From Xanthomonas rydalmerensis (GTDB lineage Bacteria > Pseudomonadota > Gammaproteobacteria > Xanthomonadales > Xanthomonadaceae): a stretch of 64,000 bases of DNA. The position numbers and the translations under genes were made by a program. This document shows positions 1-64,000 of the stretch, in pieces. The DNA lies in assembly GCF_033170385.1 (NCBI RefSeq), contig NZ_CP126170.1, positions 2,566,001 to 2,630,000 on the forward strand, written 5' to 3'. Under the pieces are notes generated by a model. That model was not told the origin of the DNA, did not search any database, and saw only the letters and a list, made by a program, of their open reading frames with translations. The stretch's first letter is position 1. Each line of letters opens with the position of its first letter.

Positions 1-1223
1 AGCACGAGGATGCGGGGCTGGAAACCGCAGCGTTCGACGAACTGCCCGAATCCTCGATGTGGGACATCCCGGCCGCCGGCTGGAACGACGGCGAAGACGA
101 TCGCATGCAACGCATCGCCGCCGGCGAGTCCAGCGACCCGCACCTGCGCGTGCTGCAGCGGCTGGCCCTGGAACTGCCGGCGCTGGAACTGGAAGCGGCC
201 GCGTTCTGGCTGGAACACTGCGACGATGCCGGCTACCTGGACGGCGCGCTCGAGACCCTGCAGCAGCTGGCCAGCGCACGCCTGGGCCTGACCGTGGCGC
301 AGGCCGAAGCGGTGCGCCAGCGCCTGCTGCACGGCGATCCGGCCGGCCTGTGCGCCTGCGACCTGCGCGAGTGCCTGCAGGCGCAGCTGAGCGACCTGCC
401 CGGCCGCGTGCCCGGCCGCCACCTGGCCGCGCGCATTCTCGAAGGCGACCTCAACCTGCTCGCCAGCCACGACTACGCCCTGCTCGGGCGCCAGCTCGAT
501 GCCGAGACCGACGACGTGCGCGAGGCGGTGCGGCTGATCCTGTCGCTGCAGCCGCGGCCCGGCGACAGCCTGCAGCCGCAGGACGCCGGCCATGTGCTCC
601 CGGACGTGGTCGCCTGGCATGCCGACGGCACCTGGCGGGTGGCGCTGAACCCGGCCACCACCCACCGCGTCACCGTCAACCCGATGCACGAACGCGCCCT
701 GGCCGAGGCCGGCGACGCCGCGCAGCCGCTGCGCGAGATGCTGCAGGAGGCGCGCTGGCTGACCCGCGGCCTGTCGATGCGCTACGAGACCCTGTTGCGC
801 ACCACCCGCGCCATCGTCGAGCGCCAGTCGGCGTTCCTGGTCAAGGGCGAGGAAGCGATGGCGCCGCTGACCCTGAAGGAAGTGGCCGAGGCGATCGGCA
901 TGCACGAATCGACCATCTCGCGCATCACCACCGGCAAGTACCTGCAGACTCCGCGCGGCACCTTCGAGCTGAAGCATTTCTTCGCCGTGCGCCTGGAAGG
1001 CGCCGCGGTCTCCGGGCAGGCGGTGCGCGCCATGGTCCGGCGCCTGATCGAATCCGAGCCGGCTGGGCGGCCGCTGGCCGACGAGGCCATCGCCGGGCTG
1101 CTGTCGCGACAGGGCGTAAACGTGGCAAGGCGCACTGTCGCCAAGTATCGTGAACAATTGGACATCGCTCCCGCACGCGAACGCCGCCGCGGCAGCAAAC
1201 CGCTGCTGGCCCGTGTGGGCTAA
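1..1223 (+). CDS. rpoN: RNA polymerase sigma-54 factor RpoN, 3' part
   Basis: Sigma-54 directs core polymerase to GG-N10-GC promoters that need an AAA+ activator. The 5' end lies outside the window; about 406 codons remain in the frame beginning at base 3. The core-binding region is followed by an HTH segment (MHESTISRITTGKYLQTPRG) and the diagnostic RpoN box ARRTVAKYRE near the C terminus, so the DNA-binding end is intact. It lies 15 bp upstream of vemR and next to fleQ. Xanthomonas carries two rpoN genes and the copy beside fleQ is usually the flagellar one (rpoN2); that assignment is from context. Five GG-N10-GC boxes elsewhere in this window are plausible targets. Confidence 0.96.
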   Translation, partial: HEDAGLETAAFDELPESSMWDIPAAGWNDGEDDRMQRIAAGESSDPHLRVLQRLALELPALELEAAAFWLEHCDDAGYLDGALETLQQLASARLGLTVAQAEAVRQRLLHGDPAGLCACDLRECLQAQLSDLPGRVPGRHLAARILEGDLNLLASHDYALLGRQLDAETDDVREAVRLILSLQPRPGDSLQPQDAGHVLPDVVAWHADGTWRVALNPATTHRVTVNPMHERALAEAGDAAQPLREMLQEARWLTRGLSMRYETLLRTTRAIVERQSAFLVKGEEAMAPLTLKEVAEAIGMHESTISRITTGKYLQTPRGTFELKHFFAVRLEGAAVSGQAVRAMVRRLIESEPAGRPLADEAIAGLLSRQGVNVARRTVAKYREQLDIAPARERRRGSKPLLARVG

Positions 1224-1238
1224 GGAAAAACGACGCAT

Positions 1239-1618
1239 ATGAACAAATTGTCCGTGCTTCTGGTCGACGACCACGAAGGTTTCATCAACGCCGCCATGCG
1301 CCACTTCCGCAAGCTCGAGTGGATGGAAGTGATCGGCAGCGCCGCCAATGGCCTGGAAGCCATCGAGCGGTCCGAGTCGTTGCGCCCGCAGGTGGTGTTG
1401 ATGGACCTGGCCATGCCCGAGATGGGCGGCCTGCAGGCCACGCGCCTGATCAAGACCCAGGACCAGGCGCCGTACATCGTGATCGCCAGCCATTTCGACG
1501 ACGCCGAGCACCGCGAACACGCCATGCGCGCCGGCGCCGACAACTTCGTCAGCAAGCTGTCCTACATCCAGGAAGTGATGCCGATCCTGGAGGGACTTCG
1601 CACCGAGGGAGTGCCGGC

Positions 1619-1622
<4 letters not shown>
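1239..1622 (+). CDS. vemR: Single-domain response regulator VemR
   Basis: A 127-residue stand-alone receiver domain with no output domain. The acidic pocket (D10, D11), the phospho-acceptor D56 in LMDLAMPEMGG, a switch Ser in VIAS and the conserved Lys at about 106 in SKLS are all present, so it should be phosphorylatable. Position between rpoN and fleQ matches VemR of Xanthomonas campestris, reported to affect motility, exopolysaccharide and virulence. Its stop overlaps the fleQ ATG (ATGA), so the two are probably co-translated and VemR likely feeds a phosphorylation signal into FleQ-dependent transcription. The cognate histidine kinase is not in the window. Confidence 0.88.
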
Positions 1623-3106
<1,484 letters not shown>

Positions 3107-3117
3107 GCCGGCGCACG

Positions 3118-3143
3118 GCGCCGGGTGCGGCCGCACCCGGCGC
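3118..3143. repeat. 26-bp perfect palindrome after fleQ
   Basis: The 13-bp half site GCGCCGGGTGCGG is followed directly by its exact reverse complement. It begins 12 bp past the fleQ stop and has no U-tract, so it could be a factor-assisted transcription stop, an mRNA 3'-end hairpin or a protein-binding palindrome. The remaining ~170 bp up to the next promoter hold no gene that I can see. Confidence 0.6.
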
Positions 3144-3314
3144 GCCCGCCGCCAGCGCGGCGCACTCCCTTCCCCTTTCATCGTTTCCCCGCGGCGGCAC
3201 GACCGGCGCAACGTGGGCGTCGACGTGCGCATCGCGCGGTCACGGCTAGCCACGCGGCGCTTTGCCTTGCCATCGCCGCATCCCGGTCGGCATGACGGGA
3301 GTAGACAGCCTCTT

Positions 3315-3330
3315 TGGCATGTGGCTTGCT
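3315..3330 (+). promoter_or_regulatory. Sigma-54 promoter of the sugar-modification genes
   Basis: TTGGCATGTGGCTTGCT has GG at 3316-3317 and GC at 3328-3329 with exactly 10 bp between, and matches the YTGGCAY-N5-TTGCW consensus. It lies about 70 bp upstream of the aminotransferase start, so transcription would begin near 3340. Confidence 0.8.
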
Positions 3331-3397
3331 TCACGTTTCACAGCACCGGGCGGCGCGTTCCGCACCGGGGACTTTCACCCGTCGCCAGGCAGGTCCC

Positions 3398-4576
3398 ATG
3401 TCCATCCCCGTCACCAGTCCGCTGCTGCCGCCCCTGGAGGCGTTCGTCCCGTACCTGGAGCAGATCTGGCGCAGCCGCATCCTGACCAACGGCGGCGACA
3501 TGCACCGTGCGCTGGAGAAGGCGCTGGCCGAGTACCTGGGGGTGAACCACCTGGCGCTGCTGACCAACGGCACCCTGGCGCTGCTGACCGCGCTGCAGGC
3601 GCTGCGCATCACCGGCGAGGTCATCACCACGCCGTACTCGTTCGTCGCCACCGCGCATTCGCTGCTGTGGCGCGGCATCAAGCCGGTGTTCGTGGACATC
3701 GATCCGCTGAGCATGAACCTGGATCCGCTCAAGATTGAAGCGGCGATCACCCCGCACACCACCGCGATCATGCCGGTGCACTGCTACGGCACCCCCTGCG
3801 ACACCGCGGCGATCGAGCGCATCGCCGACACCTACAACCTCAAGGTCATCTACGACGCCGCGCACGCGTTCGGGGTCAAGGACGAGGGCGGCTCGATCCT
3901 GCGCCACGGCGACCTCAGCGTGCTCAGCTTCCACGCCACCAAGGTGTTCAACACCTTCGAGGGCGGCGCCATCGTCTGCCCGGACGCCAAGACCTACCAG
4001 CGCATCAGCCGCCTGAAGAACTTCGGCTTCGTCGACGAGACCACGGTGGTGGCGACCGGCATCAACGGCAAGATGAGCGAGATCAACGCCGCGTTCGGGC
4101 TGCTGCAACTCCAGCACATCGATGACGCGCTGGCGCAGCGTGGGGCGATCGACGCGCAGTACCGGCAACGCCTGGCGCAGGTGCCGGGGATCCGTTGCCT
4201 GGCGCCGCGGTCGCCGGGGCTGTCCAATTACGCCTCGTTCCCGATCCTGGTCGAGGACGCCTTCCCGCTGGCGCGCGATGAACTGCACCGGCTGCTGCGC
4301 AGCCACGACATCCTGGTGCGCCGCTACTTCTACCCGCTGATCAGCGATTTCCCGATGTACCGCGGCCTGCCCTCGTCCGCCCCGGCCGGCCTGCCGGTGG
4401 CCCGGCAGATGGCCGACCGCGTGCTGTGCCTGCCGATCTTCCCTGGACTGGCGGCCGACCAGGTGGACGCCATCGTCGACCTGATCGCCGCTGCCGGCGG
4501 CGTCATGTCCGGGTCCGATTCCTCCAGCACCCTCGCTCCTCCCTCCTTCGCCCAACCCGTGGAACCAGCAACATGA
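3398..4576 (+). CDS. vioA: DegT/DnrJ/EryC1 sugar aminotransferase (VioA-like)
   Basis: A 392-residue PLP-dependent nucleotide-sugar aminotransferase. The Schiff-base Lys is K182 in SFHATKVF, preceded by the PLP-phosphate segment and DAAHAFG, all typical of the DegT/ArnB family. Such enzymes convert a dTDP-4-keto-6-deoxyhexose to a 4-amino sugar; VioA makes dTDP-viosamine. I start it at ATG 3398, after AGGCAGG; an in-frame ATG at 3314 would fall in the sigma-54 promoter. The stop overlaps the ATG of the acyl carrier protein gene. Position downstream of fleQ and the sigma-54 box points to flagellin glycan synthesis. The exact sugar is inferred, not shown. Confidence 0.85.
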   Translation: MSIPVTSPLLPPLEAFVPYLEQIWRSRILTNGGDMHRALEKALAEYLGVNHLALLTNGTLALLTALQALRITGEVITTPYSFVATAHSLLWRGIKPVFVDIDPLSMNLDPLKIEAAITPHTTAIMPVHCYGTPCDTAAIERIADTYNLKVIYDAAHAFGVKDEGGSILRHGDLSVLSFHATKVFNTFEGGAIVCPDAKTYQRISRLKNFGFVDETTVVATGINGKMSEINAAFGLLQLQHIDDALAQRGAIDAQYRQRLAQVPGIRCLAPRSPGLSNYASFPILVEDAFPLARDELHRLLRSHDILVRRYFYPLISDFPMYRGLPSSAPAGLPVARQMADRVLCLPIFPGLAADQVDAIVDLIAAAGGVMSGSDSSSTLAPPSFAQPVEPAT

Positions 4577-4797
4577 GCCAAGAGACGTTTATCGAGAATT
4601 TCCTGTCGGCCACGGATTTCCAGAATCCGGTCGAGGTGACCATGGACACGGTGCTGCGCGAACTGCCCGAGTGGGATTCGCTGGCCGCGCTGGGCGTGAT
4701 CGTGATGTTCGACATGGAGTACGGCAAGACCATCACCGGCGAGCACCTGGCCGCCGTGGTCACCCTGGGCGACCTCTACAAGCTGACCGGGGCGTAA
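4573..4797 (+). CDS. Dedicated acyl carrier protein
   Basis: A 74-residue acidic acyl carrier protein. The phosphopantetheine attachment site is S36 in EWDSLAALGV, matching the family DSL motif. It lies between the aminotransferase (ATGA overlap) and a KAS III gene one base after its stop, so it almost certainly carries the acyl chain made by the next three enzymes rather than serving bulk fatty acid synthesis. A transferase in this cluster would then move the acyl group to the amino sugar. It differs strongly from housekeeping AcpP, which is far more acidic around the DSL site. Confidence 0.85.
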   Translation: MSQETFIENFLSATDFQNPVEVTMDTVLRELPEWDSLAALGVIVMFDMEYGKTITGEHLAAVVTLGDLYKLTGA

Positions 4798-4798
4798 C

Positions 4799-5839
4799 AT
4801 GCCGACCTCCACGCTGCGCAACGTACGCTTTGCCGGCATGGCGACCTGCGTGCCCAGGCGCGTCGTCTCCAACCTCACCGATTGCCGGCCGCAGATCCGC
4901 TCCGAGCGCGAGCGGCTGGTGCGCAATATCGGCATCCATACCCGGCGCATGGCCGCGGACTGGCAGTGCTTTTCCGACCTGGCCTTCGACGCGGCGCAGG
5001 TGCTGCTGGAACGCCTGCAATGGCAGCGCGAGGAGGTCGATGCATTGATCGTGGTCACCCAGTCGCCGGACTACCCGATCCCGGCGACCGCGATCATCCT
5101 GCAGGACCGCCTCGGGCTGTCGCACGCCACGGTGGCCTTCGACGTCAACCTGGGCTGCTCGGCCTACCCGTTCGGCATCAACCTGCTCGGCTCGATGATC
5201 GCCGCTGGCGGCGTCAAGAAGGGCCTGCTGCTGGTGGGCGACCGCAGCGCCACCTTCGACGACCCGATCTTCTCCGATTCCGGCACCGCCACCGCGCTGG
5301 AATTCAGCGCCGACGCCGCGCCGATGCACTTCGACCTCAACAGCGACGGCAGCGGCTACCGCGCGATCATCCTGCCGGTCGGCGGCCACCGCGAACCGGT
5401 CGGGGTGCAGCACCTGATCCCCTACCGCGCCGACGAGAACGACCACTGGCACCGCGGCGTGGACCTGCAACTGGACGGTGTGGCGGTGCTGAGCTTCTCC
5501 ACCCAGCGGGTGCCGCCGGCGGTGCAGAAGCTGCTCGACTACAGCGGCGTGTCCAAGGACGAGATCGACTACTTCGTGTTCCACCAGGCCAACCGGATGA
5601 TCAACGAGACCATCCGCAAGAAGCTCGGCCTGCCGCCGGAAAAGGTGCCCTCCACCCTGCACGATTTCGGCAACACCAGCGGCGCCTCGCTACCGGTCAC
5701 CATGACCGCGCGGATCAACAAGCAACTGGAAGAAGGCCGCAAGCGCGTGCTGCTGTGCGGCTTCGGTATCGGCCTGTCCTGGGGCACCTGCCTGGTCGAC
5801 ATCGACGGCGCGGTGTTCCCCGACCTGATCGAGTCCTGA
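4799..5839 (+). CDS. 3-oxoacyl-ACP synthase III (FabH-like)
   Basis: A 346-residue KAS III-type condensing enzyme. The catalytic triad is visible: C120 in NLGCSAYP, H262 in FHQANRM and N292 in DFGNTSG. KAS III enzymes join an acyl-CoA to malonyl-ACP, giving a short 3-oxoacyl-ACP; here the partner is presumably the ACP encoded one base upstream. With the two reductases that follow, a 3-hydroxyacyl chain such as 3-hydroxybutyryl is the likely product. Comparable ACP/KAS/reductase sets occur in the viosamine flagellin island of Pseudomonas syringae. Substrate length cannot be read from sequence. Confidence 0.88.
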   Translation: MPTSTLRNVRFAGMATCVPRRVVSNLTDCRPQIRSERERLVRNIGIHTRRMAADWQCFSDLAFDAAQVLLERLQWQREEVDALIVVTQSPDYPIPATAIILQDRLGLSHATVAFDVNLGCSAYPFGINLLGSMIAAGGVKKGLLLVGDRSATFDDPIFSDSGTATALEFSADAAPMHFDLNSDGSGYRAIILPVGGHREPVGVQHLIPYRADENDHWHRGVDLQLDGVAVLSFSTQRVPPAVQKLLDYSGVSKDEIDYFVFHQANRMINETIRKKLGLPPEKVPSTLHDFGNTSGASLPVTMTARINKQLEEGRKRVLLCGFGIGLSWGTCLVDIDGAVFPDLIES

Positions 5840-5841
5840 CG

Positions 5842-6603
5842 ATGGCGTTCTCTGCAACGACCGATGCCTTCGGGCTGCAGGGCAAGACCATCCTGGTGAC
5901 CGGTGCCTCCTCGGGCATTGGTGCGGCCGTGGCCGCGCTGTGCGCGCGCCTGGGCGCGACGCTGGTGCTCAACGGGCGCGATGCGGAACGCTTGCAGGCG
6001 GTCGCCGAAACGCTCTCTGGCGAAGGCCACCGCAGCGTCATCGGCGACCTTACCGAAGAAGCAACCCGCACGGCCCTACTCGAGGCGGCCGAGCGCTACC
6101 ACGGCCTGGCCTCGTGCGCCGGCATCGCCGCGCTGGTGCCGTTCCGGATGGCCGCCGAGAAGCACCTGCAGCAGATGCTGTCGGTGAACTACCTGGCACC
6201 GGTCATCCTCACCCAGCAGTTGCTGGCCAAGCGCCGGCTGCACGAGGGCGCCTCGCTGGTCTACGTCTCGGCGCTGACCGCGCGTGCCGCGCCGCAGGCC
6301 AGCGCCGGCTACGCCGGGTCCAAGGCGGCACTGGAGGCCGCGGTGCGCTCCTTCGCGCTGGAACAGGCCCGGCACCGTATCCGCGCCAATTGCATCGCCC
6401 CCGGCTACGTCGACACGCCGATGCTGAGTAGGCTGGGCAGCACCGCGGACATGGACGACAAGATCGCCCTGACCCCGCTGGGCCGCATCGACCCGGCCGA
6501 TGTCGCCAATGGCGCCGCCTACCTGCTGTCCGACGCCAGCCGCTGGATCACTCGCAGCACCCTGACCATCGACGGTGGGCTCTCCCTGCCGATCCGCCTA
6601 TGA
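5842..6603 (+). CDS. SDR family oxidoreductase, first paralogue
   Basis: A 253-residue classical short-chain dehydrogenase. The NAD(P) loop TGASSGIG is near residue 21, the catalytic Ser is in VYVSALT and the YxxxK pair is in YAGSK. The IDGG segment near the C terminus is typical of FabG-like reductases. It starts 2 bp after the KAS III stop and its own stop overlaps the next SDR start. The likely job is reduction of the 3-oxoacyl-ACP made by the preceding enzyme. The shared N-terminal [10 protein letters not shown] with the following gene indicates tandem duplication. Confidence 0.88.
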   Translation: MAFSATTDAFGLQGKTILVTGASSGIGAAVAALCARLGATLVLNGRDAERLQAVAETLSGEGHRSVIGDLTEEATRTALLEAAERYHGLASCAGIAALVPFRMAAEKHLQQMLSVNYLAPVILTQQLLAKRRLHEGASLVYVSALTARAAPQASAGYAGSKAALEAAVRSFALEQARHRIRANCIAPGYVDTPMLSRLGSTADMDDKIALTPLGRIDPADVANGAAYLLSDASRWITRSTLTIDGGLSLPIRL

Positions 6604-7379
6604 GCCTGGAGACCCCCATGTCCGTTGCGGAAACGCCGGCCGCTCTGTCGCAAACGTTGTACGGCGTGCATGGCAAGACGATTCTGGTGACCGGCGCCTC
6701 CAAGGGCATCGGCGAGGCGGTGGCCAAGGCCTGTGCCGGCGCCGGTGCGCGCCTGCTCGTCGCCGGCCGCGACCTGCCGCGGCTGCAGGCCTTGCTCGAC
6801 GCCTTGCCGGGCGACGGCCATCGTCTGTTCGCCGGCGACCTGTCCGATGCCGCCACCGTGCAACGCCTGGCCACCGAAAGCGGGCCACTGGACGGCGTGG
6901 TGCACAGCGCAGGCATCCGCGGCCTGTCGCCGATGAAACTGGTCAGCGAGCGTTTCCTCACCGAGGTGATGACGATCAACTACGTCGCGCCGACGATGCT
7001 GACCCGCCACCTGCTCGCGCGCCAGGCGCTGCGCCCCGGCGGCTCCATCGTCTTCCTCGCTTCGATCGCCGCGCTGACCGGCACCGTCGGCGTCGGGCCT
7101 TACGCCGGCTCCAAGGCAGCGCTGATCGGCATGCTGCGGCCGCTGGCGCTGGAACTGGCGAGGCGCCAGATCCGCGCCAACGCGCTGTGCCCGGGCCTGG
7201 TCGAGACCACCCTGATCAACGAAGACAAGGCCTGGTTCGAGGAGAGCCGCAAGCGCTACCCGCTGGGCATCGGCGACCCCGAGGACGTGGCCATGGCCTG
7301 CCTGTACTTCCTCTCCGACGCCAGCAGTAAAGTCACCGGCCAGGCCTTCAGCATGGACGGCGGCGTGGAGTTCGCATGA
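6600..7379 (+). CDS. SDR family oxidoreductase, second paralogue
   Basis: A second classical SDR of up to 259 residues with TGASKGIG for cofactor, Ser in FLASIAAL and YAGSK for catalysis. It is a diverged duplicate of the preceding gene. Two starts are possible: ATG 6600, which overlaps the previous stop, and ATG 6618, which has GGAG seven bases upstream and gives 253 residues, the same as its paralogue; 6618 is quite likely the real start. Roles could differ, for example ketoacyl reduction versus a sugar or hydroxyl oxidation; sequence alone does not decide. The stop overlaps the next gene. Confidence 0.86.
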
Positions 7380-8023
7380 GCGATGCGCCCCCGCAACACG
7401 TGCTGATCGTCGGGGCCGGCGGCTTCGGTCGCGGCATCGCGGCGATGGCGTACAACGACGATCCGGGTTACGGCCAGGCCTGGGACATCAAGGGCTTCCT
7501 GGACAGCCGCAGCGCATTGGCGTCCGGCCTGCGCTGGCCGCTGCTGGGCGACCCGGACACCTACCAGCCGGTGCCCGGCGACCTGTTCGTCTGCGCGCTC
7601 GGCGACCCGGCCGCACGCCGCCGCTACAGCCAGCCACTGCTGGCGCGCGGCGCCGACTTCATGGTGCTGCGTCCACGCCTGCGCGAGGCCTCGGAGACGC
7701 TGATCGGGCGTGGCAGCCTGTTCGAGGTCGGCGTGTCGATCGGTGCCGACAGCCGCATCGGCGAGTTCGTCACCATCCTCGCCACCACCATCGTCGGCCA
7801 CGACGTGGTGATCGGCGACTACGTGCAGATCGGCAACTTCGTGTTCGTCGGCGGCGGCGCGCGCATCGGCCATGACGTGGTCATCCATCCGCACGCCACC
7901 GTGCTGCCCGGCGTCGCGATCGGCGACGGCGCGGTGATCGGCGCCGGCAGCGTGGTGGTCAAGGACGTGCCGCCCAACGTCACCGTCGCCGGGAACCCGG
8001 CGCGTACCATCTTCAGCCGTTGA
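7376..8023 (+). CDS. NeuD/PglD-like beta-helix acyltransferase
   Basis: A 215-residue protein with an N-terminal Rossmann-like sugar-binding part ([11 protein letters not shown]) and a C-terminal left-handed beta-helix built from hexapeptide repeats ([27 protein letters not shown]). This is the NeuD/PglD architecture, which N- or O-acylates nucleotide sugars from acyl-CoA or acyl-ACP. A catalytic His is plausible in VGHDVV. In this cluster it probably transfers an acyl group to the 4-amino group made by the aminotransferase (VioB-like role). It overlaps the upstream SDR stop, so it belongs to the same operon. Confidence 0.84.
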
Positions 8024-8048
8024 CCCCGCACCCAGGACGCCGTTCCGC

Positions 8049-9188
8049 ATGACCCGCCACGCCCTCGACGCCGAGCACTACATCAGCCCGCACAGCCTGC
8101 GCCTGGAACAGCAGAGGCTGTTCGGCAAATTGTGGATCTTCGTCGGCTTCGCCTCCATGGTACGCGAGCGCAACCAGTTCTTCGCGCGCCAGGTGGCCGG
8201 GGTGCCGGTGCTGGTGCAGCGCACTGAGGCCGGCATCCGCGCTTTCCTCAACCAGTGTCCGCACCGGCAGTCGGCGATCCAGACCGAAGCGCACGGCAAG
8301 CGGCCGCTGGTGTGCCCATACCACGCGTGGTCGTTCGGCGCCGAAGGCGAGTTGCGTGGGCTGCCCAACTCCGGCCTGTACCAGTTTACGGCCGAGGAGA
8401 AGGCCAACATCTGCCTGACAAAGCTGCATCTGCAGCAGGTGGGCGAGCTGCTATTCGTGAACATGGCCGAGCAGCCGCTGCCGCTGGAGCAGCAGTTTGC
8501 GCCAGCGTTCCTGGAGGATCTGCGCGCGGCGGCATCGCACGTGGATTCGCAGTTGATCTACAGCTGCCACCGCGTGCGCTACAACTGGAAGCTCAACATG
8601 GAGAACGTGAAGGATTACAACCATATTCCGTTCATCCATCCCAAGACCTTCAACCCGCTGATGACGGCAGCGCCCAAGCCCTCGGCGCATGTCGAGCGGT
8701 CCGTCGAGGTACCCTCGGCGGTGGAACAACTGCTGCAAGGCGGCGAGCCCGTTCCACTGGACGCGCTGAGCTTCCCGGCCAAGGCCGAGATCGCGGTGCA
8801 GGATCACTGGTACCGACCGCTTTGCGAGCGCTACGGTGAGGACTCGGCGTTCTACAACTGGTTCCTGTATCCGAACGTGAACTTCTACAGCGTGCGTGGC
8901 GACTCCTTCGTACTGCAGCAGTACGATCCGGTCTCGCCGCACGAGACCGACTACCACCTGTGGGTGGCGACCGCCCGGCGCCGAAGCGAGCGGACCGATT
9001 TCACCGCCCTGCTGAGTACGCTGATGCGCATCGAGCACCAGGTGATCGCCGAGGACACGGCCGTGCTGGAACGCCTGCAGGCCGGCTTCGGTCCGCACTC
9101 GCGTGCCTTCATGCACGGCGACTACGAGACCGAGCTGGTGCGCCAGCACCTGTGGTACCGCGCCAACGTGCTGGAGCAACCGGCATGA
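8049..9188 (+). CDS. Rieske [2Fe-2S] ring-hydroxylating-type oxygenase
   Basis: A 379-residue oxygenase alpha-subunit-like protein. The Rieske cluster ligands are C70-x-H72 (NQCPHRQ) and C89-x2-H92 (VCPYHAW). The mononuclear iron site follows the family pattern NWK-x3-EN-x2-D-x2-H-x4-H, with H192 and H197 after W180 and N186. It is therefore expected to hydroxylate, demethylate or desaturate a substrate using O2. No ferredoxin or reductase partner is encoded nearby, so electrons must come from elsewhere. Its place between two beta-helix transferases suggests it tailors the acyl chain or sugar of the flagellin glycan. The substrate is unknown. Confidence 0.88.
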   Translation: MTRHALDAEHYISPHSLRLEQQRLFGKLWIFVGFASMVRERNQFFARQVAGVPVLVQRTEAGIRAFLNQCPHRQSAIQTEAHGKRPLVCPYHAWSFGAEGELRGLPNSGLYQFTAEEKANICLTKLHLQQVGELLFVNMAEQPLPLEQQFAPAFLEDLRAAASHVDSQLIYSCHRVRYNWKLNMENVKDYNHIPFIHPKTFNPLMTAAPKPSAHVERSVEVPSAVEQLLQGGEPVPLDALSFPAKAEIAVQDHWYRPLCERYGEDSAFYNWFLYPNVNFYSVRGDSFVLQQYDPVSPHETDYHLWVATARRRSERTDFTALLSTLMRIEHQVIAEDTAVLERLQAGFGPHSRAFMHGDYETELVRQHLWYRANVLEQPA

Positions 9189-9802
9189 AGACGCTGGTGC
9201 TGATCGGCCAGGGCCACGCGCTGGAGCAGGCACAACGTACCGCGCAAGCCTGCGGCCTGGCGTACGTGGGCATCGCCCTGGAATCGCCGGACCGCTACAA
9301 CTTCGACCTGGGCGCCCTGCACGCCAGCCATCCGCCGGCCGCGACCGACGTGTTCGTCGCCATGGACGAACGCGCGGTCAACCAGTCGCGGCACAAGCTG
9401 CTGGCCGACGTGCGCCTGGCCGGCTATGGCAGCATCGATCTTGTGTGGCCGCAATCGCACATCGATGACGGCGTGCGCCTGCTCGGCAACGTGCATGTCG
9501 GCCCCGGTTGCAACCTGGCCGCTGGCAGCAGCATCGGCGCCGGCGGCTGGCTGGACCGCCAAGTGATCGTCGAACACGACGTGCGCGTCGGTGCCTGCGT
9601 CACCCTGCATGCCGGCGTGCACCTCGGCCGCGGCACGCAGATCGGTCAGGGCAGCACGCTGGGCGGCGGCAGCATGACCCGCAGCGGCGCGAAGATCGGC
9701 CGACACTGCGAATGGCTGCTGCCCGGCACCGTGCCGGACGTGCTGGCCGACCGCTGTTTCTACGACGCCCTGATGCCTGGCGGCGCCCGCATCCTGCGTT
9801 GA
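9185..9802 (+). CDS. Second beta-helix sugar acyltransferase-like protein
   Basis: A 205-residue NeuD/PglD-like protein with a Rossmann start (LVLIGQGHALEQAQR) and hexapeptide turns (IGAGGWLDRQVIVEHDVRVGA, split by an atypical insertion, then LGRGTQIGQG). The glycine pattern of the nucleotide-binding loop is weaker than in the first copy and the helix repeats are less regular, so substrate or activity may differ. It overlaps the Rieske gene stop by ATGA and is the last gene before a 282-bp gap, so it probably ends the operon that starts at the aminotransferase. Confidence 0.75.
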   Translation: MKTLVLIGQGHALEQAQRTAQACGLAYVGIALESPDRYNFDLGALHASHPPAATDVFVAMDERAVNQSRHKLLADVRLAGYGSIDLVWPQSHIDDGVRLLGNVHVGPGCNLAAGSSIGAGGWLDRQVIVEHDVRVGACVTLHAGVHLGRGTQIGQGSTLGGGSMTRSGAKIGRHCEWLLPGTVPDVLADRCFYDALMPGGARILR

Positions 9803-10013
9803 TCCCAACGCCGCGCAGCACGCGACGACACGTATCACGATCCGATTCATGCCGCATCGCACCAACGGTGTGGCAGCACTTCGCTAGTCCGATTCAGCAC
9901 GGCTCAAACCCAAACGCCTCTGCACAAGCTGGGATGCATGCACGGGTGTAAGCATCCCCCGCTCCGCTAGGATCGGGCATCTGCTGTGTTCGCGGCGCGA
10001 CCCGATCGCGCTA

Positions 10014-10040
10014 TAAAGCGACGCGCAGCCAAGCCTATTT
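10014..10040 (+). promoter_or_regulatory. Possible sigma-28 promoter before the FkbM gene
   Basis: TAAA at 10014-10017 is followed after 15 bp by GCCTATTT, which matches GCCGATAA at five of eight positions. It lies 45 bp before the methyltransferase start in an otherwise featureless 282-bp gap (9803-10084). The weak -10 keeps this tentative. Confidence 0.35.
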
Positions 10041-10084
10041 TCCAACACCCGTGCCCGCAGGGCGCGCTCCTTTCGAGTGAATCC

Positions 10085-11218
10085 ATGACCGACCCTCTGG
10101 CCGCGCTTCAGCGCGAAGCGGACCTGATTGATGCTTGCAAGCGCGCCGGCGGCGCAATCTTCCTGGCGCCCAGTTCCAGTCTCGGCGGGCTCTACGCGGC
10201 CCGCGCCGCCGCTCTGTTGGTCGAGCGCGTCCCCGGCATCCGCGTCGTTGCGCTGGACGATGTGTTTTACGAACGCCGCATCACCGATGCGGGCTTCGAC
10301 GACGTGCGTCCGACAGCGACCTTCTTGCGCGATCCGGATCTGGCCGGGTTACCCACGATCAACTGTGCGTACATGCCAACCGCGTGGCTGCACTTCGATC
10401 AACTGCAGCGGCTGGGCAGCGGTCGCCGCGTCGATCTGCCGCAGTTGATGTACGCGCTGGATATTCCACTGGTGTATCAGAGCGGACAGGTGACACGGGA
10501 ACAGACGCTTGCGCACGCCGCGCAGTTCGATGCCGTGCGTGGCCGCTTCGCCGACGCATTGAGCATGCGTACCCTGGACGCGCTACTGCAGATGCGCATG
10601 GACGGCGACAGGCGGCCGCTGCTGGATGTCCTGTGCCCGATGGAGCAGGAGTATTACTCGGTGTATTCGGCGCTGGAGCATCCGCTGCGGATCGGCGCAG
10701 ACGAACACTATGTGGACATTGGCGCCTATCGCGGCGACACGGTCAAGAAGTTCCGCGCGGCATCGCGCCACCGCTATGCCACCATCCATGCCTTCGAGCC
10801 GGATCCGGAGAACTTCGCCGCCCTGCAGCAAGGGCTGGCAGACGATGACGGCCGCACGACGCTGTACAACGCCGCAGTCGCCGACGTAGCCAGCACCCTG
10901 GCGTTCGATGCCCAAGGCACCATGGGCAGCCGACTCGATGGCAGTGGCTCAGCACGCGTGGACTGCGTGCGACTGGACGACCTGATCGAGCACGTCAGCG
11001 TCTTGAAGATGGATGTGGAAGGCGCCGAAGCCAAGGTGCTGCGGGGCGGCGCGGCGCTGATCGGGCGCTGCCGGCCGCGCATGGCCATCACCTGCTACCA
11101 CCATGCGCTCGACCTGCTAGACATCGTCGCCGAACTCGACCGCATCATGCCGGGTGCCAAACTACGACTGCGCCACTACGCCATGTACTACTTCGACAGC
11201 GTGCTCTACGTGGAGTGA
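10085..11218 (+). CDS. FkbM family methyltransferase
   Basis: A 377-residue protein whose C-terminal half is an FkbM-type SAM-dependent methyltransferase: motif I YVDIGAYRGDT near residue 209, the acidic SAM-ribose residue in FEPDPEN and LKMDVEGAE. The N-terminal ~190 residues are a separate domain that I do not recognise; it has a Rossmann-like feel (AGGAIFLAPSSSLGG). FkbM enzymes methylate hydroxyls of sugars and polyketides, so it most likely O-methylates the flagellin glycan. The ATG at 10085 fits the N terminus best; an upstream in-frame start at 9986 would lie before the candidate promoter. It stands apart from the upstream operon by 282 bp. Confidence 0.84.
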   Translation: MTDPLAALQREADLIDACKRAGGAIFLAPSSSLGGLYAARAAALLVERVPGIRVVALDDVFYERRITDAGFDDVRPTATFLRDPDLAGLPTINCAYMPTAWLHFDQLQRLGSGRRVDLPQLMYALDIPLVYQSGQVTREQTLAHAAQFDAVRGRFADALSMRTLDALLQMRMDGDRRPLLDVLCPMEQEYYSVYSALEHPLRIGADEHYVDIGAYRGDTVKKFRAASRHRYATIHAFEPDPENFAALQQGLADDDGRTTLYNAAVADVASTLAFDAQGTMGSRLDGSGSARVDCVRLDDLIEHVSVLKMDVEGAEAKVLRGGAALIGRCRPRMAITCYHHALDLLDIVAELDRIMPGAKLRLRHYAMYYFDSVLYVE

Positions 11219-11316
11219 GGCGCAGCCGCGCCTGCTGCGCCACCTTCTTCTTCGCCTCCAGACCCAACTTCGCTCCTAAAGCGCCGCCTGCTCGCAGGCG
11301 ACGGCACGGTCAGGAC

Positions 11317-11332
11317 CGGCATGCTTGTTGCA
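11317..11332 (+). promoter_or_regulatory. Sigma-54 promoter of the glycosyltransferase gene
   Basis: CGGCATGCTTGTTGCA has GG at 11318-11319 and GC at 11330-11331, 10 bp apart, and ends in the canonical TTGCA. It sits about 60 bp before ATG 11393 and overlaps the alternative upstream start at 11321, which argues for the downstream start. Confidence 0.78.
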
Positions 11333-11392
11333 TCTGAGATGGATCGGGCGCAGCGTGCGCTCCGCTCCCATTCCCGACACGGTCCATCGTTC

Positions 11393-14300
11393 ATGCCTCA
11401 CCCGTCCCTGGTCAGCGTAGTCATGCCGGCCTACAAGCTCCGTTACTTCGAGCAGGCGCTCGACAGCGTGCTGGCCCAGACCTATCCGGCGCTGGAACTG
11501 GTCATCTGCGACGACAACCCCACCGAGGCGATCGCCGAGGTGGTGGAACGCCGTGCGGCCGGTGCCCCGTTCCCGATCCGCTACCAACGCAATCCGGAGC
11601 GCTACGGCGAACTCGGCAGCACCGCGAGGGGAATCGCCTTAGCCCAGGGCGAGTACGTGAAGTTCCTGCACGACGACGACGTGTTGGCGCCGGATTGCGT
11701 GGCCGCGCTGGTCGCGGCGATGCAGTCCGCGCCCGACGTCCTGCTGGCGTCCTCGCGCCGGCAGCGGATCGACAGCCACGGCGCGCCGCTGGAGGACATC
11801 CCCGCCACTGCCTTTCCGTTCGCGGGCGACGTGCTGCTGGACGGGCCGGAGCTGCTGTCGTTCCTGGCCGACCACACCATCAACTTCGTCGGCGAGCCCA
11901 GCTGCGTGCTGTGCCGGCGCAGCGACCTGCTGGAGATCGGCGACGAGTTGATGACGCTGGCCGGCAAGGTGATCAACTGGGTTGGCGACCTGGCGCTGTA
12001 CGCCAAGCTGCTGCATCGCGGCCATCTGGCACTGCTGGCGCGGCCGCTGACCCGCTTCCGGGTGTCGGAGGAGCAATACAGCCAGGTCGGCCGCGACCAG
12101 CCCGGCATCGGCGATCAGGGCCATGCCAACTTCCGCCAGGGCGTGCGCGCGATGGGCTGGTACCGCGGCGATGGCGACGTTCGCCAGGTCACGGTGACGC
12201 CGCTGGCCGGTGGTCCGAGTACGCCGGTGGACCTGCTACAGGCGATCCAGGACGCCTACGCGCGCGTCTGCGTGCAAAGCGCCCTGCGCGACTGGCAGGC
12301 GCGGCGGACGGTGACGCCGGCGCAACGCGACCTGCTCGACGCGCGCCTGGTCGCCCTGGGCGGCGCGCCGCGGCTGGCCGTCCTGGGCGGCGCGCCGCGG
12401 CTGGCCATCCTGGTCGACGCACGCGGCGCCGACCACGCCGCACTGGCGGCGACCCTGGACAGCCTGTTGCTGGAGGGCAAGGCGTTCGCACAGGTGCAGG
12501 CGCTGGTGCTGGGCGATGCGCCCGTCGCAGCGTGGCCGGATCCGCGGGTCCGGAGCCTGCCGCCGCTGCCGGCCGAGGCCGATGCGGCGGCGCTGTCCGC
12601 CGCGCTGGATGCATCACCGGCCAGCGACTGGTGCCTGCGCGTGGCCGCGGGCAGCCGTTTCTATGCCGGCGGGCTGCTGCGGTTGCTGCTGGAACTGGCG
12701 CAACAGCCGCAGTGCAACGCGCTGTACGCGGACGAATGGCTGGCGGTGGATGCGGACACCCTGGCGCCGCTGCTGCGGCCGGACCCGGACCTGGACCTGC
12801 TGCTGGGCAATCCGCTGGCAATGGCCGGCCACTGGGTGTTCCGCCGCGCCGCGGTGCAGGCGCTGGGCGGCTTCGACCCGGCCTACGACGGCGCCAGCGA
12901 ATTCGAGCTGATCCTGCGCCTGTTCCTGCGCGACGGCGGCGACGGCATCGTGCACCTGCCCGAGCCGCTGCTGGTCGCTGCGCCGGCCAGCGCCGAGGCC
13001 GGCGGCCCGGCGCGCCAGCGCGCGATCGCCGCGCATCTGCAGGCCCGCGGCTATCCACAGGCCGCGGTCGAACCGCTGGCGGGCGGCCTGTTCCGTATCG
13101 ACTACGGCCACCCCGCGCAGCCGCCGGTCTCGATCGTGCTGCTGGCACAGGACAACCTGCCGGCGCTGCAGCGCGCGGTGGTCAGCCTGCTCGAACAGAC
13201 CGCCTACCCCGCCTACGAACTGCTGCTGGTGGACAACGCCAGCCAGGCGCCGGAGATCACCGCGTGGATGCAGGCGGTGGCTGAGCTGGGCAACGGCCGC
13301 ATCCGCGTGTTCGCGCTGGAACAGCGGGTCTCGCAGGCCGAGGCGCATAACCTCGCCGCCACCCAGGCGCAGGGCGAGTACCTGTTGTTCCTGGACGCCG
13401 ACAGCGCCGCGGTACAGGACGGCTGGCTGCATGCGCTGATGAACCACGCGCAGCGGCCCGAAGTCGGCATCGTCGGCGCCAAGGGTGTGTCCTCCGACGG
13501 CCGGATCACCCATGCCGGTGTGCTGCCGGGCGTGCTTGCCGGCGCCGGCCACGCCTTTGCCGGCGAAGCGATGGCACAGCCCGGCTACATGGGCCGGCTG
13601 CAGGTGGCGCATCGCTACAGCGCGGTGTCGGCGCATTGCCTGCTGGTGCGGCGGGCGCTGTTCGAACACCTGTCCGGATTCGACGCGGCCGGCTTCGCCG
13701 AGGGCGGCGCCGACGTGGACCTGTGCTTGCGCGCCGCGGCGGCGGGCGCCTGGACGGTGTGGACGCCACAGGCGCTGCTGTTGCAGCCGGCCCCGGCCAC
13801 GCGCAGCGAGGCGGCCGACGAGGCCCTGCTGCAGCGCTGGCTGCCGGCGCTGGCGCACGATCCGGCCTATTCGCCCAGCCTGGGCCTGGAGCAGCCCGGC
13901 GGCTTCCAGTTGGGCGAATCCGAGTTCTCCTGGCAGCCGCTGTCGTGGAAGCCGCTGCCGCGGATCCTCGCCCATCCGGGCGACACCTTCGGCAGTGGTC
14001 AGTACCGGGTCATCCAGCCGTTGCAGGCGCTGGCCGCGGCGGCGCAGATCGACGGCCTGTACTACGCGCGCCTGCTCGACCCGGTGGAACTGCAGCGCAT
14101 CGGCGCCGACGCGGTAGTGCTGCAGCGCCGCGTCGGCGATGCGGAACTGGTGCGGATGGAGCGCATGCGCCGTTTCTGCGGTGCCTTCATGGTCTACGAA
14201 CTGGACGACTACCTGCCCAATCTGCCGCTGAAGAGCGCGCATCGCGAGCAGATGCCCAAGGACGTACTGCGTTCGCTGCGGCGTGCCGCCACGCTGGTAG

Positions 14301-14944
14301 ACCGCGTCACCGTCTCCACGCCGGACCTGGCCGAGGCGCTGGCCGGCCTGCACGGCGACATCCGCGTGGTCCGCAACCGGCTGGAGCCGCAGCTGTGGGG
14401 CGCGCTGGCGACGCCGGCGGCGTCCGACTCGGCCAAGCCGCGGGTCGGCTGGGCCGGCGGACTCAGCCACACCGGCGACCTGGAACTGATCGCCGACGTG
14501 GTGCAGGCGCTGGCCGGCGAGGTCCATTGGGTGTTCATGGGGATGTGCCCGGAGCGGCTGCGCCGGCACGTGCACGAGGTGCACGCGGGTGTGGACTTCG
14601 CCCGCTATCCGCAGGCGCTGGCCGCGCTGGGCCTGGACCTGGCGCTGGCGCCGCTGGAAGACAACCTGTTCAACCGCTGCAAGAGCAACCTGCGCCTGCT
14701 CGAGTACGGCGCCTGCGGCTATCCGGTGGTGGCCAGCGACCTGCCGCCCTACCGCGACGGCGGGCTGCCGGTGACCCTGGTCAAGAACCGCTTCCGCGAC
14801 TGGGTCAATGCGATCCGCGCACACCTGGCCGATGCCGACGCCCGGGCCGCGGCCGGCGCTGCCCTGCGCGCGGCGGTGCAGCGCGACTGGCTGCTGCAAG
14901 GCGCCAATCTGCAGGAGTGGCGGGCGGCCTGGCTGCCGGACTGA
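11393..14944 (+). CDS. Three-module glycosyltransferase, probable flagellin glycosyltransferase
   Basis: A 1183-residue cytoplasmic enzyme. An N-terminal GT2 fold begins at SVVMPAYKLRYFEQALDSVL, with DDD in FLHDDDVLAPD near residue 90. A second GT2 module starts near 576 (VSIVLLAQDN) with DAD in FLDADS near 666. A C-terminal GT-B-like module starts near 1014 (RVGWAGGLSHTGDLELI) and ends with the donor-site segment LLEYGACGYPVV. Such proteins build short rhamnose/amino-sugar chains on flagellin Ser/Thr in Pseudomonas and Xanthomonas. Upstream in-frame starts fall in the sigma-54 promoter, so I use 11393. It is the last gene before fliE. Linkage and donor sugars are inferred from context. Confidence 0.87.
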   Translation: MPHPSLVSVVMPAYKLRYFEQALDSVLAQTYPALELVICDDNPTEAIAEVVERRAAGAPFPIRYQRNPERYGELGSTARGIALAQGEYVKFLHDDDVLAPDCVAALVAAMQSAPDVLLASSRRQRIDSHGAPLEDIPATAFPFAGDVLLDGPELLSFLADHTINFVGEPSCVLCRRSDLLEIGDELMTLAGKVINWVGDLALYAKLLHRGHLALLARPLTRFRVSEEQYSQVGRDQPGIGDQGHANFRQGVRAMGWYRGDGDVRQVTVTPLAGGPSTPVDLLQAIQDAYARVCVQSALRDWQARRTVTPAQRDLLDARLVALGGAPRLAVLGGAPRLAILVDARGADHAALAATLDSLLLEGKAFAQVQALVLGDAPVAAWPDPRVRSLPPLPAEADAAALSAALDASPASDWCLRVAAGSRFYAGGLLRLLLELAQQPQCNALYADEWLAVDADTLAPLLRPDPDLDLLLGNPLAMAGHWVFRRAAVQALGGFDPAYDGASEFELILRLFLRDGGDGIVHLPEPLLVAAPASAEAGGPARQRAIAAHLQARGYPQAAVEPLAGGLFRIDYGHPAQPPVSIVLLAQDNLPALQRAVVSLLEQTAYPAYELLLVDNASQAPEITAWMQAVAELGNGRIRVFALEQRVSQAEAHNLAATQAQGEYLLFLDADSAAVQDGWLHALMNHAQRPEVGIVGAKGVSSDGRITHAGVLPGVLAGAGHAFAGEAMAQPGYMGRLQVAHRYSAVSAHCLLVRRALFEHLSGFDAAGFAEGGADVDLCLRAAAAGAWTVWTPQALLLQPAPATRSEAADEALLQRWLPALAHDPAYSPSLGLEQPGGFQLGESEFSWQPLSWKPLPRILAHPGDTFGSGQYRVIQPLQALAAAAQIDGLYYARLLDPVELQRIGADAVVLQRRVGDAELVRMERMRRFCGAFMVYELDDYLPNLPLKSAHREQMPKDVLRSLRRAATLVDRVTVSTPDLAEALAGLHGDIRVVRNRLEPQLWGALATPAASDSAKPRVGWAGGLSHTGDLELIADVVQALAGEVHWVFMGMCPERLRRHVHEVHAGVDFARYPQALAALGLDLALAPLEDNLFNRCKSNLRLLEYGACGYPVVASDLPPYRDGGLPVTLVKNRFRDWVNAIRAHLADADARAAAGAALRAAVQRDWLLQGANLQEWRAAWLPD
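12356..12409 (+). repeat. 27-bp in-frame duplication inside the glycosyltransferase
   Basis: Two nearly identical 27-bp units encode LGGAPRLAV and LGGAPRLAI in tandem within the linker between the first two glycosyltransferase modules. The near-perfect DNA identity suggests a recent slippage or unequal-recombination event. Confidence 0.85.
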
Positions 14945-15141
14945 GTCGCCCCCCAGCCCACCTTGAGGTCGGCGCGCAGCGCCCGCGTCCGAACGTGACG
15001 ACGCGCACAGCGTCAACCCGCCGACACGTCGCCTGCGCCCACCCGCGCCGGCGACGCGGCAGGCGCCGGGAACCCGTCACCTGCCGCCGGTGTCCCCCGC
15101 CCGTGCCCGCTTGGAGGCCGCGCGGCACGTGAACGCCGTTT

Positions 15142-15157
15142 CGGCACACCGCTTGCA
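15142..15157 (+). promoter_or_regulatory. Sigma-54 promoter of fliE
   Basis: CGGCACACCGCTTGCA has GG at 15143-15144 and GC at 15155-15156 with 10 bp between. It lies about 40 bp upstream of fliE and shares TTTCGGCAC with the fliL box at 22274. It should start the fliE-fliK transcript near 15168. The rest of the gap 14945-15141 shows nothing recognisable. Confidence 0.88.
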
Positions 15158-15198
15158 TTGCATACGGGCAAGCCGTCTCCCGGCAGGGACTTCACCGT

Positions 15199-15561
15199 AT
15201 GAGCGACTCCATCAGCTCCATCCTTTCGCAGATCCGCAGCTATCAGGGCCAGGTCGGCCAGGCAGCGCAGACGCGGGTGGGCGATGTCGGCCGCAGCAAT
15301 GCGATCGAAGGCCTGACCGGCAACCAGGGCGTGCAGGGCCCGAGCTTCACCGAGACCCTGCGTAACGCGATCGGCGGCGTGAACGAGGCCCAGCAGAAGT
15401 CCGGCGACCTCGCCAAGGCCTTCGAACTGGGCGACCCCAGCGCGGATCTGGCCAAGGTGATGCTGGCCGCACAACAGTCCCAGGTGGCGTTTCGCGCTAC
15501 CGTGGAAGTCCGCAACCGACTCGTCCAGGCGTATCAGGACGTGATGAACATGCCGCTGTAA
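15199..15561 (+). CDS. fliE: Flagellar hook-basal body protein FliE
   Basis: A 120-residue rod-base protein that joins the MS ring to the proximal rod and is exported early by the flagellar type III system. The C-terminal helix is conserved (QVAFRATVEVRNRLVQAYQD followed by VMNMPL), as in all FliE proteins; the N-terminal half is polar and poorly conserved. It is the first gene of the fliEFGHIJK block, with a sigma-54 box 40 bp upstream and fliF 12 bp downstream. ATG 15199 gives the usual length of about 105-125 residues. Confidence 0.94.
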   Translation: MSDSISSILSQIRSYQGQVGQAAQTRVGDVGRSNAIEGLTGNQGVQGPSFTETLRNAIGGVNEAQQKSGDLAKAFELGDPSADLAKVMLAAQQSQVAFRATVEVRNRLVQAYQDVMNMPL

Positions 15562-15573
15562 GGGTAGAAGACG

Positions 15574-17295
15574 ATGGCGCTTGCGATCAGCAAAGACACT
15601 TTCAGCAGCGAAAAGGCGGGCGCCTGGTTCGACCGCCTGCAGAGCCTGCAGCTCACCCGCCGCATCGGCCTGATGGCGATGATCGCGGTGGCGGTGGCGG
15701 CCGGCCTGTTCGTGTTCTTCTGGTCGCAGAAGCCGGCCTACACCCCGCTGTACACCGGCCTGGACGAGAAAGGCACGGCCGAGGCCACCGACCTGCTGCG
15801 CACCGCGCAGATCCCGTTCAAGCTCGACCAGGCCACCGGCGCGATCACCGTGCCGGAGGACAAGCTGTACGACGCGCGGCTGAAGCTGGCCGGCTCCGGC
15901 CTGACCGACAACGGCAACATGGGTTTCGAGGTGATGGAGAAGGATCCCGGCTTCGGGGTCAGCCAGTTCGTGGAGAACGCGCGCTACCAGCACGCCCTGG
16001 AAACCGAACTGGCCCGCACCATCTCCAGCCTGCGCCCGGTGCGCGAGGCGCGGGTGCACCTGGCCATTCCCAAGCCGAGCGCGTTCACCCGCCAGCGCGA
16101 GGCCGCCAGCGCCTCGGTGGTGCTGGAACTGCGTGGCGGCACCACCCTGGAACGCAACCAGGTCGATGCGATCGTCAACATGGTCGCCTCCAGCATCCCC
16201 GACCTGGCACCGGATCGCGTCACCGTGGTCGACCAGAGCGGGCGCATGCTGACCATCGCCGACCCCAACAGCGACGCCGCGCTCAACGCCGCCCAGTTCG
16301 ATCAGGTGCGCCGCCAGGAAAGCGCCTACAACCAGCGCATCCGCGAACTGCTGGAGCCGATGACCGGCCCGGGCCGGGTCAACCCGGAAGTGAACGTGGA
16401 CATGGACTTCTCGGTGGTCGAGGAAGCGCGCGAGCTGTACAACGGCGACCCGCCGAAGCTGCGCAGCGAGCAGGTCAGCGACAGCAGCACCCAGACCGGC
16501 GGCCCGCAGGGCGCGCCGGGCGCGACCAGCAACTCGCCGGGCAGCGCGCCGGGCCAGCCGGGCGCCACTGGCGCTCCGCCTGCACCGGGCACGGCCGGCA
16601 CCCAACAAGCCGCCGCCGCGACGCCGACCGAGAGCTCCAAGAGCGCCACCCGCAACTACGAACTGGACCGTACCCTGCAGCACACCCGGCAGCCGGCCGG
16701 GCGCATCAAGCGCGTCTCGGTGGCGGTGCTGGTGGACCACGTGATGCGTCCCGGCGCCAAGGGCAAGATGACCGAGCAGGCGCTCAGCGCCGCCGAGCTG
16801 ACCCGCATCGAAGGCCTGGTCAAGCAGGCGGTGGGCTTCAACGCCGAACGTGGCGACACCGTCTCGGTGATGAACGCACCGTTCGTGCGCACGGCGCCGG
16901 AAGCGGAAGACAAGCCCGGTTGGTGGGAAGATCCGCGGGTGATGAACGGCCTGCGCCTGGTGCTGGGTGCGGCGGTGGTGCTGGCGCTGCTGTTCGGCGT
17001 GCTGCGCCCGGCGCTGCGCCAGATCGCCGGTCCCGCGCCGGCCGCGGCGGTCGGCCACGACCGCGACGGCAACGAACCGCGCGATGCCAAGCTGTCGATG
17101 CTCGACGACGACAACCCGCTGCTGCCGTCGCTGGGCGAGGACACCGCCAGCCTCAGCGGCGGCAGCGGCGGCAACCCCGCCATCGCCCTGCCCGACGCCT
17201 ACGAGGAACGGTTGCGCCAGGCCCGCGAAGCGGTCAAACAAGATTCCAAGCGCGTGGCGCAGGTCGTGAAGGGATGGGTCGCCAGTGAAGCCTGA
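15574..17295 (+). CDS. fliF: Flagellar MS-ring protein FliF
   Basis: A 573-residue inner-membrane ring protein. The first transmembrane helix is at residues 32-50 (IGLMAMIAVAVAAGLFVFFW) and the second near 459-480. Between them are the ring-building motifs of the YscJ/FliF fold, and residues ~305-350 form a Gly/Pro/Ala/Ser-rich disordered loop. The C-terminal cytoplasmic tail (RVAQVVKGWV) is the expected FliG-binding helix. fliG starts inside its last codons, so the two are translationally coupled, fitting their stoichiometric assembly. Length is normal for the family. Confidence 0.96.
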   Translation: MALAISKDTFSSEKAGAWFDRLQSLQLTRRIGLMAMIAVAVAAGLFVFFWSQKPAYTPLYTGLDEKGTAEATDLLRTAQIPFKLDQATGAITVPEDKLYDARLKLAGSGLTDNGNMGFEVMEKDPGFGVSQFVENARYQHALETELARTISSLRPVREARVHLAIPKPSAFTRQREAASASVVLELRGGTTLERNQVDAIVNMVASSIPDLAPDRVTVVDQSGRMLTIADPNSDAALNAAQFDQVRRQESAYNQRIRELLEPMTGPGRVNPEVNVDMDFSVVEEARELYNGDPPKLRSEQVSDSSTQTGGPQGAPGATSNSPGSAPGQPGATGAPPAPGTAGTQQAAAATPTESSKSATRNYELDRTLQHTRQPAGRIKRVSVAVLVDHVMRPGAKGKMTEQALSAAELTRIEGLVKQAVGFNAERGDTVSVMNAPFVRTAPEAEDKPGWWEDPRVMNGLRLVLGAAVVLALLFGVLRPALRQIAGPAPAAAVGHDRDGNEPRDAKLSMLDDDNPLLPSLGEDTASLSGGSGGNPAIALPDAYEERLRQAREAVKQDSKRVAQVVKGWVASEA

Positions 17296-18295
17296 TGCGA
17301 ATGCAATGAACGGGACCCAGCGCGCCGCCGTGCTGCTGCTGTCGCTCGGCGAGGCCGACGCGGCCGAGGTGCTCAAGCACATGGACCCCAAGGAGGTGCA
17401 GAAGATCGGCATCGCCATGGCGACGCTGAGCGGCATCTCGCGCGACCAGGTCGACAAGGTCATGGAAGAGTTCAACGCCGAGCTGGGCAGCAAGACCTCG
17501 CTGGGCGTGGGCGCCGACGACTACATCCGCAACGTGCTGGTGCAGGCGCTGGGCGCCGACAAGGCCGGCAGCCTGATCGACCGCATCCTGCTGGGCCGCA
17601 ACACCACCGGCCTGGACACGCTGAAGTGGATGGATCCGCGCGCGATCGCCGACCTGGTGCGCAACGAGCATCCGCAGATCATCGCTATCGTGATGGCGCA
17701 CCTGGACAACGACCAGGCCGCCGAGGCGCTGAAGCTGCTGCCCGAGCGCACCCGCGCCGACGTGCTGATGCGCATCGCCACCCTCGACGGCATCCCGCCG
17801 CACGCGCTCAACGAACTCAACGAGATCATGGAGCGGCAGTTCTCCGGCAACCAGAACCTGAAGTCCTCGAACGTGGGCGGGGTCAAGGTCGCGGCGAACA
17901 TCCTCAACTTCCTGGACAGCGGCGCCGACCAGGGTGTGCTGGCGGCGATCAGCAAGATCGACGCCGACCTGGGCAGCCGCATCCAGGACCTGATGTTCGT
18001 GTTCGACAACCTGGTGGAGCTGGACGACCGCGGGCTGCAGACCATGCTGCGCGAGGTCAGCGGCGACCGCCTCGGCCTGGCCCTGCGCGGCGCCGACATC
18101 AAGGTGCGCGACAAGATCACCAAGAACATGTCCCAGCGCGCCGCCGAGATCCTGCTCGAAGACATGGAAGCGCGCGGCCCGGTGCGCCTGGCCGACGTGG
18201 AGGCCGCGCAGAAGGAGATCCTGGCGATCGTGCGGCGTCTGGCCGATGAGGGCGTGATCAGCCTCGGCGGCGGTGGTGCGGAGGCCATGGTATGA
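17285..18295 (+). CDS. fliG: Flagellar motor switch protein FliG
   Basis: A 336-residue rotor protein that binds FliF, FliM and the stator. The middle-domain EHPQ motif is in NEHPQIIAIVM, the hinge in GGVKVAANILNFLD, and the torque helix carries the conserved charges in LVELDDRGLQTMLREVSGDR. I list GTG 17285, which overlaps the fliF stop; ATG 17306 (MNGTQRAAVLLLSLGE) is an equally plausible start and matches the usual N terminus. The stop overlaps the fliH start. Confidence 0.95.
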   Translation: MKPDANAMNGTQRAAVLLLSLGEADAAEVLKHMDPKEVQKIGIAMATLSGISRDQVDKVMEEFNAELGSKTSLGVGADDYIRNVLVQALGADKAGSLIDRILLGRNTTGLDTLKWMDPRAIADLVRNEHPQIIAIVMAHLDNDQAAEALKLLPERTRADVLMRIATLDGIPPHALNELNEIMERQFSGNQNLKSSNVGGVKVAANILNFLDSGADQGVLAAISKIDADLGSRIQDLMFVFDNLVELDDRGLQTMLREVSGDRLGLALRGADIKVRDKITKNMSQRAAEILLEDMEARGPVRLADVEAAQKEILAIVRRLADEGVISLGGGGAEAMV

Positions 18296-18915
18296 ACGGC
18301 AACGTGGTGCGCTGGCTGGCGCCGGAACTCGATGCCCCGCCGTTGTCGGCGGCGCAGCCGTACGAAGACGTGCTGCCGGACGAGCCGGTGCTGCGCCCGC
18401 CGAGCCTGGAGGAGATCCAGGCGATCGAGGCCGCGGCCCAGCACGAAGGCTTCGAACGCGGCCACGCCGAGGGCCTGGCCCAGGGCCAGGCCGAGATCCG
18501 CCGGCTGACCGCGCAGATCGACGGCATCCTGGACAACTTCTCGCGGCCGCTGGCGCGGCTGGAGAACGAAGTGGTCGGCGCACTCGGCGAACTGGCCGTG
18601 CGCATCGCCGGCAGCCTGGTCGGCCGCGCCTACCAGGCCGACCCGGTGCTGCTGTCGGAACTGGTGGCCGAGGCGCTGGACGCGGTCGGCGGCGCGCGCC
18701 GCGACGTCGAGGTGCGCCTGCACCCGGACGACATCGCCGCGCTGACCCCGTTGCTGACGATGATGGACCAGGGCATCCGGCTGGTGCCGGACCTGAGCCT
18801 GAGCCGTGGCGACCTGCGCGTGCACGCCGAATCGGTGCGCATCGACGGCACCCTCGAAGCGCGCCTGCGCGCGGCCCTGGAGACGGTGATGCGCAAGTCC
18901 GGAGCCGGCCTGTGA
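18292..18915 (+). CDS. fliH: Flagellar export regulator FliH
   Basis: A 207-residue FliH/YscL-family protein that holds the FliI ATPase inactive and brings it to the export gate through FliN. The centre is Ala/Gly/Glu/Gln rich (FERGHAEGLAQGQAEIRRL), with the GxxxG-like repeats typical of FliH, followed by the conserved C-terminal domain (VEVRLHPDDIAAL). The N-terminal VVRWLAPEL carries the Trp-containing FliN-binding signature. It overlaps fliG (ATGA) and fliI (GTGA). Confidence 0.92.
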   Translation: MNGNVVRWLAPELDAPPLSAAQPYEDVLPDEPVLRPPSLEEIQAIEAAAQHEGFERGHAEGLAQGQAEIRRLTAQIDGILDNFSRPLARLENEVVGALGELAVRIAGSLVGRAYQADPVLLSELVAEALDAVGGARRDVEVRLHPDDIAALTPLLTMMDQGIRLVPDLSLSRGDLRVHAESVRIDGTLEARLRAALETVMRKSGAGL

Positions 18916-20288
18916 GCGCGCTGTCGGGCACCCACCCCGCCGACTGGCTGGATGCGCGCAACCTGCGCCTGGCCGGCCGTCTCGGCAGGCTCGACCTGGA
19001 CGCGGCCGCCGGCCGCGGCCTGATCCGCGAGGGCATCCTGCGCCGCGCGGTCGGCCTGACCCTGGAAGCGGTCGGCTGCGAGGCGCCGATGGGCGCCACC
19101 TGCAGGGTCGAGGTCGACGGCGGCTGGGTCGATGCCGAAGTGGTCGGCTTCTCCGGCGACCGCACCTCGCTGATGCCCAGCGCCGAAACCCACGGCCTGC
19201 TGCCCAACGCGCGGGTGGTGCCGCTGCACCGCCGCGGCGGCGTGGAAGTGGGCGAAGGCCTGCTCGGCCGCGTCATCGACTCGGACGGCGTGCCGCTGGA
19301 CGGCAAGGGCCCGATCCGCGCCGAAGGCTCGGTGGGCATGGCCGGCGTGTCGATCAACCCGTTGGCGCGCGAACCGATCACCACCCCGCTGGACGTGGGC
19401 GTGCGCGCGATCAACGCGCTGCTGCCGATCGGCCGCGGCCAGCGCGTGGGGCTGTTCGCCGGCTCCGGCGTCGGCAAGTCCACCCTGCTGGGCATGATGA
19501 CCCGCTACACCGCCGCCGACGTGATCGTGGTCGGGCTGATCGGCGAACGCGGCCGCGAAGTGCGCGATTTCGTCGAGACCACCCTGGGCGAGGAAGGCCT
19601 GCGCCGCGCCGTGGTCGTCGCCGCCCCGGCCGACCGCCCGCCGCTGGCGCGCCTGCACGGCGCCTACCGCGCCACCGCCATCGCCGAGTGGTTCCGCGAC
19701 CAGGGCCTAAACGTGCTGCTGCTGATGGACTCGCTGACCCGCTTCGCCCAGGCCCAGCGCGAGATCGGCCTGTCGGTGGGCGAGCCGCCGACCACCCGCG
19801 GCTATCCGCCGTCGGTGTTCGCCAAGCTGCCGGCCCTGGTCGAGCGCGCCGGCAACGGCGCCAAGGGCCGCGGCTCGATCACCGCCTTCTACACCGTGCT
19901 GACCGAAGGCGACGACCCGCAGGACCCGATCGCCGATGCCGCCCGCGCCATCCTCGACGGCCACATCCTGCTGTCGCGGCGCGTCGCCGACAGCGGCCTG
20001 TACCCGGCCATCGACGTCGAGTCCTCGGTCAGCCGCGTGGTCCAGGACATCGCCGACGAGCCGTGGCGCCTGCGCATCCGCTCGCTGAAGCGGTTGGTGT
20101 CGGCCTACTCGGCCAACCGCGACCTGATCACCATCGGCGCCTACCAGCGCGGCAACGACCCGGCGGTGGACGAAGCGCTGGAGCGCTGGCCGGAGATCAT
20201 GGAATTCCTCGGACAGGACGTCGCCAAAGCCGCAGATCTGCCCCACAGCCAGGCCGCCCTGAAACGGCTGGTCGACCGCGAGAACTAA
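18912..20288 (+). CDS. fliI: Flagellum-specific ATPase FliI
   Basis: A 458-residue F1-beta-like ATPase that energises type III export of flagellar subunits. Walker A is GSGVGKST at residues 184-191; GERGREVRDF and the switch segment LLLMDSLTRFAQAQREIGL follow. The start is GTG 18912, overlapping the fliH stop; this gives the family length of about 455 residues, while the longer open frame upstream runs through fliH and is not coding. fliJ begins 3 bp after the stop. Confidence 0.95.
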   Translation: MSALSGTHPADWLDARNLRLAGRLGRLDLDAAAGRGLIREGILRRAVGLTLEAVGCEAPMGATCRVEVDGGWVDAEVVGFSGDRTSLMPSAETHGLLPNARVVPLHRRGGVEVGEGLLGRVIDSDGVPLDGKGPIRAEGSVGMAGVSINPLAREPITTPLDVGVRAINALLPIGRGQRVGLFAGSGVGKSTLLGMMTRYTAADVIVVGLIGERGREVRDFVETTLGEEGLRRAVVVAAPADRPPLARLHGAYRATAIAEWFRDQGLNVLLLMDSLTRFAQAQREIGLSVGEPPTTRGYPPSVFAKLPALVERAGNGAKGRGSITAFYTVLTEGDDPQDPIADAARAILDGHILLSRRVADSGLYPAIDVESSVSRVVQDIADEPWRLRIRSLKRLVSAYSANRDLITIGAYQRGNDPAVDEALERWPEIMEFLGQDVAKAADLPHSQAALKRLVDREN

Positions 20289-20291
20289 GCC

Positions 20292-20753
20292 ATGATGCAA
20301 TCGCAACGTCTCGATCCCCTGCTCCGCCGGGCTCAGCAGCACGAAGACGAGGTCGCCCGCGATCTCGCCGAGCGCCAGCGCGCCCTGGCCACCCACGAGT
20401 CGCGGCTGGAAGAACTGCGCCGCTACGCCGACGAGTACGCCAACAGCCAGATGGCGGCGACCAGTCTGGCGCAGTTGGCCAACCGCCGCGCCTTCCTGGA
20501 CCGGCTGGAGAGCGCGGTGCAGCAGCAGTGCCAGACCGTGGACCGCAATCGCGAGAAGGTCGAGATGGAGCGCAGCCGGCTGCTGCTGGCCAGTCGCGAC
20601 AAGCAGGTGCTGGAACAGCTCGCGGCCAGCTACCGCGCGCAGGAACGCAAGGTCGACGACCGCCGCAGCCAGCGCGAGATGGACGACCTCGGCGCGCGCC
20701 GCGCGCGCCTGGCGGCCACCGCCGACGAACACGAGAACGGAGACGGACGATGA
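20292..20753 (+). CDS. fliJ: Flagellar export chaperone FliJ
   Basis: A 153-residue, highly charged, almost entirely helical protein predicted to form an antiparallel coiled coil (e.g. LEELRRYADEYANSQ, YRAQERKVDDRRSQREMDDL). FliJ fits into the FliI hexamer like the F1 gamma stalk and helps couple export to FlhA. Family length is about 147 residues. It lies between fliI and fliK; its stop overlaps the fliK ATG. Confidence 0.92.
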   Translation: MMQSQRLDPLLRRAQQHEDEVARDLAERQRALATHESRLEELRRYADEYANSQMAATSLAQLANRRAFLDRLESAVQQQCQTVDRNREKVEMERSRLLLASRDKQVLEQLAASYRAQERKVDDRRSQREMDDLGARRARLAATADEHENGDGR

Positions 20754-22075
20754 ACAACGCGCTTTCCGCGCTGGGCGGCAGCGGCCGCGCCAGCCAGATC
20801 GGCGGCGGCAACGACACCCCGGGCCTGGACCGCAGCGGCGGCAAGGACAAGGACTTCGCCAAGCTGCTCGGCGGCAGCAGCGGCGGCTCGGCGCGCACCA
20901 CCGCGCCCAAGCCCGCCGCCCGCGAGACGGCCAAGCCGGCGCAACCGGCCGACAAGGACCAGGCGGACAAGCGCCCGGCGGCCGCCGACGACACCGCCAG
21001 CGATCCCGCGCGCACCGCGCAGGCCGGCGACAAGGTCGCCCAGGACACCGAGAAGAGCAGCACCGAGACCAAGGTCTCGGGCAAGGACAAGGGCAAGGCC
21101 GAGGACAAGCGCGACGACGCCAAGCCCGACGAGGCCGCCTGGCCGCCGGCCGGGCTGGCCGGGATCGGCCTGGGCCTGTTGCCGGCGATCGGCGCGGCGG
21201 TGCTGCCGGCCGCCTCGGCGACCCCGCTGGGCGCGGCGGCCGGGCTGGCCGTCGGCGTCGCCGGCGCCGTGGCCAGCGGCGCGGCCGCCCTGCTCGGCGG
21301 CGGCGACGCGCTGCCGCAGACCGCGGCGGGCGCCACCGATCCGAATGCGGCCACCGCCGGCACCGCCAGCGCGACGGCCAGCACCACCGCCCCGGCCTCG
21401 GCCGCCGGCGGCTTCGGCGCGATGCTGTTGGCGCAGGGCGGATCGGCCGACAAGGCCGGTGGCGCCGAGACCGCGGCCCCGCTGGCGGCACTGGCGGCCA
21501 TCGCCGCCGCGGCCAGCGGCAAGACCGGCGAAGGCGGCGACGCGGTGCCCGCCGCCGATCCCAGCGCGATCGCGCCGACCGCGGCGGCCACGCCGCTGCA
21601 CGCCACCACGCGGCTGGCCGATGCGCAGCCGTTCAGCGGCTCGCCCACGCCGACCCCGAACCTGCACGGCAACCAGTTCGACGAGGAGCTGGGCGCGCGC
21701 ATCAGCTGGCTGGCCGACCAGAAGATCGGCCACGCCCACATCAAGCTGAATCCGGCCGAACTGGGCCCGGTCGAGGTGCGCCTGCACATGACCGGCGACC
21801 AGGTCAACGCCAGCTTCAGCAGCAACCAGGCCGACGTGCGCCAGGCCCTGGAGAACAGCCTGCCACGCCTGCGCGAGATGCTCGGCCAGCATGGCTTCCA
21901 GCTCGGCCAGGCCGACGTCGGCCAGCAGCAGCCGCAGCAACAGCAGGCCAATGCGCAGAGCACTCCGCAGGGCGGCAGCCGCAGCGGCGGCGAGCTTGCC
22001 GACGACCTGTCCGGCAGCGTCGGGATTCCGGCGATGGTGCTGCGCCAGCGCGGGCTGCTCGACGCCTACGCCTGA
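20750..22075 (+). CDS. fliK: Flagellar hook-length control protein FliK
   Basis: A 441-residue exported molecular ruler. The N-terminal ~300 residues are low complexity, first charged (KDKGKAEDKRDDAKPDEA) then Ala/Thr rich, as expected for a disordered ruler. The C-terminal FliK domain is recognisable by LNPAELGPVEVRLHMTGDQV followed by a short Gln-rich stretch. ATG 20750 overlaps the fliJ stop; the longer upstream frame lies inside fliI/fliJ and is rejected. Hydrophobic Ala-rich segments near residues 130-180 are unusual for FliK but look like low-complexity drift. Confidence 0.93.
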   Translation: MNNALSALGGSGRASQIGGGNDTPGLDRSGGKDKDFAKLLGGSSGGSARTTAPKPAARETAKPAQPADKDQADKRPAAADDTASDPARTAQAGDKVAQDTEKSSTETKVSGKDKGKAEDKRDDAKPDEAAWPPAGLAGIGLGLLPAIGAAVLPAASATPLGAAAGLAVGVAGAVASGAAALLGGGDALPQTAAGATDPNAATAGTASATASTTAPASAAGGFGAMLLAQGGSADKAGGAETAAPLAALAAIAAAASGKTGEGGDAVPAADPSAIAPTAAATPLHATTRLADAQPFSGSPTPTPNLHGNQFDEELGARISWLADQKIGHAHIKLNPAELGPVEVRLHMTGDQVNASFSSNQADVRQALENSLPRLREMLGQHGFQLGQADVGQQQPQQQQANAQSTPQGGSRSGGELADDLSGSVGIPAMVLRQRGLLDAYA

Positions 22076-22118
22076 TCCGGGCGGCACTGCCGCCAGCCGG
22101 ATCGGGGTAAGGCCTTTT

Positions 22119-22181
22119 GTGGGAAGGGGTTCAGCCCCGACGCTTTCCTCCGAAAAGCGTCGTGGCTGAACCCCTTCCCAC
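22119..22181. repeat. Long imperfect palindrome between fliK and fliL
   Basis: The left arm starts GTGGGAAGGGGTTCAGCC and the right arm ends with its reverse complement; about 28 bp pair with one mismatch around a short CCTCCG loop. This is a REP-like intergenic hairpin of the kind scattered through Xanthomonas genomes. Lying after the fliK stop and before the fliL promoter, it may end or stabilise the fliE-fliK transcript. Confidence 0.85.
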
Positions 22182-22272
22182 TCCGGATCCCTTCTCCCAC
22201 AACGGTCTCGGCCCACGCCTGCGCGGCACGCGGCGGCACCGTCAAACACCCGGCGCGCCCGGCGCCCGGTTT

Positions 22273-22288
22273 CGGCACGGCGATTGCA
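22273..22288 (+). promoter_or_regulatory. Sigma-54 promoter of fliL
   Basis: CGGCACGGCGATTGCA has GG at 22274-22275 and GC at 22286-22287, 10 bp apart. It begins 50 bp before fliL and splits the fli region into two FleQ/RpoN-dependent transcripts, fliE-K and fliL-Q. Confidence 0.87.
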
Positions 22289-22323
22289 TCCTCAGGGGCA
22301 GACCCCCTTCAGGACGCCGCACT

Positions 22324-22842
22324 GTGTCAGCCCCCGACAAATCCAAGAAAGACGCCAAGGACGCCCCGGAAGGCGGCAAGTCGAAGAAAAAGCTGCTGAT
22401 CATCGTCATCGCGGCGGTGCTGGTGCTGGGCGGCGGCGGTGCCGGCGCGTTCTTCTTCCTGAAGAAGCCCGAGGGCGGCCACGCCAAGGCCGAGGAGAAG
22501 ACTGCCGAGGTTCCCAAGCCCGCGCAGTACTTCGCGATGGACCCGGCGTTCGTGGTCAACCTCAACGGCGGCGCCGAAGACGGCCCGCACTACCTGCAGC
22601 TGGAAGTGCAGCTGATGACCCGCGATCCGGAAGAGCTGAAGCTGATCACCGAGAACGCCCCGGCGATCCGCGCGCATCTGCTGATGCTGTTCTCGCAGGT
22701 GCAGGCAACGGACATCGCCAACATCGACGGGCGCAAGAAGCTGCAGGCCGCGGCGCTGGCCGATGCGCAGAAGCTGATGACCGCCGAGACCGGCAAGAAG
22801 TGCGTGGAAGAACTGCTGTTCACCAGCTTCGTCACCCAGTAA
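22324..22842 (+). CDS. fliL: Flagellar basal body-associated protein FliL
   Basis: A 172-residue single-pass inner-membrane protein that supports stator function. A Lys-rich cytoplasmic N terminus (KSKKDAKDAPEGGKSKKK) is followed by a transmembrane helix near residues 24-45 and a periplasmic domain with YFAMDPAFVVNL and LLMLFSQVQATDI, both typical of FliL. The start is GTG 22324, placed 37 bp after the sigma-54 box; longer in-frame starts would precede the promoter. It is followed by fliM after 12 bp. Confidence 0.92.
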   Translation: MSAPDKSKKDAKDAPEGGKSKKKLLIIVIAAVLVLGGGGAGAFFFLKKPEGGHAKAEEKTAEVPKPAQYFAMDPAFVVNLNGGAEDGPHYLQLEVQLMTRDPEELKLITENAPAIRAHLLMLFSQVQATDIANIDGRKKLQAAALADAQKLMTAETGKKCVEELLFTSFVTQ

Positions 22843-22854
22843 GGCGATGCCGCG

Positions 22855-23862
22855 ATGACCGACCTGCTTTCCCAAGACGAGATCGATGCCCTGTTGCATG
22901 GCGTCGATGCCGGCGTGGTGGATACCGAGCCGGCGGCGGCCGAGCCGGGTGAAGCGCGCAACTACGACTTCTCCAGCCAGGACCGGATCATCCGGGGGCG
23001 CATGCCGACCCTGGAGATGGTCAACGAGCGCTTCGCACGCCTGTGGCGGATCGGCCTGTTCAACCTGATCCGGCGCTCGGCCGACCTGTCGGTGCGCGGC
23101 ATCGACCTGATCAAGTTCAACGACTACATGCACTCGCTGTACGTGCCGAGCAACCTGAACCTGATCAAGTTCAAGCCGTTGCGCGGCACCGGCCTGATCG
23201 TGTTCGAGCCGACCCTGGTGTTCACCGTGGTCGACAACTTCTTCGGCGGCGACGGCCGCTACCCCACCCGCATCGAAGGCCGCGAATTCACCCCGACCGA
23301 GATGCGGGTGATCCAGCTGATGCTCAAGCAGACCTTCGCCGACCTGGCCGAAGCCTGGGCGCCGGTGATGGAGGTGGACTTCGAGTACATCAATTCCGAG
23401 GTCAACCCGCACTTCGCCAACATCGTCACCCCGCGCGAGTACGTGGTGGTCAGCCGCTTCCACGTGGAGCTGGAAGGCGGCGGCGGCGAGATCCACGTGA
23501 CCCTGCCGTACTCGATGCTGGAGCCGATCCGCGAACTGCTCGACGCCGGCATCCAGAGCGACCGCGTCGACCGCGACGAAAGCTGGAACATCATGCTGCG
23601 CGAGCAGCTGTTCGGCTCGGAGGTCACCATTTCCAGCGTGCTGGCGCAGAAGCAGATGAGCCTGCGCGAGCTGACCCGGTTGAAGATCGGCGACGTGCTC
23701 CCGATCGACCTGCCCAAGCAGGTGCCGCTGTGCGTGGAGAACATCCCGGTGTTCACCGGCGAGTTCGGCATCTCGCGCGGCCAGAACGCGGTGAAGATCA
23801 CCGCCACCCATCCCCCCGGCGCGCTGCGCCGTCGTCCCGCTCTCCAGGAAGACCTGCCATGA
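22855..23862 (+). CDS. fliM: Flagellar motor switch protein FliM
   Basis: A 335-residue C-ring protein. The N-terminal CheY-P binding segment is DLLSQDEIDALLHGV at residues 3-17. The central domain includes the conserved RFARLWRIGLFN and FFGGDGRYPTRIEGR segments, and the C terminus carries a SpoA fold. It passes CheY-P binding to FliG to set rotation. The stop overlaps the fliN ATG, coupling synthesis of the two C-ring proteins. Confidence 0.96.
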   Translation: MTDLLSQDEIDALLHGVDAGVVDTEPAAAEPGEARNYDFSSQDRIIRGRMPTLEMVNERFARLWRIGLFNLIRRSADLSVRGIDLIKFNDYMHSLYVPSNLNLIKFKPLRGTGLIVFEPTLVFTVVDNFFGGDGRYPTRIEGREFTPTEMRVIQLMLKQTFADLAEAWAPVMEVDFEYINSEVNPHFANIVTPREYVVVSRFHVELEGGGGEIHVTLPYSMLEPIRELLDAGIQSDRVDRDESWNIMLREQLFGSEVTISSVLAQKQMSLRELTRLKIGDVLPIDLPKQVPLCVENIPVFTGEFGISRGQNAVKITATHPPGALRRRPALQEDLP

Positions 23863-24197
23863 CCCAGACCGATCCCACCCAGCCGGCGCCGGCCCAGTTC
23901 GACAGCCTGCAGCCGGATGCCACGGCCGAGTCCAACGACCTGAACCTGGACGTGATCCTGGATGTGCCGGTGACGCTGTCGCTGGAAGTGGGCCGCAGCC
24001 GCATTCCGATCCGCAACCTGCTGCAGCTCAACCAGGGTTCGGTGGTGGAACTGGAGCGCGGCGCCGGCGAGCCGCTGGACGTGTACGTCAACGGCACCCT
24101 GATCGCGCACGGCGAAGTGGTGACCATCAACGACCGTTTCGGCGTGCGCCTGACCGACGTGGTCAGCCCCAGCGAGCGCATCCGGAGACTGCGGTGA
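23859..24197 (+). CDS. fliN: Flagellar motor switch protein FliN
   Basis: A 112-residue protein with a variable polar N terminus and a C-terminal SpoA domain (VPVTLSLEVGRSRIPIRNLL, VYVNGTLIAHGEVV, FGVRLTDVV). FliN forms the lower C-ring and docks FliH. It overlaps fliM upstream and fliO downstream (GTGA). A longer upstream frame lies wholly inside fliM and is not used. Confidence 0.95.
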   Translation: MTQTDPTQPAPAQFDSLQPDATAESNDLNLDVILDVPVTLSLEVGRSRIPIRNLLQLNQGSVVELERGAGEPLDVYVNGTLIAHGEVVTINDRFGVRLTDVVSPSERIRRLR

Positions 24198-24610
24198 GCT
24201 TGCTGCTCGCCATCGCCACGCAGACCGCAAAGCACGGTGCGGGCGTCGGCAACGCGGCGCCGTCGGCGCCCAGCCTGCTCGGTGCGGTGTTCGCGCTGCT
24301 GCTGGTGCTGGGCCTGATCCTGGCCATGGCCTGGGTGCTCAAGCGCCTGCCCGGCAGCGGCTTCCGCCCGGCCCAGGGCCTGCGCGTGGTCGCCAGCCTG
24401 GCGGTCGGCGCCAAGGAGCGGGTGGTGGTGGTCGAGGTCAATGGCGAACAGCTGTTGCTCGGCGTGTCGCCCGGCGGGGTACGCACCTTGCATCAGTTGC
24501 CCGAGCCGCTGCCGCAGGCCCCCGCGCCGACCCTGCCTTCGCTCAAGCAGTTCAAGCAGCTTCCCGATTTCGCTCAGCTTCTGGCGCAGAAGCTGCGCAA
24601 GGACAAATGA
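24194..24610 (+). CDS. fliO: Flagellar biosynthesis protein FliO
   Basis: A 138-residue small membrane protein that helps FliP assemble. A single transmembrane helix near residues 28-48 (LLGAVFALLLVLGLILAMAW) is followed by a soluble SpoA-like cytoplasmic part (RVVVVEVNGEQLLLGVSPGG). The GTG start overlaps the fliN stop. Sequence conservation is low in this family; identification rests on size, topology and its place between fliN and fliP. Confidence 0.9.
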   Translation: MSLLLAIATQTAKHGAGVGNAAPSAPSLLGAVFALLLVLGLILAMAWVLKRLPGSGFRPAQGLRVVASLAVGAKERVVVVEVNGEQLLLGVSPGGVRTLHQLPEPLPQAPAPTLPSLKQFKQLPDFAQLLAQKLRKDK

Positions 24611-25443
24611 CCATGCCGTTTTTCTGGAACCGCAACGCTCGCCGCCTGCGCCTGCTGCTGATCCTGCTGGCCCTGAGCCTGCTGCCCGCGTTCGCCTGGG
24701 CGCAGGCCAATCCGGCGCCGGCCACCACGCCGACCGCGCAGAACCCGCAGAACGCCGCGCCCACCCTGCCCTCGCTACCGGAGGTCAACGTCGGCAAGAT
24801 CGGCGCGCAGCCGGTGAGCCTGCCGCTGCAGACCCTGCTGCTGATGACGGCCATCACCTTGCTGCCGTCGCTGCTGCTGGTGCTGACCGCCTTCACCCGC
24901 ATCACCATCGTGCTCGGCCTGCTGCGGCAGGCGCTGGGCACCGGGCAGACGCCGTCCAACCAGGTGCTGATGGGCCTGGCGCTGTTCCTGACCGCGCTGG
25001 TGATGATGCCGGTCTGGGAAAAGGCCTGGGGCCAGGGCATGAGCCCGTATCTCAACGGCCAGATCGACTTCCAGACCGCGTGGACGCTGACCACGCAGCC
25101 GCTGCGCGCCTTCATGCTGGCGCAGGTGCGCGAGACCGACCTGATGACCTTCGCCGGCATGGCCGGCAACGGCACCTACAGCGGCCCGGACGCGGTGCCG
25201 TTCCAGGTGCTGGTGGCCTCGTTCGTCACCAGCGAGCTGAAGACGGCGTTCGAGATCGGTTTCCTGATCTTCATTCCGTTCGTGATCATCGATCTGGTGG
25301 TGGCCAGCGTGCTGATGTCGATGGGCATGATGATGATGTCGCCGATGCTGATCTCGGCGCCGTTCAAGATCCTGCTGTTCGTGCTGGTCGATGGCTGGGT
25401 GCTGACGGTCGGCACGCTGGCCGCCAGTTTCAACGGGGTCTGA
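24607..25443 (+). CDS. fliP: Flagellar export gate protein FliP
   Basis: A 278-residue polytopic protein of the export gate core. It begins with a cleavable signal peptide ending FAWAQ near residue 33, a known peculiarity of FliP, followed by a Pro-rich periplasmic stretch and four membrane helices, including the conserved FTRITIVLGLLRQALGTGQ and SELKTAFEIGFLIFIPF. ATG 24607 overlaps the fliO stop; ATG 24613 is possible. fliQ follows after 4 bp. Confidence 0.96.
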   Translation: MTMPFFWNRNARRLRLLLILLALSLLPAFAWAQANPAPATTPTAQNPQNAAPTLPSLPEVNVGKIGAQPVSLPLQTLLLMTAITLLPSLLLVLTAFTRITIVLGLLRQALGTGQTPSNQVLMGLALFLTALVMMPVWEKAWGQGMSPYLNGQIDFQTAWTLTTQPLRAFMLAQVRETDLMTFAGMAGNGTYSGPDAVPFQVLVASFVTSELKTAFEIGFLIFIPFVIIDLVVASVLMSMGMMMMSPMLISAPFKILLFVLVDGWVLTVGTLAASFNGV

Positions 25444-25447
25444 GGCG

Positions 25448-25717
25448 ATGAGTCCGGAACTGGCGTTGACCGAGTTGCGTGGCGGGCTGATCACGGTGTT
25501 GTGGGTGGCGGGGCCGTTGTTGCTGGCGATGTTGGCGGTTGGTGTGGTGATCGGTGTGTTCCAGGCGGCGACGCAGCTCAATGAGCCGACGATCGCGTTC
25601 ATCGCGAAGGTGGTGGCGTTGACGGCGATGTTGTTCGCGACGGGGAGTATGTTGCTGGCGCATCTGGTGGAGTACACGACGATGCTGTTCCAGCGTATTC
25701 CGCATTTGATTGGGTAG
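25448..25717 (+). CDS. fliQ: Flagellar export gate protein FliQ
   Basis: An 89-residue two-helix membrane protein of the export gate (FliP5Q4R1 complex). VLWVAGPLLLAMLAVGVVIG, QLNEPTIAFIAK and the C-terminal helix are conserved. Codon use departs from its neighbours: 10 of 17 Leu codons are TTG and all 11 Ala codons are GCG, whereas fliP favours CTG and uses GCC freely. fliQ is normally followed directly by fliR; here 853 bp of repeats intervene. Confidence 0.95.
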   Translation: MSPELALTELRGGLITVLWVAGPLLLAMLAVGVVIGVFQAATQLNEPTIAFIAKVVALTAMLFATGSMLLAHLVEYTTMLFQRIPHLIG

Positions 25718-25778
25718 CTGGGATGGCTGCGTCTGACGCTGCGCTTCTTGCTGCTGCATCGCTTTTGGCTGGGAACCG

Positions 25779-26055
25779 GCAAGAGCTTTCGCCTTGTGGC
25801 GAGCCTTCTGAACAGCAAGAGCTTTCGCCTTGCGGCGAGCCTTCTGAACAGCAAGAGCTTTCGCCTTGCGGCGAGCCTTCTGAACAGCAAGAGCTTTCGC
25901 CTTGCGGCGAGCCTTCTGAACAGCAAGAGCTTTCGCCTTGCGGCGAGCCTTCTGAACAGCAAGAGCTTTCGCCTTGCGGCGAGCCTTCTGAACAGCAAGA
26001 GCTTTCGCCTTGCGGCGAGCCTTCTGAACAGCAAGAGCTTTCGCCTTGCGGCGAG
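25779..26055. repeat. 36-bp tandem repeat array between fliQ and fliR
   Basis: The segment AAGAGCTTTCGCCTTGCGGC recurs eight times at an exact 36-bp period (25781, 25817, 25853, 25889, 25925, 25961, 25997, 26033). Units are identical except for one C/T change in the first. There are no spacers, so this is a tandem array, not CRISPR. Because 36 is a multiple of three and units lack stops, long open frames appear in several frames on both strands; I regard them as non-coding. Confidence 0.97.
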
Positions 26056-26057
26056 TC

Positions 26058-26085
26058 ACTTTTCTTTGCTTGTGCAAAGAAAAGT
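26058..26085. repeat. 12-bp perfect stem-loop at the array edge
   Basis: ACTTTTCTTTGC and its reverse complement flank a 4-base TTGT loop. It directly abuts the last 36-bp unit and could be the boundary of the repeat element. Confidence 0.85.
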
Positions 26086-26291
26086 AACCAAAAGAAAGCA
26101 CACCCCGCCTTCGCGCCCGCTACGCGGGTCCGCTCCGCTGACGGGATTTTCGGACGGGGCTTGTCTGCTTCGCAGCCAAGTCCGGGGCAGTCGCCTCGCG
26201 GCGCCAGCCCGCCCGCCGGGGCGAAGCAGTGCTTCGCCTTTTCCCGGCGAGCCCTGCCCCGGCCGAAAACGGCGCACATCCCTGTGCGCCG

Positions 26292-26310
26292 CCCCCCTGC
26301 GGGGGGTTTT
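26292..26310 (+). terminator. Intrinsic terminator-like stem in the fliQ-fliR island
   Basis: CCCCCC-TGC-GGGGGG is followed by TTTT. If active it would end transcripts from fliQ before fliR, so fliR may need its own promoter or readthrough. The U-tract is short. Confidence 0.5.
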
Positions 26311-26396
26311 GCCCGCCAGCTCCGCCGCTGCGGAGGGGACCCGGTGGATCAAGAGCGAAACAACAGCAAAAACGACGGCAACCGCAAAAGCGACCG

Positions 26397-26420
26397 CTAC
26401 GGCTACGGCTACGGCTACGG
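26397..26420 (+). repeat. CTACGG hexamer tandem repeat
   Basis: Four perfect copies of CTACGG are followed by a partial CTATAG, about 150 bp before fliR. It is a simple-sequence tract prone to slippage. Confidence 0.9.
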
Positions 26421-26570
26421 CTATAGCCGCTTTGGCTTTGGCTCCATTGTCGGTCGTGCTGTGCCCCTGGTTGTTTGGGGGTTCGCCGGTCTGTCTTCGG
26501 CTGCAAGGCGCCCGCGTCTCGCAGTTAGTGCTGGCCGTTCCTTCGTGATGTCTGCCGGGGCCTCGGGCTG

Positions 26571-27362
26571 ATGGATGCCGCCACGCAAATGGTCGTCGAT
26601 GGGTCGCGGGCGTTCGCGATGATCGGGGCCGTGCTTTGGACGATGCTGCGGATCGGGGCGATGTTCACGGTGATGCCGTTGGTCGGCACCAAGGCGGTGC
26701 CGGGACGGGTGCGGGTGATCCTGTCGGGGACGTTGGCCATCGCGCTGGCGCCGATCCTGCCGCCGGTGCCGGACTGGGATGGGTTCAATGCCGCAGTGGT
26801 GCTGAGCGTGGCCCGGGAGCTGGCGGTGGGGGCCAGTATGGGGTTCATGCTGCGGATGATCTTCGAGGCCGGGGCGATGGCCGGCGAACTGGTCTCGCAG
26901 AGCACTGGCCTCGGTTTTGCGCAGATGGCCGACCCGTTGCGCGGGGTCAACTCGCCGGTGATCGGCCAGTGGTTCTACCTGGTCTTCGGGCTGATGTTCT
27001 TCACCACCAACGGGCATCTGGCGGTGGTGTCGCTGCTGGTGGACAGCTACAAGGCGCTGCCGATCGGCACCGCCCTTCCCGACGCCCAGGCGATGGCGTC
27101 GGTGGCACCGAACTTCTTCATGAGCATCATGCGCGGTGCTGTGACCCTGGCGCTGCCGGTGATGGTGGCGATGATGGCGGTGAACCTGGCCTTCGGCGCG
27201 TTGGCCAAGGCCGCGCCCTCGCTGAACCCGATCCAGCTCGGCCTGCCGGTGGCAGTGGTGCTCGGTCTGGCGCTGCTGGCAGTACTGGTCGGCGAGATGG
27301 GGCCGCCGGTGCAGCGTCTGTTCGACGCCGCCTTCGACGCGGCGCGCGCGATCACCGCCTAG
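26571..27362 (+). CDS. fliR: Flagellar export gate protein FliR
   Basis: A 263-residue polytopic membrane protein completing the FliP/Q/R gate. Conserved FliR segments include RIGAMFTVMPLVGTKAVPGR, FEAGAMAGELVSQSTGLGFA and NLAFGALAKAAPSLNPIQLG. The start is ATG 26571, in phase with a normal N terminus. It is separated from fliQ by the repeat island although the two are usually adjacent. The 5' part is rich in GGG/GCG codons like fliQ; codon use becomes ordinary further on. Confidence 0.95.
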   Translation: MDAATQMVVDGSRAFAMIGAVLWTMLRIGAMFTVMPLVGTKAVPGRVRVILSGTLAIALAPILPPVPDWDGFNAAVVLSVARELAVGASMGFMLRMIFEAGAMAGELVSQSTGLGFAQMADPLRGVNSPVIGQWFYLVFGLMFFTTNGHLAVVSLLVDSYKALPIGTALPDAQAMASVAPNFFMSIMRGAVTLALPVMVAMMAVNLAFGALAKAAPSLNPIQLGLPVAVVLGLALLAVLVGEMGPPVQRLFDAAFDAARAITA

Positions 27363-27369
27363 CCGGCAC

Positions 27370-27397
27370 TCAAGCTGCGCCGTACTGCGGCCGATAC
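27370..27397 (+). promoter_or_regulatory. Possible sigma-28 promoter before the GGDEF gene
   Basis: TCAA is followed by GCCGATAC, but with 16 bp spacing instead of 15, about 200 bp before the predicted start. A second GCCGATAC at 27489-27496 has no -35 partner. Tentative. Confidence 0.3.
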
Positions 27398-27597
27398 CGG
27401 CAGAAGGCCATTGGTGTGACGCCTGGATGAGCGATGGCGCTGCCGCCCGTCCTTACACTGCCGGTCGCCGCCGCCCGCCCTTTCTTTTGCCGATACCGCC
27501 CCCGCCATGCCCCATTGCTCGTCCGCGTTCGCTCGTGTCTGCCCTCGCCGTCTCGCACGGCGGCACAGCGGCGGCTGAGCGCCGCATGCGCAGGGTC

Positions 27598-30498
<2,901 letters not shown>

Positions 30499-30548
30499 CC
30501 GCGGCCGGAAGGCCCCGCCGCGGCAGTCTCGGAGAGTCGGGCCAGGAC

Positions 30549-30564
30549 CGGCACGGTCCTTGCA
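30549..30564 (+). promoter_or_regulatory. Sigma-54 promoter of flhB-flhA
   Basis: CGGCACGGTCCTTGCA has GG at 30550-30551 and GC at 30562-30563, 10 bp apart, 37 bp upstream of the flhB ATG. It supports the start at 30601 rather than the in-frame codon at 30565. Confidence 0.87.
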
Positions 30565-30600
30565 GTGCGCAGGGTCGATCCTGGCCGAGCGCATCCCCCG

Positions 30601-31731
30601 ATGTCCGAGAGCGAAGAAGGCGCAGAGCGCACAGAACAGCCAACAGACAAACGCCTGCGCGAAGCCCGCGAACAGGGCAACATCCCGCATTCGCGCGAGC
30701 TGGCGACGGCGGCGGTGTTCAGCGCCGGGGTCTTCGCGCTGATGGGCCTGTCCACCTCGCTGACCGCCGGCGTCGTGTCCTGGCTGAAGCAGGCGCTGCG
30801 CCCGGACCTGTCGATGCGCGCCCATCCGGAGGCGATGTTCGGCCATTTCGGCGAACTGCTGCTGAACCTGCTCTGGGTGGTGTTGCCGCTGGTCGGCATC
30901 TGCCTTGCCGCCAGTTTCGCCGCGCCGGTGCTGATGGGCACCCTGCGCTTCTCCGGCCAAGCGCTGATCCCCAAGTTCGACCGGCTCAACCCGATGGCCG
31001 GGCTGAGCCGCATGTACGGCGCCGAGACCATCGCCGAACTGCTGAAATCGATCCTGCGCATGGCCTTCGTCGGCGGCGCCGCGATGCTGTGCCTGTGGGG
31101 CAGCGTCGATTTCCTGCGCGGGCTGCTGCTGCAGCCGCTGGAACAGGCCGTCGGCCACGGCCTGGGCTTCACCCTGCGGCTGCTGTTGTACACCGCCGGC
31201 GCGCTGGCGCTGCTGGCCGCGATCGACGCGCCCTATCAGAAGTGGAATTACATCCGCAAATTGAAGATGACCCGCGAGGAAGTGCGCCGGGAAATGAAGG
31301 AAAGCGACGGCAGCCCCGAGGTCAAGGGCCGCATCCGCCAGATGCAGATGCAGATGTCGCAGCGGCGGATGATGGAAGCCATCCCCAAGGCCGACGTGGT
31401 GGTGGTCAACCCCACCCACTATGCGGTGGCGCTGAAGTACGAGAGCGGGCGCATGCGCGCCCCCACCGTGGTGGCCAAGGGCGTGGACGAAATCGCCTTC
31501 CGCATCCGCGAGGTCGGCGAGCAGCATCGGGTGGCGGTGATCTCGGCGCCGCCTTTGGCACGCGCCTTGTATAGGGAAGGCGAACTCGGCAAGGAAATTC
31601 CCGTGAGACTGTATTCCGCGGTGGCGCAGGTCCTCTCGTACGTCTACCAGTTGCGCGCCTGGCGCACTGGGCCGATGCCGCCGTTGCCGCCGTTGGAAGT
31701 GGATGAATTCGCCCCGGGGAGCCAGCCATGA
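30601..31731 (+). CDS. flhB: Flagellar export switch protein FlhB
   Basis: A 376-residue export-apparatus protein: polar N terminus, four membrane helices and a cytoplasmic domain with the autocleavage motif NPTH at residues 270-273 (VVVNPTHYAVALKY). Cleavage there switches export from rod/hook to filament subunits together with FliK. The C-terminal tail is short and Pro rich (PMPPLPPLEVDEF). The stop overlaps the flhA ATG. Confidence 0.96.
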   Translation: MSESEEGAERTEQPTDKRLREAREQGNIPHSRELATAAVFSAGVFALMGLSTSLTAGVVSWLKQALRPDLSMRAHPEAMFGHFGELLLNLLWVVLPLVGICLAASFAAPVLMGTLRFSGQALIPKFDRLNPMAGLSRMYGAETIAELLKSILRMAFVGGAAMLCLWGSVDFLRGLLLQPLEQAVGHGLGFTLRLLLYTAGALALLAAIDAPYQKWNYIRKLKMTREEVRREMKESDGSPEVKGRIRQMQMQMSQRRMMEAIPKADVVVVNPTHYAVALKYESGRMRAPTVVAKGVDEIAFRIREVGEQHRVAVISAPPLARALYREGELGKEIPVRLYSAVAQVLSYVYQLRAWRTGPMPPLPPLEVDEFAPGSQP

Positions 31732-33809
31732 GTCAGCCCGCCGCGCAGATGAATACGCGCAAAGTCATGGACATGATCAAGCACGGGCTCGGCGCCCCGG
31801 TGATCGTGTTGCTGATGCTGGCGATGGTGGTGGTGCCGCTGGCCGCCCCGGTGCTGGACGCCCTGTTCACCTTCAACATCGCCATCTCGCTGATGGTGCT
31901 GCTGGCGGTGGTGTACGTAAAGCGGCCGCTGGAGTTCAGCATCTTCCCGATCGTGCTGCTGATGACCACGATGCTGCGCCTGGCGCTGAACGTGGCCTCC
32001 ACCCGCGTGATCCTGATCAACGGCCAGGACGGCCACGGCGCCGCCGGCAAGGTGATCGAGGCCTTCGGCGAATTCGTGATCGGCGGCAACTATGCGGTCG
32101 GCATCGTGGTGTTCGCGATCCTGACCATCATCAACTTCGTGGTCATCACCAAGGGCGCCGGGCGCGTGTCGGAAGTGACCGCGCGCTTCATCCTCGACGC
32201 CATGCCCGGCAAGCAGATGGCGATCGACGCCGACCTCAACGCCGGCCTGCTGACCCGCGAGGAAGCCAAGGCCCGCCGCGAGGAAGTGCGCGAGGAAGCG
32301 GACTTCTACGGCTCGATGGACGGCGCCAGCAAGTTCATCCGCGGCGACGCCATCGCCGGCATCCTGATCCTGTTCATCAACCTGATCGGCGGCATGGCGG
32401 TCGGCGTGCTGCAGCATGGCATGCCGGTGGGACAGGCCGCCTCCACCTACACCCTGCTGTCGATCGGCGACGGCCTGGTCGCGCAGTTGCCGGCGCTGCT
32501 GGTGTCCTCGGCGGTGGCGATGCTGGTCACCCGCGCCTCGCGCTCGCAGGACATGGGCGCGTCGATGATGGGCCAGGTGTTCGGCCAGCATAAGGCGCTG
32601 GCGGTGGCCGCGGCGATCATGGGCCTGGTCGGCCTGATCCCGGGCATGCCCAACGTCGCTTTCTTGACGCTGGCGCTGATCCTGGGCCTGCTGGCCTGGA
32701 AGATGTGGAAGCGCAGCCTGCAGCCGACCCCGGCCGCCGCCGAGGCGGCGCCGCAGGCGGCGGCCGCGGCCCAGGCCAATGCCGAACTGGGCTGGGACGA
32801 ACTGCGTCCGATCGACCCGCTGGGCCTGGAGGTCGGCTACCGGCTGATCCCGCTGGTGGACAAGGCCCAGGGCGGCGAGCTGATGGCACGCATCAAGGGC
32901 GTACGCCGCAAGCTGACCCAGGACATCGGCTTCCTGGTGCCGCCGGTACACATCCGCGACAACCTGGAACTGCCCGCCAACGCCTACCGCCTGCTGGTGC
33001 ACGGGGTGCCGGTGGCCACCGCCGACATCCACCCGGACCGCGAACTGGCGCTGGACCCGGGCGGCGCGCTCGGCAAGATCGACGGCATCGCCGGCAAGGA
33101 TCCGGCGTTCGGCCTGGATGCGACCTGGATCCAGCCGCACCTGCGCGCCCAGGCCGAGACCATGGGCTACACCGTGGTCGACCCGGCCACGGTGATCGCC
33201 ACGCACCTTTCGCACCTGATCCGCGAACATGCCCCGGAACTGCTCGGCCACGAGGAAGTGCAGCAACTGCTGGCGACCCTGGCCAAGAGCGCGCCCAAGC
33301 TGGTCGAGGACCTCACCCCCAAGGCGCTGCCGCTGTCGGTGGTGGTGCGGGTGCTGCAGAACCTGCTGATCGAGAAGATCCCGGTGCGGCAGCTGCGCAA
33401 GATCGTCGAGGCCCTGGTCGAGCACGCGCCGCAGAGTCAGGAACCCGGCGCGCTCACCGCCGCCGTACGCAACGCCCTGGGCCGGTTCATCGTCCAGGAG
33501 ATCGCCGGCATGGCCCCGGAACTGCCGGTGTTCACCCTGGCCCCGCAATTGGAACGTGTCTTGCAGGACTCTACCCAGGGCAACGGCGCGGCGCTGGAAC
33601 CCGGACTGGCCGAACGCTTGCACCAAAGTCTGGCGGACTGCGTGAGCAAGCAGGAGGCGCGCAACGAACCGGCAGTGGTGCTGGTGCCGGCGCAGGTCCG
33701 CGCCGCCCTCGCCCGCCTGGTCCGCCACAGCGTCCCCGCGCTGTCGGTCCTGTCCTACAGCGAAGTGCCGGAGGACAAGCGGCTGAAGTTGGTCGGCACG
33801 ATCAGCTGA
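31728..33809 (+). CDS. flhA: Flagellar export gate protein FlhA
   Basis: A 693-residue protein with about eight N-terminal membrane helices and the signature FIPEP-like loop segment, including MLRLALNVASTRVILINGQD and FIRGDAIAGILILFINLIGG, followed by the large cytoplasmic nonameric-ring domain (ELGWDELRPIDPLGLEVGYR). It receives chaperone-substrate complexes and proton-driven export. A Pro/Ala linker near 330-345 joins the two parts. It is translationally coupled to flhB. A 176-bp intergenic region follows. Confidence 0.96.
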   Translation: MSQPAAQMNTRKVMDMIKHGLGAPVIVLLMLAMVVVPLAAPVLDALFTFNIAISLMVLLAVVYVKRPLEFSIFPIVLLMTTMLRLALNVASTRVILINGQDGHGAAGKVIEAFGEFVIGGNYAVGIVVFAILTIINFVVITKGAGRVSEVTARFILDAMPGKQMAIDADLNAGLLTREEAKARREEVREEADFYGSMDGASKFIRGDAIAGILILFINLIGGMAVGVLQHGMPVGQAASTYTLLSIGDGLVAQLPALLVSSAVAMLVTRASRSQDMGASMMGQVFGQHKALAVAAAIMGLVGLIPGMPNVAFLTLALILGLLAWKMWKRSLQPTPAAAEAAPQAAAAAQANAELGWDELRPIDPLGLEVGYRLIPLVDKAQGGELMARIKGVRRKLTQDIGFLVPPVHIRDNLELPANAYRLLVHGVPVATADIHPDRELALDPGGALGKIDGIAGKDPAFGLDATWIQPHLRAQAETMGYTVVDPATVIATHLSHLIREHAPELLGHEEVQQLLATLAKSAPKLVEDLTPKALPLSVVVRVLQNLLIEKIPVRQLRKIVEALVEHAPQSQEPGALTAAVRNALGRFIVQEIAGMAPELPVFTLAPQLERVLQDSTQGNGAALEPGLAERLHQSLADCVSKQEARNEPAVVLVPAQVRAALARLVRHSVPALSVLSYSEVPEDKRLKLVGTIS

Positions 33810-33814
33810 TTGGC

Positions 33815-33975
33815 GGGGATTGGTGATTTGGGATTCGGGAGTCGCAACAGCGGGCCCGGCACGCGGAGAGAGACAGCAATGACACGAACGAACACAACCA
33901 GAGCAAGGCGACCGGATAGCAGCCATGCCATGGCGGCCTCCGCAACCAATCCCCACTCCCCAATCCCGAATCCCG
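33815..33975. repeat. Inverted G-run/C-run arrays between flhA and flhF
   Basis: Plus-strand G-runs at 33815-33839 (GGGATTCGGGAG type) face C-runs at 33952-33975 (CCCC, CCCC, CCC, CCC spaced by 3-4 bases). The latter is a four-run G-quadruplex motif on the minus strand ending 10 bp before flhF. The two ends are inverted copies of one GGGATT/GGGAATC-like element and could pair into a long hairpin in the flhF leader. Confidence 0.75.
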
Positions 33976-33985
33976 GCACTCACCC

Positions 33986-35617
33986 ATGAAGATCAAACGC
34001 TTTGTCGCCCCCGACATGCGCACCGCCTTCCGGATGGTGCGCGACGAGCACGGGCCGGATGCGGTGATCCTGTCCAACCGGCGTACCGACGAGGGCATCG
34101 AGATCGTCGCCGCCAGCAATTACGACGAGGCCCTGGTGCAGCGGGCGCTGGATTCGGTGCGCCCGGACGAGGCGCCACGCGCCGCCGCGGCGCAGGCACC
34201 GGCCGCTGCCGCGCCGCGCGCCGCCCGCAGCGATAAGGCCGCGGCCAGCCCGGCGATGGCGATGATGGCCGCGATCAGCGAGCGCCGTGGTGGCGCCGCG
34301 GCGACCGCCCCGGCCGCTGCCGCAGCCCGGCCGCTGACCCAGCCGGCGGCGCTGGCCGCCTCGGCCATGCCTGCTGCGGCCGCCCCGGCTGCCGCAGCGC
34401 GCCCGGCCGCAGCGGCCAAGGCCCCGGCACCGGCCACGGGCCGCGCCGACTTCAGCATCCCCGAGGACGTGTTCCGCAACGCCCCGATCAGCGTGCCCAT
34501 GCCCAGCCCGTTCGCCGCCGCCCCGGCGCCGGCCGCCGAGGCCATGCCGGCCTGGCGCGACGACGTCGCCGCGGTGGCGCTGACCCCGGTGGCGAGCCCG
34601 GCCCCGGCCGTGCCTGCGCCGAGCGCGGCCAAGCCGGACGCGCCGGCCACTGCCGGAATCCCGGCGGCCGCGACGCTGGCGGCGGTGCCGACCTTCCCGG
34701 CCCCGCAGAACGACGAACAATTGACGCAGCTGCGCGACGAACTGGCGCTGATGCGGCAGATGATCGAGCGCGAGATGAACCGCCTCACCGACGAACGCCT
34801 GCGCGGCTCGCCGGTCCGCGCCCAGGCCCTGGAATTGATGGACGACTATGGCTTCGACAGCGGCATCACCCGCGACGTGGTCATGCAGATCCCCGCCGAC
34901 CTGGAGCTGCACCGCGGCCGCGGGCTGATGCTGGGCCTGCTGTCCAAGCGCCTGCCGATCGCCCCGCTGGACCCGATCGAGGAAGGCGGCGTGATCGCCC
35001 TGATCGGCCCCACCGGTGCCGGCAAGACCACCACCATCGCCAAGCTGGCCTCGCGCTTCCTGGAGCGCCATGCCGCCCGCGACGTGGCCCTGGTGACCAC
35101 CGACACGGTCCGCGTCGGCGGCCGCGAGCAGCTGCACAGCTACGGCCGCCAACTCGGCATCGCCGTGCACGAGGCCGACAGCGACGCCGCGCTGCAGCAG
35201 CTGCTGGAGCGCCTGGCCGACTACAAGCTGGTGCTGATCGACACCGCCGGCATGGGCCAGCGCGACCGCGCCCTGGCCGCCCAGCTGCACTGGCTGCGCG
35301 CCTCGCGTGTGGTCCGATCCTTGCTGGTACTGCCTGCCAATGCCCATTTCTCCGACCTGGACGAGGTGGTGCGCCGGTTCGCCGGCGCCGACCCACAGGG
35401 GGTCATCATGACCAAGTTGGACGAGACCGGGCGGTTCGGCAGTGCCTTGTCGGTGGTCGTGGACCACCGCCTCCCCATCACCTGGGTGACCGATGGACAG
35501 CGCGTGCCGGACGACCTGCACCGCGCCAACGCCGCCAGCCTGGTATTGCGCCTTGAAGATTTGCGGCGCGCTGCCGATAAGCCCTGTACTCCGGAGCAGA
35601 CCCATGCCGTCGCGTGA
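33986..35617 (+). CDS. flhF: Flagellar placement GTPase FlhF
   Basis: A 543-residue SRP-type GTPase that sets polar flagellum position. A short basic N-terminal B domain (MKIKRFVAPDMRTAFRMVRD) is followed by ~230 residues of Ala/Pro-rich linker, longer than in many homologues, and the NG domain: P-loop GPTGAGKT at 341-348, DTAGMGQRD and TKLDET. The flhG start lies inside its last codons and a sigma-28 box sits near its 3' end. The upstream leader contains a quadruplex-prone repeat. Confidence 0.95.
   Translation: MKIKRFVAPDMRTAFRMVRDEHGPDAVILSNRRTDEGIEIVAASNYDEALVQRALDSVRPDEAPRAAAAQAPAAAAPRAARSDKAAASPAMAMMAAISERRGGAAATAPAAAAARPLTQPAALAASAMPAAAAPAAAARPAAAAKAPAPATGRADFSIPEDVFRNAPISVPMPSPFAAAPAPAAEAMPAWRDDVAAVALTPVASPAPAVPAPSAAKPDAPATAGIPAAATLAAVPTFPAPQNDEQLTQLRDELALMRQMIEREMNRLTDERLRGSPVRAQALELMDDYGFDSGITRDVVMQIPADLELHRGRGLMLGLLSKRLPIAPLDPIEEGGVIALIGPTGAGKTTTIAKLASRFLERHAARDVALVTTDTVRVGGREQLHSYGRQLGIAVHEADSDAALQQLLERLADYKLVLIDTAGMGQRDRALAAQLHWLRASRVVRSLLVLPANAHFSDLDEVVRRFAGADPQGVIMTKLDETGRFGSALSVVVDHRLPITWVTDGQRVPDDLHRANAASLVLRLEDLRRAADKPCTPEQTHAVA
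35554..35580 (+). promoter_or_regulatory. Sigma-28 (FliA) promoter inside flhF for flhG-fliA
   Basis: TGAA is followed after 15 bp by a perfect GCCGATAA (35573-35580), matching TAAA-N15-GCCGATAA at 11 of 12 positions. It lies within the flhF coding region, 24 bp before the flhG ATG, and would let FliA boost flhG and its own gene. Confidence 0.7.
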
Positions 35618-36488
35618 CTACGTCAATCTGACCAATGCCTTCCCCCTGTCGGCGACGCGTAGCGAACCGCTGGGTCCGGTGCGCACCATCGCCGTGACCG
35701 GCGGCAAGGGCGGCGTGGGCAAGACCAACATCTCGGTCAACCTGTCCATGGCGCTGGCCGACATGGGCAAGCGCACCCTGCTGCTGGACGCCGACCTCGG
35801 CCTGGCCAACGTCGACGTGCTGCTGGGGCTGACGCCCAAGTTCACCGTGGCCGACCTGGTCGCCGGGCGCTGCACCCTGGAAGAGGTGCTGATCGACATG
35901 CCCAACGGGCTGATGGTGGTGCCCGCCGCCTCCGGCCGCCGTTACATGGCCGAGCTGCCGCCGGCCCAGCACGTGGGCCTGGTCAACGTGTTCTCCGAGC
36001 TGCAGCGCGAGCTGGACGTGATGATCGTCGACACCGCCGCCGGCATCACCGACAGCGTGCTGACCTTCTGCCAGGCCGCGCAGGACGCGGTGGTGGTGGT
36101 CTGCGACGAGCCGGCCTCGATCACCGACGCCTACGCCCTGATCAAGGTCCTCTCGCGCGAGCGCGGCGTGGACCGGGTGCAGATCGTCGCCAACATGGTG
36201 CGCGACCTCAACGAAGGCCGCCTGCTGTACGACAAACTGAGCCGGGTCTGCGAGAAGTTCCTCGGCGACGTGTCGCTGAACTACCTGGGCTGCGTGCCGC
36301 AGGACGACTGGCTGCGCCTGTCGGTGCAGCGCCAGCAGCCGGTGGTCAAGGCCTACCCGTCCAGCCCGTCGGCGCAGGCGATCGCCGAGATCGCCCGGCG
36401 CACCGCGCGCTGGCAGGCGCCGACCGCCCCACGCGGCAACGTCGAGTTCTTCGTCGAACGCATCATCCAGCGCGGGGTGGCCGCATGA
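35604..36488 (+). CDS. flhG: Flagellar number regulator FlhG (FleN), MinD-like ATPase
   Basis: A 294-residue ParA/MinD ATPase. The deviant Walker A motif GGKGGVGKTN starts near residue 33; DADLGLANVDVLLGL and VDTAAGITDSV follow. A C-terminal basic/amphipathic stretch could contact the membrane. FlhG limits flagellar number by acting on FlhF and by restraining FleQ. I start it at ATG 35604 after GGAG at 35592; the longer in-frame opening overlaps flhF. It overlaps flhF by 14 bp and fliA by ATGA. Confidence 0.94.
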   Translation: MPSRDYVNLTNAFPLSATRSEPLGPVRTIAVTGGKGGVGKTNISVNLSMALADMGKRTLLLDADLGLANVDVLLGLTPKFTVADLVAGRCTLEEVLIDMPNGLMVVPAASGRRYMAELPPAQHVGLVNVFSELQRELDVMIVDTAAGITDSVLTFCQAAQDAVVVVCDEPASITDAYALIKVLSRERGVDRVQIVANMVRDLNEGRLLYDKLSRVCEKFLGDVSLNYLGCVPQDDWLRLSVQRQQPVVKAYPSSPSAQAIAEIARRTARWQAPTAPRGNVEFFVERIIQRGVAA

Positions 36489-37234
36489 ACGCCGCCGCCC
36501 ACTACCGCGCCGTCCAGCGCAACAGCGCCAACGACTACATCGCCCAGCACTCGGACCTGGTCCGGCGCATCGCCCATCACCTGGCGGCGCGACTGCCGGC
36601 CAGCGTCGAGATCGACGACCTGATCCAGGCCGGCATGATCGGCCTGATCGAGGCTTCGCGCAGCTACGACGCCGAACAGGGCGCCTCGTTCGAGACCTAC
36701 GCCTCGATCCGCATCCGCGGCTCGATGATCGACGAGATCCGCCGCGGCGACTGGGTGCCGCGCTCGGTGCACCGCCGCGCCCGCGACGCCGCCTCGGCGA
36801 TCCGCAAGATCGAACAGAGCACCGGCCGCGCCGCCGCCGCCAACGAAGTGGCCGCGGCGATGGACATGCCGCTTCCCGAATACCTGCGTTTGATGGAAGA
36901 TGCCGCCCGCGGCCAGGTGCTGAGCCTGGAGTCGCGCATCGAGGACCATGGCGAGCTGGATACCATCGCCAAGGGCGGACCCAATCCGCAGCAGATGCTC
37001 GAGCGCAGCGAATTCGGCCGCGAGCTGGGCAAGGCCATCGCGCAGTTGCCCGAACGCGAGCAGTTGGTGCTGTCGCTGTACTACGAGCAGGAATTGAACC
37101 TCAAGGAAATCGGCGCGGTACTCGGGGTCAGCGAGTCGCGCGTGTGTCAGATCCATGGCCAGGCCACGGTACGGTTGCGCGGACGCCTGAAGGCGTTCGG
37201 TGTCGCCGATGCCGGTCTGGAAGACGAAGAATAG
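36485..37234 (+). CDS. fliA: Flagellar sigma factor FliA (sigma-28)
   Basis: A 249-residue sigma factor with regions 2 (LVRRIAHHLAARLPASVEID, DLIQAGMIGLIEA, FETYASIRIRGSMIDEIR), 3 and 4 (REQLVLSLYYEQELNLKEIG with the HTH ESRVCQIHGQA). It transcribes late flagellar and chemotaxis genes; seven or so matching promoters are found in this window. The anti-sigma factor FlgM is not here. It is coupled to flhG, and cheY follows after 19 bp, so the cheYZA genes may share its transcript. Confidence 0.96.
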   Translation: MNAAAHYRAVQRNSANDYIAQHSDLVRRIAHHLAARLPASVEIDDLIQAGMIGLIEASRSYDAEQGASFETYASIRIRGSMIDEIRRGDWVPRSVHRRARDAASAIRKIEQSTGRAAAANEVAAAMDMPLPEYLRLMEDAARGQVLSLESRIEDHGELDTIAKGGPNPQQMLERSEFGRELGKAIAQLPEREQLVLSLYYEQELNLKEIGAVLGVSESRVCQIHGQATVRLRGRLKAFGVADAGLEDEE

Positions 37235-37253
37235 GAACCCTTAGGAGTCAGTG

Positions 37254-37646
37254 GTGAACAAGAACATGCGGATTTTGATCGTGGACGATTTCTCGACGAT
37301 GCGGCGCATCGTCAAGAATCTGCTCGGCGATCTGGGCTTCACCAACACCGCCGAGGCCGAAGACGGCAACAGCGCCCTGGCCGCGCTGCGCTCGGCACCG
37401 TTCGAGTTCGTGGTCACCGACTGGAACATGCCCGGCATGACCGGCATCGATCTGCTGCGCAACATCCGCGCCGACGACAAGCTCAAGCACCTGCCGGTGC
37501 TGATGGTCACCGCCGAGGCCAAGCGCGAGCAGATCATCGAGGCCGCGCAGTGCGGCGTGAACGGCTACATCATCAAGCCGTTCACCGCGCAGACGCTGCA
37601 GGAGAAGCTCGGCAAGATCTTCGAACGCCTGGGAGCGACCGCCTAA
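37254..37646 (+). CDS. cheY: Chemotaxis response regulator CheY
   Basis: A 130-residue receiver domain. Acid pocket D11/D12, phospho-acceptor D56 (TDWNMPGM), T86 (MVTAEAK) and K108 (IIKPF) are all present. The sequence [20 protein letters not shown] is characteristic of flagellar CheY that binds FliM. Two GTG codons compete as start (37251 and 37254); TTAGGAG at 37241 spaces better to 37254. ATG 37266 is also possible. cheZ starts at the base after the stop. Confidence 0.95.
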
Positions 37647-38255
37647 ATGGAAGCCACCGCCGAACGTACCGCCCTGATCGAACGCCTGCAAGGCGCGCTG
37701 GACGCGCTGGAGAACGGCGACGAGGCCGGCTGGCGCAGGGAGATCGACACCCTCGCCGCCTGGCGCACGCGGCCGATGATGCAGGGCCTGAGCCGGCTCG
37801 CGCGCGATCTGGGTCAGGCGCTCGGCGAACTGCCGGTGGTGCCCAGCGAGGCCGGCGAGCTGGACGACGCCTGCTCGCGTCTGGACCACGTGGTGGAGAT
37901 GACCGAACAGGCCAGCCACCGCACCCTGGACCTGGCCGAGGAATGCCGCGCGCTGGCCAACCAGCTCGCCGCCGGCGGCCTCAGCGGCGACCAGGGCGAG
38001 ATCCTCGACAAGATCCGCCACAACCTCACCGAAATGGCCCTGGCGCAGAGCTTCCAGGACCTGACCGGGCAGATCATCCGCCGCGTCGCCGGTATCGTGC
38101 GCCGCGTGCACGAAGGCTTCGGCGCGCTGGGTCTGCCGCCGAAGGAAGAACGCAAACCCGACGGCAGCCTGGCCGGCCCGGCCCTGCCCGGTCTGGACCG
38201 CCACGGCGTGTCGCAGAACGACGCCGACGACCTGCTGTCCGGACTGGGACTGTAA
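37647..38255 (+). CDS. cheZ: CheY-P phosphatase CheZ
   Basis: A 202-residue helical protein. The catalytic segment LAQSFQDLTGQIIRRV contains the essential Gln, and the C-terminal ADDLLSGLGL is the CheY-tethering helix. CheZ terminates the CheY-P signal. Only one cheZ is present for two CheY proteins in the window. It directly follows cheY, and cheA starts 4 bp downstream. Confidence 0.94.
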   Translation: MEATAERTALIERLQGALDALENGDEAGWRREIDTLAAWRTRPMMQGLSRLARDLGQALGELPVVPSEAGELDDACSRLDHVVEMTEQASHRTLDLAEECRALANQLAAGGLSGDQGEILDKIRHNLTEMALAQSFQDLTGQIIRRVAGIVRRVHEGFGALGLPPKEERKPDGSLAGPALPGLDRHGVSQNDADDLLSGLGL

Positions 38256-38259
38256 TGCC

Positions 38260-40011
38260 ATGAGCGCCGTACCCGACGACATCGCTGCCGACTTCATCAT
38301 CGAGGCCCAGGAGATCCTGGACCGGCTCGGCGAGCAGTTGGTGTCGCTGGAGCAGGCGCCCGAGGACAGCGGCCAGCTCAACGCCGTGTTCCGCGGCTTC
38401 CACACGCTCAAGGGCGGCGCCGGCTTCCTGGCGATCAACGCCATGGTCGAGCTGTGCCACGCCGCGGAGGAAACCCTGGGCATGGCCCGCGCCGGCCAGG
38501 CCACCCTGCAGGCGCGGCACTTCGACGCCGCGCAGCAGTCGCTGGACTACCTGCAGTCGATGCTCGACGCCTTCGGCAGCGGCCAGGAGCCGCCGCGTGC
38601 GCCAGCGGAACTGATCGCGCAGTTCGACGCGCACGGCGATGCCGCCCCGGCACCGGCCCCGGCCAAGAGCGCCGCGCCGGCGCCCGCCCCCGCAGCGGCC
38701 ACCGCCGCGGCCGCGGGGGATCTGATCAGCGACGACGAATTCGAAGCGCTGCTGGACCAGTTGCACGGCGATGCGCCGCCGACGGCCACGCCGCAGGCGC
38801 TGCAGCCGGCGCCGCGCGCGCCCAGCGCCGCGCCCAAGGCCGCGGCCGCCCCGGCCAAGGCCGCCGAACCCGAACACACCGTGCGTGTGGACACCAAGCG
38901 CCTGGACGCGATCGTCAACCTGATCGGCGAACTGGTGCTCTCGCGCAACCGACTCAAGACCCTGCGCGTGCGCCTGCGCGACGAGGAACTGGACCGCGCG
39001 GTCAGCAGCCTGGACATCGCCACCGCGCGCCTGCAGTCGGCGGTCATGCGCACGCGCATGCAGCCGGTCGGCAAGGTGTTCTCGCGCTTCCCCAAGGTCG
39101 CGCGCGACGTCGCCCGCTCCCTCAACAAGGAAGTGGAACTGGAACTGATCGGCGCCGATACCGAACTGGACCGCAACCTGGTCGAGGCGCTGGCCGATCC
39201 GCTGGTGCACCTGGTGCGCAACGCCATCGACCACGGCATCGAGGCGCCGGCGCTGCGCGAGGCCACCGGCAAGCCGCGCGGCGGCCACGTGCGCCTGTCG
39301 GCGCAGCAGGAAGGCGACTACGTCAGCATCGAGGTGCAGGACGACGGCGCCGGCATCGACCCGGAACGGCTACGCGCCAAGGCCCGCGAGAAGGGCCTGA
39401 TCGACCCCGAGGCCGCAGCCCGCCTGACCACCGAGGAATGCCTGCACCTGGTGTTCCTGCCCGGCTTCTCGACCAAGGCCGAAGTCACCGATATCTCCGG
39501 CCGCGGCGTCGGCATGGACGTGGTGCAGTCGCGCATCCGCGAACTCAGCGGACAGATCCAGATCCAGTCGGAACTGGGTCGCGGCAGCCGCTTCCTGATC
39601 CGCGTGCCGCTGACCCTGGCGATCCTGCCGACCCTGCTGGTGCAGGCCGGCGACACCGTCTACGCACTGCCGCTGGCGCGCGTGGTGGAAGTGCTGCACG
39701 CCCCGCGCCGCTCGCTGGGCTGGTTCGACGGCCGCGCCGTGCTCGACCGGCAGTCGCATACCCTGCCACTGGTGGACCTGCGCCAGTGGCTCAACATCGA
39801 CGCCCCGCAACTGCCGCTGCTGACCGTGGTGGTGCTGCAGGCCGGCGAATCGCGCATGGGCCTGGTCGTGGACCAGGTCCGCGGCCGCGAGGAAGTGGTG
39901 ATCAAGCCGCTGCCGCGCTCCCTGCGCGGCCTGCCTGGCTACGCCGGCGCCACCCTCATCGGCGACGGCCGCCTGGCGCTGATCCTGGATGTGGATGGCT
40001 TGAAGGCCTGA
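38260..40011 (+). CDS. cheA: Chemotaxis histidine kinase CheA, first copy
   Basis: A 583-residue CheA. The Hpt domain carries phospho-acceptor H48 (HTLKGGAGF). An Ala/Pro linker contains the short motif ISDDEFEALLDQLHG instead of a full P2 domain; a similar peptide occurs in pseudomonad CheA. Dimerisation, HATPase (LVHLVRNAIDHGIE, GRGVGMDVV) and C-terminal CheW-like domains follow. The missing folded P2 suggests a different way of docking CheY. It closes the fliA-cheYZA series. Confidence 0.95.
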   Translation: MSAVPDDIAADFIIEAQEILDRLGEQLVSLEQAPEDSGQLNAVFRGFHTLKGGAGFLAINAMVELCHAAEETLGMARAGQATLQARHFDAAQQSLDYLQSMLDAFGSGQEPPRAPAELIAQFDAHGDAAPAPAPAKSAAPAPAPAAATAAAAGDLISDDEFEALLDQLHGDAPPTATPQALQPAPRAPSAAPKAAAAPAKAAEPEHTVRVDTKRLDAIVNLIGELVLSRNRLKTLRVRLRDEELDRAVSSLDIATARLQSAVMRTRMQPVGKVFSRFPKVARDVARSLNKEVELELIGADTELDRNLVEALADPLVHLVRNAIDHGIEAPALREATGKPRGGHVRLSAQQEGDYVSIEVQDDGAGIDPERLRAKAREKGLIDPEAAARLTTEECLHLVFLPGFSTKAEVTDISGRGVGMDVVQSRIRELSGQIQIQSELGRGSRFLIRVPLTLAILPTLLVQAGDTVYALPLARVVEVLHAPRRSLGWFDGRAVLDRQSHTLPLVDLRQWLNIDAPQLPLLTVVVLQAGESRMGLVVDQVRGREEVVIKPLPRSLRGLPGYAGATLIGDGRLALILDVDGLKA

Positions 40012-40041
40012 GGGGCCGGGATTGGGGAATGGGGATTGGGG
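40012..40041 (+). repeat. Plus-strand G-quadruplex motif after cheA
   Basis: Five G-runs (40012-15, 40018-20, 40024-27, 40031-34, 40038-41) are separated by CC, ATT, AAT and ATT. This satisfies the four-run quadruplex pattern with short loops. It starts immediately at the cheA stop. Confidence 0.85.
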
Positions 40042-40080
40042 AGTCGTAAGAGCGGCTTCCCTGGCGCTTCTCTGCTTCTT

Positions 40081-40324
40081 GTAGGAGCGGCTTCAGCCGC
40101 GACGCGGTGAGGCTGGGACTCGGGAATCGGGATTGGGGAATCGCAAAAGCGGCTCGCCGCCGCATCGGTTCCCTTGTAGGAGCGGCTTCAGCCGCGACGC
40201 CGTGAAGCCGGGATCGGAGCTTGGCGATCGCACGCGCGGCGCACTACTCCCTACCGACACGATCCGAACGATCGTGCATAGGCACGCGCCAAGGTCAGCG
40301 CGTCGCGGCTGAAGCCGCTCCTAC
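40081..40324. repeat. Three REP-like palindromic elements between cheA and motC
   Basis: GTAGGAGCGGCTTCAGCCGC occurs at 40081 and 40176 in direct orientation and as its reverse complement at 40305-40324 (element 40300-40324). Each unit is itself a partial palindrome. Together they can form a large cruciform-like hairpin. No gene lies in 40012-40429. Confidence 0.9.
40115..40138 (+). repeat. Second plus-strand G-quadruplex motif
   Basis: GGG-ACTC-GGG-AATC-GGG-ATT-GGGG, four runs with loops of 3-4 bases, between the first two REP-like units. Confidence 0.8.
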
Positions 40325-40364
40325 GACACACCGACCAACCCGCCGCGCTCGCGCGCTTGCGACT

Positions 40365-40394
40365 CCCCAATCCCGAATCCCGAATCCCCAACCC
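40365..40394 (-). repeat. Minus-strand G-quadruplex motif upstream of motC
   Basis: C-runs at 40365-68, 40372-74, 40379-81, 40386-89 and 40392-94 recur at close to a 7-bp period and are the inverted counterpart of the G-runs at 40012. The motif ends two bases before the sigma-28 -35 element of motC. Confidence 0.83.
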
Positions 40395-40395
40395 A

Positions 40396-40422
40396 TCAAG
40401 TCCCCCGCCCCCTGGCCGATAC
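40396..40422 (+). promoter_or_regulatory. Sigma-28 promoter of motC, close to the ATG
   Basis: TCAA at 40396-40399 is followed after 15 bp by GCCGATAC (40415-40422), ten of twelve consensus positions. The motC ATG begins 7 bp later, so transcription should start at or within a base or two of the initiation codon. Confidence 0.72.
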
Positions 40423-40429
40423 CTCCTGC

Positions 40430-41170
40430 ATGGACAAGCTCAGTCTCATTGGCCTGCTGTTGGCGATTCTGTCGCTGATCGGCGGCAGCATCCTCAAGGG
40501 CGCCGGCATTTCGGCGCTGTGGTCGCCGGCTGCGTTCGTGATCGTGATCGTCGGCACCGTCGCCGCGATCCTGGTGCACACCCCGCCTTCCGTGTTCCGG
40601 CGTGCGTTCCAGATCGCCAAGTGGCTGCTGTGGCCGCCGCCGAGCGATCGCCAGGCGCTGCTCAAGCAGATCGTGGAATGGAGCAACATCGCCCGCCGCC
40701 AGGGCCTGCTCGGCCTCGAGAACCAGGTGCCGCAGCAGCAGGATCCGTTCGTGCGCAAGGGCCTGCAGATGCTGGTGGACGGCGTGGAGCCGGAAGCCAT
40801 CCGGCACATGCTGGAGATCGACCTGGAAGGCCAGGAACACTGCGACCTGGCCGCGGCCAAGGTGTTCGAGGGCATGGGCATCTACGCGCCGACCCTGGGC
40901 ATCATCGGCGCGGTGCTGGGCCTGATCGCGGTGATGAAGAACCTGGCCGACCCGAGCAAGCTCGGCCACGGCATCGCCGCCGCGTTCACCGCCACCATCT
41001 ACGGCATCGCCTCGGCCAACCTGCTGTTCCTGCCCATGGCCGCCAAGCTCAAGAGCGTGATCAAGCACAGTTGCGGCGAGCGCGAAATGATCATCGAAGG
41101 GTTGATCGCCATCGCCCAGGGCGAGAACCCGCGCAACATCGAATCGAAACTGGCCGGATTCTTGCATTGA
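40430..41170 (+). CDS. motC: Flagellar stator protein MotC (MotA family)
   Basis: A 246-residue MotA/TolQ/ExbB-family proton-channel subunit with four membrane helices, two near the N terminus (LIGLLLAILSLIGGSIL; AFVIVIVGTVAAILVH) and two in the C-terminal half (YAPTLGIIGAVLGLIAVMKN; TIYGIASANLLFLPMAAKL). The Pro-rich turn and the FVRKGLQMLVDG loop are typical of MotC. The start codon has no Shine-Dalgarno and coincides with the predicted transcript start. It forms a stator with the next gene product. Confidence 0.94.
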   Translation: MDKLSLIGLLLAILSLIGGSILKGAGISALWSPAAFVIVIVGTVAAILVHTPPSVFRRAFQIAKWLLWPPPSDRQALLKQIVEWSNIARRQGLLGLENQVPQQQDPFVRKGLQMLVDGVEPEAIRHMLEIDLEGQEHCDLAAAKVFEGMGIYAPTLGIIGAVLGLIAVMKNLADPSKLGHGIAAAFTATIYGIASANLLFLPMAAKLKSVIKHSCGEREMIIEGLIAIAQGENPRNIESKLAGFLH

Positions 41171-41177
41171 GTTGCCA

Positions 41178-42125
41178 ATGGCCCGCAAGCACTCCCACGA
41201 CGAGCACGCCAACCACGAGGCATGGGCCATCCCCTATGCCGACCTGATGACGTTGCTGCTCGCCTTCTTCGTGGTGATGTACGCGCTGTCCACGATCAAC
41301 GAAGCCAAGTACCGGGTGATGGCCGACGCGATGAGCGCCGCGTTCGGCGGTACCCCCAAGACCCTGCGCCCGGTGCAGGTCGGCGACCAGGCCTTGCAGG
41401 GCCAGGGCGGCGAGCGCCCGACCCCGATCAAGTCCAGCCCGGCGCTGACCCTGCCCGATCCCAACCGCCTGCCCTCCGGCAATGCGCAGCGCGGCGACGA
41501 CCTGCGCGACGCGCAGCAGTTGCGCCGCGCGCAACGCCAGCTCGACAGCATCGCCGACCGTCTCGGCGCCGCGCTGGCGCCGCTGATCCAGAAGAAGCTG
41601 ATCACCGTGCGCCGCGCCGGGCTGTGGATCGAAGTGGAGATCAACAGCGACATCCTGTTCGGCTCTGGCTCGGCCGCGCTGGACCAGAGCGCGCGCGCCA
41701 CCCTGGCGGAACTGGCGCAGGTGCTGGCCGGCGTGCCCAACGGGGTGCGCGTGGAGGGCTACACCGACAACACCCCGATCGCCACCTTGCAGTTCCCGTC
41801 GAACTGGGAACTGTCGGCGGCGCGCGCGGCCAGCGTGGTCCACCTGTTCGCCGACCAGGGCCTGCAGCCCTCGCGGCTGTCGATGATCGGCTACGGCCAG
41901 TTCCGCCCGCGCGCCAGCAACGACACGCCGGCCGGCCGCAACGCCAACCGCCGCGTGGTGCTGGTGATCCTGGCCGATTCCGGCGACAGCAGCGATCCGA
42001 CGCCGTCGGCCCCCGACCGTTTGAGCGCCGGCGCCGCGCCGGCCACTTCGACCCCCCCCGCCGCGGCGGCCGCCGGCAATGCCGGCGGTTCCCGCGCAGT
42101 ACCTGCCATTGAAGGAGTCAACTGA
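41178..42125 (+). CDS. motD: Flagellar stator protein MotD (MotB family)
   Basis: A 315-residue partner of MotC. A basic N terminus is followed by the plug/transmembrane helix YADLMTLLLAFFVVMYALS with proton-carrying D22. The OmpA-like peptidoglycan-binding domain is in the C-terminal half (VEGYTDNTPI, ELSAARAASVV). The tail is Pro/Ala rich. A TTG six bases upstream is an alternative start; ATG 41178 is standard. It ends overlapping the ParA-like gene (TGATG). Confidence 0.93.
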   Translation: MARKHSHDEHANHEAWAIPYADLMTLLLAFFVVMYALSTINEAKYRVMADAMSAAFGGTPKTLRPVQVGDQALQGQGGERPTPIKSSPALTLPDPNRLPSGNAQRGDDLRDAQQLRRAQRQLDSIADRLGAALAPLIQKKLITVRRAGLWIEVEINSDILFGSGSAALDQSARATLAELAQVLAGVPNGVRVEGYTDNTPIATLQFPSNWELSAARAASVVHLFADQGLQPSRLSMIGYGQFRPRASNDTPAGRNANRRVVLVILADSGDSSDPTPSAPDRLSAGAAPATSTPPAAAAAGNAGGSRAVPAIEGVN

Positions 42126-42907
42126 TGCGCATCTGGGCGATCGCCAACCAGAAAGGTGGCGTGGGCAAGACCACCACCACGCTGGCCATGGGCCGTGGGC
42201 TGGCCATGCTCGGGCACCGCGTGCTGATGCTCGATCTCGATCCGCACGCCTCGCTGACCCGGGCCTTCGACGTGCCGCAGGAACCGCAGCCGCCGGGCGT
42301 GCTGGACCTGTTCGGGACCCCGCCGGGCGAACTGGCCGCGCTGGCCCGCGACACCGCGGTCGAGCGGCTGAGCTTCGTCTGCGGGCAGACCGCGCTGGCC
42401 ACGCTGGAACGGCGTAGCGCCAACCAGCCCGGTTTGGGCCTGGCGCTGCAGCAGGCCATGGCCCGCCACGCCGGCCAGCACGACTACATCCTGCTCGACT
42501 GCCCACCGACCCTGGGCCTGCTGATGATCAATGCGCTGGCCGCGGCCGACCGCGTGATCATCCCGACCCAGGCCGAGCCGCTGGCCCTGCACGGCCTAGC
42601 CAGCATGGTCCGCACCGTGGACATGGTCGAACGCTCGCGGCGCCGGCCGCTGCCCGCCTCGATCCTGCCGACCCTGTTCGACAAGCGCACCCGCGCCGGC
42701 AACGAGACCCTGCGACAGATGCAGGACAGCTACGGCGAACGGGTGTGGGAAGACGCGATCCCGGTCGACACCAAGATCTGCAACGTCAAGGCGCTGACCG
42801 TGGCCGGCGCGGCGGGCGACTACCCCGGCCGCGGTCTGGCCGCCTACCGCCGCGCGCTGGAATGGCTGCTGGCCAGCGACGCGACGCCGATGGAGCAAGC
42901 CGCATGA
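42125..42907 (+). CDS. ParA-family ATPase (ParC-like chemotaxis array positioning)
   Basis: A 260-residue ParA ATPase with deviant Walker A KGGVGKTTTT at residues 10-19, LDLDPHASLT and LLDCPPTLGLLMINAL. In Vibrio and Pseudomonas the ParA homologue ParC sits between motD and a CheW-like gene and places chemoreceptor arrays at the cell pole. The same order here (motC-motD-parA-cheW-like) supports that role rather than plasmid or chromosome partition. It overlaps both neighbours. Confidence 0.87.
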   Translation: MRIWAIANQKGGVGKTTTTLAMGRGLAMLGHRVLMLDLDPHASLTRAFDVPQEPQPPGVLDLFGTPPGELAALARDTAVERLSFVCGQTALATLERRSANQPGLGLALQQAMARHAGQHDYILLDCPPTLGLLMINALAAADRVIIPTQAEPLALHGLASMVRTVDMVERSRRRPLPASILPTLFDKRTRAGNETLRQMQDSYGERVWEDAIPVDTKICNVKALTVAGAAGDYPGRGLAAYRRALEWLLASDATPMEQAA

Positions 42908-44262
42908 GCACCCCCGGCATCATCGACGATTACCTGGAAGGCCTGCTCCACGACGTGATCGCCGAGGAGCAGAAGGCACCGCCAGCGAACCCCACGCCGG
43001 TCGCCGACGTGGACGCGGACGCCGAGATCCCGGCACCCGCCACCGCCGGTCCGACGCCCGAACAGATCGCCGCCGCGGTCCTGGCCGAAGCCGACTCCGA
43101 TCCGGCCCTGGCCGGCATCATGTCGCAGCAGGCGCTCGCGCCCGCGCCGGCCGGCCCGACACCCGAACAGATCGCCGCCGCGGTCCTGGCCGAAGCCGAC
43201 TCCGATCCGGCCCTGGCCGGCATCATGTCGCAGCAAGCACTCACGCCCGCGCCGGCCGGCCCAACGCCCGACGAGATCGCCGCCGCGGTCCTGGCCGAAG
43301 CCGATTCCGATCCGGCCCTGGCCGGCATCATGTCCCAGCAGGCACTCGCGCCCGCGCCGGCCGGTCCGACGCCCGAAGAGATCGCCGCCGCGGTCCTGGC
43401 CGAAGCCGATTCCGATCCGGCCCTGGCCGGCATCATGTCCCAGCAGGCACTCGCACCCGCGCCGGCCGGTCCGACGCCCGAACAGATCGCTGCCGCGGTC
43501 CTGGCCGAAGCCGATTCCGATCCGGCCCTGGCCGGCATCATGTCGCAGCAGGCACCCGTTGCCGCGCTCACGCCGGCCGAGCAGGCCGAGCGCCAGGCCG
43601 ACCTGGACGTGGTCGCGGCGATGGAGCGGCAACGCGCCACAACGCCGCGCAATCTCGCCGCCGAAGACGATGCCGCCGCCGCGCGTGCGGTCCAGCGCCC
43701 GCCGATGGCGGTGCCGCCGGAACGGCGCGCAGAAGCCAGCCGCGCACAGGCGGCCGGAGCGAAGCTGCCGCCGAATCTGCAGGCCTTCATGGCGCCGAGC
43801 GTGCCGCACGGCTCGGCCATCGCCCCCGAGCGCTTGGCCGAGCGCAGCACCCGCTGGCTGCGCCTGCGCTGCGGCGAGCAGGCCTACGCACTGGAACTGC
43901 TGAAGGTGCAGGAAGTGGTGCTGCCGGTGCCGCTGCTGGCGCTGCGTGGCACGCCACCGGCGATGCTGGGCATCATGAACCTGCGCGGCCAGGTGGTGCC
44001 GGTGATCGACCTGGGCCTGCACCTGGGCGCGGCGCCGATCGAGATGGACATGCTGACCCGGGTGGTGGTGCTGGAAGAGAACGGCGAGACCCTGGGCCTG
44101 CGCGTGTCCGCGGTGGAAGACGTGGCCAGCCTGCGCGACCAGCAGATCGAACCGCCGGACAACGCCCGCATCTGCCGCATTTCCAACCATCTGTTCCGCG
44201 GCGTGGCGCGTCTGGCGCAACAGCCGATGATCCTGCTCGACGCCGAGCAACTGCTGCACTGA
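42904..44262 (+). CDS. CheW-like ParP-type coupling protein with five internal repeats
   Basis: A 452-residue protein. An acidic N terminus (residues 1-48) is followed by five 35-residue repeats (residues 49 to ~217), a basic Ala-rich linker and a C-terminal CheW domain from about 316 (RWLRLRCGEQAYALELLKVQ, LGIMNLRGQVVPVIDLGLHL). ParP proteins of Vibrio and Pseudomonas combine an N-terminal ParC-binding region and a CheW-type domain that contacts MCPs and CheA; this fits. ATG 42904 overlaps the parA stop; the longer frame upstream is inside parA. No separate small CheW gene is in the window. Confidence 0.85.
   Translation: MSTPGIIDDYLEGLLHDVIAEEQKAPPANPTPVADVDADAEIPAPATAGPTPEQIAAAVLAEADSDPALAGIMSQQALAPAPAGPTPEQIAAAVLAEADSDPALAGIMSQQALTPAPAGPTPDEIAAAVLAEADSDPALAGIMSQQALAPAPAGPTPEEIAAAVLAEADSDPALAGIMSQQALAPAPAGPTPEQIAAAVLAEADSDPALAGIMSQQAPVAALTPAEQAERQADLDVVAAMERQRATTPRNLAAEDDAAAARAVQRPPMAVPPERRAEASRAQAAGAKLPPNLQAFMAPSVPHGSAIAPERLAERSTRWLRLRCGEQAYALELLKVQEVVLPVPLLALRGTPPAMLGIMNLRGQVVPVIDLGLHLGAAPIEMDMLTRVVVLEENGETLGLRVSAVEDVASLRDQQIEPPDNARICRISNHLFRGVARLAQQPMILLDAEQLLH
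43048..43557 (+). repeat. Five 105-bp coding repeats in the CheW-like gene
   Basis: Copies start at 43048, 43153, 43258, 43363 and 43468, exactly 105 bp apart. Each encodes GPTPEQIAAAVLAEADSDPA followed by LAGIMSQQ and a Pro/Ala hinge; differences are a few synonymous bases and E/D/Q changes at one position. The last unit is cut short after SQQA. High DNA identity implies recent expansion or ongoing homogenisation. Confidence 0.97.
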
Positions 44263-44313
44263 GCGATGCGGCGGGCGGCAACTGGGAACGGTGCCGCACT
44301 TTCCAACCGCCGC

Positions 44314-44340
44314 TAAAGCTTTTCAGGCCACGGCCGTTAT
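44314..44340 (+). promoter_or_regulatory. Sigma-28 promoter of the STAS-cheY-cheA operon
   Basis: TAAA at 44314-44317, 15 bp, then GCCGTTAT at 44333-44340: a perfect -35 and six of eight -10 positions. It lies about 30 bp before the STAS gene, in the only gap in this stretch. Confidence 0.8.
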
Positions 44341-44370
44341 CTGCCATAGAACCATTGGTGCGGAGTAATG

Positions 44371-44679
44371 ATGAGCACAGTCCCTCTTGGCGAGGATCTC
44401 GGCATCGAGACCAGCGCCGACCTGAAACAACGCCTGACCGCGTTCCTTGCGGCGGACGACGTGCTGCGTCTGGACGCCGGCGAAGTGCGCCGCATCCATA
44501 CCGCGTCCGTCCAGGTGCTGTGCGCATTCGTCGACGCCCGTCGCAAGGATGGCAAGCGCACCGAATTCGAGGCCTGCAACGCCACCTTTCGCGACGCGGC
44601 ACGCCTGCTAGGGGTCAGCGAATCGCTGGGCCTTCCTGCAACCCCTGACAATCTGAAATCTGTGGAGAACGCGGCATGA
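44371..44679 (+). CDS. STAS-domain protein
   Basis: A small (102-residue) STAS protein of the SpoIIAA/MlaB type. At the place of the usual D-S-S-G motif it reads IHTASVQVLCAF, so the standard phospho-acceptor Ser is not obvious, although a Thr is retained. Such genes often precede a CheY/CheA pair, where they may tune signalling by binding; the partner is not known. ATG 44371 is favoured over ATG 44368 because GGAG at 44362 is then five bases away. It overlaps cheY by ATGA. Confidence 0.84.
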   Translation: MSTVPLGEDLGIETSADLKQRLTAFLAADDVLRLDAGEVRRIHTASVQVLCAFVDARRKDGKRTEFEACNATFRDAARLLGVSESLGLPATPDNLKSVENAA

Positions 44680-45041
44680 GCGCACGTATCTTGGTAGTGG
44701 ACGATTCGGCGTCGATGCGCCAGATGGTCTCCTTCGCCCTCACCTCGGCCGGCTTTGCCGTCGAAGAAGCAGAAGACGGCGCGGTCGCGCTGGGCCGCGC
44801 CAAGGGCCAGCGCTTCAACGCGGTGGTCACCGACGTCAACATGCCGAACATGGACGGCATCACCCTGATCCGCGAACTGCGGCAGCTGCCGGACTACAAG
44901 TTCACCCCGATGCTGATGCTGACCACCGAGTCGGCGGCGGAGAAGAAGTCCGAGGGCAAGGCCGCCGGTGCCACCGGCTGGCTGGTCAAGCCGTTCAATC
45001 CCGAACAGCTGATCGCCACCGTCCAGAAAGTCCTGGGCTGA
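44676..45041 (+). CDS. cheY: Second CheY response regulator
   Basis: A 121-residue receiver domain with D9/D10, phospho-acceptor D53 (TDVNMPNMDG), TTES switch and K105 (LVKPF). It belongs to the class of CheY encoded next to CheA/STAS and differs from the FliM-binding CheY at 37254. It may serve as a phosphate sink or a separate output for the second kinase. It is coupled to the STAS gene and lies 31 bp before cheA2. Confidence 0.92.
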   Translation: MSARILVVDDSASMRQMVSFALTSAGFAVEEAEDGAVALGRAKGQRFNAVVTDVNMPNMDGITLIRELRQLPDYKFTPMLMLTTESAAEKKSEGKAAGATGWLVKPFNPEQLIATVQKVLG

Positions 45042-45072
45042 TCCCTCTCCTCCTTTTCCGGATTCCCGCCCC

Positions 45073-47076
45073 ATGAGCATGGACCTGCAACGTTTCCACG
45101 CCACCTTCTTCGAGGAAAGCCGCGAAGGGCTGGATGCGATGGAAGCCGGATTGCTGTCGTTGGAAGAAGGCAATCGCGACCCCGAGACCATCAACTCGGT
45201 GTTCCGCGCCGCGCACTCGATCAAGGGCGGCGCCGCCACCTTCGGCTTCGAAGCGATGGCCGGCCTCACCCATGTGCTGGAGACGCTGCTCGACGAGCTG
45301 CGCGCCGGCAAGCGCGACGTCGAGGCGCATGCGATCGATGCCATCCTCGGCTCGGTGGACGTGCTGCGCGCCCTGCTGCGCGAAGCCGAACACGGCGTCC
45401 CGGCCGATCCGGCCGCGGTCAAGGCCGTGCACGAGCGCCTGCAGCACGCGTTGAACGGCGGCCCCGCCGCGCCAGCCGCCGCCACTCCGGCGGCGAACCA
45501 GCCGGCTGAGCCGGAAGCCTGGCAGATCGGCTTCACCCCCGCGCCGTCGCTGTTCATGAGCGGCAACGATCCGCTGCGCATCATCCGCGAACTCGAACAC
45601 CTCGGCCCGCTGCAGGTCGCCTGCCGCAGCACGCGCATGCCCGGCTTCTCCGAACTCGATCCGCTCGAGGCCTACCTGGCCTGGGATCTGGGCCTGGTCG
45701 GCAAGATTCCGCGCAGCGCGATCGAAGACACCTTCGCCTGGGTCATCGACGACTGCGAACTGGAGATCCGCCCGGTGCCGCCGCCGAGCCTGGCCACCGC
45801 GCCGGCACCGGTGCTGACCGCGCCGCCGACCGCCGCCACCGCGGCGCCGGCCGCCGCCGTGGCCGCGAATGCGCCGGCCGGCAACGCCGCCGCCGCGCAC
45901 GAAGCGGAAAGCTCGATCCGCGTCAGCGTCGACAAGGTCGATGCGCTGATCAACCTGGTCGGCGAACTGGTCATCACCCAGGCCATGCTCAAGCAGGTCT
46001 CCACCGGCCTGGACCAGGCCGTGGCCGAACGCCTGTTCGCCGGCCTGGACCTGCTGGAACGCAATACCCGCGACCTGCAAGAGGCTGTGATCGGCGTGCG
46101 CATGCTGCCGGTGGACGCGGTGTTCCGCCGCTTCCCGCGCCTGGTCCGCGACCTCTCCACCCGCCTGGGCAAGCAGGTGCGCCTGCGCACGATCGGCGAG
46201 GGCACCGAGTTGGACAAGGGCCTGATCGAGAAGATCGCCGATCCGCTGGTGCACCTGGTGCGTAACTCGATCGACCACGGCCTGGAACTGCCGGAGGCGC
46301 GCCGCGCCGCCGGCAAGGACGAGACCGGCACCATCACCCTGGCCGCGTCGCACCAGGGCGGCCACATCGTCATCGAAGTCAGCGACGACGGCGCCGGCCT
46401 CAACCGCAACCGCATCCTGGCCAAGGCCGCCGAACGCGGCATCGCCGTGCCGGACAACCCGAGCGATGCGCAGGTCTGGGACCTGATCTTCGCCCCGGGC
46501 TTCTCCACCGCCGATGCGGTCACCGACCTGTCCGGCCGTGGCGTCGGCATGGACGTGGTCCGCCGCAACATCCAGGGCCTGGGCGGCGAAGTGCAGTTGG
46601 AGAGCGAATCCGGCCGCGGCACCCGCGTGCTGATCCGCCTGCCGCTGACCCTGGCGATCCTCGACGGCATGACCGTGGCGGTCGCCGGCGAGACCCTGAT
46701 CCTGCCGCTGGCCTACGTCATCGAAGCGCTGCAGCCGAAGGCCGACGACATCCGCACCATGGCCGGCGAAGGCCGGGTGCTGCGGGTCCGCGGCGAATAC
46801 CTGCCGATCCTCTCGCTCAGCGACTCCTACGGCTTCGGCCGCATCGAGCAGAGCGAAGAACCGCTGGTGGTGGTGGTGGAGGCCGACGGGCAGAAGCTGG
46901 CGCTGGAAGTGGACGAGTTGATCGGCCAGCAGCAGGTGGTGGTCAAGAACATCGAGAACAACTACCGGCGCATCAGCGGCATCTCCGGCGCGACCATCCT
47001 CGGCGACGGCCGCGTCGCCCTGATCGTGGACATCGGCGGCCTGGTCCGCTCGCTGCGGGTACAGCAGGCGGCCTGA
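45073..47076 (+). CDS. cheA: Chemotaxis histidine kinase CheA, second copy
   Basis: A 667-residue CheA with Hpt phospho-acceptor H48 (AHSIKGGAATFGF), a folded middle domain of P2 type (LFMSGNDPLRIIRELEHLGP, residues ~155-235), an Ala/Pro linker, dimerisation helices (SVDKVDALINLVGELVITQA), HATPase (LVRNSIDHGLE, GRGVGMDVV) and a CheW-like domain. Unlike the first CheA it keeps the middle domain. It is followed by a clear terminator and the receptor genes, so it is the likely kinase for that receptor array. Confidence 0.95.
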   Translation: MSMDLQRFHATFFEESREGLDAMEAGLLSLEEGNRDPETINSVFRAAHSIKGGAATFGFEAMAGLTHVLETLLDELRAGKRDVEAHAIDAILGSVDVLRALLREAEHGVPADPAAVKAVHERLQHALNGGPAAPAAATPAANQPAEPEAWQIGFTPAPSLFMSGNDPLRIIRELEHLGPLQVACRSTRMPGFSELDPLEAYLAWDLGLVGKIPRSAIEDTFAWVIDDCELEIRPVPPPSLATAPAPVLTAPPTAATAAPAAAVAANAPAGNAAAAHEAESSIRVSVDKVDALINLVGELVITQAMLKQVSTGLDQAVAERLFAGLDLLERNTRDLQEAVIGVRMLPVDAVFRRFPRLVRDLSTRLGKQVRLRTIGEGTELDKGLIEKIADPLVHLVRNSIDHGLELPEARRAAGKDETGTITLAASHQGGHIVIEVSDDGAGLNRNRILAKAAERGIAVPDNPSDAQVWDLIFAPGFSTADAVTDLSGRGVGMDVVRRNIQGLGGEVQLESESGRGTRVLIRLPLTLAILDGMTVAVAGETLILPLAYVIEALQPKADDIRTMAGEGRVLRVRGEYLPILSLSDSYGFGRIEQSEEPLVVVVEADGQKLALEVDELIGQQQVVVKNIENNYRRISGISGATILGDGRVALIVDIGGLVRSLRVQQAA

Positions 47077-47108
47077 CCGCCCCACCCTCCCGCGTCACGC
47101 CACAGACG

Positions 47109-47135
47109 AGCCCCGGCAGCGATGCCGGGGCTTTT
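47109..47135 (+). terminator. Intrinsic terminator after cheA2
   Basis: A 9-bp stem AGCCCCGGC/GCCGGGGCT with a 6-base loop is followed by a short T-run, 33 bp after the stop codon. Confidence 0.85.
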
Positions 47136-47245
47136 GCGTTGTGGGCGCTGCGGATCACGGATCGCCTCGACGCCCACCTGCCGAGGCGCTCGTCGCGCCG
47201 CCCGTGCATCGCTCCAGCACAGTGATCGACGTCCGCATCAGCGTC

Positions 47246-47398
47246 AGGCCCACCGCCGTCGCGCGTTCCATGGAGGAACAGGCCACGCAATTGCAGGACG
47301 CAGTGGCGGTGTTCAAGTTGGACGCACTGCCCGAAATCGCATCGATCGCCATCGCGCCGGCAACCCGCCCTGCCCCACGCAGCGTGCGCTCCGCGTAG
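47246..47398 (+). pseudogene. C-terminal remnant of a deleted chemoreceptor gene
   Basis: The frame reads [20 protein letters not shown] then FKLDALPE and a Pro/Ala-rich tail before TAG at 47396. This matches the end of the intact receptors ([20 protein letters not shown] in MCP1) but no signalling domain, HAMP or membrane part precedes it, and the xWxEF tether is missing. About 50 codons survive. It sits where an additional receptor between cheA2 and MCP1 would have ended. Confidence 0.82.
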
Positions 47399-47477
47399 TC
47401 GCGCACGTCATGACCGGCACCGGGCACGGCGCGGTCCGTTGCGCTTGCCCGGGCTGGCAGGCGTTCCGAGTGCTCAC

Positions 47478-47510
47478 CGAGCGGCCGTGCATGCATCGCA
47501 CGGCCGCTCG
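47478..47510. repeat. 13-bp inverted repeat, no U-tract
   Basis: CGAGCGGCCGTGC and its exact complement surround a 7-base ATGCATC loop. It could be a protein site or an RNA hairpin; it lacks the T-run of a terminator. Confidence 0.8.
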
Positions 47511-47653
47511 ACGCGCATGCGGCCGATGCGCATGACACTTGCGCCAGCTTCCTCAATGCCGAGTACGGCAAGGCGCCGGATGCTTCAAACAAGCAGCGTC
47601 GGCGTTACCGGCAGTGCCAGGATGAACACGCCGTCCTACGGCGCCTGCGACGC

Positions 47654-47680
47654 TAAAGAATCCTGTGCTCCCGTCGATAC
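47654..47680 (+). promoter_or_regulatory. Sigma-28 promoter, probably for MCP1-MCP2
   Basis: TAAA at 47654-47657, 15 bp, then GTCGATAC at 47673-47680 (six of eight). The next gene starts 550 bp downstream, an unusually long leader, so an additional closer promoter cannot be excluded. Confidence 0.55.
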
Positions 47681-48230
47681 CAGGTTGAGCGCACGCTTTT
47701 TGTCTACATCGGTGCGTGCCGGCATGGCCTGGGGAGGTCGGCCGGCGCTTCAGGGGGGATCGATCGGTGCACATTGCCGGTCGCTGAAGTCGAACGAACG
47801 GGGAAAGGACGCCGCCCTGACGGCTGATCTTTTTGCGCATGCCCTTGGCACGCGCGCGGACTCGACTTGCATTTTTTTGCCAGACGTTTCGTCAGGTTGC
47901 ATCACACCCCGGATTCCCGGCGCATCGCAAGACGCGTCGTTTCTTCCTTCGTACACGGGGCCCACCATGCATGCGCTCTCGCGACAGCAAGACGCATCCA
48001 CCGAGACGACCCATGGACGCCATCGGCGATTCCAGGTGCAGATCGGGCATGGCAACGCCATGGCCACCGTCGCGATTGCGGCGCTTTCGCACGACCTGCC
48101 TGCGCGTCGTCAGTCATCACGCCATGTGACTGCCGCCGCCTCCAGCGCAGGCCGTCCGCGTCTGCCCGAGTAAACCGCCGACGCCGCATCCCTATGCGCC
48201 GACCTGCCTTTCTGCCCCTTGGAGATTGAA

Positions 48231-50483
48231 ATGACCCGTTTTCTGCAACGCTACAACGTCGGTGTCCGCCTATCGGCGGCCTTCGGCCTGCTGATTCTTC
48301 TTTCGGTGGTCCTGGTGATCATCGGGCTGTCCGGCATGGCCGAGGCGCGCAAGCACCTGGACATGATCGTGCTGGACCGCATGGCGAAGATCGAATTCAG
48401 CAACCAGATGCTCGACGCCAATTCCTCCGTGCTGGTGGCGCTGAGCACCTACACCACCTCCAGCAACCCCGCGATGCGCCAAGCGGCGCTGGACACCTTC
48501 AACCGCCAGCGCGAACGTTACGCCACAGCCCGCGCGAAGATCGACACGCTGTCCAGCACCGCCGCAGGCCGCGCCATCCGCGCCGACATGGACGCCAAGC
48601 GTGCCGCCGCGAAGAAGATCAACGACGCCATCGTCGCGCTGGGCGAGAAGGGCGAGAACGCCCAGGCGGTGGAGATGCTGAACCAGCAAGCACTGCCGGC
48701 GACGTTGGCGTGGCAGAGCAAGATCCGCGAGTTCTCCGATCGGCAGAAGTCGCAGGCCGCCGCCGGCTACCAGGCTGCGCTGGATTCGATGCACCGTGGC
48801 CGCATGCTGTTGATCGGCGGCACCGTGCTGGCGCTGGTGCTCAGCGTCTTGCTGGCGCTGACCATCACCCGCAGCCTGACCACACCGCTGCGCCTGGCCA
48901 CGCGTACCGCCGAGGCCATCGCCAATGGCCACATGGACAATGCCGTGCGCACCGAGGCGCGCGACGAAACCGGCCGCCTGTTGAACGCCATGGGGCGCAT
49001 GCAGCAGCAGTTGCAGGCGGTGCTCGCCGCGCAGGCGGAGATGGCGCAGCGCCACGACGCCGGCCAGATCAGCTACCGCATGGACGAAAGCACCTTCCCC
49101 GGCGACTACGGACGCATGGTCCGCGACAGCAATGCGCAGGCCGCCGCGCACATCGCCGTGACCGAGCGGCTAGCGCAGATCATGGGCCGCTACGCCATCG
49201 GCGACCTGTCCGAGGACATGGAGCGACTGCCCGGCGAAAAGGCGCATCTCACCGAGACGATGGACACGGTCAAGCACAACCTGACCGCGATGAATAACGA
49301 GATCAAGCACCTGGCCGGCGCGGCCGCGGCCGGTGACTTCAGCATGCGCGGCGACACCGAGCGCTTCCAGTACGACTTCCGCCTGATGGTCGACAGCCTC
49401 AATCAGTTGATGGCCACCGCCGACGGCAATCTGCAGGCGCTGTCGTCCCTGCTGCGCTCCATCGCCGCCGGCGACCTGACCGCGCGCATGCACGGCGATT
49501 TCCAGGGCGTGTTCGCCACCATGCGCGACGACGCCAACGCCACCACCGAGCAGTTGGCCGCCATCGTCGCGCGCATCCAGACCGCTGCGGTCAGCATCAA
49601 TGCGGCCGCCAGCGAGATCGCCACCGGCAACGACGACCTGTCGCGACGCACCGAGCAGCAGGCCGCCAGCCTGGAGGAGACCGCCGCGTCGATGGAGGAA
49701 CTGACCTCCACCGTGAAGCAGAACGCCGAACACGCGCGCCAGGCCAATCAGCTCTCCGCGGGCGCGGCCTCGGTGGCCTCGCAGGGCGGTGCGGTGGTCG
49801 GCCAGGTGGTCGACACCATGAGCGGCATCGAGGCCTCCTCGCGCAAGATCGCCGACATCATCTCGGTGATCGATGGCATCGCCTTCCAGACCAACATCCT
49901 GGCGCTCAACGCGGCGGTGGAAGCGGCGCGCGCCGGCGATCAGGGCCGCGGTTTCGCCGTCGTCGCCACCGAAGTGCGCACCCTCGCCCAGCGCTCGGCC
50001 AACGCCGCCAAGGAGATCAAGACCTTGATCGACGACTCGGTCAGCCGCGTCACCCAGGGCTCGGCGCTGGTCGACCAGGCCGGTCGCACCATGACCGAGA
50101 TCGTGACCTCGGTACAGCGCGTCACCGACATCATGGGCGAGATCGCCGCCGCCTCGCAGGAGCAGTCCGCCGGCATCGAGCAAGTGAATCAGACCGTGAT
50201 GCAGATGGACGAGACCACCCAGCAGAACGCCGCGCTGGTGGAGGAAGCCACCGCCGCCGCACGCTCGATGGAAGAACAGGCCGGACACCTGCGCGACTCG
50301 GTGGCGGTGTTCAAGCTGGACACGTCCCATCCCATCACGCAAGCCGCCACCGTCGTCCCGGCGCGGACCGCCCGCCCTGCTCCGCGCAGCGCGCCGGTCG
50401 CGCCGTCACGCAAGCCGCGACCGGCACCGGTACGTTCCGCCGTGCTCGCCCAGGCCACCGCCAGCGACTGGCAGGAGTTCTGA
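48231..50483 (+). CDS. Methyl-accepting chemotaxis protein MCP1
   Basis: A 750-residue receptor. TM1 is near residues 11-33, a periplasmic four-helix-bundle ligand domain follows, and TM2 is near 188-212. Behind the first HAMP come further HAMP-like units ([51 protein letters not shown]), then the signalling hairpin with [17 protein letters not shown]. The C terminus is SDWQEF, a CheR/CheB tether of the xWxxF type. GGAG six bases before ATG 48231 supports the start. MCP2 follows without terminator. Confidence 0.94.
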
Positions 50484-50616
50484 TCGCCACGCGCCATATT
50501 CATACGGCCGCTCCCGCGCGGCCGCCGCGATGCCGCAGTTGCTCCATGCGCTGCATGGCATCCCACGCACGCCGCTACAAATCAGTGCGTAGCACCCGCT
50601 TTTCGAGGAGATTGAT

Positions 50617-52890
50617 GTGATCGGTTTTTTGCAACGCTACAACGTCGGTGTTCGCCTCTCGGCCGCATTCGGCCTTTTCATCCTGCTTTCCGTTCTGCTG
50701 GTACTAGTTGGTCTCTGGGGCATGTCCGATGCACGCAAGCAGATGGACAAGATCGTGCTCGATCGAATGATGAAGATCGAGTTCAGCAACCAGATGCTGG
50801 ATGCCAACTCATCCGTGCTGATTGCACTCAGCACTTTCACCACCTCTGATGACCCGGCTGTACGGCAGCGGGCGCTGGAGCAGTTCAAATCACAGCGCGA
50901 AAACTACGCCAACGCCCGCGCCAAGATCGACACCATGTCGATGGCGGCCGCTGGCAACGCAATACGCAAGCAGATTGATGAAAAACGTGCTATTGCCAAG
51001 GACATCAACGACCAAATCGTAGCCTTGGGTACGAACGACGACACCACCACCAAGGCGCTGAAGTTGTTGAACGCGTCAGCGACTCCTGCCACGCTGGCCT
51101 GGCAGGACGCGATCCGCACCTTCGCCAACCGCCAGAAAGATCAGGCCGCAAAGGCCTACCAGGCCGCCTTGTCGTCGATGCAAAGCAGCCAAATACTGTT
51201 GATCACCGGAGCCTTGCTGACGCTGGCACTGAGCGGCCTGCTGGCGTTCGCCATCACCCGCAGCCTGACCACGCCGCTGCGCCTGGCCACGCGGACCGCC
51301 GAGGCGATCGCCAATGGCCGCATGGACAATGCCGTGCGCACGGAGGCCCGCGACGAAACCGGCCGCCTGTTGCACGCCATGGGCCGCATGCAGCAGCAGT
51401 TGCAGGCGGTGCTCGCCGCGCAGGCGGAGATGGCGCAGCGCCACGACGCCGGCCAAATCAGCTATCGCATGGACGAAAGCACCTTCCCCGGCGACTACGG
51501 GCGCATGGTCCGCGACAGCAACACGCTGGCCGCCGCGCACATCGCCGTGACCGAGCGCCTGGCGCAGATCATGGGCCGCTACGCCATCGGCGACCTGTCC
51601 GAGGACATGGACCGCCTGCCGGGCGAAAAGGCGCGGCTGACCGAGACGATGGACACGGTCAAGCACAACCTGACCGCCATGAACAGCGAGATCAAGCACC
51701 TGGCCGGCGCCGCGGCGGCCGGCGACTTCAGCGTGCGCGGCGACACCGAGCGCTTCCAGTACGACTTCCGCCTGATGGTCGACAGCCTCAATCAGTTGAT
51801 GGCCACCGCCGACGGCAATCTGCAGGCGCTGTCGTCCCTGCTGCGCTCCATCGCCGCCGGCGACCTGACCGCGCGCATGCACGGCGATTTCCAGGGCGTA
51901 TTCGCCACCATGCGCGACGATGCCAACGCCACCACCGAGCAATTGGCGGCGATCGTCGCGCGCATCCAGACCGCCGCGGTCAGCATCAATGCCGCCGCCA
52001 GCGAGATCGCCACCGGCAACGACGACCTGTCGCGCCGCACCGAGCAGCAGGCGGCGAGCCTGGAAGAGACCGCCGCCTCGATGGAGGAACTGACCTCCAC
52101 GGTCAAGCAGAACGCCGAACACGCGCGCCAGGCCAATCAGCTCTCCGCGGGCGCGGCCTCCGTGGCCTCGCAGGGCGGCGCGGTGGTCGGTCAGGTGGTC
52201 GACACCATGAGCGGCATCGAGGCCTCTTCGCGCAAGATCGCCGACATCATCTCGGTGATCGACGGCATCGCCTTCCAGACCAACATCCTGGCGCTCAACG
52301 CGGCGGTGGAAGCGGCGCGCGCCGGCGATCAGGGCCGCGGTTTCGCCGTCGTCGCCACCGAAGTGCGCACCCTCGCCCAGCGCTCGGCCAACGCCGCCAA
52401 GGAGATCAAGACCTTGATCGACGACTCGGTCAGCCGCGTCACCCAGGGCTCGGCGCTGGTCGACCAGGCCGGTCGCACCATGACCGAGATCGTGACCTCG
52501 GTGCAGCGCGTCACCGACATCATGGGCGAGATCGCCGCCGCCTCGCAGGAGCAGTCCGCAGGCATCGAGCAAGTGAATCAGACCGTGATGCAGATGGACG
52601 AGACCACCCAGCAGAACGCCGCACTGGTGGAAGAAGCCACTGCCGCCGCGCGGTCGATGGAGGATCAGGCTGGGCAGCTGAGCCAGGCCGTGGCCCTGTT
52701 CAAGCTCGACCAGCAGGCACCGGCGGCCCTCCGCCGCGTGGACGCTCCGCGGCCGGCGCTCGCCACCGCCAGCGCCAAACGACCGGCCAAGACGCCTGCA
52801 CCGCAGGCGGTCGCACGCCGGCCGCTGGCCAGTGCCGCGGCCACGGCCACGGCGGCCGTTGCGGGCGGCGGCGATTGGATGGAGTTCTGA
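50617..52890 (+). CDS. Methyl-accepting chemotaxis protein MCP2
   Basis: A 757-residue close paralogue of MCP1 with the same layout: TM1, four-helix periplasmic domain, TM2, multiple HAMP units and signalling hairpin, ending GDWMEF. From the HAMP region on, the DNA is nearly identical to MCP1, while the periplasmic part has diverged (e.g. [20 protein letters not shown]), so ligand range probably differs. Start is GTG 50617 with GAGGAG six bases upstream. No promoter is seen in the 133-bp gap; co-transcription with MCP1 is likely. Confidence 0.94.
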
Positions 52891-52929
52891 TCGCGCTTCA
52901 CCTGCATCCTACGTAGAGGACTACCGAAG

Positions 52930-52959
52930 CCCGGGAGCGCCAGCTCCCGGGTTTTTTTT
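52930..52959 (+). terminator. Intrinsic terminator after MCP2
   Basis: A 9-bp stem CCCGGGAGC/GCTCCCGGG with GCCA loop is followed by eight T residues, a strong terminator. Confidence 0.95.
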
Positions 52960-53075
52960 GGCCAATCCCACTGCCCGAGTCACCGCAACGGTCAGTGGAC
53001 CCACCGGAGCGTGATCGCCATCCCCGTCAAAGTGAAGTCAACGTGAAGTCAATCTAAATCCACGCGATTCGGGAT

Positions 53076-53102
53076 TAAAGAACGCAGCACACACGCCGAT
53101 AC
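53076..53102 (+). promoter_or_regulatory. Sigma-28 promoter of MCP3
   Basis: TAAA at 53076-53079, 15 bp, GCCGATAC at 53095-53102: eleven of twelve consensus positions. The MCP3 ATG is 247 bp downstream. Confidence 0.85.
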
Positions 53103-53348
53103 GGATGTTGCGCACACAAATTGTCTACAAATTTGAACAAGTTTTGCCGCAACACCGCTAAAGCAAGACAGAGCAGATTGCAGTAAAAGTTCCAATTGCA
53201 AATATCTATCGAATTTACAAAAACTATCAATTTCATGTTTTCGATCTACAACCGAAATAGATAGAGCAGCGCCCGACGCCTCCGCGGACATCGACTCAGG
53301 CAAGGGGCACGCCATCCCCAACGCTCCACTTCCACCAGGAATACGACG
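53103..53348 (+). other. AT-rich untranslated leader of MCP3
   Basis: About 240 nt between the sigma-28 box and the start codon, with conspicuously low GC (e.g. AAATTGTCTACAAATTTGAA) compared with the rest of the window. No small reading frame with a ribosome site is evident. It may be a structured leader or a protein-binding region. Confidence 0.6.
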
Positions 53349-55601
53349 ATGACGCTCAAGAATCTCAGTCTTTCCGCCAGGCTCGCGCTCAGCTTTGCCG
53401 TCATCGTGCTGATCACGGTGATCATCGGCTCGATCAGCCTGAGCAGCCTGTCCTCGCTCAACAGCGCCGCCGACATGAACGACCACACCTACAAGGTGCT
53501 GGCGACCGGCGACATGATGGAAGTCGATGCGCTCAACGTCGAGACCGGCGCGCGCGGCTATCTGCTATCTGGCAACCAGGACCACCTGCAGCCCTACACC
53601 GCGGGCCTGGCCAGTTTCGACAAGAACTTCGCCGAGGCCAAGCGCCTGACCGCGGACAATCCGCGCCAGCAGGCCCGGCTGGAGAAGTTGCATGCCGCAT
53701 TCGACGATCTGGCTGGCGTGGAAAAGCGGATCACCACCTTGCGCGAGCAGTCCGACGATGCGGCGCAAATCGCCACCGAGTTCAAGCAGGCCCGCGACCG
53801 CAAGGCGATGCAATCGATCCGCGGCCTGCTCGGCGAGTTCACCAACGAGGAGCGCGGCCTGCTGGCCAAGCGCAGCGCGACTCTGGACACCGTGCGTGCC
53901 CAGAACAAGTGGGCCATCCTGCTGGGCAACCTGCTGGTGATCGTGGTCGCGACCGGTATGGCGATCCTGATCCGCCGGCAACTGCTCAAGCGCCTCGGCA
54001 CCGCGATCGGCGTCGCCGATGCCATCTCCCGCGGCAAGCTCGACAACGCGATCGACCTGCGCAGCAAGGACGAGGCCGGCGCGCTGCTGCTGAGCATGGA
54101 CAAGATGCAGAGCCAGTTGCAGTCGGTGCTCGCTGCGCAGGCCGAAATGGCCAAGCGCCACGACGCCGGCCAGATCAGCTTCCGCATGGACGAAGGCGCC
54201 TTCCCCGGCGACTACGGGCGCATGGTCCACGACAGCAATACGCTGGTGGCTACGCATATCGGAGTCAAGATGCGCCTGATGCAGATCATGGGCCGCTACG
54301 CCATCGGCGACCTGTCCGAGGATATGGACCGCCTGCCCGGCGAGAAGGCCGTGCTCACCGAAACCATGGACAAGGTCAAGCTCAACCTGATCGCCATGAA
54401 CACCGAGATCAAACACCTGGCCGGCGCGGCCGCGGCCGGTGACTTCAGCGTGCGCGGCGACACCGAACGCTTTCAGTACGACTTCCGCCTGATGGTCGAC
54501 AGCCTCAATCAGCTGATGGCCACCGCCGACGGCAACTTGCAGTCGCTGTCCAACCTGCTGCAGGCCATCGCCGCCGGCGACCTGACCGTGCGCATGCAGG
54601 GCGACTTCCAGGGCGTGTTCGCCACCATGCGCGACGACGCCAACGCCACCGCCGAGCAGTTGGCGGCGATCGTCGCGCGTATCCAGACCGCCGCGGTCAG
54701 CATCAACGGTGCCGCCAGCGAGATCGCCGCCGGCAACGACGACCTGTCGCGCCGGACCGAGCAGCAGGCCGCCAGCCTGGAAGAAACCGCGGCCTCGATG
54801 GAGGAGCTGACCTCCACCGTCAAGCAGAACGCCGAGCACGCCCGCCAGGCCAACCAACTGGCTGCCGGCGCCGCCTCGGTCGCCTCGCAGGGCGGCGACG
54901 TGGTCGGCCAGGTGGTGCAGACCATGAGCGGCATCGAAGCCTCCTCGAAGAAGATCGGCGACATCATCAGCGTCATCGACGGCATCGCCTTCCAGACCAA
55001 TATCCTGGCGCTCAACGCCGCAGTCGAAGCCGCACGTGCCGGCGAACAGGGCCGTGGCTTCGCCGTGGTCGCCAGCGAAGTGCGCACCCTCGCCCAGCGT
55101 TCGGCCAACGCCGCCAAGGAGATCAAGGGCCTGATCGACGACTCGGTCGCGCGTGTCACCGAAGGCTCGGCGTTGGTCGACCAGGCCGGCAAGACCATGA
55201 CCGAGATCGTGACCTCGGTGCAGCGCGTCACCGACATCATGGGCGAGATCTCGGCCGCCTCGCAGGAGCAGTCCGCGGGCATCGAGCAGGTCAACCAGAC
55301 CGTCACCCAGATGGACGAGACCACCCAGCAGAACGCCGCCCTGGTCGAGGAAGCCACCGCCGCGGCACGTTCGATGGAGGAACAGGCCGGCCAGCTGAGC
55401 CAGGCCGTGGCCGTGTTCAAGATCGATGCGAGCAGCAGCCACGCCGGTCACTCGGCGGTCGCCCGCGCGGCGAGCGCGCCGGTCCGCACGGTCGCCCGGC
55501 CGGTCGCCAAGCCGGCGGTCAAGCCCGCCGCGCGTACGGCGCGGCCAGCGGCCCGGCCGGTCGCGGTCGCGGCCGGCGACGACAGCTGGCAGGAGTTCTA
55601 A
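53349..55601 (+). CDS. Methyl-accepting chemotaxis protein MCP3 with CHASE3-like sensor
   Basis: A 750-residue receptor. TM1 is near 12-32; the periplasmic part carries [19 protein letters not shown], typical of CHASE3 domains; TM2 is near 190-210. Multiple HAMP units and the signalling hairpin match the other receptors. The tail is Ala/Val/Pro rich, ending DSWQEF. It has its own sigma-28 promoter and terminator, so it forms a single-gene unit. Confidence 0.93.
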
Positions 55602-55634
55602 GCGGGATTCCCTGCCGCGCGTCTCGCGTCAACG

Positions 55635-55667
55635 GCCCCGGGAGCGATCCGCTCCCGGGGCTTTTTT
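55635..55667 (+). terminator. Intrinsic terminator after MCP3
   Basis: An 11-bp stem GCCCCGGGAGC/GCTCCCGGGGC with GATCC loop is followed by six T residues. The rest of the 350-bp gap to MCP4 holds only the next promoter. Confidence 0.95.
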
Positions 55668-55823
55668 ATTGCGGCCATGCTTCGCCGCGCCGACACGAAA
55701 GTGCGCCGTTCGGGGGCGCCCTCGCCGTTCGCGGGATGCGCCAGGGTCGACCGCGCATCCGGAGCCGGCAGCACCATCCGCACGGAGGCGGACCGCCCGA
55801 CGCGAGCGACCACAAGCACCGAC

Positions 55824-55850
55824 TACATTTCTGGGACGCTGTGCCGATAA
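55824..55850 (+). promoter_or_regulatory. Sigma-28 promoter of MCP4
   Basis: TACA at 55824-55827, 15 bp, then a perfect GCCGATAA at 55843-55850; about 100 bp before the MCP4 start. Confidence 0.87.
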
Positions 55851-55951
55851 CGGCACTATCGCGCATGCTCACTGCCTGGCTTGTCTGAACGCAAGACGCT
55901 TTCCGAGGCGATGGCGCGCGATCTCTCCACCCTCCCATCGAGACGACCGCG

Positions 55952-58600
55952 ATGCCCACGACGTCCTCCGCACGCCCGAGCAGTGTCGCCACCCGCCTGA
56001 TGCTGGGCGTGGCCGCGATCGCCCTGCTGTGCTTCGGCATTACCGCCGCCATCATCTACGCCCGCAGCAGCTCCGCCCTGCTCGCTTCCGCCAAGGTCGG
56101 CATGACCGATACCGCGCGCCTGGAATCCGAGCGCATCGGCAATACCATCGGCGCATCCGCCGTCTCCAACCAGGCGCTGGCCAATGCCCTGCTCGCCCAG
56201 CGCGGCCAGGACAAGGCGCGCGACCTGTTCAGCGAGAGCCTGCGCCGCGAACTGCAGCAGCACCCCGACTGGACCGGCCTGGGCACGCTGTGGGAACCGC
56301 AGGCGCTGGACGGCAAGGACGCGGACTACGCCAACAGCGCCGGCCACGACGCCAGCGGCCGCTACATGGTGTACTGGTCCTGGCAGAATGGGAAACTCGT
56401 GCGCGATCCGCTGCACGATTACGAGGTGGCCGGGGCCGGCGACTGGTACCTGAATCCGCGCAAGCTGCTGCGGCCGACCGTCGCCGAACCCTACGACTAC
56501 GAGATCGCCGGACAGAAGGTACTGATGACCACGGTCAGCACGCCGATCCTGGAAGACGGCAAGTTCCTGGGCGTGGTCACCACCGATTTCGGCCTGGCCG
56601 CGCTGCAGCAGCGCGTCGCCAAGCTGCGTCCGCTTGGCGCCGGCCACGTGCGCCTGCTCTCGCCCGGCGGCGCCATCGTCGCCGATCGCGACCCAGCGCT
56701 GGTCGGCAAGAAGTTGCAGGATCCGGCCACCCGTGCCTTGCTGGCCGACATCGCCCAGGGCAAGACCGTCAGCCGCGACAGCGTCGATCCGCAGACCGGC
56801 GCCACCGACGTGGAAGTGTATGTGCCGCTGCAGATCGGCCAGGCCCAGGAACGCTTCGCGCTGGGCGTGGCGGTGCCGAAGGCGGTGCTGATGGCGCAGG
56901 CGCGCAACCTGCTGTGGACCATCGCCGCAGTCGGCCTGTGCGCCGCGCTGCTGCTCAGCGGCGGCCTCTACCTGCTGCTGCGGCGGCTGGTGGTCACGCC
57001 CTTGGCCAGCGCAGTGGAGGTGTCCAGCGCGGTCGCCGCCGGGCGACTGGACAGCCGCATCCAGTATGCGCGCAACGACGAACTGGGCCAGTTGCTGGGA
57101 TCGCTGCAGCGCATGCAGCAGCAGCTGCGCGCGGTGCTCGACGCACAGAAGGAAATGGCCGAGCGCCACGATGCCGGCCAGATCAGCTACCGCATGGACG
57201 AGAGCGCCTTCCCCGGCGACTACGGGCGCATGGTTCGCGACAGCAATGCACTGGCCGCCTCGCACATCGCGGTCAAGCTGCGCCTGGCGCAGATCATGGG
57301 CCGCTACGCCATCGGCGACCTGTCCGAGGACATGGACCGCCTGCCCGGCGAGAAGGCCGTGCTCACCGAGACGATGGACACGGCCAAGCGCAACCTGACC
57401 GCGATGAACAGCGAGATCAAGCACCTGGCCGGCGCCGCCGCGGCCGGCGACTTCAGCGTGCGTGGCGATACCGAACGCTTCCAGTACGACTTCCGCCTGA
57501 TGGTCGACAGCCTCAACCAGCTGATGGCCACCGCCGACGGCAACCTGCAGGCGCTGTCCACGCTGTTGAAGGCCATCGCCGCTGGCGACCTGACCGCGCG
57601 CATGCACGGCGATTTCCAGGGCGTGTTCGCGACCATGCGCGACGACGCCAATGCCACCACCGAGCAACTGGCAGCGATCGTCGCGCGCATCCAGACCGCC
57701 GCGGCCAGCATCAACGGCGCCGCGGCCGAGATCGCCGCCGGCAACGACGACCTGTCGCGCCGCACCGAGCAGCAGGCGGCCAGCCTGGAAGAGACGGCCG
57801 CCTCGATGGAGGAGCTGACCTCCACCGTCAAGCAGAACGCCGAGCACGCACGCCAGGCCAACCAGCTCGCAACCGGCGCGGCCTCGGTCGCCTCGCAGGG
57901 CGGCAGACTGGCCAGCGAGGTCTCGGAGAAGATGCACGGCATCGAGACCTCCTCGAAGAGGATCGCCGACATCATTTCGGTGATAGACGGTATCGCCTTC
58001 CAGACCAACATCCTGGCGCTCAACGCCGCGGTGGAAGCGGCGCGCGCCGGCGAACAGGGCCGCGGCTTCGCCGTCGTGGCCAGCGAAGTGCGCACCCTCG
58101 CCCAGCGTTCGTCGAACGCGGCGAAGGAGATCAAGACCCTGATCGACGATTCGGTCGAGCGCGTCGCCGAAGGCGTGGCGCTGGTCGATCAGGCCGGCAG
58201 CACGATGCAGGAGATCGTCGCCTCGGTGCAGCGCGTCACCGACATCATGGGCGAGATTTCCGCGGCCTCGCAGGAGCAGTCCGCCGGCATCGAGCAGGTC
58301 AACCAGACCATCACCCAGATGGACGAGGCCACCCAGCAGAACGCCGCGCTGGTCGAGGAAGCCACCGCCGCGGCGCGCTCGATGGAAGACCAGGCCGGCC
58401 AGCTCAATCAGGCCGTGGCCCTGTTCAAGCTCGAGACCAGCACCGGGGTGGCGATCGCTGCGCCGGCGCCCGCGCGCCGCCCTGCGTCGCCCGCGCCGGC
58501 CACAGCGGCGGCCACGCCGCGGCGGCCGGCCGCGACGCCGTTGCAGGCGGTCCCGCGCGCGACCGCGTCGACCGACGACGCGCAGTGGCAGGAGTTCTGA
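55952..58600 (+). CDS. Methyl-accepting chemotaxis protein MCP4 with dCache-type sensor
   Basis: An 882-residue receptor. TM1 near 16-37 is followed by a ~280-residue periplasmic domain of double-Cache type ([37 protein letters not shown]), then TM2, HAMP units and the signalling hairpin. The tail ends QWQEF. Cache domains bind small metabolites such as amino or organic acids; the ligand is not readable here. It has its own sigma-28 promoter. Confidence 0.94.
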
Positions 58601-58702
58601 GCCGCACCTCGACCCACTCCCGCGAGCGCCTTGCGCGCTTCGCGGTCCGGCCGCCTGGCTCCTGGTCACGGCGGCCGCAGAGCGCTTAGCGCGTCACGCT
58701 CG

Positions 58703-58729
58703 TAAAGAAAGTGTATTCAGGGTCGATAT
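58703..58729 (+). promoter_or_regulatory. Sigma-28 promoter of the beta-barrel gene and MCP5
   Basis: TAAA at 58703-58706, 15 bp, GTCGATAT at 58722-58729: perfect -35 and six of eight -10 positions, roughly 100 bp before the outer-membrane protein gene. Confidence 0.8.
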
Positions 58730-58836
58730 AGAAAGCGGAACTGCCATGCCATGGGCGCCGCGACAGGCGTGCCCCGGCGCCGGCCGCATTGCGCCCGGCC
58801 CCACGGTTCCGACCGAACCGCCAATGGGAGCCGCAC

Positions 58837-59598
58837 ATGAAGCTACGCGTCATCGCCAGTTGTCTGACCTTGTGCGGCCTCGCCGGCCTGGCGCACGCCG
58901 AGGTCGAACCGATCGCCACCGATCGCCCCGACTTCGTCGAATCCAGCCTCACCGTCGGCGACCGGCGCCTGCAGGTGGAAACCAGCGTGGCCTGGGAACG
59001 CGATGGCGATGTCGATGGCTACACCACACCGACCCTGTTCCGCTACGGCATCGGCCCGACCTGGGAACTACGCGTGGAGACCGATGGCTGGCAGACGGTC
59101 GACGTCCCGGTCGGCGACGATGTCTCCGGCTTTTCCGACATTTCGCTCGGGCTCAAGCATCACCTTGCCAGCGAGATCGGCGGCGCCTCGCTGGCCTGGC
59201 TGCTGCACGTGGACCTGCCCAGCGGCGCACGCGACGTGCGCGGCAGCGGCGCCCGCCCCTCGTTCCGCCTGGTGGCCGAATGGGAACTCAGCGACAGCGT
59301 TTCGCTGGGGATGATGCCCGGCGTGATCCGCGACGAAGGCGACGGCGGGCATCGCTACACCGCCGGCATCTTCGGCGTGGTGCTGGGCAAGGCCTGGACC
59401 GACCGCAGCCGCTCGTTCGTGGAGTTGGCGCTACCGCAGATCGCCCATGCCGACGACGGCGGCACCATCGCCCTGCTCGACGTCGGCTCGGCCTGGCTGC
59501 TCAGCCAGGACGTGCAATTGGACGTGGTGTACAGCCGCGGCCTCAACGACCGTTCGCCGGACCACGCGCTCGGCGCGGGCCTGTCCTTCCGTTTCTGA
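58837..59598 (+). CDS. Outer-membrane beta-barrel protein (phenol MetA-type transporter family)
   Basis: A 253-residue exported protein. The signal peptide ends LAHA-EVEP near residue 21. The mature start ([20 protein letters not shown]) and alternating beta-strand pattern fit the family annotated as MetA-pathway phenol degradation transporter, and the terminal Phe (SFRF) is the usual BAM signal. ATG 58837 has GGGAG upstream. It follows a sigma-28 box and lies 13 bp before MCP5, so it is co-expressed with motility genes; substrate and function are unknown. Confidence 0.78.
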
Positions 59599-59611
59599 TC
59601 GGGCCACACCG

Positions 59612-61987
59612 ATGAAAATCATGCATATGCTCGGGATCCTGGTGCTGGTGGCGGTGCTCGCCCTGCTCGCCCTGGGCGGGGTCGGCTACACCGCGCAGCA
59701 AGGGCTGCTGCGCTCGGTCGCGGCACAGGTCACCTCCTCGGACGCGCTGCGCAACCACATGCAGGCCGACATGATGCACGACGCCCTGCGGGGCGACGTC
59801 ACCGCCGCCTTGCTGGCGGCGGCACGGCAGGATGCGGACGGGGTCAAGGCCGCGCGCGCCTCGCTGGGGGAACACGCCGGCGAATTCCGCAAGGCGCTGG
59901 ACGACAACCAGAAGCTGCCGCTGGACGGCGCCTTACGCGCGCAACTGGATGCCGCCGGGCCTGCACTGCAGCGCTACATCGCCGCCGCCGACAAGGTGGT
60001 GACGCTGGCCGAGACCCAGGGCGACAGCAGCGCCGCCTATGCCGATTTCACCGCGCAGTTCGCGCGGCTGGAAACCGAGATGGACACGATCAGCGACCGC
60101 ATCCTGGCGCTGAACGAGCAGAGTCGCACCGCCGCCGAACAGCAGAGCCAGCGCGCCACCTGGCAGCAGACCGGCGCGGTGCTGCTCGCCGTGTTGTGCC
60201 TGGGCGCCGCCGCGGCCTGGATCCTGCGCTCGGTCGCGCAGTTGCTCGGCGGCGAGCCGCGGGTGGCGATGGACGCCGCCCAGCACATCGCCGAAGGCCG
60301 CCTGGACCAGCCCATCCCGGTCGCGGCCAAGCACGGCCGCAGCCTGATGGCGGCGCTGGCGCGGATGCAGCGCGAACTGCGCGAGCGCATCGAACGCGAG
60401 CGCAGCGTCGCCGCCGAGAACCTGCGCATCCGCACCGCGCTGGACAACGCGTCCACCGGCATGTACATCGCCGATCCCGACCTGACCATCATCTACGCCA
60501 ATACCGCGCTGCAGACCTTGCTGCAGACCCACGCCGAGGACATCCGCGCCTGCGCGCCGGCATTCGACCGCGCCGCGTCGCTGTTGGGCCAGTCGGTGAC
60601 GTTGCTGGAAGTCGGCAATGCGCAGGACGCGGAGATCTACCAGCGGCTGGACCGGCAGGGCGCGGCGCAGCGCGAGGTGCGCTATCGCGAGGTCTGCATC
60701 GCGCAGGAGATCTCCGCCATCCGCAACGCCGAGGGCGCCCACATGGGCTTCGTCTGCGAATGGCGCGATCGCACCGCCGAGACCCGGGTGGAAGCGGAAG
60801 TGGCCGCGGTGGTACGCAGCGCCGCCGCCGGCGACCTGTCGCAGCGCATCGACCGCACCGGCAAGCAGGGCTTCTTCCTGATGCTGGCGCAGCAGCTCAA
60901 CGGCTTGCTCGACGCCAACGCGATCAGCATCGCCGAGGTCTCGCGGCTGCTCAGCGCGCTGGCCGATGGCGACCTCGGCGCGCGCATGCACGGCGACTTC
61001 CACGGCATCTTCGCCACCATGCGCGACGACGCCAACGGCACCGCCGAGCGCCTGGCCGACATCGTCGGCCGCATCCAGCGCGCCGCCGGCGACATCCACA
61101 GCGCCGCCACCGAGATCGCCCAGGGCAACAGCGACCTGTCGCAGCGCACCGAGCAGCAGGCCGCCAGCCTGGAAGAAACCGCCGCCTCGATGGAAGAGCT
61201 GACCGCCACCGTCAAGCAGAACGCCGAGCATGCGCGCCAGGCCAACCAGCTCGCCGCCGGCGCCGCCGCGGTCGCCTCGCAAGGCGGCGCGGTGGTCGGC
61301 CAGGTGGTCGACACCATGAGCGGCATCGAGACGGCTTCGAAGAAGATCGCCGACATCATCTCGGTGATCGACGGCATCGCCTTCCAGACCAACATCCTGG
61401 CCCTCAACGCCGCGGTGGAAGCCGCACGTGCCGGCGAACAGGGCCGCGGTTTCGCCGTGGTCGCCAGCGAGGTGCGGGTGCTGGCGCAACGCTCGGCCAG
61501 CGCCGCCAAGGAGATCAAGGGCCTGATCGACGACTCGGTCGACCGGGTCGCCACCGGCGCGGAACTGGTGCAGCGCGCAGGCCAGACCATGCAGGAGATC
61601 GTGGCCTCGGTGGGCCGGGTGACCGACATCATGAGCGAGATCTCCTCCGCCTCGCAGGAGCAGTCCGCCGGCATCGAGCAGGTCAACCGCACGGTGACGC
61701 AGATGGACGAGAGTACCCAGCAGAATGCCGCGCTGGTCGAGGAAGCCACTGCCGCGGCACGGTCGATGGAGGACCAGGCGGCGCAACTGAGCGACGCGGT
61801 GGCGGTGTTCCGGCTGGAACAGCAGGCCACGCGCAGCGCGGCCCCCGCGACGGCGTCCGTCGCGGCAGCGGCGCCGGCACAGGCGACGGCGACGGCGACG
61901 GCGACCACAGTCAGGCACGCGCCGCAGGCGAATGCCCAGGCGATCGCCGACGCGATCGGCACGCAATGGCAGCCGCTGTCCGCGTAG
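59612..61987 (+). CDS. Chemotaxis receptor MCP5 with cytoplasmic PAS domain
   Basis: A 791-residue receptor. TM1 is near residues 5-24, a helical periplasmic domain follows ([20 protein letters not shown]), then TM2 near 190-205 and a PAS domain at about 275-380 ([20 protein letters not shown]) before HAMP-like units and the signalling hairpin ([18 protein letters not shown]). The C terminus is TQWQPLSA, without the xWxEF tether of the other receptors. The PAS domain could sense redox or a cofactor. It is the second gene of the sigma-28 operon beginning with the beta-barrel. Confidence 0.92.
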
Positions 61988-62045
61988 GGAACTGAATTAG
62001 ACAGCGTCGGGAATCGTCTTACGACCAACGACGTATCGAGTATTG

Positions 62046-62080
62046 CGCCGTCACGCCGATATTACATTCGGGTGACGGCG
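62046..62080. promoter_or_regulatory. Inverted repeat around a GCCGATAT box before MCP6
   Basis: CGCCGTCAC at 62046-62054 and its exact complement GTGACGGCG at 62072-62080 flank GCCGATAT (62055-62062), a plausible sigma-28 -10 element whose -35 (TCGA at 62036-62039) is weak. This could be an operator overlapping a promoter or a hairpin terminating MCP5 transcripts. Confidence 0.5.
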
Positions 62081-62225
62081 GATCATGTTGTACAGCAAGG
62101 CACTGGTTTTTCCTCTCTTCGCTTTCTGACTGCCACGCCCACCACTCCGGTCGCACAGATGCCACCGGAACCCGTAGGGAAAAGGACCTGGACGTCCCAG
62201 GGACATCGTCAACGAAGAGGTCGGC

Positions 62226-64000
62226 ATGAATTCCTTTCTGCAACGCTACAACGTGGGACGCCGGCTCGGTGGCGCCTTCGGCCTGCTGATCCTGCTGTCC
62301 TGCCTGCTGGTCGCCGCCGGCACGGTCTCCATGTCGCGCGCCCAGACCGAGCTGGATCAGATCGTCAAGAAGAACGTCGAGAAGACCCGCATCAGCAACG
62401 ACATGCTCGACGCCAACAACAAGATCCTTGGCGCGCTGGGTACCCTGGCGATGGTGACCAGCGACGCACTCAACCAGCAGGCACTGGCCGAGGTCAAGAA
62501 GAACCGTCAGCGCTACACCGAATTGCGCGCCGAGCTGGACAAGTTTCCTCCGTCCGCGAAAGGCAAAGTGCTGCGTGCCAAGATCGACGCGGCACGGGCG
62601 ACAGCACGCGCATTGAACGACCAGGTCATTGCGCTCTCGCTGGCAGATCGCAACGACGAAGCGCAAGCGCTGCTGATCAACCGCTCGCGCCCTGCCACCC
62701 TGGCCTGGAACGGCTACATCCGCGAGAACGTGGACCTGCAGAACGAGCAATTGCAGGCCGCCTACGCCAAGGCGACGCAGGCCATCACCAATGGCCGCAA
62801 TCTGCTGATCGCCGGCGGCATCATGGTACTGCTCGCCAGCAGCCTGCTGGGGTGGACGATCACCCGCAGTCTGACCCAGCCGCTGAACCGTGCCACCCGC
62901 GCCGCCGAGGCCATCGCAAGCGGGCGCCTGGACAACGACGTCGCCACCGACATGCGCGACGAACCGGGGCGGTTGCTGAATGCCATGCACGCCATGCAGA
63001 CGCAATTGCGTAACTTGCTCCAGGCACAGGAAGAGATGGCGCGCCGCCACGAGCTCGGCGAGATCAGCTACCGCATGGACGAGGGCGCGTTCATGGGCGA
63101 CTACGCACGCATGGTCCACGACGCGAACAAGATGGTCGCCGATCACATCGCGGTGAAAATGCAGACCGTTCACCTGATCGAACGCTACGCGATCGGCGAC
63201 CTTTCCCAGGACATGCCGCAGCTGCCCGGCGAGAAGGCCACCATCACCACGGCGATGGCTGCAGTGAAGGGCAATTTGATGCGCATGAGTGGCGAGATCA
63301 ACCAACTCGCTGCCGCGGCCCTGGCCGGCAATTTCGCCGCGCGCGGAGACACGGTGCACTTCCAGTACGATTTCCGCGCCATCGTCGAGAGCCTCAATCA
63401 ATTGATGGCCACCGCCGACGGCAACCTGCAGGCGTTGTCGCGGATGCTGCAATCCATCGCCGCCGGCGATCTGACCGCACGCATGCATGGCGACTTCCAC
63501 GGCGTGTTCGCCAGAATGCGCGACGATGCCAATACCACCGCCGAACAGTTGGCCACGATCGTCGGCCGCATCCAGACCGCGGCGGTGAGCATCAATGCCG
63601 CCGCCACCGAGATCGCCGCCGGCAACGACGACCTGTCGCGCCGCACCGAGCAGCAGGCCGCCAGTCTGGAAGAGACCGCCGCGTCGATGGAAGAACTGAC
63701 CTCCACGGTCAAGCAGAACGCCGAACACGCCCGCCAGGCCAACCAGTTGGCGGTGGGTGCGGCCTCGGTGGCTTCGCAAGGCGGTAACGTGGTCGGCCAG
63801 GTGGTCGAAACCATGAGCGGTATCCAGGCCTCGTCGAAGAAGATCGCCGACATCATCAGCGTCATCGATGGCATCGCCTTCCAGACCAACATCCTCGCGC
63901 TCAACGCAGCGGTGGAAGCCGCCCGTGCCGGCGACCAGGGCCGCGGCTTCGCCGTGGTCGCCACCGAAGTGCGTACCCTGGCGCAGCGCTCGGCCGGCGC
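62226..64000 (+). CDS. Methyl-accepting chemotaxis protein MCP6, 5' part
   Basis: A receptor running off the window; 591 codons are visible. TM1 near 14-35, a four-helix-type periplasmic domain and TM2 near 190-215 are followed by HAMP-like units and the start of the signalling hairpin ([20 protein letters not shown]). The opening [11 protein letters not shown] matches MCP1 and MCP2 ([11 protein letters not shown]), and periplasmic parts are distantly related. GAGGTCGG precedes ATG 62226. The C-terminal tether cannot be judged. Confidence 0.92.

What the first reader, a model, noticed from the sequence alone, without database searches (positions are those of the whole stretch)
42904..44262. 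ParP-type protein with an expandable five-repeat spacer
Five 35-residue, 105-bp units with near-identical DNA separate the acidic N terminus from the CheW domain. Each unit looks like an acidic amphipathic helix plus Pro/Ala hinge. It may serve as multiple docking sites for ParA or as a spacer that sets array reach. DNA homogeneity predicts strain-to-strain copy-number change.
Basis: partly seen in the sequence, partly recalled or inferred. Interest (0 to 1): 0.7.

Follow-up and report, generated by a model that had tools for sequence, protein, structure and literature searches.

The report
Chemotaxis pole adaptor with repeat linker
A Xanthomonas protein that probably fastens the bacterium's chemical-sensing array to the cell pole carries five near-identical copies of a short conserved segment in its flexible middle; the number of copies changes between close relatives, and related bacteria carry different repeated segments there, including one that also occurs in a partner protein of the array.

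Summary
The array is real: five 35-aa units (43048-43572) lie between a ParP-type N-terminal motif and a CheW domain, directly behind parC/parA.

Two things go beyond the finding. (1) The C-terminal domain is CheW-like, not the AIF domain of Vibrio-type ParP. In 19 of 19 family loci found through ParA alone the next gene scores as CheW (94-108 bits) and not as AIF (21-32), while 37 of 38 class or order loci have an AIF gene there and 34 of 38 a separate cheW behind it. Trees do not settle its origin; I read it as a ParP/CheW chimera. (2) The unit holds a core (LxE.xxDPxF/L) found with different periods in ten lineage consensuses. In sister genera the same linker carries other tandem motifs, including copies of the LID-like motif of the partner CheA; in one genus that motif is in ParP and absent from CheA (4 of 4 genomes read).

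This favours a multivalent docking array over an inert spacer. Its partner is unknown; ParA is not specifically supported, amphipathicity was not significant, and docking was not shown.

The parts
42125..42907 (+). parC: ParA-family ATPase, directly upstream and overlapping by 4 bases
   Evidence: Pfam AAA_31 E 3.3e-40; before the ParP-type gene in family, order and class relatives
42904..44262 (+). ParP-type adaptor, 452 aa: N-terminal motif, unit array, linker, CheW domain
42919..42954 (+). N-terminal motif IIDDYLEGLLHD, the ParP head (ParC contact inferred from Vibrio)
   Evidence: by far the best window for a profile of other family heads (27.1 against 9.5 for the next); form ALxxYLxxLL in front of the AIF Trp motif in 25 of 27 class-level loci. 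The 88 linkers were found by this motif, so they do not count as evidence for it
43048..43152 (+). unit 1 (35 aa)
43153..43257 (+). unit 2
43258..43362 (+). unit 3
43363..43467 (+). unit 4
43468..43572 (+). unit 5, end diverged
43858..44256 (+). CheW domain (residues 319-451), CheW-like and not AIF-like
   Evidence: Pfam; the three solved sequences hit are CheW; profile tests
38260..40011 (+). partner CheA of the same cluster
   Evidence: Pfam Hpt, H-kinase_dim, HATPase_c, CheW; no P2 family among the matches at E <= 5
38722..38769 (+). single LID-like motif LISDDEFEALLDQLHG in the P1-P3 linker of CheA
   Evidence: only place found in the genome at E <= 10; top hit of the LID profile in the window

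Best explanation
The gene encodes a polar-anchoring adaptor of the flagellar chemosensory array. Its N-terminal helix (IIDDYLEGLLHD) is the ParP head that contacts ParC. Its C-terminal domain is a CheW-like domain that places it in the array, where other Gammaproteobacteria use a ParP AIF domain plus a separate CheW. I infer that the ancestor of this family lost AIF and joined the ParP head and linker to CheW. The linker is a tandem array of short acidic helix-kink-helix docking motifs: here five copies of a core LxE.xxDPx(F/L). In sister genera it holds LID-like, WDDLP or LEAAFE-type motifs. The copies act together: each is a weak contact for another component of the polar array, so the number of units sets the avidity, and secondarily the reach, with which CheW-containing arrays are held at the ParC pole. 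Units are gained, lost and homogenised by recombination. Shown by sequence: architecture, recurrence of the core, copy-number change, homogenisation, CheW-like C-domain, LID-like copies in sister ParPs. Inferred: polar function, fusion origin, docking and avidity. Unknown: the binding partner.
For: Neighbours parC and CheA with LID-like motif. N-terminal motif shared with class-level ParPs. C-domain: in 19 of 19 family loci found through ParA alone the following frame scores as CheW (94-108 bits) over AIF (21-32), none has an AIF frame; of 38 class or order loci 37 have an AIF frame and 34 also a CheW frame. In a wider family set CheW beats AIF in 28 of 28, medians 107 and 27 bits. 16 of 16 family stretches show no second NLRG-type frame on the same strand in the next 2.4-3.4 kb; order-level outgroups read parC-parP(AIF)-cheW. 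In Vibrio a ParP head joined to CheA-P5 restored polar clusters in 65% of cells (PMC5706961, section read). Motif counts in 88 linkers against shuffles: U 203 vs 0.06, LID 29 vs 0.0, W 33 vs 0.01, F 24 vs 0.14. Core recurs in 10 lineage consensuses with other flanks. In clade 1, amino-acid change per four-fold change is 0.28 in the core, 0.46 in the hinge, 0.23 in the CheW domain. 3-6 units in 20 genomes; nearest unit in the own array far above chance (score 61 of 98; shuffles mean 4.1, maximum 10.8). LID-like motif in ParP and absent from CheA in 4 of 4 genomes read of one genus.
Against: No binding data for any unit. The AU test leaves open whether the C-domain joins AIF or CheW (p 0.496); a second tree puts it weakly with AIF (81/18). 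Its CheW scores (94-108) lie below those of true CheW genes (168-242), so it is a diverged CheW-like domain. The unit is not significantly amphipathic. Motif patterns were drawn from the sequences they count, and the P and partly the E and D of the core are required by the pattern. Core conservation within a clade is inflated by homogenisation. AlphaFold2 modelled the CheW domain poorly (mean pLDDT 55.5), so it says nothing on docking. 23 of 88 family ParPs have none of the four motifs, so the array is dispensable somewhere.
Confidence: 0.5

Rival explanations
1. The array is a tunable spacer: helical rods with Pro/Ala hinges that only set the distance between the ParC head and the CheW domain. 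Sequence is conserved because copies are homogenised and composition is constrained.
For: Head-to-CheW length varies from 65 to 350 residues in the 88 family linkers; the copy number changes in whole units within species; AlphaFold2 gives helix-kink-helix rods; the hinge is Pro/Ala-rich.
Against: The same core recurs in 10 lineage consensuses with different periods; other defined motifs, including the LID-like one, replace it in sister genera; the core is more constrained than the hinge.
Confidence: 0.27
2. The units are extra docking sites for ParC (ParA); the array feeds several ATPase contacts per ParP.
For: ParP binds ParC through its N-terminal region in Vibrio (PMC5706961, sections read); the first 30 residues of a ParC partner were docked on ParC in silico in another study (PMC10241942, passages).
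Against: 23 of 88 family ParPs carry the N-terminal motif without any of the four repeat families. Units carry no basic residue, whereas peptides that stimulate ParA ATPases are usually basic (recalled). The units are not among the top 14 windows of the N-terminal profile.
Confidence: 0.13
3. LID-like copies and units are response-regulator docking peptides: the LID-like motif resembles the FliM EIDAL peptide that CheY binds, and the linkers concentrate CheY or another regulator at the array.
For: The FliM N-terminus of this window ranks 3rd of 19,233 windows for the LID profile; CheY binds the FliM EIDAL motif (PMC6946799, passages); the CheA of this cluster shows no P2 family in Pfam; the motif sits on CheA or ParP alike.
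Against: The resemblance was noticed by eye before the scan; an unrelated window ranks above FliM; FliM ranks only 43rd for the unit profile; Vibrio CheA-LID is reported to bind ParP.
Confidence: 0.1

Closest known systems
ParP of the Vibrio ParC/ParP system (AIF domain)
   Same: Gene beside parC in the chemotaxis cluster, N-terminal motif, Pro-rich linker, SH3/CheW-fold C-domain, CheA with LID-like motif
   Different: C-domain is CheW-like, no Trp motif, no cheW gene found next door; linker carries tandem motifs with changing copy number
CheW
   Same: C-terminal domain (Pfam CheW E 4.5e-31; the three PDB sequences hit are CheW)
   Different: 300-residue N-terminal extension with ParP head and unit array; scores below true CheW genes
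CheA-LID
   Same: LID-like motif occurs in tandem in ParP linkers of sister genera, in the place of the units
   Different: The window's own units are not LID copies; its only LID-like motif is in CheA
H. neapolitanus ParC with CheW-annotated partner (PMC10241942)
   Same: An A/D ATPase with a partner annotated CheW whose N-terminus was docked on it
   Different: No repeats mentioned in the passages seen; whether that partner is AIF- or CheW-like was not examined here

Membership tests
ParP (Vibrio type) | Encoded beside parC in the chemotaxis cluster | tested here: met
ParP (Vibrio type) | N-terminal ParC-interaction region | tested here: inconclusive
   Sequence motif shared with 25 of 27 class-level loci; binding not testable
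ParP (Vibrio type) | C-terminal AIF domain, distinct from CheW | tested here: not met
   CheW profile beats AIF profile in 19 of 19 family loci found through ParA and in 28 of 28 of a wider set
ParP (Vibrio type) | Trp of the AIF domain needed for CheA binding (W305 in V. cholerae) | tested here: inconclusive
   A WLAG-type Trp motif is present in 25 of 27 class-level loci and absent from 80 of 80 family domains examined; that this Trp is W305 was not verified
ParP (Vibrio type) | Partner CheA carries a LID | tested here: inconclusive
   LID-like motif in the P1-P3 linker; its identity with the published LID is inferred from place and distribution, the 2014 paper was not held
CheW | CheW-like domain | tested here: met
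CheW | Single-domain protein | tested here: not met
   CheW domain is residues 319-451 of 452
CheA-LID motif (for the units) | DEFEALLDxLHG-type core | tested here: not met
   0 LID matches in the window's linker and in each of the 20 clade-1 linkers

The most novel reading that the evidence does not exclude
In Xanthomonadaceae the array-to-pole tether has been rebuilt: a ParP head fused to CheW replaces AIF, and the linker became an exchangeable rack of tandem docking motifs whose kind and number evolve quickly. The LID-like motif can sit on CheA, on ParP, or on both, which would mean that its receptor is a third array or polar partner rather than ParP's own AIF domain, possibly one that also reads FliM's EIDAL-type peptide.
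Probability: 0.2. Interest if true: 0.8.

Novelty: new variant of a known kind. Interest (0 to 1): 0.58.

Why it matters
How chemosensory arrays are tethered to a pole is known mainly from Vibrio. Here a large family of plant-associated and environmental bacteria appears to use a different build of the same tether, with a natural series of 0 to 7 motif copies and natural swaps of motif kind. That gives ready-made material to ask whether tethering depends on avidity or on linker length, and what the CheA LID really binds once AIF is gone.

Tried and rejected
Unit as a second LID: no LID pattern match in the 20 clade-1 linkers. Unit as an amphipathic helix above chance: not supported. Other genes of the own genome with the unit: none at E below 0.05. 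Other proteins with the clade-2 array: a region search gave 118 hits among the 8000 best candidates; read by eye, those with a name are Xanthomonas chemotaxis/CheW proteins and one had no Pfam domain. Phylogeny to prove the AIF-to-CheW swap: inconclusive; the first quick tree looked decisive (98) and the AU test took that back. Pfam labels Nif11 (PF07862) and SHOCT (PF09851) on some of these repeats are read as chance helix matches; on the CheA proteins the SHOCT scores lay below cut-off. A second AlphaFold2 job on a LID-bearing ParP, to look for in-cis docking, failed and was not repeated. A scan of the window with the unit profile gave FliG (17270-18292) as best hit outside ParP, score 8.1, not pursued.

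Controls that are weaker than they look. In one search the AIF rows had been picked by their Trp motif and the CheW and family rows by an NLRG-type motif, so 32 of 32 Trp, 34 of 34 and 28 of 28 NLRG are by construction; only 0 of 32 NLRG in AIF and 0 of 28 Trp in the family are free results. The 80 family domains were picked by an LRG-type motif (92 loci looked at), and the family loci came from a search with the window's own protein (107 of 297 genomes). One search repeats the test on loci found through ParA alone, with family rows in neither profile; most class and order rows are in the profiles. The core pattern fixes the P or restricts other positions.

Rows dropped: one search parsed 88 of 92 loci (L082, L084, L091, L133 not parsed; L091 is a cut contig end with unit-type repeats, L133 carries an ELEAVFEQA repeat), and it counts 5 of the 6 units of L045. 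One search read 25 of 27 chosen family ParPs (L087, L142 missed). In one search, 9 of 60 CheA stretches gave no match and L203 and L230 were cut or broken. One search missed 21 of 42 CheA linkers; the CheA counts therefore rest, partly read by eye, because the pattern misses variants such as DLDFDALLDSLHG. One search used 70 of the 120 proteins listed, grouped by hand by the names given. One search left out 7 of 89 rows; one search used 72 of 109.

Full report
The thing itself. The 452-aa reading frame 42904-44262 follows parA/parC with a 4-base overlap. It has an N-terminal motif IIDDYLEGLLHD, five 35-aa units at 43048-43572, an Ala/Pro-rich stretch and a CheW domain. The units share 86.7-96.2% DNA identity, hold 22 acidic and no basic residues, and were found nowhere else in the genome. 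The nearest named relatives seen are Xanthomonas sp. 3307 (98% protein identity) and Xanthomonas sp. F10 (92%), so the window is from the translucens/sacchari/albilineans side of Xanthomonas (inference).

Copy number. All 20 genomes of the genus held here have the gene, with 3 (3 genomes), 4 (2), 5 (9) or 6 (6) units and a constant 35-aa spacing. In other Xanthomonas the unit is about 27 aa long and there are 2-7 cores per protein. I grouped 70 of the 120 proteins listed into 13 named species: 10 show more than one count, 3 do not. Most differences are whole units: X. cucurbitae 6 against 4 (404 and 350 aa; longest contigs 4.76 and 4.54 Mb), X. campestris 6 against 5 (P0061 and P0094, 411 and 383 aa; longest contigs 5.18 and 5.13 Mb). 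Cautions: one of the ten X. campestris proteins counted as 5 (P0071) is full length with one decayed core; species names are the sources' own and some may be wrong; draft assemblies can collapse repeats.

Homogenisation. Within an array, four-fold sites of the cores differ by 13.9%; between species unit cores differ by 27.5%, while the CheW domains of the same species differ by 16.7%. The nearest unit lies in the same array with a score of 61 of 98, against a mean of 4.1 and a maximum of 10.8 in 500 label shuffles. The arrays thus evolve in concert. Between species, amino-acid change relative to four-fold change is 0.28 in the core, 0.46 in the hinge and 0.23 in the CheW domain. My unit pattern fixes some core positions, so the per-position counts are partly circular; the constant spacing shows that no unit inside an array was skipped.

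The linker as a place for motifs. Among 92 family loci, 88 linkers were parsed. Four motif families recur: U (the core of this unit) in 41 proteins, LID-like in 14, W (PTWDDLP) in 13, F (LEAAFE-type) in 10; 23 proteins have none. Totals are 203, 29, 33 and 24, against shuffle expectations of 0.06, 0.0, 0.01 and 0.14. U and LID never share a protein in this set; W occurs with F or U. The patterns were written after seeing the sequences, so the shuffles show that the motifs are not mere composition, not that they were predicted. Ten lineage consensuses of U keep L-x-E and D-P with a hydrophobic residue two places on, while flanks and period change; the P is required by the pattern.

LID. In Vibrio, CheA-LID lies between P2 and P3, occurs only with ParC/ParP, and is bound by the ParP AIF domain, for which W305 is needed (PMC5706961, introduction, sections 10 and 13 and the first part of the discussion read; PMC7534058, passages). 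In 18 of 18 class-level CheA linkers that could be read (20 fetched) I find 1-3 copies of DEFEALLDxLHG-type motifs. That this motif is the published LID is my inference. The window's CheA has one. In eight genomes of genus g16 (Pseudoxanthomonas by the names) both proteins carry it, ParP 1-3 copies and CheA 1-2. In genus g9, the 4 genomes whose CheA could be read (of 6 met) have no copy in CheA and 1-3 in ParP. Two genomes of g45 (G162, G178) have no recognisable copy in either protein and carry U. The four g9 cases may be one event.

The C-terminal domain. I first saw that 25 of 27 class-level loci have a frame with head and Trp motif (WLAG type) and that 80 of 80 family domains lack the Trp motif. 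Family domains score a median of 106.8 bits on a CheW profile and 27.0 on an AIF profile, 28 of 28. Because those family rows had been gathered by their CheW-type motifs, I repeated the test on loci found through ParA alone: in 19 of 19 family loci the frame after ParA scores 94-108 on CheW and 21-32 on AIF, and no AIF frame is present; of 38 class or order loci, 37 have an AIF frame and 34 also a CheW frame; the four without a CheW frame are L148, L152, L162 and L251, of which L251 and L162 are cut by a contig end (contig ends seen). True CheW genes score 168-242 there, so the family domain is CheW-like but diverged. Order-level outgroups read parC-parP(AIF)-cheW; 16 of 16 family stretches have no second NLRG-type frame on the same strand in the next 2.4-3.4 kb. 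A quick tree separated AIF from the rest at 98, but the AU test did not reject AIF plus family ParP (p 0.496), and a second tree put them together weakly (81/18) while setting AIF apart from all others at 100/100. Fusion of the ParP head with the downstream cheW explains domain type and missing gene in one step; it is the most economical reading, not a proven one. An engineered swap of AIF for CheA-P5 worked in Vibrio in 65% of cells (PMC5706961 section 13).

Structure. AlphaFold2 on 46 sequences gave mean pLDDT 55.5. The units come out as helix-kink-helix with block means mostly 60-77; the CheW domain is poorly modelled, so docking cannot be judged.

EIDAL lead. The window's FliM begins MTDLLSQDEIDALLHG. 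It ranks 3rd of 19,233 windows for the LID profile, 29th of 19,325 for the N-terminal profile and 43rd of 19,095 for U. CheY binds the FliM EIDAL motif (PMC6946799, passages). That FlhG, a MinD/ParA-family ATPase, binds the same FliM motif is recalled and comes from no call. This is a lead only.

In print. The titles listed by searches (20, 20, 19, 10, 10, 7 and 1 papers listed) show none on these repeats, on LID copies in ParP, or on a ParP/CheW chimera; search 97, for the LID-like letters, found no paper. Most subscription papers are not held, so this is weak evidence of absence.

Verdict. The protein works like ParP by context but fails one tested defining feature of it. The repeats are best read as a multivalent docking array with unknown partner (0.5), then spacer (0.27), ParA docking (0.13), response-regulator docking (0.1).

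Noticed in passing
25779-26055: Near-perfect tandem of a 36-bp unit, 7.7 copies, 99% matches.
   Followed up: no
40014-40217: 95-bp repeat, 2.1 copies, just after cheA and before the next gene.
   Followed up: no
FliM N-terminus, about 22855-22902: FliM EIDAL peptide resembles the LID-like motif of CheA (rank 3 of 19,233 windows).
   Followed up: partly
17270-18292 (FliG): Best hit of the unit profile outside ParP is the helix QIIAIVMAHLDNDQAA, score 8.1; that the gene is FliG is recalled from its sequence, no call named it.
   Followed up: no
L142, L282, L286 (ParP and CheA linkers): In-frame stretches such as TPPQPSPAGRGGS and SLPCSQGRVGEGS recur in ParP and CheA linkers of genus g45, as if a short repeated DNA element had been inserted into coding linkers.
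   Followed up: no
L133, L288, L289: Genus g22 ParPs carry several copies of a different unit, DELEAVFEQAHAEAKAAGVFNQ.
   Followed up: partly
L090-L106 (Stenotrophomonas-type loci): Thirteen ParP linkers there carry 1-4 copies of PTWDDLP-type motifs.
   Followed up: partly
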